38,882 nt of DNA from an uncultured Cytophagales bacterium (GTDB taxonomy: Bacteria; Bacteroidota; Bacteroidia; Cytophagales; Thermonemataceae): contig CALLAC010000038.1 of assembly GCA_938002655.1 (NCBI GenBank), positions 1 to 38,882 of the forward strand. Reading direction: 5' to 3'. This document shows positions 1 to 38,882 of this stretch, in pieces. How positions within the stretch are numbered: position 1 is the stretch's first letter; each line of letters begins with the position of its first letter. A program made the position numbers and the translations under genes. Below the pieces are notes generated by a model. It searched no databases. It had not been told where the DNA came from and was given only the letters and a program-made list of their open reading frames with translations.

Positions 1-1
1 C

Positions 2-130
2 CTGCAAGGGGCGGTTATCTTTGCTCGATTGCAAGGCGTGATGAGTACCCTCAGAAAACAAGGACTTCATCTATTGAAAGCTCTGTTTAATATCTATCAC
101 AAAAATCAGATACTTTTAAGATATACCTAA
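2..130 (+). CDS. C-terminal tail of a probable transposase (partial)
   Basis: An open frame runs from the window edge to TAA at 128-130 and encodes the last 42 residues of a protein that begins outside the window. The peptide contains GAVIFARLQGVMSTLRKQG, which resembles the C-terminal end of IS66-like transposases, where a motif of the type GA..FA.LR.V..T.RKQG is common. The call rests on this short resemblance only. No terminal inverted repeat was recognised between the stop codon and gltB, so the extent of any element on this side is unknown. Confidence 0.45.
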   Translation: MQGAVIFARLQGVMSTLRKQGLHLLKALFNIYHKNQILLRYT

Positions 131-159
131 ACAGTTACAAAACAAGAATTTTATTTTGA

Positions 160-167
160 TATTTTTG
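160..167 (+). promoter_or_regulatory. Candidate -7 promoter element of gltB
   Basis: TATTTTTG fits the Bacteroidota -7 consensus TAnnTTTG and lies 37 bp before the gltB start. No good TTTG stands at the expected distance upstream, so only the -7 half is supported. Confidence 0.35.
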
Positions 168-204
168 TGAAAGCAAGTAATTTGTTTTTTAAAAAATATC
201 AGCT

Positions 205-3200
205 ATGCACGAAAAATCAGCTTGCGGGGTGGGTTTTATTGCTCATCTGCGAAACATACCCTCTTTTGAAATTTTAGAAATGGGCTTGTCAGCCTTATGT
301 GCTGTTGAGCATCGTGGGGCTTATAGTGTCGATATGCTCACAGGCGACGGAGCAGGTATAATGACCGATATTCCCTTTGAACTATTGGGGTATAAAGAGG
401 GAGAAGTAGCCGTAGCGATGCTGTTTTTTGCATCGGAAAGCCCTCAAAGAGAAATTTCAATCAAAATTTTTGAAGAAACATTCAAATTTTTTCATTTAGA
501 GATTCTTTCCTACCGACAAGTGCCTGTCCGTAAAGAAGTATTGGGTAAAGATGCTTTGGCGAGTATGCCGAGCATTTTACAGGCAATCATCAAACGCCCT
601 TATTTTTGTAATAACGATGAAGCATTTGAGCAATTATTGTATCAGGCTAAACAAAGTACGCTTACTTATCTTAGACGGGAAGGTATCTACAATTTTTTCT
701 TACCTTCTCTATCGGCTCGCACCATTGTCTATAAAGCTCTTGTACGCTCCAATGCTTTGGCAGATTTCTACGAAGACCTCCGAAATCCACTCTTCAAAAC
801 GCGTTTTGTTATTTTTCATCGGCGTTTTAGCACCAATACCTCTACTACTTGGGACAAAGCCCAACCTTTTCGTTTGGTGGCACACAACGGCGAAATCAAT
901 ACCATTTCAGGAAATAGAAGTTGGGCTTTGGCACGCGAAAAACTTTTGGGCATACCCGAACAACACTTATTTACCCACGAAGGCATCAGCGACTCGGGTT
1001 CGGTGAATGAAATCGTGGAGGCTCTGCGTTACAGAAGTAGCATTCCCACGCTCCAAGAAGCTTTGGCAATTATGATGCCACCGGCTCACCTGAAAAATGA
1101 TTTCTACAAATTTTGGGGGCGAGGAATGGAGCCATGGGACGGACCCGCCCTGATGGTATTCTCTGATGGTAAAAATGTAGGAGCTCGTTTAGACCGAAAC
1201 GGATTTCGTCCTTGCAGGTGGTTACGCACCGATGATTTCTTCTGTTTAGCGTCCGAAGCAGGCTTATTTGAGTTTGCTGAAAATACAATCCTCGCAAAAG
1301 GTATGTTGCAGGCTGGTGGCAATGTAGCTGTATCTCTAAAAAATGGCAGTATCAGTTTTAAAGACCCCAGCCATTCTTTTGAAAATTTTGATGCCACTTT
1401 TGACCCTCGCCTCATCAAGTTAGAAAATAAACCTTACGAAAGTACTGATGAATTGGACTGGGAACGAGTAGTACGTACTTTTCATTTTACGCACGAAGAC
1501 ATACACAAACTACTTTTCCCGATGATAGCCCAAGCCAAAGAACCTATCGGCTCGATGGGCGATACGGCAAGTTTAGCGATTTTTTCGCAAGAACCCCGCA
1601 GTTTTTTTGATTTCTTCTATCATAATTTTGCCCAAGTTACCAATCCGCCACTCGATTATTTGCGTGAAAGAATAGTAACCGACCTTTCGGTTTTTTTAGG
1701 AAAAAAACCCAGTATTTTTGCCAAAAAAGAATTTACTCCCTTGCCAATGGCTTTTGAATTAGATAGCCCTTTGCTTAGCTTAGGGCAGTTGGAGTATTTG
1801 CGTAGTTTTGTGGCTATCAAGCACGAAAAAAGTCGTATTACCGTTGCCGAAATAGATATTTGCTTCAAGATTGCTTTGGGGAAAGTAGGCTTTGAAGATA
1901 CTCTCAAGCGTATAGAAAAAGAAATTTTGGCTTGTGCCGAAGAAAATCATTCTATTGTTATTCTTACAGATAAGCACGCCAATCCTGAATATTTGCCTAT
2001 TCCTTGTGTATTGGCTATAAGAGTTTGCAAAGAGGCTTTGCATCAAATCGGAGCAAATCTTTCTTTGAGTTTGGTTCTCGATTCGGGAGAAATCAGAGAA
2101 ACACACCATGTAGCCACGTGTATCAGTGCAGGGGCAACTGCCCTTTGCCCACGTGTTGCCTTAGAAATAGCCCGAAATGCCAATGATAAAAATATTCCCG
2201 CTCATCTTACCGCCGAAGAAAAAGAAAAAAACTTATTGAAGGCTTTGGAGCAAGGTTTGCTCAAAATTATGTCTAAAATGGGAATTTCAGTATTGAGAAG
2301 TTATGAAAACTCGCAACTCCTCACCATTATAGGGATAGATTTTTCGCTTACGCAAAAATATTTTGCCCGTAGTACTGCCTATTTGAGTGGTATGGGCATA
2401 AATGAGTTGGTAGAGATGATTTTGGAAAAACACCAGAAAATACAAGAAACATACTCGCCAAGCGAACTTTACAACAGCTATCTCTATAAAGAACATCCTC
2501 GTGGGCAGAGTGGCGAAAAGCATAGTTTCACGGCTCAAATTTCTAAAAATATTCACCAATTAGTTCGTAATACGGGGCTTTCTTTGCAAGATGTAAATCT
2601 TTATCAGAAATATTTGGAAGAAAACCCTTTACATTCGCCCATTCATATTCGGCATTTGTGGCGTTTGAAAACAGCTTTACAAAAAATTGAACCAAGTAAA
2701 ATTCAGAGTAAAGAAGAAATTTTGAAAACATTTGGTTCGGGGGCAATGTCTTTTGGGGCAATTTCGGCAGAGGCTCAAAGAGATATTTTTTTGGCAATGC
2801 AAGCTATCGGTGGGCGAAGCAATTCGGGAGAAGGGGGCGAAAACCCTTATTATTCCGAAGGTATTTTCCCCACTACCAAACAAATCGCCTCTGGGCGTTT
2901 TGGCGTAACAGCTCTGTATTTGATTTCGGCAGATGAATACCAAATAAAAATAGCACAAGGAGCTAAACCCGGTGAAGGAGGGCAACTAATGGGCGTGAAA
3001 GTTACCGAAAGTATTGCCAAAGCTCGTTATGCTTTACCTCACACCGACCTGATTTCACCGCCCCCAATGCACGACATTTATAGTATAGAAGACCTCAAAC
3101 AACTCATCTACGAACTCAAACAATTTAATCCGTATGCACGTGTAAGCGTAAAATTAGTGGCAGGAGCAGGCATAGGAACAATCGCCGTGGGCGTTGCCAA

Positions 3201-4647
3201 AGCCGGAGCCGATATTATTCATATTTCGGGTGGCGATGGCGGTACAGGTGCCGCCTCACTTTCTTCAATGAAACACGCAGGTATTCCTTGGGAAATCAGT
3301 CTTTGGGAAGTACATAAAGCCTTAGTAGAAAATAATATTCGCCAAAACGTAGTGTTGCGTGTTGATGGGGGCTTGCAAACAGGGAAAGATGTAGTTGTAG
3401 CGGCTATTTTGGGAGCAGAAGAATTTGACTTCGGCAAGTTGTTGCTTATTGCACAGGGTTGTATAATGGCTCGTGTTTGTGAAAAAAATACTTGCCCCAC
3501 AGGCATTGCCACTCACGATGAAAAATTTAAGGCAAAATACAAAGGCTCGCCCGAACATATCGTAGCGATGCTCAATTTCTTAGCCGAAAACATCAGAACT
3601 ATTTTGGCTCAAATGGGCGTAGAAAGCCTCAAACAACTTATAGGAAGGATAGATTTATTGGAGGTAGAGCCTCGTTTTGAAACATTGATACAAAAACGTA
3701 AAATCTCAACCGATTTTTTAGGGCAGTTTGAAGAAAAATACTGTTACACGCCAAATCAAGCCCAAATAGCCACAAATACATTGCTAAGACAAAGAAACAT
3801 TTTTTACGAAAAAATAGGCTCACTCAATAAGCAAATTCTTGAAGATACGCGTGTGGCTCTCGCCAATAACCAGAGTTTGGCTTTATCTTATGCTATTCAA
3901 AACACCGATAGGGCAGTACTGGCTACCCTTGCGGGTAAAATTGCTTGGAGAAAACATAAAAAAATTATTCAACCCAAGTTGCCTCATAAAACTTATGAAG
4001 GAGAACTGACTTTTGAATTTCGGGGGAGTGCGGGGCAAGGATTTGGGGCTTTTATGACTGAAAATATTTCGGTGCGTTTGGAAGGGGAAGCCAACGACTC
4101 GGTGGCAAAGTCTATGTCGGGCGGGAAGATGGTGATAATACCTTCAAAAGAAAGCCAATTATCTCCCCAAGAAAATGTAATTATCGGAAATTGTGCTTTG
4201 TACGGAGCTACGGGAGGAAAATTGTATGTATCCGGAAGGGCAGGTGATAGGTTTGCCGTTCGGAATAGTGGGGCATTGGCAGTGGTAGAAGGCGTAGGTT
4301 GGCACGCCTGCGAATACATGACAGGCGGGCAGGTAATTATTCTCGGAGCTACAAACTACAATATCGGTTCGGGAATGACGGGCGGGGTAATCTGGATTTA
4401 TCAAGCCAACCAAGAGCATATCAATACCGAATATATAAGCCAAATTTCGGCTGATGACCAAGAAATTTGGGATTTGTATAGCCTACTGCAAGATTATGCC
4501 CACGAAACACAAAGCCCCTTAGCCTTGCGTATTTGTCAGAATTGGCATACCGAACAAAGTTGTTTTTCCAAATTTGTGCCTCATAAGCAAGTAAAGCACT
4601 TGGAAAAAGATGTAGTTTTTGTAAAACAAGTGATGAAAAAATTGTAA
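205..4647 (+). CDS. gltB: Glutamate synthase large (alpha) subunit
   Basis: This is the large subunit of glutamate synthase, which transfers the amide nitrogen of glutamine to 2-oxoglutarate to give two glutamates in cytoplasmic ammonia assimilation. The 1480 residues have the full family order: class II glutamine amidotransferase domain (about 1-400), central domain, FMN-binding synthase domain (about 800-1180) and C-terminal GXGXG beta-helix domain. The motif ACGVGF places the nucleophilic Cys at residue 7, so the propeptide would be only six residues. C1086, C1092 and C1097 in a C-x5-C-x4-C pattern are the [3Fe-4S] ligands. The ATG is supported by the position of the nucleophile. The small subunit gltD, which usually follows, is absent; the next gene is an ECF sigma factor. 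Reductant could come from a distant GltD or from ferredoxin; the sequence alone does not decide this. Confidence 0.95.
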   Translation: MHEKSACGVGFIAHLRNIPSFEILEMGLSALCAVEHRGAYSVDMLTGDGAGIMTDIPFELLGYKEGEVAVAMLFFASESPQREISIKIFEETFKFFHLEILSYRQVPVRKEVLGKDALASMPSILQAIIKRPYFCNNDEAFEQLLYQAKQSTLTYLRREGIYNFFLPSLSARTIVYKALVRSNALADFYEDLRNPLFKTRFVIFHRRFSTNTSTTWDKAQPFRLVAHNGEINTISGNRSWALAREKLLGIPEQHLFTHEGISDSGSVNEIVEALRYRSSIPTLQEALAIMMPPAHLKNDFYKFWGRGMEPWDGPALMVFSDGKNVGARLDRNGFRPCRWLRTDDFFCLASEAGLFEFAENTILAKGMLQAGGNVAVSLKNGSISFKDPSHSFENFDATFDPRLIKLENKPYESTDELDWERVVRTFHFTHEDIHKLLFPMIAQAKEPIGSMGDTASLAIFSQEPRSFFDFFYHNFAQVTNPPLDYLRERIVTDLSVFLGKKPSIFAKKEFTPLPMAFELDSPLLSLGQLEYLRSFVAIKHEKSRITVAEIDICFKIALGKVGFEDTLKRIEKEILACAEENHSIVILTDKHANPEYLPIPCVLAIRVCKEALHQIGANLSLSLVLDSGEIRETHHVATCISAGATALCPRVALEIARNANDKNIPAHLTAEEKEKNLLKALEQGLLKIMSKMGISVLRSYENSQLLTIIGIDFSLTQKYFARSTAYLSGMGINELVEMILEKHQKIQETYSPSELYNSYLYKEHPRGQSGEKHSFTAQISKNIHQLVRNTGLSLQDVNLYQKYLEENPLHSPIHIRHLWRLKTALQKIEPSKIQSKEEILKTFGSGAMSFGAISAEAQRDIFLAMQAIGGRSNSGEGGENPYYSEGIFPTTKQIASGRFGVTALYLISADEYQIKIAQGAKPGEGGQLMGVKVTESIAKARYALPHTDLISPPPMHDIYSIEDLKQLIYELKQFNPYARVSVKLVAGAGIGTIAVGVAKAGADIIHISGGDGGTGAASLSSMKHAGIPWEISLWEVHKALVENNIRQNVVLRVDGGLQTGKDVVVAAILGAEEFDFGKLLLIAQGCIMARVCEKNTCPTGIATHDEKFKAKYKGSPEHIVAMLNFLAENIRTILAQMGVESLKQLIGRIDLLEVEPRFETLIQKRKISTDFLGQFEEKYCYTPNQAQIATNTLLRQRNIFYEKIGSLNKQILEDTRVALANNQSLALSYAIQNTDRAVLATLAGKIAWRKHKKIIQPKLPHKTYEGELTFEFRGSAGQGFGAFMTENISVRLEGEANDSVAKSMSGGKMVIIPSKESQLSPQENVIIGNCALYGATGGKLYVSGRAGDRFAVRNSGALAVVEGVGWHACEYMTGGQVIILGATNYNIGSGMTGGVIWIYQANQEHINTEYISQISADDQEIWDLYSLLQDYAHETQSPLALRICQNWHTEQSCFSKFVPHKQVKHLEKDVVFVKQVMKKL

Positions 4648-5030
4648 AACCAAAATTCTATCTTTATGGAAAGTTCTGTTGTATTCGGGTTGGCTTCAGA
4701 CCCCAAAACCTAAGATTTGCTTACTTCTTTGTATTTCATTAAAGATAAGTAGTCGTCCCTGAAAAAGTATTTAAAGCATTGTTTTTCAGTAATTTACACT
4801 TTTATTTTTTGAAAAAATCTGCAAGGTTTTTACTGATTTTCAGGAACGACTAATTAGCACATTTTTTTAGCAAATTTACAAAAAAATTTATTATCATTAC
4901 TTGTTAAACAGTACCTTTATTTTTTATGCACTTCTTTTGCTTTTCTGATAGAAAATTTCTTTCTTTTTGTTAAACCTTTGCTCTTCAAATACATCTAAAC
5001 ACACAAAGGATTGAAAAAATCCTCATTTCA
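4648..5030. other. Gene-free interval between gltB and the ECF sigma factor
   Basis: These 383 bases hold no convincing gene. The only structure seen is the inverted-repeat element at 4750-4852. A 15-codon frame at 4665-4712 starts with ATG but has no recognisable product. The 150 bases before the sigma factor are very AT-rich and should contain its promoter, but no clear TTTG/TAnnTTTG pair was found, which would fit an autoregulated ECF promoter of unknown consensus. Confidence 0.6.
4750..4852. mobile_element. MITE-like inverted-repeat element flanked by TA
   Basis: The left end TAGTCGTCCCTGAAAA (4750-4765) and the right end TTTTCAGGAACGACTA (4837-4852) are inverted repeats with a single mismatch in 16 bp. 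If the outer TA is taken as the target duplication, the element is 99 bp (4752-4850) between two TA dinucleotides, as left by IS630/Tc1-type transposases. The interior is AT-rich and has no reading frame. This looks like a non-autonomous miniature element moved by a transposase encoded elsewhere. A large hairpin with a regulatory or terminator role is the alternative. Confidence 0.55.
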
Positions 5031-5573
5031 ATGGAAGATAAAGAGATAATAGAGCTCTTCAAGCAGAATGAGAACCAAAACTATGCTTTCAATTGGCTCA
5101 TAAAAAAGTATCAAGAGAAAATCTATTGGCATATTCGTAAGATGGTAATTAGCCACGACGATGCAGATGACCTTACACAAGAAACTTTTGTAAAAGTATG
5201 GCAAAACCTGCATAATTTTCAAGGTAACGCAAAGCTTTATACATGGATTTATCGGATAGCAACTAACGAATGCCTGAACTTTCTACGAAGAAAGAAACAA
5301 AAGTTTTTTCTGCCCATTGCAGATGTAAGCAAAGAACTTCTACGCAAACTTGAAAGCGATACTTACATTTCAGGAGATGAAGTTGCAATTAAATTGCAAA
5401 AGGTATTGCTCAAACTTCCTGAAAAACAAAGATTAGTTTTCAATATGAAATATTTTGATGATTTGAACTATGAAGAAATTTCAGAAATTTTGGGAACAAG
5501 TGTAGGAGCATTGAAGGCTTCGTATCATCATGCTGTCAAAAAAATTGAAGATGAAATGAAAAGAGGCATATGA
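5031..5573 (+). CDS. ECF-type RNA polymerase sigma-70 factor
   Basis: This 180-residue protein is an extracytoplasmic-function sigma factor. Region 2 spans about residues 20-90, with the -10 recognition helix around DDADDLTQETFVKVWQ and a following YTWIYRIATNECLNFLRR segment. Region 4 lies at about 125-175 and has the helix-turn-helix segment YEEISEILGTSVGALKASYHHA. Length and domain order are normal for the family. Its stop codon overlaps the ATG of the next gene by 4 bp (ATGA), so the two are probably translationally coupled. The context of membrane protein plus exported small protein suggests an envelope-stress or metal-stress regulon, but the signal cannot be read from the sequence. Confidence 0.93.
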   Translation: MEDKEIIELFKQNENQNYAFNWLIKKYQEKIYWHIRKMVISHDDADDLTQETFVKVWQNLHNFQGNAKLYTWIYRIATNECLNFLRRKKQKFFLPIADVSKELLRKLESDTYISGDEVAIKLQKVLLKLPEKQRLVFNMKYFDDLNYEEISEILGTSVGALKASYHHAVKKIEDEMKRGI

Positions 5574-6133
5574 AACAAGAAAATAAAAAAAACATCAAAC
5601 TACCTTTTCAAACACCTGCCAATTATTTTGAGCAATTAGGGCAACTTATCGAAAAACGCCTGCAAGGAGAAATAGCTCCCCAAGGTTTGCCTAAAACTTT
5701 GCCTTTCAACTTACCTGAAAAATATTTTGAGTGGCTACCGCAAAAAATTATGCAGAAAGTTCAAAGCCTTCGGAGTGGGTTGGCTTGGCATCAAAAAGCT
5801 CATTGGCAATGGACTTTGCGTTTGGGAGTTGCCACTATGGTAGTTTTGGCAGTAATCTGGATTATTCCGAAATCTGATACGCAAAAAGATTTAGCTGAAT
5901 TGAAGCAAAGTCTACAAAAAATAGATAAAGCTGAACTAGAATACTACTTACTGAGGTACCACCAAACTTATTTAGAAGCAGAGCTTTTCGGCAAAAATAT
6001 TCAACTGACAGAAATGCAATCCTATCAGCCTGACAGCTTGGATATCAGAAAAAAAGACTTCGAAGACATATTGCCTGATGAGCATATAGAAGAAATTTTA
6101 CAGCAAGAACTTGAAAATTCGGAAGTTTTATGA
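5570..6133 (+). CDS. Single-pass membrane protein, probable anti-sigma factor
   Basis: I do not recognise a named family. The 187-residue protein has a soluble N-terminal part of about 80 residues, one hydrophobic segment around residues 88-105 (LGVATMVVLAVIWIIP), and a charged C-terminal part of about 80 residues presumably in the periplasm. It has a repeated motif: F-P-TPANYFEQL near residue 15 and LPEKYFEWLP near residue 48. This layout, together with 4-bp overlaps with the sigma factor upstream and the exported protein downstream, is that of an anti-sigma factor whose cytoplasmic part holds the sigma factor. No zinc-binding anti-sigma (ZAS) H-x3-C-x2-C motif is present. The function is inferred from gene position and topology. 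Confidence 0.7.
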   Translation: MKQENKKNIKLPFQTPANYFEQLGQLIEKRLQGEIAPQGLPKTLPFNLPEKYFEWLPQKIMQKVQSLRSGLAWHQKAHWQWTLRLGVATMVVLAVIWIIPKSDTQKDLAELKQSLQKIDKAELEYYLLRYHQTYLEAELFGKNIQLTEMQSYQPDSLDIRKKDFEDILPDEHIEEILQQELENSEVL

Positions 6134-6549
6134 AAAAATTTTGGCTTACATTCGTGGTTGGCATTTTGTGCCTAAACCTTCTTGCACAAGAAAGATTACG
6201 CGAGCGTTTTTTGCAACAAAAAAAAACGTTTGTTCTCAAACGCATTGAATTAAACGCCGAACAGCAAAACAAATTCCCTGCTTTGTATGAAGATTACATT
6301 TTTAGGCTTGCTGATTTGCAAAAGCAAATCCGACAGCTTAAAATTGAGGCGGCAATGCTTTCTCTTTCGGATAGTGAAATCAATGCAGATATTGATAAGA
6401 TGCTGAAGCTCAAACAGCAGGAACTAGATTTACAAAAAGAGTATATCACCAAGTTTCGTACAATTCTGACGCCCAAGCAGATGATAGCTATGTTCAGAGC
6501 CGAAAGAGAGTTTTTAAGAGTAGCTTTGCGTGCTTTAAAAGATGATTAA
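6130..6549 (+). CDS. Small exported helical protein (Spy/CpxP-like by shape)
   Basis: The 139-residue product starts with a signal peptide (MKKFWLTFVVGILCLNLLAQ, cleavage probably after residue 19 or 20). The rest is almost entirely charged alpha-helix, with an LNAEQQNKF segment near residue 40 and an LTPKQMIAM segment near residue 112. Two such LxxxQ-type turns in a helical periplasmic protein of about 120 mature residues is the pattern of the Spy/CpxP and heavy-metal-sensor group, so a periplasmic chaperone or stress sensor is plausible. The ATG overlaps the stop of the membrane protein upstream by 4 bp, which closes a three-gene operon: sigma factor, membrane regulator, periplasmic partner. 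The family call is by shape and two weak motifs only. Confidence 0.65.
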   Translation: MKKFWLTFVVGILCLNLLAQERLRERFLQQKKTFVLKRIELNAEQQNKFPALYEDYIFRLADLQKQIRQLKIEAAMLSLSDSEINADIDKMLKLKQQELDLQKEYITKFRTILTPKQMIAMFRAEREFLRVALRALKDD

Positions 6550-6581
6550 AAGGTAATTCGAGCAGGTATTTTCATGAGAAA

Positions 6582-7208
6582 TTATTCCATAATAGCAAGC
6601 AATTCGCTTAACATCATTGCTGTTGCCCCCCATACAACCTTTCCTGCAATGTCAAAATAGGGGGCTTCAAAAGTATATTGAGGGGTAGAAATAAGCGTTT
6701 TCTTAATAGTAGCAGGATGTTTGAGCGTATCGATATCTGTAAAAAAAATTTCAGCAACCTCAGCAGGATTTGCCTGTAAACAAGGCTTTTTTTCTGTGTA
6801 AGCTACCGTAGGATATACCATAAAATTGCTTGCAAATACAAAAAGAGGAGAAATTTGTCCTAAAATTTTTACATCGTTGGTATTCAGGCAAACTTCTTCT
6901 TGGGCTTCTCGCAAGGCAGTTTGAATAAAATTCTGGTCTGTTTTCTCTTTTTTCCCACCTGGAAAGGCTACTTGCCCACTATGAACACCTTTTTCGTTCT
7001 GAGGACGCAAAATGAGTGGTAAGCCCAGAGTGTCTTTTTCAGGATAGAGCAGTATCAGCACCGCTCCTTCTCGTGTTTGGGCATTTGGTTGTAGCTCAAA
7101 GTATCTATCTTTGAACCTATCGGAAACCATACGAATTTGAGCTTCTTTGCCAGGCAAATTGCCATTCGCAATGCGATTTGCTAATTTTTCAATTTTAGTA
7201 AAAAACAT
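6582..7208 (-). CDS. Nudix hydrolase, CoA pyrophosphatase (NudL) type
   Basis: This is a 208-residue Nudix hydrolase of the CoA pyrophosphatase group, which hydrolyses CoA and derivatives to phosphopantetheine and 3',5'-ADP. The group signature is seen as LILRPQNEKGVHSGQVAFPGG (spread over residues 65-85), followed directly by the Nudix box with REAQEE at residues 100-105, which supplies the metal-binding glutamates. I chose the ATG at 7208 because the frame can be extended only to a TTG at 7223 and family members do not need those extra five residues. The gene lies back to back with the SDR gene at 7268, with about 60 bp for both promoters. Confidence 0.88.
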   Translation of the reverse strand: MFFTKIEKLANRIANGNLPGKEAQIRMVSDRFKDRYFELQPNAQTREGAVLILLYPEKDTLGLPLILRPQNEKGVHSGQVAFPGGKKEKTDQNFIQTALREAQEEVCLNTNDVKILGQISPLFVFASNFMVYPTVAYTEKKPCLQANPAEVAEIFFTDIDTLKHPATIKKTLISTPQYTFEAPYFDIAGKVVWGATAMMLSELLAIME

Positions 7209-7267
7209 AATCAACTCTGCCAAACATTTTCGTATAAAACTTGTTTTGAAGTGAAAAAAGTTTTTTT

Positions 7268-7969
7268 ATGGCAGAAAAAAATTACCTTGTAGTAGGAGGA
7301 ACTTCGGGAATAGGACTTGCGATTGTTCAAAATTTACTTGCTGAAAATCATCAGGTATGGGTGGCTTCTCGTCAGCAAAGTGCAGCGCTTGGAAATGTTT
7401 CGCACATTGTTTGGGATGTACAAGAACCTGCAGGTATGCGTTTCGAAAACCTGCCTATCTTGCATGGTTTAGTGTATTGTCCGGGTACTATCAATTTGAA
7501 GCCTTTTCATCGCCTTACCAGAGAAGAGTTTTTACAAGATTTGCAAATCAATGTCTTGGGAGTAATAGATGTATTACAGGCTACTTACAAACAGCTCAAA
7601 AATTCGCAAAATGCCAGTGTTGTACTTTTTAGCACGGTAGCCTCTACACTAGGAATGAATTTTCATAGCTCTATAGCTACCGCCAAAAGTGCCTTGGAAG
7701 GGCTTGCCAAATCTCTTGCGGCTGAATGGGCAAGCCAAAATATCCGCATCAATGTAATAGCTCCATCGCTGACAGATACTCCTTTAGCCAACAAATTACT
7801 TTCTGATGAAAGCAAACGCGATGCCGCCGCTAAAAGACACCCCCTCGGACGCTTTGGTACAGCCCAAGATATTGCTCAAATGGCTTGTTTTTTACTTTCG
7901 GATAAAGCCTCCTGGATTACAGGGCAAATCATAGGCGTAGATGGCGGTATGGGAACACTTAAACCCTGA
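7268..7969 (+). CDS. SDR-family oxidoreductase lacking the catalytic tyrosine
   Basis: The 233-residue protein is a classical-length short-chain dehydrogenase/reductase with a Rossmann nucleotide-binding motif GGTSGIG at 10-16, the catalytic-type Ser in FSTVAS (S122) and a C-terminal INVIAPSLTDTPL segment followed by VDGG. The YxxxK catalytic pair is not intact: the Lys is K140, but the position of the Tyr is Ile136 (SSIATAK). The fold is otherwise complete, so this is probably not decay. I recall SDR relatives with HATIAAAKG at this place, which suggests a natural subgroup. Substrate and even catalytic activity are unknown. The gene ends 9 bp before the convergent MazG-like gene. Confidence 0.88.
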   Translation: MAEKNYLVVGGTSGIGLAIVQNLLAENHQVWVASRQQSAALGNVSHIVWDVQEPAGMRFENLPILHGLVYCPGTINLKPFHRLTREEFLQDLQINVLGVIDVLQATYKQLKNSQNASVVLFSTVASTLGMNFHSSIATAKSALEGLAKSLAAEWASQNIRINVIAPSLTDTPLANKLLSDESKRDAAAKRHPLGRFGTAQDIAQMACFLLSDKASWITGQIIGVDGGMGTLKP

Positions 7970-7978
7970 TTTTTCAAA

Positions 7979-8305
7979 TCAGTTTGTTAGTTTCGGATTA
8001 TTTTGGTGGCGTTCTTTATCACGCTTTGTCTTTTTTTCTAAGTTTTTTTGCAAGGCTTCTGTAAGGTTTACCCCTGTCTGGTTGGCAAGACAAATAAGTA
8101 CAAATAGTACATCTGCCATTTCATCAGCTAAGTCGTAGGTTTCACCTTTTTTGAAAGATTGCTCTCCATAGAGCCTTGCCATAATGCGAGCTACCTCCCC
8201 AACTTCTTCCATGAGAATTGCCATGTTAGTGAGTTCGTTGTAATAACGAACCCCAATAGTTTTTATCCATTTATCTACGATTTGCTGTGCTTCGGATAGA
8301 GTCAT
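7979..8305 (-). CDS. MazG-like nucleotide pyrophosphohydrolase
   Basis: This 108-residue protein belongs to the single-domain MazG/all-alpha NTP pyrophosphohydrolase superfamily, which hydrolyses (d)NTPs to monophosphates and pyrophosphate, usually as a housecleaning activity. The metal-binding motif is visible as EEVGEVAR (about residues 33-40) and the second acidic helix as LADEMADVLF (about residues 60-69). The length is normal for the small YpjD-like members. It lies 10 bp downstream of mtaB on the same strand and is probably cotranscribed with it. The native substrate cannot be told from the sequence. Confidence 0.87.
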   Translation of the reverse strand: MTLSEAQQIVDKWIKTIGVRYYNELTNMAILMEEVGEVARIMARLYGEQSFKKGETYDLADEMADVLFVLICLANQTGVNLTEALQKNLEKKTKRDKERHQNNPKLTN

Positions 8306-8315
8306 AAGATATGCT

Positions 8316-9626
8316 TTAAGCCAAACAAAGTTCTTTCACTTCCATTAAACCTTTTTCGTTGATATGCATAAGTTGTACATTTTGCAATTCATTGATGAGC
8401 AGTGGGTCGTAAGGAGCAACTACACGAATATAGTTTTCGGTAAAGCCTTCCATCAACCCTTCTTGAACATCTTTTTCAAAAAGAACAGTCGCCTTTCTGC
8501 CTATGTTTTGTTCATAAAAATAGCGTCTTTTCTTTTCTGAAAGCATATGTAGCATTTGAGAGCGTTCATTACGAACTTTCATAGGAACGCTTTCTGTAAT
8601 TTGCAAAGCCGCTGTATTTGCTCTTTCCGAATAGGTAAAAACGTGCAAATAAGAAACATCTAACTCGTTCAAGAAATGATAGGTTTCTAAAAAGTCTGTA
8701 TCAGTTTCGGCAGGGAAACCAACGATTACATCAACACCAATGGCACAATGTGGCATGAGCGATTTTATTTTACGCACTCTTTCAGCGTACAACTCACGCA
8801 TATAACGCCTGTGCATCAAGCGTAAAATTTTATTGCTTCCTGATTGCAAAGGAATGTGAAAATGCGGTACAAAACGTTTAGATTGAGCTACAAACTCAAT
8901 AATTTCATTTGTAAGCAAGTTGGGTTCAATACTTGAAATACGAAAACGCTCAATACCTTCAACCTCGTCGAGTGTTTTGATTAAATCTATAAAACGCTCT
9001 TGTCTTTTGCCTTCAATGATACCAAAATCTCCAATATTTACCCCTGTGAGCACTACTTCTTTTACTTCGGTTTGGGCAATTTGCCGAGCTTGTGCCACAA
9101 CATTAGCAATGGTATCACTTCGGCTTTTGCCACGAGCCATCGGAATAGTACAAAAAGAGCAGTTGTAATTACAGCCATCTTGTACTTTCAGAAATGTGCG
9201 AGTTCTATCGCCATAAGAATAGGCACTACAATACGTTTGAGCTACTTCACGAATATCAGAATGAAAAATTTGGGCTTTTTCTTTACGCTCAAAAGTGCCA
9301 AGCAAATCCAGAAGCTGAAATTTCTCTGAAGCTCCTAAAACGGCATCTACCCCTTCAATACTTGCAATTTCTTGTGGCTTGAGCTGTGCATAACAACCCA
9401 CAATCGCAATGAAAGCATCGGGCGAAATCTTGCGAGCTTCTTTGACTACTTTTCTGCACTTTTTATCGGCATTATCCGTAACCGAACAAGTATTGATCAC
9501 AAAGATATCCGGATTTTCTGTAAAATCTACCCGCAAAAAACCTCTTTGCTCAAAACTCCGAGCTATAGACGAGGTTTCAGCAAAATTCAATTTGCAACCC
9601 AAAGTGTAAAAAGCAATGCGTTTCAT
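8316..9626 (-). CDS. mtaB: tRNA t6A37 C2-methylthiotransferase MtaB
   Basis: MtaB is a radical SAM methylthiotransferase that converts t6A at tRNA position 37 to ms2t6A. The 436 residues have the complete order: N-terminal UPF0004 domain with Cys11, Cys47 and Cys78, which hold one [4Fe-4S] cluster; radical SAM domain with C152-x3-C156-x2-C159, the SAM-cluster motif; and a C-terminal TRAM-like RNA-binding region (about 375-436). The start MKRIAFYTLGCKLN is typical of the MtaB branch, as opposed to MiaB or RimO, which have different surroundings for the first Cys. The gene stands upstream of the MazG-like gene with a 10-bp gap. Confidence 0.94.
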   Translation of the reverse strand: MKRIAFYTLGCKLNFAETSSIARSFEQRGFLRVDFTENPDIFVINTCSVTDNADKKCRKVVKEARKISPDAFIAIVGCYAQLKPQEIASIEGVDAVLGASEKFQLLDLLGTFERKEKAQIFHSDIREVAQTYCSAYSYGDRTRTFLKVQDGCNYNCSFCTIPMARGKSRSDTIANVVAQARQIAQTEVKEVVLTGVNIGDFGIIEGKRQERFIDLIKTLDEVEGIERFRISSIEPNLLTNEIIEFVAQSKRFVPHFHIPLQSGSNKILRLMHRRYMRELYAERVRKIKSLMPHCAIGVDVIVGFPAETDTDFLETYHFLNELDVSYLHVFTYSERANTAALQITESVPMKVRNERSQMLHMLSEKKRRYFYEQNIGRKATVLFEKDVQEGLMEGFTENYIRVVAPYDPLLINELQNVQLMHINEKGLMEVKELCLA

Positions 9627-9685
9627 AGTGTTTCTATAAATTGAAAAAGACGCTCAAAAAAACTTTTGTTCGAAATTGTGTATTT

Positions 9686-10123
9686 TTATTTTGTTCCTGT
9701 ACTTCCAAAACCACCTTCTCCTCTTTTGGTTTCGTCTAAAATATTTACTTCTTGCCAAGTAATTTTTTCGTAACGAGCAATGACCATCTGAGCTAATCGT
9801 TCACCATCTTCAATGGCATAAGGCTCATTGGAAAGATTGATTACAGGCAATTTGATTTCACCTGTATAATCGGAATCAATTGTTCCTACTGCATTTACAA
9901 GAGTAATACCTTTTTTGATAGAAAGCCCACTGCGGGGGCGAATTTGTGCCTCGTAGCCTTCGGGCAACTGAATAAAAATCCCTGTGGGTACAAGATAGCG
10001 TTCCAAGGGTTGTAAAATAATTGGCTTTTCCAGATTTGCTCGCAAATCCATTCCTGCCGAACCTGCTGTTGCATAAGTTGGCAAAAGATGTTTGGAACGA
10101 TTTACAATTTTTACAGATATCAT
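9686..10123 (-). CDS. dut: dUTP diphosphatase (dUTPase)
   Basis: This trimeric dUTPase cleaves dUTP to dUMP and pyrophosphate, which keeps uracil out of DNA and feeds dTMP synthesis. All five family motifs are present in order in the 145 residues: [37 protein letters not shown] and the glycine-rich [10 protein letters not shown] at the C-terminus. The frame could start at a TTG at 10132, but the ATG at 10123 gives the usual length, and the promoter motif at 10140-10147 leaves only a short leader. The gene is read away from the response regulator gene. Confidence 0.95.
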
Positions 10124-10139
10124 TTCCAACAATTTTTTG

Positions 10140-10147
10140 CAAAGATA
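10140..10147 (-). promoter_or_regulatory. Candidate -7 promoter element of dut
   Basis: On the minus strand this reads TATCTTTG, a full match to the Bacteroidota -7 element TAnnTTTG, 16 bp upstream of the dut ATG. A transcription start would fall just before the ATG, giving a very short leader. A convincing -33 TTTG was not found. Confidence 0.4.
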
Positions 10148-10234
10148 AATAATTCGTAGGAGTTGGATGATAAAATTGAAAGGTTTTTCTCAAAATACCT
10201 CATTTGATGTATCAATGAAGTTTTCATATTTAGC

Positions 10235-10242
10235 TATTTTTG
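10235..10242 (+). promoter_or_regulatory. Candidate -7 promoter element of the response regulator gene
   Basis: TATTTTTG fits TAnnTTTG and ends 20 bp before the ATG at 10263. Transcription from here would start inside the longer open frame, which argues for the internal start. No good -33 partner is seen at the usual distance. Confidence 0.4.
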
Positions 10243-10262
10243 TAAAAACTACTCAGGTTCGT

Positions 10263-10928
10263 ATGGCTATACGCATAAGTATTGTTGATGATAACTACCA
10301 ACTTTTGGACAACTTGAAAGAACGCCTCCAAGATTTTCAAAATTTGGAACTTGTTTTTACTGCTTTCAATGGGAAAGATTGCCTTCATAAATTAGAAAAG
10401 TTACCTGTAACGCACTTGCCAAAAGTTGTTTTGATGGATATTGAAATGGATAAAATGAATGGAATTGAAGCTACCAAGCAAATAAAAAATCGCTTTCCGA
10501 GTATTGAAGTCCTGATACTTACAGCTTTTGATGATGACGAAAAAATTTTTGAGGCTATTAAAGCAGGGGCTAGTGGATATTTGCTCAAAGATGAAACCAA
10601 AGAAAAAATTTATGAAGCCATTGAAATTGTGGCAGGTGGCGGCTCTTTGCTTTCACCTTCTATTGCCCGAAAAACTCTCAAGTTTTTCTCTTTGCTTTCT
10701 ACTCAAAAAAATACATCTCCTGATCCTTCCTATTCTCCTCTTACTAATCGAGAAATGGAAATTTTGAAAATGGTTATCGAAGGAACTACTTATGCCGAAA
10801 TTGCTGATAAACTTTTTATAAGTTACAGTACTGTACGCACACATGTCAAGAATATTTTTGAAAAATTGCAAGTACATAACAAGCAGGAAGCCACCCAAAT
10901 AGCCATTCGCAAAAAATGGTTTTTTTAG
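10263..10928 (+). CDS. NarL/FixJ-type two-component response regulator
   Basis: The 221-residue protein has an N-terminal receiver domain (1-120) with the acidic pair D9/D10, the phospho-acceptor D59 in VLMDIEM and the conserved Lys in LLKDE, and a C-terminal LuxR-type helix-turn-helix (about 155-215) with LTNREMEILKMVIEG, YAEIADKLFIS and TVRTHVKNIFEKL. The frame is open 32 codons further upstream, but that extension is not part of the fold and the -7 promoter motif lies within it, so I take the ATG at 10263. No histidine kinase is adjacent. The TonB-dependent receptor gene follows 99 bp later on the same strand and may be a target, though nothing in the sequence proves this. Confidence 0.92.
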   Translation: MAIRISIVDDNYQLLDNLKERLQDFQNLELVFTAFNGKDCLHKLEKLPVTHLPKVVLMDIEMDKMNGIEATKQIKNRFPSIEVLILTAFDDDEKIFEAIKAGASGYLLKDETKEKIYEAIEIVAGGGSLLSPSIARKTLKFFSLLSTQKNTSPDPSYSPLTNREMEILKMVIEGTTYAEIADKLFISYSTVRTHVKNIFEKLQVHNKQEATQIAIRKKWFF

Positions 10929-11027
10929 TCTGTAAACTTTTCTCTTAAAAACTGCTAATTCAGGCACTTGAAAACAATAAATCTCTTTCAGAAGTTTTAA
11001 GGTTGGTTTATTAAATTTTTTAAGGCT

Positions 11028-13457
11028 ATGCAGTTTCTTTATGTTTTTTTACTTGCCTTTTTCTCTTTTTCAGTTTTTTCACAACCTAAGGGTATTATTT
11101 TAGGCTCTATCAAAGACAAAAACACCCAAGAAGTTTTAATAGGTGCGGTTATCAAGGTTGAGGGCACCGAAATAGGTGCAATATCTGACGCAAACGGCAA
11201 CTTTCGTTTAGAAATAGCTACGGGGAGCTACAACATTACGGCTTCGGTGGCAGGTTACAAAATCCTAACTAAATACAATGTAGTAGTAACTTCGGGGAAT
11301 GCTCAGATTCTGAACTTTGAATTAGAAGATGAGCAAAACATCGAAGCTGTGGAAGTTACTGAAAAAACTTCTAAATCGGCTTCGGCGGCAAGTATAGAAA
11401 CCCCTCTTTCGGTACAAAAACTCACTACCGAAGAAATTCGGAGCAATCCGGGTGGTAATTTTGATATTTCTCGTGTTGTACAAGCATTACCAGGGGTTGG
11501 TGGTACAGCAGGCTCGGTTGGTGGATTTCGAAATGATATTATCATTCGTGGAGGAGCTCCCAACGAAAATGTTTATTATTTAGATGGTATCGAAGTGCCT
11601 GTAATCAATCATTTTGCTACACAAGGAGCCGCAGGCGGTCCAACGGGAATTTTGAATGTTTCTTTTATTGAAGATGTAACACTCAGCAGTTCGGCTTTTC
11701 ATGCTCGCTACGATAATGCCCTTTCATCGGTGCTTGAATTCAAGCAAAGAAATGGTAATCCTGAACGATTTTCGGGAAACATTCGTCTGTCAGGAACTGA
11801 ATTAGCTACAACCATCGAAGGACCTTTTTCTCAGAAAACAACTTATTTAGCTTCTGTACGTCGTTCTTACTTACAATTTTTGTTTGCCGCTTTAGATTTA
11901 CCCATTCGCCCTAACTATTGGGATTTTCAGTATAAAGTTAGCAGTCAATTAGATAGCAAAACCACCCTTACAGCTATTGGCTTGGGAGCCATTGATGAAT
12001 TTACGTTCGGTGTACCTCGTAAATCTGATGTTACAAAAGAATACATTTTACGTTCAAATCCTGCTATCAATCAGTGGAATTATACAACAGGTTTTGCTAT
12101 CAGAAGGCTTATACCTAAGGGCTATGTAAATATTGCTTTGAGCCGAAATATGTTTGAAAATCGCTTGGATAGATTTGAAGATGCTCAATTTGGCGACGAA
12201 AATCGTCGAACTCTACGTGTTCGTTCCCAAGAAATTGAAAACAAACTGCGAGTAGATTTCAATAAAAAAGAAGGCACTTGGAAATGGAGCTACGGAGGCG
12301 TTTTGCAATATGTAAAGTTCAACAATGACTTTTTCAATCGTTTTCGCAGAGAAATTCGTGATGATTTTGGCAATATCATTCAACCTCAAATTGATATTTT
12401 CGCTAACTCTGCAATTGATTTTTTCCGTTTCGGCTTTTTCGGACAGATAAGCAAAACTATCAATCGCTGGGGTATTTCAGCAGGTTTACGTAGTGATATG
12501 AATACCTTTACTAACACAGGATTGCAGTTTTATAGAACACTTTCTCCTCGTTTTTCAGCTTCTTATCAAATTGACGATAAGTGGTTTGCCTCGGCTTCGG
12601 TGGGGCGTTATTATAAAATACCCATCTATACAGTATTGGGTTTTAGAGATGAGCAGGGCAACTTTGTCAATAGAAATTCACCTTACATTGCTAACAATCA
12701 TTTTACGGCAGGTGTAGAATTTATGCCCAAACCGAGTTTGCGTTTTACACTGGAAGGTTTCTATAAAACTTATGAAAACTATCCTATTTCTTTGCGTGAA
12801 GGGGTTTCTTTGGCAAATCAGGGAGGTAATTTTGGAGCTATTGGCAATGAACCTGTAAGCCCCACAGGTAAAGGCAGAGCCTACGGCATAGAACTTTTTG
12901 CTCAGCAGAAATTAGTAAAAAATTTGTTTTTTACAGCCTCTTACACACTTTTTTGGTCAGAATATACCGATATAAATGGGAAATATATCGTTTCGGCTTG
13001 GGATACAAGGCATTTGTTCTCAGGGATTTTAGGCAGAAAGTTTAATAAAGGTTGGGAAATGGGTTTGAAATATCGCTATCAAGGAGGAGCCCCATTCACA
13101 CCATTTGACCTTGAGGCTTCTCGGCGTAATTATTTGAGCATTGGAGAAGGAATTTTAGACCTTTCGCAATATAATTCAGAACGTCTGAAAGCTTTTCAGT
13201 CTTTTGATTTTCGATTGGATAAGAAAATTAATTTTCGTCGTTGGACATTAGATTTGTACCTTGATGTAGTCAATGCTTTCGTATTACCTAGCCCTGCCTT
13301 TCCGCAATATACTTTTCAGCGAACCCCCGATAATTCAGGATTTGCTACTACTGATGGGCAACCCATACGCATAGACGGTAGCAATGCAATTCCTGTGATT
13401 TTAGAAAACAACGACCCTACGGTACTTCCTACGATCGGATTTATTGTAGAGTTTTAG
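11028..13457 (+). CDS. TonB-dependent outer-membrane receptor with carboxypeptidase-regulatory-like domain
   Basis: This 809-residue outer-membrane protein starts with a signal peptide ending near FSFSVFSQ (about residue 19). A carboxypeptidase-regulatory-like beta-sandwich follows (about 22-105, with GSIKDKNTQEVLIGA and GNFRLEIATGSY), then the plug domain (about 120-230, containing RGGAPNENVYYLDGIEVP) and a 22-strand barrel type C-terminal region ending in Phe (IGFIVEF). The ligand is unknown. No SusD-like lipoprotein follows, so it is not a classical SusC/D pair and may be a stand-alone receptor. The last codons are followed at once by a perfect palindrome that probably ends transcription. 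Confidence 0.92.
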   Translation: MQFLYVFLLAFFSFSVFSQPKGIILGSIKDKNTQEVLIGAVIKVEGTEIGAISDANGNFRLEIATGSYNITASVAGYKILTKYNVVVTSGNAQILNFELEDEQNIEAVEVTEKTSKSASAASIETPLSVQKLTTEEIRSNPGGNFDISRVVQALPGVGGTAGSVGGFRNDIIIRGGAPNENVYYLDGIEVPVINHFATQGAAGGPTGILNVSFIEDVTLSSSAFHARYDNALSSVLEFKQRNGNPERFSGNIRLSGTELATTIEGPFSQKTTYLASVRRSYLQFLFAALDLPIRPNYWDFQYKVSSQLDSKTTLTAIGLGAIDEFTFGVPRKSDVTKEYILRSNPAINQWNYTTGFAIRRLIPKGYVNIALSRNMFENRLDRFEDAQFGDENRRTLRVRSQEIENKLRVDFNKKEGTWKWSYGGVLQYVKFNNDFFNRFRREIRDDFGNIIQPQIDIFANSAIDFFRFGFFGQISKTINRWGISAGLRSDMNTFTNTGLQFYRTLSPRFSASYQIDDKWFASASVGRYYKIPIYTVLGFRDEQGNFVNRNSPYIANNHFTAGVEFMPKPSLRFTLEGFYKTYENYPISLREGVSLANQGGNFGAIGNEPVSPTGKGRAYGIELFAQQKLVKNLFFTASYTLFWSEYTDINGKYIVSAWDTRHLFSGILGRKFNKGWEMGLKYRYQGGAPFTPFDLEASRRNYLSIGEGILDLSQYNSERLKAFQSFDFRLDKKINFRRWTLDLYLDVVNAFVLPSPAFPQYTFQRTPDNSGFATTDGQPIRIDGSNAIPVILENNDPTVLPTIGFIVEF

Positions 13458-13458
13458 G

Positions 13459-13497
13459 TATGGCGAAGCCTTCGCTTGAAGCGAAGGCTTCGCCATA
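13459..13497. terminator. Perfect 39-bp palindrome between convergent genes, probable bidirectional terminator
   Basis: TATGGCGAAGCCTTCGCTT is followed after one G by its exact reverse complement: 19-bp arms with a minimal loop. It starts two bases after the TonB receptor stop and lies 20 bp beyond the stop of the convergent TPR gene, the classic place for a shared terminator. Neither side has a T-run, so termination efficiency is uncertain. A dispersed palindromic repeat is the alternative. Confidence 0.6.
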
Positions 13498-13517
13498 AAA
13501 AACAAAAATACCGCTTT

Positions 13518-14615
13518 TTACTCTTTTCCAATAGCTTTGATTTTTTTATCCATTTCAAGTTTTTTCTCTTTCATTCCGAGTGTTTCGTAGCAAGCACGTA
13601 ATAAATCCATTGTATCAAAATCATTAGGTTTAAGTTGATCTGCTTTTTCAAGAGGTGGAATAGCCTTTTTAATTTCATTATCTACAATAGTATTGTATTC
13701 GCGAGCCTTTTGTTGTTTTTTAGGGTCTTTGAGTTCTCCTGTAAGTCCTTCCGCTTCTTTTTTCTTACGAACTTCTTTTTCTACCTCGACGGCTTTATTC
13801 CAGTAAGCATAACCTAAAAGTTTCCAGAAATCGGCATCATTGGGAAATTGTTTGACTGCTCTTTCGTAAAATTCAATCAAATTCTTTTGTTCTCCGTTTC
13901 TGATTTGCTGTTCGTAGAGTTCGGCTGCAAGCCCCCATATTTGCTTATCGTTAGGGTATTGCTTAATAGCTTCTTCCAAAATTTCAATTGCTTTGGCGGT
14001 ATTTTTTCTTTCGGCGTGCAGATACGCCATTTGCAATTTGGTAATTTTCTTGGTAGAAGGGTGAAAGTTCATTTTTTCAATTTTTTCTGCATATTCTAAA
14101 AATTTATCATAATTTCTAGCTTCCCAGGCTACTGCTGAGGCATATGTTACAGCGGCAGTATCCGTAGGGTTTACTTCATGAGCTACTTCGAAAGCTACAA
14201 GAGCATTGGCTAAATCTTTTTCTTTGGAGTTGTACAGATTAGCCCCCTGATTGATAGCACAAGCATACAGCTTGGTTTTAATTGAATTTTCTGCGTCTTT
14301 GTAGTATCCTTTTTGGTTAGGTTCAAGTTCCATTGCCTTCCGATAGGCTTGCAGAGCAGTACGAGCCGCATTTTTATCTAAATTAGCAAAATTAGGAATA
14401 GGACTTTGAGCAATAGCACTATACACTTCTCCTTTTACAAACCAAGTTTTCGATTTCTGAGCGTCTTTCTCATTTTGCAGAGCTTTATCGATAGCTTCTT
14501 TGGCTTTATCCAGCTTTCCTTGTTCTAAATTAACCATTGCAGAACCTACTTGTGCCTGAATTTGATGCACAATTATCAAGCTCAAAAAGCTAACTATCCA
14601 AGATATTTTTCTCAT
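13518..14615 (-). CDS. Exported tetratricopeptide-repeat protein
   Basis: The 365-residue protein has a signal peptide (MRKISWIVSFLSLIIVHQIQAQ, cleavage near residue 21) and then TPR-like helical repeats, such as GSAMVNLEQGKLDKAKEAID near the N-terminus, AKAIEILEEAIKQYPND in the middle and PLEKADQLKPNDFDTMDLL near the end. Function is probably protein-protein scaffolding in the periplasm or at the outer membrane; no specific role is evident. The frame is open to a TTG at 14645, but the ATG at 14615 begins a standard signal peptide and fits the promoter at 14653-14684. Operator-like dyads lie further upstream at 14708-14760. Confidence 0.85.
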   Translation of the reverse strand: MRKISWIVSFLSLIIVHQIQAQVGSAMVNLEQGKLDKAKEAIDKALQNEKDAQKSKTWFVKGEVYSAIAQSPIPNFANLDKNAARTALQAYRKAMELEPNQKGYYKDAENSIKTKLYACAINQGANLYNSKEKDLANALVAFEVAHEVNPTDTAAVTYASAVAWEARNYDKFLEYAEKIEKMNFHPSTKKITKLQMAYLHAERKNTAKAIEILEEAIKQYPNDKQIWGLAAELYEQQIRNGEQKNLIEFYERAVKQFPNDADFWKLLGYAYWNKAVEVEKEVRKKKEAEGLTGELKDPKKQQKAREYNTIVDNEIKKAIPPLEKADQLKPNDFDTMDLLRACYETLGMKEKKLEMDKKIKAIGKE

Positions 14616-14652
14616 AAAACAACAATGTTTTGAAGTAATACACAAACCTTTG

Positions 14653-14684
14653 CAAAACTAACAAATCATTCCTCAAAAAACAAA
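14653..14684 (-). promoter_or_regulatory. Bacteroidota-type promoter of the TPR gene
   Basis: Read on the minus strand this is TTTG (14684-14681), a 20-base spacer, and TAGTTTTG (14660-14653), a full match to the consensus TTTG-N~20-TAnnTTTG. Transcription would start about 30 bp before the ATG at 14615. Confidence 0.6.
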
Positions 14685-14707
14685 CGAAAAAACGCTCCAA
14701 ATATTTT

Positions 14708-14760
14708 TTGCAATTTTGTTGCAAATTAAATTTTTATTATGCAACTTTGTTGCATAATAA
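14708..14760. promoter_or_regulatory. Two similar operator-like dyads, possible FUR-family (e.g. Zur/Fur) sites
   Basis: Site 1 is TTGCAATTTTGTTGCAA (14708-14724) and site 2 has the core ATGCAACTTTGTTGCAT within a 27-bp palindrome (14734-14760: 12-bp arms, 3-bp centre). The shared core GCAAyTTTGTTGCA differs at one base, and the centres lie 31 bp apart, about three helical turns. Such paired dyads are typical of a dimeric repressor. The resemblance to FUR-family metal-regulator boxes is inferred. The sites stand between the TPR promoter (minus) and the YtxH/isocitrate dehydrogenase operon (plus), so either could be controlled. Confidence 0.45.
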
Positions 14761-14848
14761 TTCCTTCCCTGCTCATTACAAAGCAAGGAAGCGATGATGT
14801 TGTTTTATTAAAGACGCAAAGAAGTTTCCTACTTGGGAAACTTTTTTG
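14761..14848 (+). ncRNA. Candidate short structured transcript or leader ending in an intrinsic terminator
   Basis: Two hairpins follow the dyad region: an imperfect one at 14764-14791 (10-bp arms, one mismatch) and a perfect 8-bp stem at 14822-14843 followed by a T-run to 14847. The interval has no convincing reading frame. A transcript starting at the dyads would be about 85 nt and would stop before the YtxH gene. It could be a small RNA or an attenuating leader of the YtxH/icd operon. No conserved RNA family was recognised and no clear promoter was found. Confidence 0.3.
14822..14847 (+). terminator. Intrinsic terminator upstream of the YtxH gene
   Basis: AAGTTTCC and GGAAACTT form a perfect 8-bp stem around a 6-base loop, followed by four further T residues after the stem. 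It lies 84 bp before the YtxH ATG in the plus direction and would end or attenuate a transcript coming from the dyad region. Confidence 0.55.
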
Positions 14849-14930
14849 TTTGAAGGCGAAAATTTTTCTTTTCTTGCCCAAAATCTTTCCTAAAATATGT
14901 AAATTGCAAACCAAACTAAAAACATATTGT

Positions 14931-15242
14931 ATGGAAGAGAAATCAAAAAAAGACCATTTTTGGTTGGGCTTGTTTATTGGTGCCAGCGTAGGAACACTTT
15001 TAGGCATACTTTTTGCCCCCAACGAAGGTAAAGTAACACGTAAAAAACTGACTTATCAGCTCAAAAAAATACGTGAACAACTTTTAGAATTCCTCAAAAA
15101 GCTCAAAGAAGGGAAAGAAGAACACATCAGTATGGCTAAAACCAAAGGTGAACAAGTTGTAAACGAAGCAAAAAACAGAGCAGAAACCTTGCTCAAAGAT
15201 GTTGAAAACTTAATGGAACAAATCAACAAGCATAAAGAATGA
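14931..15242 (+). CDS. YtxH-domain small membrane protein
   Basis: This 103-residue protein has an N-terminal charged stretch, one membrane segment (FWLGLFIGASVGTLLGILFAP, about residues 10-30) with the glycine pattern and trailing AP..G typical of the YtxH family, and a long lysine/glutamate-rich helix that is probably a coiled coil. YtxH proteins are general-stress-associated in Bacillus, but their molecular role is unknown. The open frame extends upstream to 14739, but that part runs through the hairpins and is not family-like, so the ATG at 14931 is chosen. It overlaps the isocitrate dehydrogenase gene by 4 bp (ATGA), which indicates translational coupling. Confidence 0.85.
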   Translation: MEEKSKKDHFWLGLFIGASVGTLLGILFAPNEGKVTRKKLTYQLKKIREQLLEFLKKLKEGKEEHISMAKTKGEQVVNEAKNRAETLLKDVENLMEQINKHKE

Positions 15243-16240
15243 AAACCGTAACCCTTATCCCTGGCGATGGCATAGGAATAGAAATTGTTGAGGCTGTCCA
15301 AGAAGTATTTCAAGCGGCAAAAGCCCCTATCGAATGGGAAATACAAATTGCAGGCAAAACTGCTCATGAAAAATATGGCGAGCTAATGCCAAGTAGCCTT
15401 TTAGAATCTATTGAACGCAACAAAGTGGCTCTCAAAGGTCCTGTGGAAACTCCCGTAGGCGGCGGATTTAAAAGCATCAATGTTGCTTTGCGTCAGAAAT
15501 ATGATTTATACCAAAATGTGCGTCCTTGCAAAAATACGGTAGGCATCAACACACGTTTTACAGACATAGATTTAGTACTCTTTCGTGAAAATACCGAAGG
15601 TCTGTATTCTGGCTTAATTCTATATGATGAACGTCTTCAAATCGTAGACTCCATCAGCCGTATTTCAATGAAAGGCTGTTTGCGTATCGTAAAGGCGGCT
15701 TTTGAATATGCACGAAAGTATAAACGGAAAAAGGTAACCGTGGTACACAAAGCCAATATTCTCAAAAAATCGGGTGGAATGATGCTCGAAGCGGCACAAA
15801 CCGTTTCCAAAGAATACCCCGATGTAGAATGGAACGATAAAATCATAGACAATATGTGTATGCAGCTGGTTACTAAACCCGAACAGTTTGATGTTATTGT
15901 TACTTCTAACCTTTTCGGCGATATACTCTCCGACTTGTGTGCAGGTTTGGTAGGTGGCTTGGGGGTAGTACCAGGAGCAAATATTGGCGATGAAATTGCT
16001 ATTTTTGAAGCTGTACACGGCACTGCTCCCGATATTGCAGGTAAAGGTATTGCCAATCCTACAGCTATCTTGCGTTCGGCTATTATGATGCTAGACTACT
16101 TGGGAGAAACTGAAGTAGCTAAACGCATTGATACAGCTTTGGATAAAACATTGGCTGTAAAAGAATTATGCACGGGCGATTTGGGCGGTAAAGCCAATAC
16201 CAAAACCTTTACCCAAAATGTCATTGCAAATCTTACATAA
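15239..16240 (+). CDS. icd: Isocitrate dehydrogenase, NAD-dependent type
   Basis: The 333-residue enzyme belongs to the isocitrate/isopropylmalate dehydrogenase family and probably oxidises isocitrate to 2-oxoglutarate in the TCA cycle. The N-terminal motif LIPGDGIGIEI, the substrate segment FKSINVALRQKYDLYQNVRP (S..NVALR and R..RP, as in IDH rather than the LeuB pattern), the catalytic Tyr in RENTEGLYSG and the metal-binding Asp residues in SDLCAGLVGGLG are all visible. The C-terminal HGTAPDIAGKGIANP is the usual cofactor-loop region. The short length is that of the NAD-linked mitochondrial-like group, but cofactor choice should be tested. Homoisocitrate dehydrogenase is the main alternative. 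It is coupled to the YtxH gene upstream. Confidence 0.88.
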   Translation: MKTVTLIPGDGIGIEIVEAVQEVFQAAKAPIEWEIQIAGKTAHEKYGELMPSSLLESIERNKVALKGPVETPVGGGFKSINVALRQKYDLYQNVRPCKNTVGINTRFTDIDLVLFRENTEGLYSGLILYDERLQIVDSISRISMKGCLRIVKAAFEYARKYKRKKVTVVHKANILKKSGGMMLEAAQTVSKEYPDVEWNDKIIDNMCMQLVTKPEQFDVIVTSNLFGDILSDLCAGLVGGLGVVPGANIGDEIAIFEAVHGTAPDIAGKGIANPTAILRSAIMMLDYLGETEVAKRIDTALDKTLAVKELCTGDLGGKANTKTFTQNVIANLT

Positions 16241-16251
16241 TCCAAGTTTTT

Positions 16252-16742
16252 ATGAAAAAGCCAATTTTACTTCTCCTTTTCTCTTGGGCAATTACCACAA
16301 AGGGAATTACCCAAAAAATTACTGATTTTGAAGCTATCACTATTACAGACGAAAAAATTAAGCTCAGCAAGCTGAAAGATAAAATCGTAGTCTTAAATTT
16401 TTGGTTTAGGGCATGCAAACTTTGTCTTGTAGAAAGACCTTATCTGCAAAAACTTACGGAAAAATATGTAAAAGTGTAGTTTTTATTGCACTTTGCAAAG
16501 AGTGTAAAGAAACACTTAACAATTTTCTGATGCCCCAAAGCTTGAGTATAAACACATTGCCAATGCCCACTTCATTGCCCAAAAACAGGACATACAAGGC
16601 TACCCGACCAATATCGTAATAAATAAACGAAAAAGGTAATATCATACTCAATGAAAAAAGGCTTATAATGATCAATAATACCCCTAAAACTCCGCAAATG
16701 ATAGATACCAAAATTATTGAAGAGTTACTGCAAAGTAAGTAA
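16252..16742 (+). pseudogene. TlpA-like thioredoxin-fold protein, broken by several frameshifts
   Basis: An intact start encodes a signal peptide and a redoxin N-terminus (IVVLNFWFRACKLC, residues about 44-57) but stops at codon 75. The rest of the protein continues in other frames: VVFIALCKECKETLNNFL from about 16478, then YKHIANAHFIAQKQDIQGYP plus TNIVINKRKR (about 16544-16633), which includes the cis-Pro GYPTN turn of TlpA-like proteins, and finally MIDTKIIEELLQSK up to TAA at 16740-16742. The active-site motif reads WFRACKLC instead of a WxxxCPxC form. At least three frame changes are needed, so this is a decayed gene and not a short functional one. It lies 11 bp after icd. Confidence 0.8.
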
Positions 16743-16777
16743 ATTTTTGTTAAGAACTATCTTGAAACTTGAAAACT

Positions 16778-17920
16778 ATGCGATTATTTTCCAAATTACC
16801 CGAATTGAAAACAACCATTTTTACGCAAATGAGTGCATTGGCAAAAGAGTATGGAGCTATCAACCTTTCACAAGGCTTTCCCGATTTTTCGCCACACCCC
16901 AAACTCATTGAAGCCAAATGCAAAGCTATGAAAAAAGGATTTAACCAGTACGCTCCTATGCAAGGCTATGAGCCATTACGAGAAAAAATTGCTGAAAAAA
17001 TCTACGAAATCTATCATTTTACCTGTAATCCTACTACCGAGATAACAATTACTGCTGGTGCAACACAAGCCATTTTTACAGCCATTATGGCTCTGCTTAA
17101 TCCTGATGAAGAAGCCATTCTCATAGAGCCTGTCTATGATAGCTATTTGCCTGCTATACGTCTTTGTAAAGGTATACCAAAATTTGTAGAACTGAATCTA
17201 CAAGACTTTTCTGTCCCTTGGGGGCAAGTAAAAAAACTCATTTCCAAAAAAACTAAACTCATTCTCATCAATTCTCCTCACAATCCCACAGGTAGCATAC
17301 TTAAAAAAAAAGATTTGCAAGAATTAGAAAAACTAACCAAAGATACTGATATTCTTATCATCAGCGACGAAGTGTATGAGCATATCATTTTTGATAATCA
17401 GCCTCACGAGAGCATTTTACGTTATCCCGAGCTTGCTAAACGTAGCTTGGTAGTATCTTCTTTTGGCAAAACCTATCACGTTACGGGTTGGAAAGTAGGC
17501 TATGTAGTTGCCCACGAAAATTTAATGAACGAATTTCGCAAAGTTCATCAATACAACGTTTTTTGTGTAAATTTGCCTGCACAGATAGCTTTTTACGAAA
17601 TTCTGAAAGAAAAGAGCCTCTATACAGAGCTTAATGCATTTTACCAAGAAAAACGCGATTTCTTTCAAAAACTTTTGCAGAATACACGCTTTTCATTAAA
17701 AAAAGTAGAAGGTACTTACTTTCAGCTTGTTTCTTATGCCAATATTTCAGAAGAAAAAGATATAGATTTTGCTATCCGCATGACCAAAGAGTTTGGAGTA
17801 GCTCCTATACCGCTATCAGTTTTTTATAGTAAACAAAACGATTGTAAACTTATACGTTTGTGCTTTGCTAAGGAAAATGAAACTTTGGAAAAAGCCGCCG
17901 AAAAGTTAGCTAAAATTTAG
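16778..17920 (+). CDS. ybdL: PLP-dependent aminotransferase, methionine/aromatic type (YbdL-like)
   Basis: This 380-residue class I/II aminotransferase resembles YbdL, which transaminates methionine and aromatic amino acids. Features include INLSQGFPDF (about 29-38), QYAPMQGYEPLREKIA, ITAGATQAIF (cofactor phosphate-binding), NSPHNPTG (about 165-172, the Asn that contacts PLP), ISDEVYE with the PLP-contact Asp and Tyr, and SFGKTYHVTGWKVGY, whose Lys forms the Schiff base. RLCFAK near the C-terminus supplies the carboxylate-binding Arg. The frame can begin at a TTG at 16769, but the ATG at 16778 matches the family start. The 3' end overlaps the convergent SGNH gene by 11 bp. KAT/ArAT-type activity is the alternative. 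Confidence 0.88.
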   Translation: MRLFSKLPELKTTIFTQMSALAKEYGAINLSQGFPDFSPHPKLIEAKCKAMKKGFNQYAPMQGYEPLREKIAEKIYEIYHFTCNPTTEITITAGATQAIFTAIMALLNPDEEAILIEPVYDSYLPAIRLCKGIPKFVELNLQDFSVPWGQVKKLISKKTKLILINSPHNPTGSILKKKDLQELEKLTKDTDILIISDEVYEHIIFDNQPHESILRYPELAKRSLVVSSFGKTYHVTGWKVGYVVAHENLMNEFRKVHQYNVFCVNLPAQIAFYEILKEKSLYTELNAFYQEKRDFFQKLLQNTRFSLKKVEGTYFQLVSYANISEEKDIDFAIRMTKEFGVAPIPLSVFYSKQNDCKLIRLCFAKENETLEKAAEKLAKI

Positions 17921-18767
17921 TGTTAGCTTCAATCCACTCGCACACTAATTCTGCAAGTATTTTTGCTCCTACACTGTTGAGGTGAATAAAATCTGTGATT
18001 GTATGAAAGCCGTGTATTTGGGCAATTTCGTTCCAAGTTCTGCCTAAAATATATCGTTGAAACATTGCAAGCTCAATGAGTTTGTGCTTGGGACGATATT
18101 GCTTGCGAGTTGGAGGTTTTTGCTCTAAAAAAGCTACGTGCTTTTCATAAAAAGGCAAGTAGTCTACACAATATTTTTGGGCAACTTTCTTTACTACTTC
18201 CACATATTCTCTGATGTGTGTATTGGCTTTGTGTGCCAGATTTTCACCCAAAACAGGCATTGAGATAAGTGCTATTTTAGCAGAAGTTTCATTTTGCAAG
18301 CGTTCTACAATTTTGCAAAGGTTTTCTTCATACCAAGAAATTGTAGCAGGCTGGGGCAGTTTTTTGAGTTTCTGATAAACTGCCTGATTTTCTTCGAAAA
18401 GTGTAGCATTGGCATCATTTGTCCCAATAAGTATGCTCACAAATTGCGGTTTGCAGGCGATAATTTCATCAAGCCTTTGCAACAGATTATAAGCCAAATC
18501 TGCATTTACACCTGCATTGATGTATTCATAATTTTCACCAAGTTTTTCAGCTACCATTTCGGTATAATTGGCACTCATATTACCACAAGTGAGGCTATCT
18601 CCTGCAAAAAGAATTCGCTTTTTTTCTGTGAATTCTTTTTTTTGCAAAAAATTTTGAGGGTTATTAGGGGCATTTCTGAACAAAAAACGATACAGATAAG
18701 CATATATTACTCCTCCTGCTATGAGTAAAATGAGTAAAATGACAGCAAGCAACAGTAAAACATTCAT
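17910..18767 (-). CDS. Membrane-anchored SGNH/GDSL-type hydrolase
   Basis: The 285-residue protein has one N-terminal membrane segment (about residues 3-27) and then an SGNH hydrolase domain. Block I is LFAGDSLTCG with the nucleophilic Ser, the block II Gly lies in NAGVNADLAYN, block III is IGTNDA with the oxyanion Asn, and the C-terminal Asp/His pair is in DFIHLNSVG. This marks an esterase or lipase-like enzyme facing the periplasm; the substrate is unknown. The C-terminal codons overlap the convergent aminotransferase gene. Confidence 0.85.
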   Translation of the reverse strand: MNVLLLLAVILLILLIAGGVIYAYLYRFLFRNAPNNPQNFLQKKEFTEKKRILFAGDSLTCGNMSANYTEMVAEKLGENYEYINAGVNADLAYNLLQRLDEIIACKPQFVSILIGTNDANATLFEENQAVYQKLKKLPQPATISWYEENLCKIVERLQNETSAKIALISMPVLGENLAHKANTHIREYVEVVKKVAQKYCVDYLPFYEKHVAFLEQKPPTRKQYRPKHKLIELAMFQRYILGRTWNEIAQIHGFHTITDFIHLNSVGAKILAELVCEWIEANTKF

Positions 18768-18812
18768 TAGGTTTTTATTTTGAAAAACGCTTTTATAGCA
18801 GAAAAAGTTGTG

Positions 18813-20330
18813 CTAACGCAAAAGAAGCACGCTGCCTGCTTTTTGGGGAAGTGGTGAGCCATCTGAAAATTTTCCCTGAATAGTCCAGATATACATTTCT
18901 TGCGGCAGAGGAACACCCTGAAAAGTACCGTCCCAGCCTGTATTCATAGCCTCCAATACATTTCGAGTGCGATATAGCAGTTTTCCGTTTCTATCATAGA
19001 TGCTCCATTCTATTTCAGCAATATTTTTTCCCATAACCCTCAAACAGTCGTGTATGCCGTCATTATTGGGGCTAAAAAGTGTGGGCAAAAAGAAATCCTT
19101 TTCACTATCATCAATGATTATTCTTACAGTTCGTAATACACTACATCCTTCGGCATTGGTAATAGTTACTTGAAAAGTAGTATTTTCATTTACAATAGCT
19201 TGTGTGATAGCCGAATTCGGTGAAGAAAGCCCTTCCGAAGGTTGCCACTGGTACGATACGCCACCGTTAGCTTCCAAAGTAAATGGAATGTTTCTGCCTA
19301 TACGAATTTCAGCGGCAGGTAAAGTAGGAGTAGGCAAAGGCTTTGCAGTAATTTCAATAGCTATTTTTTCACTTTCGCAACCTGCTTGCCAAGCACTCAC
19401 ATGCAAAGTAGTACTCTGCGTAATATGGATATGCATCGTATCTGTAACGATAACTTGCCCTATGGCATTAGTAATAGGACTGGGATTGTTATCTCTATAC
19501 CAACGAAATTGCGTAGCTGTAGGATGAGCAACTCTCAATAAAACAGAACTATTCGCACATACCGATACATTTGTTTGGTTGCTTTGCGGCTTTGCCAAAG
19601 TAGTACGAAATTGCCATACAAAACTATCATAAATGCCTTCATACACTGCTCCAGCTGACGTTCTGAAACTTGCAGGATCAATGGTTATGTAGTATTCCCG
19701 AAATGGCAACAAAGGCTGATTTATCAAAAAAGAAACTGCCTGCCCACTGATAAGTACCCGAGAACTTTGCACAGGAATTTGCTCGTGTAGCGTATTAGTC
19801 AACTTTTCATAAATTCTGATTTTTCCCGAAGGACTTGCCATTACAGGAGCAGAAAGCGTAATTTGAAAAATGTTTTGTTGTAAAGAAAGGCAATGCGTAT
19901 TAGGAACAGGGTTGAAACTTTGATGTGTAACAAGTCCATTAGCAATAGAAAAACGCCAGTCGTAGGCATCATCAAAACCTGCAAAATCTTGATTAAGCAT
20001 ATTTTTGAAGGCTCCCGAAGAAATCAGAACATATACCACTTGATTGAAAGAAAGCGAAGCAGGTATTACTATTTCTGCCCAATTTTCAGAAACCGTGATG
20101 CAACTGCAAGTAATTGGAATAAAGAAAATTTGATTATTGCTCACTGCGTCAAAAATTCTCACACTACCCGTAGAGCCTTTTTGGATATTTTCATTAAAAT
20201 AAATTTTCAAACGAACATTACTAGGAACTAATGTTGCATTTCGAGCAGGAAACAGCAGTGTGTCTGTAGGTAGAGCATTTGCTACAAAACCTCCAAACAA
20301 AAACAAGCAGAGCAACCAAAATTTTTTCAT
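18813..20330 (-). CDS. Secreted Ig-like protein with gliding-motility/type IX secretion C-terminal domain
   Basis: The 505-residue product has a signal peptide (MKKFWLLCLFLFGGFVANA), then two bacterial Ig-like (SbsA/Big_5-type) regions at about 20-245, with patterns such as PSNVRLKIYFNENIQKG and KIRIYEKLTNTLHEQIP, further beta-sandwich PKD/Ig-like regions at about 250-400, and a C-terminal domain of about 90 residues with FFLPTLFSPNNDGIHD and a WDGTFQG..LP turn. The last part is the gliding-motility-associated C-terminal (type B) domain that sends proteins through the type IX system to the cell surface. The role is probably surface adhesion or cell-wall-related; no enzyme domain is visible. 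No type IX machinery gene is in the window. Confidence 0.85.
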   Translation of the reverse strand: MKKFWLLCLFLFGGFVANALPTDTLLFPARNATLVPSNVRLKIYFNENIQKGSTGSVRIFDAVSNNQIFFIPITCSCITVSENWAEIVIPASLSFNQVVYVLISSGAFKNMLNQDFAGFDDAYDWRFSIANGLVTHQSFNPVPNTHCLSLQQNIFQITLSAPVMASPSGKIRIYEKLTNTLHEQIPVQSSRVLISGQAVSFLINQPLLPFREYYITIDPASFRTSAGAVYEGIYDSFVWQFRTTLAKPQSNQTNVSVCANSSVLLRVAHPTATQFRWYRDNNPSPITNAIGQVIVTDTMHIHITQSTTLHVSAWQAGCESEKIAIEITAKPLPTPTLPAAEIRIGRNIPFTLEANGGVSYQWQPSEGLSSPNSAITQAIVNENTTFQVTITNAEGCSVLRTVRIIIDDSEKDFFLPTLFSPNNDGIHDCLRVMGKNIAEIEWSIYDRNGKLLYRTRNVLEAMNTGWDGTFQGVPLPQEMYIWTIQGKFSDGSPLPQKAGSVLLLR

Positions 20331-20424
20331 TACATGAAAACTTTAAGCATTTTCTCATTTATACTTTCAAATCTCAAAAGGTAAATGGTAGTTTGAATTA
20401 GTTTTTTGAAACTGTAAATTTTAA

Positions 20425-20432
20425 TATTTTTG
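20425..20432 (+). promoter_or_regulatory. Candidate -7 promoter element of the Rpn-like gene
   Basis: TATTTTTG matches TAnnTTTG and lies 14 bp before the ATG at 20447. A TTTG at 20405-20408 could serve as -33 element with a rather short 16-base spacer. Confidence 0.4.
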
Positions 20433-20446
20433 TGAAAAAAACAAGT

Positions 20447-21263
20447 ATGCCCAGGCGTTATATCAATCCTTTTACAGACTTTGGTTTCAAAAAAATTTTT
20501 GGGACCGAAGAAAATAAAGATTTACTTATTGATTTTCTAGAAAGCCTATTACCTGAAAAGGGTAAAATCAAAACGCTAAATTTTCTTAAAACCGAAAACT
20601 TGGGCAATACCCTCAAAGACCGCAAAGCTATTTTTGACCTTTATTGCGAAAACGACAAAGGTGAAAAGTATATCGTGGAACTGCAAAAAGCAAGACAACT
20701 TTATTTCAAAGATAGAAGTCTTTATTATGCTACCTTTCCTCTGCAAGAGCAAGCTACTATGGATTTCACCTTTGATGATACCCACCCCACGCAATACATT
20801 CACGATGTACAACTGATAGAAAAGCATACAGGCAAAGTGTTTAATGAAAAGCTACGATTTATTGAAATGCCCAAGTTTGAAAAGAAAGAAAAAGAGCTCA
20901 AAAATCATTTAGACAAATGGCTCTATGTACTGAAAAATCTTACTAAACTGGATCAAATGCTTTCCAAAGTGAAGGAAAGAGTATTTGCCAAGTTGTTCCA
21001 TACTGCTGAAATTGCTAATTACTCGCCCAAAGAAAGAGCCGCATACATGCAAAGTGAAAAAATACGCTCGCGATTGGAAAAATGTTTTGGAAACAACTCT
21101 TCTAGAAGGTATGGAAAAAGGAATTCAAAAAGGAGTTGAAAAAGCCAAAGAAGAAGTTATTCAAAAAGCCATCCAAAAGGGTTTGGATGATGAAACTATT
21201 GCCGAGCTAACTGGATTTTCGCAAAAAGAAATTGCTATAATTAGAAAAAAAATCAATGCTTGA
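20447..21263 (+). pseudogene. Rpn-family (PD-(D/E)XK) recombination-promoting nuclease/putative transposase, frameshifted
   Basis: The N-terminus INPFTDFGFKKIFG and the nuclease core FDLYCENDKGEKYIVELQ (Asp..Glu-x-Gln) identify the PD-(D/E)XK-type Rpn/PDDEXK_2 family, whose members promote recombination and often behave as mobile genes. Two lesions are visible. First, an in-frame deletion of roughly 20 codons between QEQAT and MDFTFDD, where the family normally has a segment ending in a hydrophobic strand. Second, a frameshift near 21055-21065 in a run of six A: before it the frame reads AAYMQSEK, after it the -1 frame reads KYARDWKNVLETT through EGMEKGIQKGVEK to IIRKKINA. Removing one A restores one frame of about 270 codons. 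The tail overlaps the ABC ATPase start by 8 bp. Start ATG at 20447; the GTG at 20432 lies in the promoter. Confidence 0.8.
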
Positions 21264-21960
21264 GGTTCAGGATGTATCGCTTTCGTTTGGGCAGAGAAAA
21301 ATTCTTGAAAATATCAGCTTTCAATGCTCGAAAGGAGAGCTAATCTGTGTTTTAGGTAGAAACGGAACAGGCAAATCTTCTTTGCTTCAATGTATAAGCG
21401 GTTTTTTAAAATTTGAAGGGACTATCAAAATTTTTCAAAAAAATATTCAGGAACTTTCTGCAAAAGAAATTTCCCGAACTATCAGCATTGTACTTCCGAA
21501 TACACCTGTTTCTGCTTATGCTCTCAATGTTTATGAAACGATACTGCTGGGCAGAACCCCTTATTTCAACTGGCTTGCTCAGATGCAAGAAAAAGATATC
21601 CAAGCCATACACAATGCTATTCAAAAAACACAAGTGCAAGCCCTATTAAGCAAAAGTCTGCAAAATATCAGCGATGGAGAAAGACAAAGGGTAATGATTG
21701 CCCGAGCTATCGCCCAAGATACCCCTGTTGTAGTAGCCGATGAACCTACTGCCTTTCTTGACGTATATTTTAGGAAACAAATTCTACAACTATTTCAAAG
21801 AATTGCTCGAGAAGAGCATAAGTGTATATTGCTTTCTACTCATGAAATTGACCTTGCTCTTGAATATGCCGATAAACTCTTGCTTTTGAATAAAGAAAAA
21901 AAACACCTTTTTCTTGGTAAGTGGCAAAAAGAGCAAGTTTGGGAATTTCTTGAAGGGTAA
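21256..21960 (+). CDS. ABC transporter ATP-binding protein (FecE/HmuV-like)
   Basis: This 234-residue ATPase has Walker A GRNGTGKSS (about 34-42), a Q-loop region near ISIVLPNTP with a substitution of the usual Gln, the C-loop ISDGERQRVMIARA (LSGGQ variant), Walker B VVVADEPTAFLD and the H-loop STHEIDLALEYADK. The pattern fits the ATPases of iron-siderophore, haem or cobalamin importers. No permease or binding protein is adjacent, so it is an orphan subunit here and must pair with components encoded elsewhere. Its ATG lies 8 bp inside the end of the Rpn-like frame. Confidence 0.88.
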   Translation: MLEVQDVSLSFGQRKILENISFQCSKGELICVLGRNGTGKSSLLQCISGFLKFEGTIKIFQKNIQELSAKEISRTISIVLPNTPVSAYALNVYETILLGRTPYFNWLAQMQEKDIQAIHNAIQKTQVQALLSKSLQNISDGERQRVMIARAIAQDTPVVVADEPTAFLDVYFRKQILQLFQRIAREEHKCILLSTHEIDLALEYADKLLLLNKEKKHLFLGKWQKEQVWEFLEG

Positions 21961-22084
21961 AAAAAGCCTTTCGGCTTGTAAAAAGCCACAAGTATGAAAA
22001 GATTTTTTTGAAAAAAGAATAATTTTTGAAAAAATTTTCGTAGATTGCACCCGAATTTGTATTTTGTACTAATCTCTTCGTCCT

Positions 22085-22915
22085 ATGTCAAAACTTCGTA
22101 TTTTGTACGTTGCTAGCGAAATAGCCCCTTTTCTCCAAACCAGCAAAGTAGCCGATTTTGTCAGACACATTCCACAAGCTATGCAAGAAAGAGGAATGGA
22201 AATCAGAATTTTAGTACCTCGTTTCGGTACAATCAATGAACGTAAAAATCGCCTCCACGAAGTTGTCAGACTATCGGGTATCAATATCTCGATAGGTGAT
22301 GAAGAAAAGCCGCTCACTATCAAGGTGGCCTCAGTGCCGAATGCCAAAATGCAAGTCTATTTTATTGATAACGAAGATTACTTTCATCGAAAATCTGTTT
22401 TTGTAGATAAAGACAATCGCTTTTTTGAAGATAACGATGAAAGAGCCATATTTTTCTGCAAAGGCGTTTTAGAAACTATCAAAAAACTTGGCTGGGCTCC
22501 TGATATTATTCACTGCAACGATTGGATGACTAGCTTCATTCCTATGTACCTGAAAACCACCTATCGTAAAGACCCGATTTTCCAAAACACCAAATCTATT
22601 TTCAGCATTTTTGACAACCATTTCAACCATCAATTTGGTAAAGATTTGGCAGAAAAAGTAAAAATGTTAGATATTGATGATGCCGCCGTAGAGCATCTTT
22701 CTCAAGCTAATTTTGAAAGCATCATTAAAACCGGCATAAAATATGCAGACATGGTGATAAGTGCCGAAGAAGAATACAGTGAAAAACTACAAAATTTGCT
22801 TAATGAAATCAAAAATGAGTGCGTTATCAATCATCTACCTTTTGGAAGCTCCGACCAAAGCCAAGCACTATCAGACTCATACTTCAACCTTTACAATGAA
22901 CTTAGTAGCCGTTAG
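22085..22915 (+). CDS. Short GlgA-like protein (glycogen/starch synthase N-terminal domain only)
   Basis: The 276 residues match only the N-terminal Rossmann half of family 5 glycogen/starch synthases: ILYVASEIAPFLQTSKVADFV at the start corresponds to the region with the KTGGLADVV motif, and PDIIHCNDWMTSFIPMYLK matches the HxHDW region. The KTGG ADP-glucose motif is replaced by QTSK and the C-terminal half with the donor-site residues is missing, so synthase activity is unlikely. I recall short forms of this kind as widespread in Bacteroidota beside DUF4270 and glmS, so this is a conserved variant and not a broken gene. The function is unknown. It overlaps the DUF4270 gene by 20 bp. Confidence 0.85.
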   Translation: MSKLRILYVASEIAPFLQTSKVADFVRHIPQAMQERGMEIRILVPRFGTINERKNRLHEVVRLSGINISIGDEEKPLTIKVASVPNAKMQVYFIDNEDYFHRKSVFVDKDNRFFEDNDERAIFFCKGVLETIKKLGWAPDIIHCNDWMTSFIPMYLKTTYRKDPIFQNTKSIFSIFDNHFNHQFGKDLAEKVKMLDIDDAAVEHLSQANFESIIKTGIKYADMVISAEEEYSEKLQNLLNEIKNECVINHLPFGSSDQSQALSDSYFNLYNELSSR

Positions 22916-24320
22916 AAAATTATTATTTTTGTGTTGCTTTGCTCTACTGTGGAGTGCCTGCAATAAATCCACTACTATCGGAAGTGAATTACAACCCCAA
23001 AATCTTGGGGTTGTTTTTACAGATACTGTCAGTATTGAAACTTCCACCATACTTTTGGATAGCATTGCTACCACCAACAGAGAAATTATTTTGACAGGGG
23101 AATACACCGACCCTATACTAGGGCAAATTAAGGCGGTAAGTTTTTTTAATGTTCAACCTTTTAATAAAACTTTTTCCTTTGGAGCAAATCCACAATTTAT
23201 TTCAGCAGTTTTTTCGTTTCCTATCAATTTTGTATATGGCGATAGCTCACAGGTGCAGACACTTTCCGTGCATCGTCTCACAGAAAGAATAAGCCCCAGA
23301 CGTGTCTATTACAATTATGATATACTCAACTACGAGCCTATTCCCATAGCTTCTTATACTTTTTCAGGCACACAGGCGGCTATTTTCGGAAAAATTGAAA
23401 TCCCTCTTACTGATGCTTTCCGTGATGAAATTGTAAATCTAGTAAATTTGAACGCCAACGATGAACTTACCCAAGCCGAACTCGATGCTTTTGTTAAAGG
23501 TTTTGCATTAGTTTCGCAAGGAGGAAATGCTATTTGGGGGTTTCGTGTAACCGACGAAATTCCTGCCGCCATTGAAATTAAGTTTATCAGCGATAACGGT
23601 AGTGAACAAATTTACCGAATAGTAGTTCGTAATGCAGTTTCAGCGGAAGATGTGAGCAATGAACGCTATAATTCACAGCGTTTCAACCATGTTTCTGCTA
23701 ATCGTGCTAGTACACCGCTTCAAACGCTTACTACACCTTATCAAACGTTACCTTCGTCTGTAACCAATGAGCAAACTTTTATTCAAGAATCCCTAGGGAT
23801 TCGTACCAAAGTTACTTTCCCACACTTGAAAGAGTTGGTAAAAGATAAAACAATTGCAATCAATAAGGCTGATTTAGTGGTATATCCCGTAGAAAATTCA
23901 TACAATCAGTTCTACAAACTACCTCGCAGATTAGATATGCTTCGCCTTGATGCAAATGGCAAACTCATCAAATATTTTTTCCGATTTTCCGAAATTCGCT
24001 TAGGACAGGGTGTTATCATTCAAGATACATTAGATGCACGCATTCAAGCAGAAGGTAATAACCCTTTCGGTTTTGATAGACCTTTTATGGCAAGTTTCAA
24101 CCCTATAAGCAATAGCTATAATATGGAAATTACCACCTACTTGCAATATGTGCTCAACGGTTTAAATCCTCGTTACAAAGGCGTGAACAAATTCCCTAAT
24201 TCAGGTTTTATTCTTTCTTCAGATTTGAGTAATACAGCCGTTTACCGAATGATTGTGAGTAGCCCGAAACGAGTAAACCGAAAAATGCAGTTAAGAATAT
24301 TTTATACCATTGTCAAATAA
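22896..24320 (+). CDS. DUF4270-family lipoprotein
   Basis: The 474-residue protein begins with a lipoprotein signal peptide (MNLVAVRKLLFLCCFALLWSAC, lipobox WSAC with the acylated Cys at residue 22) followed by a beta-rich domain typical of DUF4270: IGSELQPQNLGVVFTDTVSI near the N-terminus, TGEYTDPILGQIKA, IRTKVTFPHLKEL in the middle and a C-terminal FILSSD..RMIV..PKR..RKMQLRIFYT. It is exported and lipid-anchored; its role is not known. The frame is open 45 codons further upstream inside the GlgA-like gene, but the signal peptide fixes the ATG at 22896. It sits between the GlgA-like gene (20-bp overlap) and glmS (18-bp gap). Confidence 0.87.
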   Translation: MNLVAVRKLLFLCCFALLWSACNKSTTIGSELQPQNLGVVFTDTVSIETSTILLDSIATTNREIILTGEYTDPILGQIKAVSFFNVQPFNKTFSFGANPQFISAVFSFPINFVYGDSSQVQTLSVHRLTERISPRRVYYNYDILNYEPIPIASYTFSGTQAAIFGKIEIPLTDAFRDEIVNLVNLNANDELTQAELDAFVKGFALVSQGGNAIWGFRVTDEIPAAIEIKFISDNGSEQIYRIVVRNAVSAEDVSNERYNSQRFNHVSANRASTPLQTLTTPYQTLPSSVTNEQTFIQESLGIRTKVTFPHLKELVKDKTIAINKADLVVYPVENSYNQFYKLPRRLDMLRLDANGKLIKYFFRFSEIRLGQGVIIQDTLDARIQAEGNNPFGFDRPFMASFNPISNSYNMEITTYLQYVLNGLNPRYKGVNKFPNSGFILSSDLSNTAVYRMIVSSPKRVNRKMQLRIFYTIVK

Positions 24321-24338
24321 AACCAAAATTTTTAGTGT

Positions 24339-26183
24339 ATGTGTGGCATCGTTGCGTATGTAGGCGAAAGAGAGGCATATCCGATTATTATCAGTGGATT
24401 GCAAAAGCTGGAATATCGTGGTTACGATAGTGCCGGAATAGCTCTGCTTAATGGCGGATTGAATATTTACAAGAAAAAAGGTAAAGTAAAAGAACTTGCC
24501 GAACTGCTCGAAAAAGAAAAAGAACATTTGCATAGCAATATAGGCATAGGACATACTCGCTGGGCTACTCACGGAGAACCCAATGATATCAATGCTCATC
24601 CGCATTACTCTGCCAATAAAAATATGGCAATCATTCACAATGGTATCATTGAAAACTATGCCGCTCTCAAAAAAGATTTGATGAACAAAGGGTATGAGTT
24701 TCGTAGCGATACAGACTCAGAAGTTTTTATCAATCTTATAGAGCATATCAAAAATCATGAACAATGCTCTTTGGACGAAGCTGTAAGGCTCGCAATGACA
24801 CAGGTTGTAGGAGCTTATGCCATTGTGATTATTTCTAAAGAAGATAGTACCCAACTGGTTGCCGCACGAAAAGGTAGCCCTTTGGTAGTAGGCGTAGGCG
24901 AAGGCGAGTATTTTTTGGCCTCCGACGCTACTCCTATCGTAGAACACACCAAAAAAGTAATTTATCTCAACGACCAAGAAATTGTGGTAATTCGTAATGG
25001 AAAATTGCAAATCCGTACTATCGAAGATTTACCCATTACCCCCTATATTCAGACACTAGATTTGGAGCTTTCTCAAATTGAAAAAGGAGGCTTTCCGCAT
25101 TTTACACTCAAAGAAATTTTTGAACAACCTAAGTCGCTACGCGATGCTATGCGTGGGCGTATCAATGCTGAAAAAAATCATCTTGTTTTAGGCGGCTTAA
25201 TTGAATACCAAAAAAAGCTCATCAACGCTGACCGAATTATCATTGTAGGTTGTGGAACTTCATGGCACGCAGGGCTGGTAGGCGAATACCTTTTTGAAGA
25301 ATTTGCACGTATCCCTGTGGAAGTAGAGTATGCATCAGAGTTTCGCTATCGTAACCCTATTATTCGTGAAGGTGATGTGGTAATTGCTATTTCGCAATCT
25401 GGTGAAACCGCTGATACCCTTGCGGCAGTGGAACTTGCCAAAAGCAAAGGAGCTATTATTTTTGGCGTTTGTAATGTAGTAGGCTCTTCTATTCCGAGAG
25501 CTACCCATGCAGGAGCATACATACACGCAGGTCCTGAAATTGGCGTGGCCAGTACCAAAGCCTTTACAGGACAAATCATTGTACTTACGATGATGTCTCT
25601 CATTATCGGCAGAGCCAAAGGTACTATCACCGAATCAAAGTTTCAGGAACTTATCGCTGAATTAGTAACTATTCCCGATAAAGTAGAGTACATACTTCAT
25701 AAAGTAGACAGTCAGATTAAATATATTGCCGAAGAGTTTAAAGATGCAAAAAACTTCCTCTATTTAGGCAGAGGTTTCAATTTTCCTGTGGCTTTGGAAG
25801 GAGCTCTGAAATTAAAAGAAATCTCTTACATTCATGCCGAAGGCTACCCCGCCGCCGAAATGAAACACGGACCTATCGCTCTGATAGATGAAAATATGCC
25901 CGTAGTCTTTATTGCACCCCAAGATAGCACTTACGAAAAAATTATAAACAACATACAAGAAATTAAAGCTCGCAAAGGCAGAATTATTGCCGTTGTAAAC
26001 GAAGGTGATAAGGAGATTAAAGATTTAGCTGAATTTACCATTGAAATTCCTCAAACTCATGAAGCATTTTCACCTATTCTCACCGTAATTCCTTTACAAC
26101 TGCTTTCTTACTATATTGCTACACATTTGGTTGAAGATGTAGACAAACCACGTAATCTGGCTAAATCGGTAACAGTAGAGTAG
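24339..26183 (+). CDS. glmS: Glutamine-fructose-6-phosphate aminotransferase (isomerizing)
   Basis: GlmS makes glucosamine-6-phosphate from fructose-6-phosphate and glutamine, the first step to UDP-GlcNAc for peptidoglycan and LPS. The 614 residues start with the class II glutaminase domain (catalytic Cys2 in MCGIVAYVG, HTRWATHG at about 72-79), followed by two SIS isomerase domains (about 290-420 and 460-600) with GCGTSWHAG, ISQSGETADT and LGRGFNFPVALEGALKLKE, and the C-terminal NLAKSVTVE. Everything is intact and of normal length. It closes the GlgA-like/DUF4270/glmS run, so the two uncharacterised proteins may be linked to envelope-sugar supply; this is an inference from position. Confidence 0.97.
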   Translation: MCGIVAYVGEREAYPIIISGLQKLEYRGYDSAGIALLNGGLNIYKKKGKVKELAELLEKEKEHLHSNIGIGHTRWATHGEPNDINAHPHYSANKNMAIIHNGIIENYAALKKDLMNKGYEFRSDTDSEVFINLIEHIKNHEQCSLDEAVRLAMTQVVGAYAIVIISKEDSTQLVAARKGSPLVVGVGEGEYFLASDATPIVEHTKKVIYLNDQEIVVIRNGKLQIRTIEDLPITPYIQTLDLELSQIEKGGFPHFTLKEIFEQPKSLRDAMRGRINAEKNHLVLGGLIEYQKKLINADRIIIVGCGTSWHAGLVGEYLFEEFARIPVEVEYASEFRYRNPIIREGDVVIAISQSGETADTLAAVELAKSKGAIIFGVCNVVGSSIPRATHAGAYIHAGPEIGVASTKAFTGQIIVLTMMSLIIGRAKGTITESKFQELIAELVTIPDKVEYILHKVDSQIKYIAEEFKDAKNFLYLGRGFNFPVALEGALKLKEISYIHAEGYPAAEMKHGPIALIDENMPVVFIAPQDSTYEKIINNIQEIKARKGRIIAVVNEGDKEIKDLAEFTIEIPQTHEAFSPILTVIPLQLLSYYIATHLVEDVDKPRNLAKSVTVE

Positions 26184-26282
26184 AATTTTAATTCGGAAAG
26201 ATTACTTCTGCAAGATTATTTTCACACAAGTTTTTGTATTCGCTGAAAGATTGCTTCGTTTCAGGTCTTTGAGATATGGTTT

Positions 26283-26672
26283 TTATATTTTTTCATACAA
26301 CCGAAACCGCTGATGTACAAAAAATCGTTCGGTGCGTATAGAGCCGTCTTTTTCAATCGTTTCAATGTTTGTTCTTGTAGTAGTGCTATAAATGGGCTGG
26401 AGAGCGTGTTTCCAGGCAAATTGCACCAGCAGGCAGGTAGCCCCAAAGTCGCCTTGTATGAGTAGCAAATCATTTTTTTTTGCATTTTTTTCTATCCATC
26501 GGAAAATAGGCGTAAGATATTCGGTAAGTGCGGGCAACTCGGGGGGAATGTTGCTCCACAATTCTTGTAAATTTTCGGGTAAATAAATAAAACGCTCTAC
26601 TTTCCAGTTGCTTTGAGCGTCTTGAATTTGTTCTTCTGTAAGCCGATGCGAAAAAAGTAGATAGAGGGTCAT
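26283..26672 (-). CDS. csx20: CRISPR-associated protein Csx20 (predicted ring nuclease)
   Basis: The 129-residue product resembles the Csx20 family of type III CRISPR loci. It starts with LYLLFSHRLTEEQIQDAQ, followed by LPENLQELWSNIPP, a region ending in FRWIEKNAKKNDLLLIQGDFG plus AT, and a C-terminal tail TERFFVHQRFRLY. The pattern of a Rossmann-like fold with QGDFGAT is the recognisable core. Csx20 has been proposed as a single-domain CARF-related ring nuclease that destroys cyclic oligoadenylate and so switches off the response. I chose the ATG at 26672, because the extension to 26702 overlaps the upstream gene. It overlaps the CARF-nuclease gene by 4 bp and is the last gene of the operon. 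Confidence 0.8.
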   Translation of the reverse strand: MTLYLLFSHRLTEEQIQDAQSNWKVERFIYLPENLQELWSNIPPELPALTEYLTPIFRWIEKNAKKNDLLLIQGDFGATCLLVQFAWKHALQPIYSTTTRTNIETIEKDGSIRTERFFVHQRFRLYEKI

Positions 26673-27796
26673 AGAGAGTTTGTATTGAGCTTTGCTAACC
26701 AATCTTCAAGGGTAATGGTGTTTTCTATGTTGTACTCGTTTTTGGTTATCAAAGTGATATTATGAAATTTGAGGCGGTCTTTGATTTGGTTTTGTTGTGG
26801 TTGTTTTTCATCTGTGGGCAGATTGCCCAAAGTATAAATAAAGGCTTTGGGGAAAATACCAAATTCTTTTCGTAAAGCATCAAGTTTGTAAATGTACTCG
26901 TTGAGGTTGTTTTTACCGTTAATGAGGTGGGAAGTTTTACATTCAATAATATAAAGTTCGTTTTCGTAGATAAACATCACGTCAAAATCGTTATCGGTGT
27001 TTTTGATATCACTTTTTTGCAATATCAGCCCCAAGCCAATGCTATCCTCTGCCAGGTGCAAATGCTTTTTAATTTTGTAGTAGGTGTACTCTTCGAGCCA
27101 CTTGCCTGTAAGGTATTCAGCTTCTTTTTTGGACAATTCATTAGGCTTTTCGGGCGAAAACTCAAAATTTTTCACTAATTCAGCCAAACAAGGCAATTCG
27201 CTGAATGACACTTTTTTGGCATTTTTATTTTTTTCTTGGATAAAATCCCTTAATTCTTTCAGGTTATCTACATTGGTCTGCTCTGCCTCGATAAACTTTT
27301 CATAAATTTTTTGGGAAATATCTTCTTTATAGGCAGGTTTGTAATTTTTATTGATTTTGATGCCGTAGCTGGTCAGGTATTCGGTAAGGGTGATTTTTTG
27401 GGTAAGTTTATTCTTTTCTTCTGTGTTCAGGTTCAAAATTTCATTTTTGCCCGTGAGGTAGTACATAGTAGCATTGGGTTTTGATTTAAAGAACTCATTA
27501 ACGGCAAGGCTCATCAGTTTGGTTCCGCCCGTGATATTTACGAAATATTGGTCGTTTTCGTGGTAATGTTTTTGTAGTTCTTGGATAATTTTATTAGGTT
27601 CAAATTCATTTACATTCAGTTTTTGAATTTGGTTTTCTTGTAAATGAAGTGTATTACAAATCCATTGGCTACAGCCTTTTTTTTCCATAGCTTGGGTAGA
27701 AATAAAGAGATATTTATCAAAGGTGCCAATTTCTTTCATAAACTGCACATTTTGCACGGTTTGGTCGCTAATGATAAGCACTGCAATGTTTGCCAT
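26669..27796 (-). CDS. Card1/Can2-like CARF-domain nuclease (DUF1887 family)
   Basis: The 375-residue protein has an N-terminal CARF domain (about 1-145) with the ligand motif NITGGTKLM (87-95), a linker, and a C-terminal restriction-endonuclease-like domain (about 225-375) with LEEY (234-237), FDVMF (D272) and IIECK (E285, K287), which is the PD-(D/E)XK active site. This is the architecture of Card1/Can2, effectors activated by cyclic tetra-adenylate that nick or degrade DNA and/or RNA. All catalytic residues appear intact. The gene starts 7 bp after csm5 and overlaps csx20 by 4 bp. The cyclic nucleotide (cA4 or another) is inferred from the family and cannot be read directly. Confidence 0.88.
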   Translation of the reverse strand: MANIAVLIISDQTVQNVQFMKEIGTFDKYLFISTQAMEKKGCSQWICNTLHLQENQIQKLNVNEFEPNKIIQELQKHYHENDQYFVNITGGTKLMSLAVNEFFKSKPNATMYYLTGKNEILNLNTEEKNKLTQKITLTEYLTSYGIKINKNYKPAYKEDISQKIYEKFIEAEQTNVDNLKELRDFIQEKNKNAKKVSFSELPCLAELVKNFEFSPEKPNELSKKEAEYLTGKWLEEYTYYKIKKHLHLAEDSIGLGLILQKSDIKNTDNDFDVMFIYENELYIIECKTSHLINGKNNLNEYIYKLDALRKEFGIFPKAFIYTLGNLPTDEKQPQQNQIKDRLKFHNITLITKNEYNIENTITLEDWLAKLNTNSL

Positions 27797-27802
27797 AATT
27801 TT

Positions 27803-29182
27803 TTATTTTTTAAAATTGACGAAAGAAACTTGTGTAATAACACCTTTTTTATTGATTTGACTTACTTTGCAAATGAGGATAGTTCCTTCGGCGAGTTCGC
27901 TGGTGTAGCCTTTCAACTCAAATTCGGGTTCATTGCCTTCGGCTATCATCAGTTTTACTTTATTAGGCTTGCCCGATTTTACTACGATGGCGTTTATTTC
28001 GGTATTTTGTTTGATTTTTGTGCCGGCTTTAAGGTACTCGGCTACGATTTCTTTGGGTTTTTCTTCTTGCTGTAAAGCACCAGGTTCAATTTCCGTATTT
28101 ACGAATTTTGTTGGGTTTTCTTTTGGAATTTCTTTGTCATCTACCTGCAACCAGCCCCAAGGCATTATGGAATCAACTTCGATGGTTTTGGTAATAGGAA
28201 ACTCCGATGCGTTTTTGCTTACTCTGTTGGCAGGCTTGAAATGTTGGAGAAAGTTATTAAACTTTGCCTTGTCGTAATGATACACCGCCAAGCCAATAGA
28301 CTGATAAAAATAACCTTTCCCCGAACCGAGTTTGAAGCATATTTTGCCTTTTTGCAGTTCTTCTTTGAGGTACTCGTAACTATCAAGAAGTTTTTGGCTA
28401 TTTTGATTATAAAATTTTTCAATGATTTCAATATCTCTTTGGTTGGCGTCGCGGCTAAATTGGGCAAGGCAACGGAAAATTTCTTTTATATCGTGAGAAC
28501 TTTTGAAGTGTGTTTCAAGCAAAGTATCGGGGCTGATAGCCTCCCAATACTGCGGTATGCCTGCTTGTTTTTGAGGATTTTTGAGATGAAACCGCACCGA
28601 TTTGTACACCCAAACAGCTTCTTTGGGTGCAAGCGAGCTATCGGCAAAGGCAAGTTTTATTTTTTTGTATTTTTCTTCAATTTTTTCGATACAACTTTTT
28701 GCTTTGTTCTTGTCTTGCAAGTTTTGCAAAAGTTCTTTTATTTGGTTTTTTCCTTCTTGATGATTTTTGAGCCAATCGTAGAGCAAAGCTCCTTTGAATG
28801 CTCCTTTGAGCGAGCTACCAGGCAAGTAAGGCTGAAAGTGAGGCGATTTGATAATTTCGTTGATAAGCACTTTGCCCGATACAGAATTTGTTTTAGGCAC
28901 TACTCGCAAGGCGAGTGTTTTAAAATCGGCTTGTAGGCGATTTTTTATGAAGTTTTTGAGTTCGAAATTGCTTCGGTTGTTATCCATACCGGTAGCTACG
29001 CCTGCCACATATTCGTCGATGAGGCTATCCATATTACCTTTTTGCTTGAAAGCCTCTTTGATTTTTTCGTGGTTGAGAAAATAAACGTATTCACCCTCGA
29101 ATACAAAATCGCTATATGGGGAAAATTTTTCGCCTGTCGTAACCGAAACAGGGCTAATAGTACGAAAATAGAGCTTTTGCAT
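27803..29182 (-). CDS. csm5: Type III-A CRISPR RAMP protein Csm5
   Basis: This 459-residue RAMP protein caps the 3' end of the crRNA in the Csm complex. The RAMP motif PYLPGSSLKGAFKGALL is at 118-134, the glycine-rich loop LGSGKGYFYQSIG at 285-297, and the PWGWLQ segment at 341-346 corresponds to the usual end of Csm5. Another 110 residues follow, with a lysine/glutamate linker and a small beta-rich part (INAIVVKSGKPNKVKLMI, GTILICKVSQINKKG) that looks like an OB-type fold and is not part of the standard domain. It lies between csm4 (5-bp gap) and the CARF-nuclease (6-bp gap). Confidence 0.92.
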   Translation of the reverse strand: MQKLYFRTISPVSVTTGEKFSPYSDFVFEGEYVYFLNHEKIKEAFKQKGNMDSLIDEYVAGVATGMDNNRSNFELKNFIKNRLQADFKTLALRVVPKTNSVSGKVLINEIIKSPHFQPYLPGSSLKGAFKGALLYDWLKNHQEGKNQIKELLQNLQDKNKAKSCIEKIEEKYKKIKLAFADSSLAPKEAVWVYKSVRFHLKNPQKQAGIPQYWEAISPDTLLETHFKSSHDIKEIFRCLAQFSRDANQRDIEIIEKFYNQNSQKLLDSYEYLKEELQKGKICFKLGSGKGYFYQSIGLAVYHYDKAKFNNFLQHFKPANRVSKNASEFPITKTIEVDSIMPWGWLQVDDKEIPKENPTKFVNTEIEPGALQQEEKPKEIVAEYLKAGTKIKQNTEINAIVVKSGKPNKVKLMIAEGNEPEFELKGYTSELAEGTILICKVSQINKKGVITQVSFVNFKK

Positions 29183-29187
29183 AGGAT

Positions 29188-30213
29188 TTACTTGTTTTGA
29201 AAATGATATTTTTCGGGCAAAGCAACCGAGAGGGCTTTGCCATAACGAAGGCGTATGCCATTGTTTTCGTGGAGGTGCAAGGCTTCTATTTTTCCATTTA
29301 CCCCAATATGTACGGCTCCTTCCAAAACTGCCTGTATTACTTTCAGTCGGTAATTATCGGCAAGAAACATTCCGCCACGCAGTTTGCTTTGGTAGAGTAA
29401 GAGCTGGGGTAGTTCGTTTTCTTGGGGAAAGAGCAAGCCCAGAGCCATTTCTTGTTGGCTTTTTTGGCTGAAAAAATCAGGCAGATTTTGAATTTTTTCA
29501 AGGCTTTCCATTTGCCCTGCTCCTGTACTTCGCTCGCCGCCTATGCCCGTATGCGTGAGAGAGTTCCATACCTCATCAAATAGTTTTTGGTCATCTTGGC
29601 TCAAATCGGTGTGGTACAAAAAATACCAATGCACAGTGTAGTATTCGTTTCCGAGCAAAAACAAATCAGTTTGGGAGTAAAGGTTGCCATCTTCTTCGGT
29701 AGTGTGTTTGCGTACTTTGAGGGCATCATCTTTTTTGTAAAGGCTCAAATTCCTGATTTCGTTGGCACTCCCAATTTCTGAAAGATGCACCACGAAGCGG
29801 TCGTCTATAAGATAACAAAATTTCTCATCGAGCCATTGGTCGGGCAGAAGTTGTTCTTGCCAAACTTTCCAAGAGAGAAACTGAATTTTTTTGAGTTTTT
29901 TGTGGTCTATGTTTTCGTTGTGGTACAAGTTGAGGCTTGCGGGTTTGGGCAGAAAGAAAATTTTTTGCTTAGTAGCAGTATGTTCTAAACAATAAAATGC
30001 CGAAGAAATTTGGATTTTTCCATCTTGGAAATAGGCAATAAAAGTCTCTGTTTTTTCGGGATACAGCAAACTCATTTGTGCCACAAAAGCTGAAAACAAC
30101 ACGTCGGAATGAATGTACGTGCTGGTATCGGTTAGGGTATTGCTACGGACTTCGGTCGTTTCGCCCAAATGAAAGCGACTTTGTGGCTTACATTTTAAGA
30201 TAATTGCTTGCAT
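29188..30213 (-). CDS. csm4: Type III-A CRISPR RAMP protein Csm4
   Basis: The 341-residue RAMP protein binds the 5' tag of the crRNA and contacts Cas10 in the Csm complex. Recognisable parts are the N-terminal strand with SRFHLGE (12-18), the SDVLFSAF helix (36-43), which is typical of Csm4, the glycine-rich loop THTGIGGERSTGAGQ (220-234) and the C-terminal segment GIRLRYGKALSVALP. No catalytic residues are expected. It stands between csm3 (9-bp gap) and csm5 (5-bp gap). Confidence 0.92.
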   Translation of the reverse strand: MQAIILKCKPQSRFHLGETTEVRSNTLTDTSTYIHSDVLFSAFVAQMSLLYPEKTETFIAYFQDGKIQISSAFYCLEHTATKQKIFFLPKPASLNLYHNENIDHKKLKKIQFLSWKVWQEQLLPDQWLDEKFCYLIDDRFVVHLSEIGSANEIRNLSLYKKDDALKVRKHTTEEDGNLYSQTDLFLLGNEYYTVHWYFLYHTDLSQDDQKLFDEVWNSLTHTGIGGERSTGAGQMESLEKIQNLPDFFSQKSQQEMALGLLFPQENELPQLLLYQSKLRGGMFLADNYRLKVIQAVLEGAVHIGVNGKIEALHLHENNGIRLRYGKALSVALPEKYHFQNK

Positions 30214-30222
30214 AAAACATTT

Positions 30223-30831
30223 TCAGGATTTCCATTCAATTTTTACTTTTCCATAGCCACGTGTGCCACTGCCACCAAGGTAATCGTTTTGAAGCAAATC
30301 AAAACCTTCTTTGAGTTTTCCAATAAAATCTTCGGTATCTTCTTGGTATTTATCCAATATAATTTCGAAATGAAAGACCGCTCCCGCAGGTACTCGCTCA
30401 ATGGTACGAGGGTGTTTGGCTTTGCCTGTTGGGCGGTCGATGGTGTTTTCGGTTTTTATTTCGGTGTAATCGGTTTCTAATTTGACTTCTTTTTCGGGGA
30501 AATCTTGCCTGAATTTTTCTTCATCTAAATAGGCATCACGAAAGATGAGACGGGTAATTTCTTGCTTTTTATCTTTATCTTCAACGCCTCCAAACATTTT
30601 GCGGAGCAGGTGGCTATCGGTTTTTACGTCCATAGAACCTTCTTTTTTAGCAAGTAGCGAGCGGATTTTACCTTTGAGCGAACTGCCAGGAATGTAAGGA
30701 ACACCTTTGGGAGTTTTGATGACGGGCAAGTCCAATCCGCCGATGTCCAAAGCAGTTTTGGCACCGCCAATGTGCAAACCTGTTTCGAGGGTAATAGTGC
30801 CTGTAAGTACCTTTTTTTCAATGAGTTTCAT
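30223..30831 (-). CDS. csm3: Type III-A CRISPR RAMP protein Csm3, backbone and RNA slicer
   Basis: Csm3 forms the repeated backbone of the complex and cuts target RNA at 6-nt intervals. The 202 residues are of normal length. GLHIGGAKTALDIGGLDLPVIK at about 18-39 carries Asp34, which by alignment with the GGxDxPV pattern is the catalytic residue. GVPYIPGSSLKGKIRSLL (43-60) is the RAMP motif, and YLGGSGTRGYGKV near the C-terminus is the glycine-rich loop. The thumb region with IDRPTGKAKHPRTIERVP is also present. The slicer therefore looks intact. The start is 33 bp after csm2. Confidence 0.94.
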   Translation of the reverse strand: MKLIEKKVLTGTITLETGLHIGGAKTALDIGGLDLPVIKTPKGVPYIPGSSLKGKIRSLLAKKEGSMDVKTDSHLLRKMFGGVEDKDKKQEITRLIFRDAYLDEEKFRQDFPEKEVKLETDYTEIKTENTIDRPTGKAKHPRTIERVPAGAVFHFEIILDKYQEDTEDFIGKLKEGFDLLQNDYLGGSGTRGYGKVKIEWKS

Positions 30832-30864
30832 ATCTTGATGGTATTTGGTTTTGGAAAAATGAAT

Positions 30865-31305
30865 TTACTTATTGCCATAAAACTTATGATATGCCACTAC
30901 GGCTTCCATAAAATCTTTGAAGTTTTCGAGTTGGCTTTCGTCTTTCACTTCCTTGATAAGGCTATCTATAAAAGCCACAAAAGATTTAGCATTTTCAGCT
31001 TTGCCTTCAAGTCTGCCTGCAATATAGGCAAGGTTGGGGCGAATGAGTTTGAGGCTTGCTGGGTCTTTGGCTTTCTTTATTTCCTGAAAGATGTTGCGTA
31101 GCTGATGCGTAGTAATGTCTTTGCCGCGTTCTTGGACAAAATTTTCAGTTGTAGCAAAGATTTCATCAATTTTGGTACTTTGCTTAAATTTGAGCAGTTC
31201 GCGTTTCAGTTCGCCAAAATATTTTTTCCCTTCTTCGGCGAGTTCAGCAAAGGTTTTGGAATTATTATTTTTGTTTTTATCGGGTTGATTTTTTCCTGCG
31301 TTCAT
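30865..31305 (-). CDS. csm2: Type III-A CRISPR small subunit Csm2
   Basis: This 146-residue, largely alpha-helical basic protein is the small subunit of the Csm complex, which lines the target-RNA path next to the Csm3 backbone. TTHQLRNIFQEIKKAKD (about 64-80) and LIRPNLAYIAGR (about 86-97) are typical Csm2 signatures, followed by KSFVAFIDSLIKEV and FMEAVVAYHKFYG at the end. The N-terminus is a disordered Asn/Lys-rich stretch. It lies 17 bp after cas10 in the operon. Confidence 0.92.
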   Translation of the reverse strand: MNAGKNQPDKNKNNNSKTFAELAEEGKKYFGELKRELLKFKQSTKIDEIFATTENFVQERGKDITTHQLRNIFQEIKKAKDPASLKLIRPNLAYIAGRLEGKAENAKSFVAFIDSLIKEVKDESQLENFKDFMEAVVAYHKFYGNK

Positions 31306-31322
31306 AAGCGTAGGGTTTTGTG

Positions 31323-32738
31323 TTATGGATTTTCAGTTTCTTTTCTTGATTTGGTGAGCAGTTCAGCCCAGCGAGCCGCCACAGGAAACACCATTGGGTT
31401 GAGGGCTTTTTCTCGTTTCATAAAAGTTTGCAAGAGGGCTTGCTCGTATTCTTTGAAGATTTGTTCTACAATTTCTTTGATTTCGGGTTTGTCTTTAAAA
31501 TTTCGCAAGTAATATTTAAGGCGATGCACTTTGGGGAAGTTGAGCTTGCCGTTTTGGGCTTTTTCTTGCAGACGAGTAAAGCCAATATCGCTGGATTTGA
31601 TGCGATGCAATACGGCACGAGAGGCGTTTTGTTCATCGATAAGTTTTTGAAACTTTTTTGCGTATTCTTGGGCTTTGGCGAAATCGTTCCAAGTGAGTGG
31701 CTCACCGAAAAGAGTAATTTTGTTTTTACTGTGTTTTTTAGAAAGTTCCAAAGCGTGTTCGGCTTCTTCAGCAATACGCACCATAGGGAATTTGGGTGGT
31801 ACAATTACCACACCTGCCGAAAGGGTAAGATGAAGGTCATTTTTGCTTTGGTAATCGTCAAAGGCTTTTTGTATTTTTCCGGCGGCTTCCAAGATTTTAT
31901 CCCAAGCCCCAATGAGGAAACAATCGTCGCCTCCCGAAAAAATGGGATAGATGTATTCATTTTTGATATATTCTTTGAGGATTTCATAGATTTTTTTCTC
32001 AAAAAATTCGGAAAGTATTTTTGAGTTTCGTTGGTATTCGTCTTGATTTTTATTTCTGAAAAGTTGTCCGAGATTATCTACGTCCATTTTGAGGGCGGCG
32101 AGTTTTGCGTCGCCAGTAGCTTTTTGGGCAATTTCGTCAAACTCGGTGATGCTTTTGTCTTTGCTTAGGGGAAGTTTGTTGAGGATAGTGCCTTCGAATT
32201 GTCGCTCTATTTTAGAGAATTTGAGCACCAATCCTGCTTTTGAGAGGGGGTTGGCACTTGTATTTTTCTCTTTTGCTTCAATTACAAAGCCTGTGGCTTC
32301 AATCAAATTTTCAGTAATTTCTTTCCATTTACTTTCATTGGTGGGTTGGTAGTCGTAGCTGTGCGTGTAGAGAGGTTTTTGCAATTTGGCAATATTAGCT
32401 TTCTGAGCAAGGGCTTGCATTGTAGCTTTGAACTCTTCATTTTTGGGTACATAAGCTACTATGGGAAAGATGTTTTCAGTGGCAAAATCTCGCTGAAATT
32501 CTCGGATACTTTCTCGGAGTTGTTCTTCTTGGCTTTCTACGAAGAAAAATAAATTTCCTCCGCCGTTGTAGAGGACTTCAATTTTGCCTAATGTATTTTT
32601 GAAAAATTCTTCTGCCAGATGGGTAAGCATCTGCACATAGACAGAGCGAGCTTTCAGTTGCCGCGAAGCACCTTTGGAAGGTACATCGAAAATAAAGGTT
32701 TGTATGCCCGAAATATCAATTTTGAGGAGATATTGCAT
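31323..32738 (-). CDS. csm1: Cas10/Csm1, GGDD cyclase without HD nuclease domain
   Basis: Cas10 is the signature subunit of type III CRISPR complexes and makes cyclic oligoadenylate when target RNA is bound. At 471 residues it is far shorter than the usual 750-850. The protein begins directly with the Palm1 motif LLKIDISGIQTFIF (4-17), goes on to the Palm1 strand NGGGNLFFF (58-66), then Palm2 with LKMDVDNLGQLF (216-227) and the intact GGDD cyclase site (269-272), and ends with a helical D4 domain. There is no HD domain, and only 75 bp separate its ATG from the next gene, so no HD part can be hidden upstream. It has a single Cys (C273), so the CxxC zinc ribbon between the Palm domains is also missing. 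First gene of the operon. Confidence 0.94.
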   Translation of the reverse strand: MQYLLKIDISGIQTFIFDVPSKGASRQLKARSVYVQMLTHLAEEFFKNTLGKIEVLYNGGGNLFFFVESQEEQLRESIREFQRDFATENIFPIVAYVPKNEEFKATMQALAQKANIAKLQKPLYTHSYDYQPTNESKWKEITENLIEATGFVIEAKEKNTSANPLSKAGLVLKFSKIERQFEGTILNKLPLSKDKSITEFDEIAQKATGDAKLAALKMDVDNLGQLFRNKNQDEYQRNSKILSEFFEKKIYEILKEYIKNEYIYPIFSGGDDCFLIGAWDKILEAAGKIQKAFDDYQSKNDLHLTLSAGVVIVPPKFPMVRIAEEAEHALELSKKHSKNKITLFGEPLTWNDFAKAQEYAKKFQKLIDEQNASRAVLHRIKSSDIGFTRLQEKAQNGKLNFPKVHRLKYYLRNFKDKPEIKEIVEQIFKEYEQALLQTFMKREKALNPMVFPVAARWAELLTKSRKETENP

Positions 32739-32774
32739 AAAAGTAAGTTGAAAATAATTCTACTACAATACACC

Positions 32775-32807
32775 AAACCTATGAGGTTTAAAAAACCTCA
32801 TAGGTTT
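32775..32807 (-). terminator. Hairpin between acyl-CoA dehydrogenase gene and the CRISPR operon
   Basis: AAACCTATGAGGTTT (32775-32789) and its exact reverse complement (32793-32807) form a 15-bp stem with a three-base loop. The stem starts 7 bp after the stop of the acyl-CoA dehydrogenase gene in the minus direction. A T-run is present only on the plus side, but the position fits a terminator that insulates the cas operon from the housekeeping gene upstream. Confidence 0.6.
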
Positions 32808-32813
32808 TTTAAT

Positions 32814-34619
32814 TTAAACTAACCACTCTGTTTTTTCTTCCACAATTGTAATGGTTTCATCATCAAGCAATCGAGTAGCCAACCACTTTGTTTTAGGTAA
32901 TTCGTAAGCAAAAAAGTACCGCATTGTTTGTACTTTACCCTCGTAGAAGGCTACATCGCTTTCAGCAAGGTTTTGCGTAAGCAACTGTCTTTGGGCTACT
33001 ACTGCTTGTTTGAGCCATTGCCAAGCTACAACTACTAAACTTGCCATTTCCATAAAAAGATTGGCATCTGCCAAAAAACGCTCATAATTGCCTTGCATTG
33101 CCAAAGGGATAAGCGTTTGAAGTACTTGTTGCACTCTGCCAAGTTCTTTCTGTAAAATTTCGGCGTATTTTTTAAGGCTTTCGAAAGTAGTAGCTTGTTG
33201 CAAAGTTTCAGAAATTTCTTGTATCAGGGCCATCAGGGCGGCACCGTTTTGCATTGTTACTTTTCTGCCCAGCAAATCTTGTGACTGAATAGCACTTGTA
33301 CCTTCGTAAATAGTGGTAATGCGAACATCACGATACAATTGCTCTATGGGAAAATCTTTGCAATAACCATAGCCACCAAAAACCTGCATGGCTTCGCTTA
33401 CAGCTTTTATGCCATACTCCGAAGGAAAGGTTTTAGCAATAGGTGTAAGCAAATCTAAGAGCATTTGATATTTGCTTTTTTCCGTATCTTCAGAAACTTC
33501 TGCTAAATCAAAATATCGTGAACATTCCATCAGCAAACTCAAAGATCCTTCTGCAACAGCTTTTTGGAAAAGTAACATTCGTCTTACGTCAGGGTGATTG
33601 ATGATTTTGGTTTGAGGAGTAGTTTTCTGGTCTTTTTCGTTCAGTCGGCGACCTTGTGGGCGTTCTTGGGCATATTGTAAGGCGTGATAATACGCTGTGG
33701 TAGCGATAGCGGCACTCATTAGCCCTACTCCCAGACGAGCTTCGTTCATCATTTGGAACATATATTTTAATCCTTCATGGGGCTTTCCTACCAAATAGCC
33801 AATGCAGTCGTTATTATCACCGAGCATCAAGTGTATTGCAGGTGTGCCTTTTTGGCCCATTTTATGATAGATACCACCTGCTACAACACCATTGGGCTCA
33901 AATGTGCCATTTTCGATACGATATTTGGGTACAATAAAAAGTGAGATGCCTTTTACGCCCGCAGGAGCCCCTTCTATACGTGCAAGCAATAAGTGAATAA
34001 TATTTTCGGCTTGGTCATGTTCGCCTGCTGAAATAAACACCTTTTGTCCTTTGATAAGATATTTACCTTCGCCCAAAGGTTTGGCAGAAGTCGTAATATC
34101 CGAAAGAGAGCTACCTGCCTGAGGTTCAGTAAGAGCCATTGTGCCTTGCCATTCGCCTGAAAGCATTTTGGGTACGTATAGCTTTTTTTGTTCTTCGCTA
34201 CCAAAGTTAATAATCAGTCTTGCCGCACCTGAAGAAAGCCCTGTGTACATAGAGGCGGCATTGTTAGCGGCACTCAAAATAAAACTTGCCAGCGAATACA
34301 CTGTGGCAGGCACTTGCCCGCCGCCTACTTCATAGCTGTAAGTAGCTCCTATCATACCTGCCTCGCCCATAGCTCTAAGATATTTGCCAATTCCCTCATG
34401 AACGGCTACTTTGCCATCTATGAGCTCAGGTTCTTTTTCGTCCATTGCTCGGTAAATGGGGTAGAGCAAATTATCAGCAATTTGCCTCGCACTCTCCAGA
34501 ATCATATCAAATGACTGCCTGTCGTGGTCTTTGTAATGCTCGTATTGCGTAAGTTTTTCGGCTTCAAAAACTTCATAAAGCAAGAATTTCAAATTGCGGA
34601 AAGAAAAATAACGTCCCAT
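32814..34619 (-). CDS. Acyl-CoA dehydrogenase, long DmdC-like type
   Basis: This 601-residue flavoprotein has the extended acyl-CoA dehydrogenase layout: an N-terminal extension (RNLKFLLYEVFEAEKLTQYE), the N-terminal and middle ACAD domains with TMALTEPQAGSSLSDI (FAD/substrate contact) and ISAGEHD, the C-terminal helical domain with YCKDFPIEQLYRDVRITTIYEGTSAIQ, whose Glu in YEGT is the catalytic-base position of this class, and a further C-terminal domain of about 130 residues. Such long enzymes include DmdC (3-methylmercaptopropionyl-CoA dehydrogenase), but most Bacteroidota copies are annotated only as acyl-CoA dehydrogenases of unknown chain specificity. No other beta-oxidation gene is adjacent. 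Confidence 0.9.
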   Translation of the reverse strand: MGRYFSFRNLKFLLYEVFEAEKLTQYEHYKDHDRQSFDMILESARQIADNLLYPIYRAMDEKEPELIDGKVAVHEGIGKYLRAMGEAGMIGATYSYEVGGGQVPATVYSLASFILSAANNAASMYTGLSSGAARLIINFGSEEQKKLYVPKMLSGEWQGTMALTEPQAGSSLSDITTSAKPLGEGKYLIKGQKVFISAGEHDQAENIIHLLLARIEGAPAGVKGISLFIVPKYRIENGTFEPNGVVAGGIYHKMGQKGTPAIHLMLGDNNDCIGYLVGKPHEGLKYMFQMMNEARLGVGLMSAAIATTAYYHALQYAQERPQGRRLNEKDQKTTPQTKIINHPDVRRMLLFQKAVAEGSLSLLMECSRYFDLAEVSEDTEKSKYQMLLDLLTPIAKTFPSEYGIKAVSEAMQVFGGYGYCKDFPIEQLYRDVRITTIYEGTSAIQSQDLLGRKVTMQNGAALMALIQEISETLQQATTFESLKKYAEILQKELGRVQQVLQTLIPLAMQGNYERFLADANLFMEMASLVVVAWQWLKQAVVAQRQLLTQNLAESDVAFYEGKVQTMRYFFAYELPKTKWLATRLLDDETITIVEEKTEWLV

Positions 34620-34677
34620 AAACTACTTGTCTTGTATTTCAGAAAAAAATTGTTTTATCAGCGTAAATTTTCTTTTT

Positions 34678-34685
34678 CAAAGATA
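34678..34685 (-). promoter_or_regulatory. Candidate -7 promoter element of the acyl-CoA dehydrogenase gene
   Basis: Read on the minus strand this is TATCTTTG, a full TAnnTTTG match, 59 bp before the ATG at 34619. A -33 TTTG at the usual spacing was not found. Confidence 0.4.
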
Positions 34686-34732
34686 GAAGTTTTTCCAAAA
34701 AAAATAAGTTTTTTGCGAAAAAAATTGCTAAA

Positions 34733-35437
34733 ATGAAAAAACACATTCCCAATCTGCTTACATTGGGCAATGCTTTTTGTGGTTGTGTAGGGCTGGTTTG
34801 GGTAGAAAAAGATATATTGCTCTCTTCGGCTTTGGTATTTACGGCAATGCTATTTGATTTTGCCGATGGTTTTGTTGCTCGCTTGCTAAATGTAAAATCT
34901 GAAATAGGAAAGCAGTTAGATTCGCTTGCCGATGTTATTACTTTTGGTGTTTTACCGGCTATGCTTGCTCGTCAGTTGCTTTTACGGTACAATCATTTTG
35001 AAGCAAATGATTGGATAAGCTATCTACCGATGCTAATTGCTTTATTTTCTGTATTCAGACTTGCCAAGTTTAATGTAGATACCCGCCAAACCGACCGATT
35101 TATCGGAGTGCCTACCCCTGCCAATGCGATGCTTTGGGCTTCTTTTCCATTTATTTTACACTTTCAACCCGAAATTTGGGGTTTTCAGACGCAGATTTTT
35201 GCCCATTCCGTTTTTTTGCTCATTCTCGTTGTGCTTATGAGTATGCTTTTGGTGGCAGAGATTCCCCTTTTAGCACTAAAATTTAAGCACTTTCACCTAC
35301 AAGGAAATCAGGTACGTTATACTTTTTTGGGCATTTCGGTATTTTTACTGGCTTTTTTAAAGTTTGTGGCAGTTCCTTTCATTATTTTTTGCTACATTCT
35401 CTTATCTTTTTTTGAAAATGCCTCTGCAAAAAACTAA
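34733..35437 (+). CDS. pssA: CDP-diacylglycerol-serine O-phosphatidyltransferase
   Basis: PssA makes phosphatidylserine, the precursor of phosphatidylethanolamine, in the inner membrane. The CDP-alcohol phosphotransferase motif D-G-x2-A-R-x8-G-x3-D-x3-D is complete at 45-67 (D45, G46, A49, R50, G59, D63, D67). The start NLLTLGNAFCGCVG is typical of PssA rather than PgsA, and several membrane segments follow up to residue 230. The 234 residues match the short class II enzymes. The histidine kinase gene follows 23 bp later on the same strand. Confidence 0.92.
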   Translation: MKKHIPNLLTLGNAFCGCVGLVWVEKDILLSSALVFTAMLFDFADGFVARLLNVKSEIGKQLDSLADVITFGVLPAMLARQLLLRYNHFEANDWISYLPMLIALFSVFRLAKFNVDTRQTDRFIGVPTPANAMLWASFPFILHFQPEIWGFQTQIFAHSVFLLILVVLMSMLLVAEIPLLALKFKHFHLQGNQVRYTFLGISVFLLAFLKFVAVPFIIFCYILLSFFENASAKN

Positions 35438-35460
35438 ATTTGGGTTTTTATCAGTGATGT

Positions 35461-36765
35461 ATGCTTGTTTGGGTAGTTGCAAGGCAGTTCTTGGGAGTAG
35501 CGTTAGCTTCTTTCACTCTGTTTGGATTGATGCTAGCGTTACAAAATCGGTATTGGATTACGGCTTGCGTACTTTTTTTGATGCTATCAGCAATTTTCTT
35601 TTGGCTATTCAAGCAGTTGAGAAAAATAGCTTATAGTTTTTATCACACGTTTATCAGTTGGGAAATGGGTGATTGGGGTCAAACACCAACCTTTCAAAAA
35701 TTCTTGCCCGTAAGTTTGCAAAAAAGCTTTTTCAAAGCCATAGAGCAAATTCGCAAAGAACGCCTAGAAAAGCAATCGCAAGAGTTGTATCTGCGTTCGG
35801 TAGTTCAGCATATACCCATAGGGCTTTTTTCTTTTGACCATACAGGTAGAATAGATTTTTGCAACGCGGCTGTCATGCAAATTTTACGCTGTTTGCCTTT
35901 CAAGCATCTCAGCGAGTTGCCTGCTATTTACGAGCCACTCAAAAGTGCTCTCCAAAATAATCAAAAAAGGCAAATAGTTCGTTTGCTCGTAGATGACGAA
36001 GTCTTGGAACTTATCCTGACGCTTTCACAAGTACAAATCTTGGGCAAAAACTACACGATAGTTTCTTTGCAAGACTTTCAGGCCGAACTAGAAGAGAAAG
36101 AAATGGAGGCTTGGCAAAATCTGACACGCATTCTTACACACGAAATTCTTAATTCTGTTACACCTATCAATTCGCTTGCGGCAACGGCACTAGAAACCTT
36201 ACAAGAAGCCGCCCACGATACAAGCGAAATAGAGCAGGCATTGCAAATTATCCAAAAACGCTCTCAAAATCTTACCCAATTTGTGCAAGAATTTCGGGCT
36301 TTTACCAAGTTGCCTACACCTTCGCCACAGAAAATTTTACTGGCAGAGCTTTTTGCCAATTTGCATAAACTCATTGAAAATGACCTCAAAAGTAGAAACA
36401 TACGGTTTCGCTCTATTATTTTTCCTGAAAATCTTACATTATATGCCGATTTGATGATGACCGAACAAGTGCTTATCAATTTGCTTAAAAATGCTATCCA
36501 AGCAGTAGCCAACGTTGAAAACCCCGAAATACAACTTATTGCCCAACAAGATACATTCGGAAAAGTAGTTATCAGAATAGAAGATAATGGTGTGGGCATA
36601 AGCGAAGAAGCAAAAAAAAGTATCTTTGTACCCTTTTTTACCACCAAAAAAACAGGTTCGGGCATTGGTCTCAGCCTTTCAAAGCAAATGATGAGAGTAC
36701 AAGGAGGAACTATCTCGGTACATTCGATTTTGGGCAAAGGTAGCACCTTCACATTACGATTTTGA
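35461..36765 (+). CDS. NtrY/NtrB-like sensor histidine kinase
   Basis: This 434-residue kinase has two N-terminal membrane segments (about 1-24 and 30-52) with almost no periplasmic loop, a PAS-like region (about 110-215, LYLRSVVQHIPIGLFSFD), a dimerisation domain with the phospho-accepting H227 in ILTHEILNSVTPI, and an ATPase domain with the N-box LLKNAIQA, G1-box IEDNGVGIS, F-box PFFTTK and G2-box GSGIGLSLSKQ. The HEILNS form is that of NtrB/NtrY-like kinases, which pair with sigma-54 type regulators. No response regulator gene is adjacent, so it is an orphan here. Since it senses without an extracellular domain, the signal is probably cytoplasmic or in the membrane. Confidence 0.9.
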   Translation: MLVWVVARQFLGVALASFTLFGLMLALQNRYWITACVLFLMLSAIFFWLFKQLRKIAYSFYHTFISWEMGDWGQTPTFQKFLPVSLQKSFFKAIEQIRKERLEKQSQELYLRSVVQHIPIGLFSFDHTGRIDFCNAAVMQILRCLPFKHLSELPAIYEPLKSALQNNQKRQIVRLLVDDEVLELILTLSQVQILGKNYTIVSLQDFQAELEEKEMEAWQNLTRILTHEILNSVTPINSLAATALETLQEAAHDTSEIEQALQIIQKRSQNLTQFVQEFRAFTKLPTPSPQKILLAELFANLHKLIENDLKSRNIRFRSIIFPENLTLYADLMMTEQVLINLLKNAIQAVANVENPEIQLIAQQDTFGKVVIRIEDNGVGISEEAKKSIFVPFFTTKKTGSGIGLSLSKQMMRVQGGTISVHSILGKGSTFTLRF

Positions 36766-36769
36766 GCTT

Positions 36770-38362
36770 ATGAAAAAAACATTACAACTTTCTGTAAATC
36801 CTGAAATTGCCTTCGACGAGAACAATCTGCGAAGTTTTTTGCAAAAAGAATATCAGATCGAAGAAAACGCTTTTATTCGTTTAGAAAGACGCTCCATAGA
36901 TGCTCGTAACAAGCAAATCAAAGTAAATCTGAAAATTTCGGTCTATGAAAATGAACAGCCAGAAAAATGGATTTCTTTTGAAAAAAATTACCCCGATGTA
37001 AGTCAAAAATCTTCTGCAATTGTTGTAGGAGCAGGACCCGCAGGAATGTTTGCGGCTTTGCGTCTGATAGAATTGGGCATAAAACCAATTGTGATAGAGC
37101 GAGGCAAAGATGTACAAAGTCGCAGGCGAGATTTAGCGGCTATCAACAAAGAGCACATCGTTAATCCTGACAGCAATTATTGTTTTGGTGAAGGTGGGGC
37201 AGGTACTTATTCCGATGGCAAACTTTATACGCGTTCTACGAAAAGGGGAAATATTCGCCGAATATTGGAAATTCTGGTGGCTCACGGAGCTTCTGAAAAT
37301 ATCCTCATAGAGGCTCATCCGCACATTGGCACCAACAAATTACCTAAAATCGTTGCCACTTTGCGAGAAAGTATTTTAGAAGCAGGCGGTGAAATGCACT
37401 TTCAAACGAAAGTAGTGGATTTTATCCTGAAAAATGGTGAAATGCGGGGGGTAATTACTCAAAACCAAGCAGGTAAAACACAAGAATTTACAGGTTTAGG
37501 TGTGATTTTAGCCACAGGACACTCGGCAAGAGATATTTTTGAGCTATTACAGGCAAAAAATATGCTCATTCAGCCCAAGCCTTTTGCTCTTGGAGTACGC
37601 ATAGAACATCCTCAAACTCTTATCGACCAAATTCAGTATCATTGTGAAGTTCGCAACAAATATTTACCTGCTTCTGCATATAGTTTGGCAAAGCAAATTT
37701 ACTATCAAGGCATGCAAAAGGCTGTTTTTTCCTTTTGTATGTGTCCGGGCGGTTTTATTGTGCCCTCAGCTACGGCTCAAGGCGAGGTGGTTGTCAATGG
37801 CATGTCGCCTTCACGCCGAGATGGCAAATTTGCTAATTCTGGAATTGTAGTAAGTGTAGATGAAACAGACTGGAAGGATTTTTGCAAATTTGGCAATTTG
37901 GCCGCACTATATTTTCAGAAAAGTATTGAGCAAAATGCTTGCTTACTTGCAGGTAATACACAAACTGCCCCTGCTCAAAGAATGATGGATTTTGTCCAAA
38001 AAAAGGTATCGGCTACACTTTTGCCCACTTCCTATCAACCGGGTTTGGCTTCTGTGGAAATGCGAGAAGTACTGCCCCGAACTCTTGCTTTTGTTTTACA
38101 AGAAGGTTTGAAGGCTTTCGGCAAAAAAATGAAAGGCTATTTGACGAACGAGGCCCAAATCGTGGGCGTTGAAAGTCGCACTTCTTCCCCTGTAAGTATT
38201 CCTCGCTATAAAGAAACATGCGAACATTTGCAAATCAAACGATTTTTCCCTTGCGGCGAAGGAGCGGGTTATGCAGGGGGTATTGTATCAGCGGCAATGG
38301 ACGGAGAGCGTTGTGCAGAGGCTTTGGCAAAATTGTATCTAACAGAAAAAACCAAAAACTAA
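36770..38362 (+). CDS. FAD-dependent dehydrogenase (COG2509 family)
   Basis: The 530-residue protein has a short N-terminal alpha/beta domain (1-80), the FAD-binding GAGPAGMFAA motif (87-96) with VIERG about 20 residues later, and the family signature NYCFGEGGAGTYSDGKLYTR (about 137-156). A second typical segment is FSFCMCPGGFIVPSATAQGEVVVNG, about 322-346, and the C-terminal FPCGEGAGYAGGIVSAAMDGERCAEAL closes the FAD site. This is the COG2509 group of uncharacterised FAD-dependent dehydrogenases. The substrate is unknown. It begins 4 bp after the histidine kinase stop and is probably cotranscribed with it and pssA. Confidence 0.9.
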   Translation: MKKTLQLSVNPEIAFDENNLRSFLQKEYQIEENAFIRLERRSIDARNKQIKVNLKISVYENEQPEKWISFEKNYPDVSQKSSAIVVGAGPAGMFAALRLIELGIKPIVIERGKDVQSRRRDLAAINKEHIVNPDSNYCFGEGGAGTYSDGKLYTRSTKRGNIRRILEILVAHGASENILIEAHPHIGTNKLPKIVATLRESILEAGGEMHFQTKVVDFILKNGEMRGVITQNQAGKTQEFTGLGVILATGHSARDIFELLQAKNMLIQPKPFALGVRIEHPQTLIDQIQYHCEVRNKYLPASAYSLAKQIYYQGMQKAVFSFCMCPGGFIVPSATAQGEVVVNGMSPSRRDGKFANSGIVVSVDETDWKDFCKFGNLAALYFQKSIEQNACLLAGNTQTAPAQRMMDFVQKKVSATLLPTSYQPGLASVEMREVLPRTLAFVLQEGLKAFGKKMKGYLTNEAQIVGVESRTSSPVSIPRYKETCEHLQIKRFFPCGEGAGYAGGIVSAAMDGERCAEALAKLYLTEKTKN

Positions 38363-38371
38363 TCATTTACA

Positions 38372-38692
38372 ATGAAACTACTTTGGATTACCGAGAATCA
38401 CCCCCCCTATGCGAGGTGATGTGGCTTAATCTTGCGATATAATTGCGTTCAATCTGTGAAAAAAATGCAGAAATTACCTTCTACATCTCAATCCTCATGT
38501 TCTTTCTCCCAAAGCGAGCGTTTTGCAGTGTGGAAATGACATTCTTTTCCCTGTCGATGAAGATTTGACACATACATACTGAAAATGCTCTTTTACAAAA
38601 AATTGGTAAAAAAATTTGGTACAGAGCCAATACACCGAAAACCAATAAGCAGACAATTATCTCAATTTTTTCAAAATATAAACACTTGCTAA
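38372..38692 (+). pseudogene. Remnant of a glycosyltransferase (family 4-like), split over three frames and truncated
   Basis: The ATG at 38372 opens MKLLWITENHPP, the usual N-terminus of GT4-type glycosyltransferases, and the frame breaks right after a run of eight C. The protein can be followed in other frames: SCDIIAFNL near 38431, NYLLHLNPHVLSPKAS to GNDILFPVDEDLTHT (about 38472-38580), and in a third frame LKMLFYKKLVKKFGTEPIH (about 38580-38634). In order, these pieces match the first third of a glycosyltransferase of the kind that starts MKILWITENyPP and continues with SCDRI. Two further stop codons lie inside. Everything after about residue 95 is gone. No intact relative is in the window. 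Confidence 0.6.
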
Positions 38693-38734
38693 TCAACATA
38701 TTGAAAAATTTTTGAAAATATTTTCTCAAAAAAA

Positions 38735-38767
38735 TTTGGAGTGAGTTATTTGAATGCATTATCTTTG
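38735..38767 (+). promoter_or_regulatory. Bacteroidota-type promoter for a gene beyond the window
   Basis: TTTG (38735-38738), a 21-base spacer and TATCTTTG (38760-38767) match TTTG-N~20-TAnnTTTG well, and an AT-rich stretch resembling an UP element precedes it. The 115 bases after it show no start codon with a convincing frame. They look like the leader of a gene that begins outside the window, perhaps an RNA or ribosomal gene. Confidence 0.55.
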
Positions 38768-38882
38768 CAGTCCCAAAATCAATCAGGCGGATTGAATAAG
38801 CAAAAAATAGAATACAGCTTTGTTAGAGTGTTTTGGGGCAAAGAGCTCTCATTGTCTTAAAACTTTTAGTCTCCAAACCTCA

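Follow-up and report, generated by a model that had tools for sequence, protein, structure and literature searches.

The Cas10 encoded in the window (the whole 38,882-nucleotide stretch that was analysed, contig CALLAC010000038.1 of an uncultured Cytophagales bacterium) very probably belongs to a Bacteroidota type III-A (Csm) effector in which Cas10 has lost both the HD DNase and the linker, and would serve only as an RNA-triggered cyclic-oligoadenylate (cOA) synthase. This is consistent with the predicted structure of the protein, with profile searches of the genome, and with the gene content of the operon.

Cas10 of the window starts at Palm1 and keeps the cyclase

The cyclase residues of Palm2 are D219/D221 and GGDD at 269–272; D219, D221, G269, G270, D271 and D272 are invariant in an alignment of 38 sequences, and the match of this domain to PF22335 (123 bits, cut-off 27) points to an intact GGDD site. 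The single cysteine of the protein, C273, adjoins this motif. In pairwise alignments, residue 4 falls on residues 243–271 of the four solved Csm1 chains in which the position could be read. The AlphaFold2 model (pLDDT 89.5, pTM 0.89, input alignment of 38 sequences) has a Palm1 beta strand as its first element, and its residues 1–464 superpose on residues 248–752 of Enterococcus Csm1 (9g9a_A; VIA-align, Z 35.3, 3.0 Å, 421 residues aligned). Because the superposition starts at about residue 248 of 9g9a_A, the missing part corresponds to the N-terminal ∼250 residues, that is, HD and a helical linker, and no HD fold was found in residues 1–200 of the model.

Inspection of the stop-to-stop frame of cas10 (478 codons) showed no room for a hidden HD domain ahead of the ATG: an in-frame stop lies seven codons before it, thus no HD is hidden upstream in frame. 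The 75 bp upstream of cas10 (32739–32813), up to where the neighbouring gene ends (its 3′ side), contain a palindromic hairpin. An earlier sequence-only reading had described a 471-residue Csm1 that begins at Palm1, with GGDD at 269–272 and one cysteine, and had argued from the 75-bp gap that the HD part had not shifted to a neighbouring frame; the ORF frames, the intergenic sequence, the alignment and the model confirm this description.

Table 1. Positions of the features discussed, in the window and in related loci
Feature	Position	Strand	Size	Profile match or remark
cas10/csm1	31323..32738	-	471 aa	ATG start; TIGR02578 267.1 bits (cut-off 170)
Cas10 domains, in order: Palm1, inter-Palm, Palm2 cyclase, C-terminal helical domain	residues ~1-86 (Palm1), ~86-212 (inter-Palm)			
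csm2 (Cas11)	30865..31305	-	146 aa	PF03750 76 bits (cut-off 24.8); TIGR01870 51.7 bits (cut-off 30.6)
csm3 (Cas7)	30223..30831	-	202 aa	TIGR02582 211.8 bits (cut-off 90)
csm4 (Cas5)	29188..30213	-	341 aa	TIGR01903 124 bits (cut-off 55)
csm5 (Cas7-like)	27803..29182	-	459 aa	TIGR01899 62.6 bits (cut-off 38.3)
Card1/Can2-type effector, CARF + PD-(D/E)xK nuclease	26669..27796	-	375 aa	PF23400 128 bits, PF09002 62 bits, both above cut-off
csx20, ring nuclease	26283..26672	-	129 aa	NF040559 162.9 bits (cut-off 70)
Palindrome, gap upstream of cas10	32778..32804	.		CCTATGAGGTTT-N3-AAACCTCATAGG
Cas10 piece of G334, HD-only ORF	L161:84-713			contig end
Cas10 piece of G334, HD-less Palm ORF	L162:158-2092			end of another contig
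Membrane-anchored-looking proteins	L101:6062-6874, L102:5342-6064, L104:15233-16030, L105:14860-15702, L107:15606-16478, L110:14949-15722			

Search for the HD domain elsewhere in the genome

For a Cas10-HD profile, we took seven related HD-bearing Cas10s and used their HD region only. This profile matched none of seven genomes, six of which (the window genome included) contain a complete HD-less Cas10 and one, G097, a fragment of it, and was positive in both controls, G411, which is itself the source of one profile row, and G334, which is not in the profile. The window genome is a 2.64-Mb draft of 44 contigs, 97.5% complete, from which an HD gene might have been missed. A TIGR02578 search of this genome at E up to 10 returned the window gene and one weak match (21.8 bits, contig C8), which was rejected as a Cas10 HD gene, being RNase Y. 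Hence no stand-alone Cas10 HD gene was found in the draft, and the model, the alignment, the genome profile search and the intact GGDD together support the earlier proposal that the HD nuclease is absent and the cyclase kept.

DNA cutting might nevertheless be supplied in trans, by the type I-B Cas3 or by an unseen stand-alone Cas10 HD, so that the complex would functionally still be a DNA cutter. The window genome does encode an HD-domain Cas3 (TIGR01596); Csm is not known to load Cas3. In G334, a genome of the same phylum, one ORF with HD only and another with Palm but no HD lie on separate contigs; however, these pieces sit at contig ends and cover adjacent profile ranges (1–190 and 189–232), which makes a broken gene more likely than a stand-alone HD. 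The break in the cas10 of G334 seems to fall between HD and Palm1, and a repeated element may have caused it. With RNase Y as the only match to the HD part of TIGR02578, we consider a DNase acting in trans improbable.

The csm operon and its predicted output

The minus-strand order is cas10, csm2, csm3, csm4, csm5, the Card1-type nuclease gene and csx20, and all seven genes are open. The gaps from cas10 to the effector are 17, 33, 9, 5 and 6 bases, the ATG of csx20 then overlaps the effector stop (ATGA; the mechanical ORF of csx20 extends to 26702), and the whole looks like one transcription unit. The type III-A subunits Cas10/Csm1, Csm2, Csm3, Csm4 and Csm5 were all found by profiles above cut-off (Table 1), and the Pfam Csm4_C match of Csm4 is slightly under its cut-off (23.9 versus 25.9). 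In an alignment with the Csm3 chain 6nue_C, D34 of window Csm3 pairs with the ‘IDSP’ Asp, the catalytic D33 of Streptococcus Csm3. The effector matched no NCBIfam model, and aligned to Card1 (6wxw) at E 5e-31 with the D and ExK motif residues in register; like Card1/Can2 it combines CARF with PD-(D/E)xK, and its activation by cA4 is predicted. Csx20 matched no Pfam family and had no PDB relative by sequence. The III-A2 variant of type III-A, which lacks Cas11 according to the available portion of the 2025 classification (PMC12669027), was rejected, since csm2 is present.

Neither a CRISPR array nor cas6 is present in the csm operon of the window. Other contigs of the genome carry a type I-B array with cas6, cas1 and cas2, these three genes lying in the I-B locus on contig C2 beside the array. 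The array itself seems to be interrupted by a gap in the assembly, with one part at the end of C26 and the other at the start of C2. The I-B label is based on Cas1b, Cas5b and Cas3; the locus also encodes a 668-aa protein in the Cas8 position without an NCBIfam match and a Cas7 below cut-offs, and Cas6 was found by TIGR01877 and missed by PF10040. In the isolate genome of Raineya orbicola (G025, locus L083, NZ_NKXO01000031.1), which is of the same genus as the window genome, the III-A operon sits between a long array with a near-identical repeat and cas1/cas6, and the Cas6 proteins of the two are 86% identical, compared with 55% for Cas10.

The palindrome upstream of cas10 has a predicted fold of −22.3 kcal/mol (z −5.0) and is a possible terminator of the upstream gene. 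With up to 3 mismatches, it occurs at 31 places in the window genome, once in G014, and nowhere in two congeners. One copy (G000:C26:12846-12881) occupies most of one spacer in the genome's own CRISPR array; either this spacer is a self-matching one, or the array has taken up a REP-like element.

We propose that crRNAs would be supplied in trans by the type I-B array and Cas6, and that the Csm1–5/crRNA complex would bind a phage transcript, which Csm3, whose active-site Asp is present, would cut. Target binding would turn on the Palm2 GGDD site to produce cOA, probably cA4 because Card1 is paired with Csx20 in the operon; cA4 would then activate the Card1/Can2-type nuclease, leading to DNA and/or RNA damage in trans, until Csx20, as judged from characterised Csx20, breaks down cA4 and the alarm stops. 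In the accessible parts of the respective papers, Can2 is described as cA4-activated and as cleaving DNA and RNA (PMC7969007), and Csx20 has been demonstrated to degrade cA4 (PMC12409355). The sequence-only reading had expected immunity to depend on Csm3 RNA cutting and cOA signalling alone, which overlooks the effector of the operon, whose characterised relative Can2 cuts both DNA and RNA. By this analogy, DNA damage has probably been handed to a cOA-triggered enzyme, not lost.

A lineage of HD-less Cas10s in Bacteroidota

Window Cas10 is matched in 21 of 291 genomes of the order Cytophagales, and a whole HD-less Cas10 of its type is present in five genomes of the order (the window genome, G014, R. 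orbicola, G047 and G080), with a contig-edge fragment in G097. Across 395 genomes of the phylum, the Csm1 family matched 55 at E 1e-10 and 44 passed the cut-off, ten genomes with weak matches under the cut-off being left out of fetching and typing; among the fetched loci, the window type comprises the window and G549 (493 aa), and G334 is split. The search of named genome contigs yielded 41 confirmed loci: 37 are HD-less with the same architecture, one (L078) is cut at its 5′ side by a contig edge, and three are long (L111, L113 and L114). Nearly all carry the label Bacteroidota, the HD-less exceptions being one Bacilli (L080) and one Chlorobiota (L108) locus, both from MAGs. Without the three long ones, 27 of 38 loci have recognisable csm2, csm3, csm4 and csm5; eight of the remaining 11 lie at a contig edge and three miss one recognised gene. 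A viral origin of window Cas10 was rejected, none of 112 pattern-matched stretches being confirmed in viral contigs.

The 100 gathered sequences, which are no random sample, comprise 41 without an HD region, 33 long ones without an HD motif and 26 with HD. In the tree, a single branch (SH-aLRT 96) separates 40 HD-less rows from all others, and in a stricter tree, made without two long branches and without columns that few rows fill (L110 and L112 are absent from it), 38 HD-less rows are set apart with SH-aLRT 99. Rows left out beforehand were fragments (L078, L106 and L146), two other, by eye III-B-like Cas10s (L044 and L045), and the copies L162 (of L134) and L094 (of L037). The neighbour group of the clade consists of seven HD-bearing rows and the split gene L134, and the 41st HD-less sequence, outside the clade, is that of G334, with its gene broken at contig ends. 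Other lineages of the phylum also have a blurred or missing HD motif, for example LLTDIG in L136. Both trees are quick searches with SH-aLRT support only, and many forks inside the clade are open; since no branch of the first tree separates the two outgroup rows from the rest, the root is not firm and a single loss is not certain. One old event of HD loss at the base of the clade is the simplest reading. On balance, we lean towards a coherent, almost wholly Bacteroidota III-A lineage that lost HD and linker once, with no regain in 40 rows, and that includes a compact branch largely under the 500-residue floor of published surveys. This compact subclade, which contains the window, has 13 rows of 426–530 aa with inter-Palm stretches down to 83 residues; ten of the 13 are under 500 aa, and in the whole clade 10 of 40 members, the window included, are shorter than this.

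The same comparisons bear on whether the truncation is instead the first step of pseudogenisation in a decayed, non-functional locus, which is more improbable still than a DNase in trans. The seven genes are open, the cyclase residues are invariant in the 38 sequences, and the architecture is common to 40 sequences of one clade; relatives whose Cas10 is 65% (G014) and 55% (R. orbicola) identical differ little in its length and have an unchanged operon order, and the model is confident. That an assembly, frame or start-codon artefact conceals the N-terminal domain, as a 44-contig draft might allow, can practically be dismissed given the in-frame stop, the next gene 75 bp away, and the same architecture in independent genomes, with the Cas10 starts of the R. 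orbicola isolate and of G014 lying only a few residues away from that of the window.

In a comparison of the window (26283-32738) with L034 and L035, its Cas10, Csm2, Csm3, Csm4 and Csx20 are 65, 71, 82, 67 and 65% identical to those of G014, a genome of another family, and these values are lower against the congener R. orbicola (55, 62, 79, 55 and 49%). Csm5 is not closer to G014 (50%) than to R. orbicola (54%), nor is the effector, and the effector slot of G014 holds a Csx1-type protein where the window has a Card1-type one. Such sequence identities suggest horizontal transfer of csm genes with effector swapping.

Members of the clade (Tannerella forsythia, Cruoricaptor ignavus, R. orbicola, Seramator thermalis and others) share the architecture of window Cas10 at 426–616 aa and differ in effectors, which include CARF-HEPN (Csx1-type), CARF-RelE, NucC, Card1 and untyped proteins; some of these assignments are based solely on similarity to a relative that had been scanned. 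A DNA-cutting effector as obligate replacement of HD is not supported, since RNase-type CARF-HEPN and CARF-RelE also occur in the clade. One HD-less csm locus (L085:15728-17832) carries a tandem pair of Card1-type effectors. At six loci, HD-less csm operons without a CARF effector end in proteins of 240–290 aa that look membrane-anchored by eye (Table 1); against PADLOC two of these gave a weak ‘Mem_03’ match, one a weak match to another model and three no match, and they are candidate untyped effectors.

The zinc ribbon and the inter-Palm region

The stretch between Palm1 and Palm2 is 127 residues long in window Cas10 and 83–191 in 36 relatives (L078, whose row is cut at a contig edge, reads 90); judged from alignment ranges, it is ∼62–75 residues shorter than in 9g9a, 7uzw and 8wfx. 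Most simply, this shrinkage came after HD loss, in the subclade of the window. The sequence-only reading had also noted the absence of the zinc ribbon, and window Cas10 indeed has no paired CxxC, but this is not special to it: by count of CxxC motifs only, the inter-Palm pair is found in none of 41 sequences without an HD region and in none of 24 HD-motif Cas10s of the same phylum, for which reason zinc-ribbon loss was rejected as a companion of HD loss. By the same count, 32 of the 33 long sequences that have no HD motif also lack the pair, which both outgroup rows, L113 and L114, do have. A Bacteroidales Cas10 of 790 aa (L111:807-3179) has a degenerate HD motif, LLCDLG, together with an intact-looking zinc ribbon; in the tree it adjoins the group made up of the HD-less clade and its HD-bearing neighbours, and it is a possible intermediate form.

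Relation to known systems and significance

HD-less Cas10s in general are already published, and the clade-level pattern is a modest addition. The available text of one survey reports HD in 437 of 1113 loci and a recognisable HD in 65% of III-A loci (PMC11229360); given this share and the HD-less III-A clade, HD loss in window Cas10 is not exceptional. HD-less Cas10s of ∼600 aa are reported from gammaproteobacteria, firmicutes and bacteroidetes, primarily in III-B, in the accessible sections of another study (PMC8682760). Since the type III-B chain 9lq6_B aligns to the window model from its own residue 1 (VIA-align, Z 22.5), the structure of an HD-less Cas10 has probably already been solved. 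The 2025 classification, in its available portion, plots HD presence on a Cas10 tree (PMC12669027), and parts of the HD-less III-A clade may already be in that figure. Listings of the literature on HD-less III-A yielded no description of the HD-less Bacteroidota III-A clade, which may already be described in work such as Wiegand 2023 (Cas10 diversity) or the Card1 paper. As described in the text available for two surveys (PMC11229360 and PMC10600005), only Cas10s above 500 aa were taken, and this floor would exclude window Cas10 and 9 others of the 40 clade members, which suggests that survey length filters hid part of HD-less Cas10 diversity.

The closest parallels in function, as far as the accessible text of the two papers goes, are the Cmr systems of Vibrio metoecus (PMC8682760) and Bacteroides fragilis (PMC10600005), in which Cas10 likewise has no N-terminal HD and an intact cyclase, and immunity runs via a nucleotide messenger and an ancillary effector, as we propose for the window system. 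However, these are III-B systems with cA3/NucC or SAM-AMP/CorA, whereas that of the window is III-A (Csm2 is present), with a Cas10 of 471 aa, a Card1-type nuclease and Csx20. The HD-bearing Csm complexes (Enterococcus italicus 9g9a, Lactococcus lactis, Thermococcus onnurineus and others in the PDB) have the same subunits as the window system, but window Cas10 lacks the ∼250 N-terminal residues of HD and linker and the zinc ribbon.

These observations correct the idea that type III-A must cut DNA through Cas10; DNA damage, if any, would be left to a messenger-activated nuclease. The compact clade offers small natural Cas10s (426–530 aa) for dissecting the parts needed in RNA-gated cOA synthesis, and the thermophily of R. 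orbicola, whose growth optimum is near 50°C according to the available part of its description (PMC5982127), may favour structural work. If compact complexes can still tell target RNA from self and turn cOA synthesis on and off, none of HD, linker and zinc ribbon would be required for this control, and the compact HD-less Cas10 would be a natural minimal RNA-triggered cyclase.
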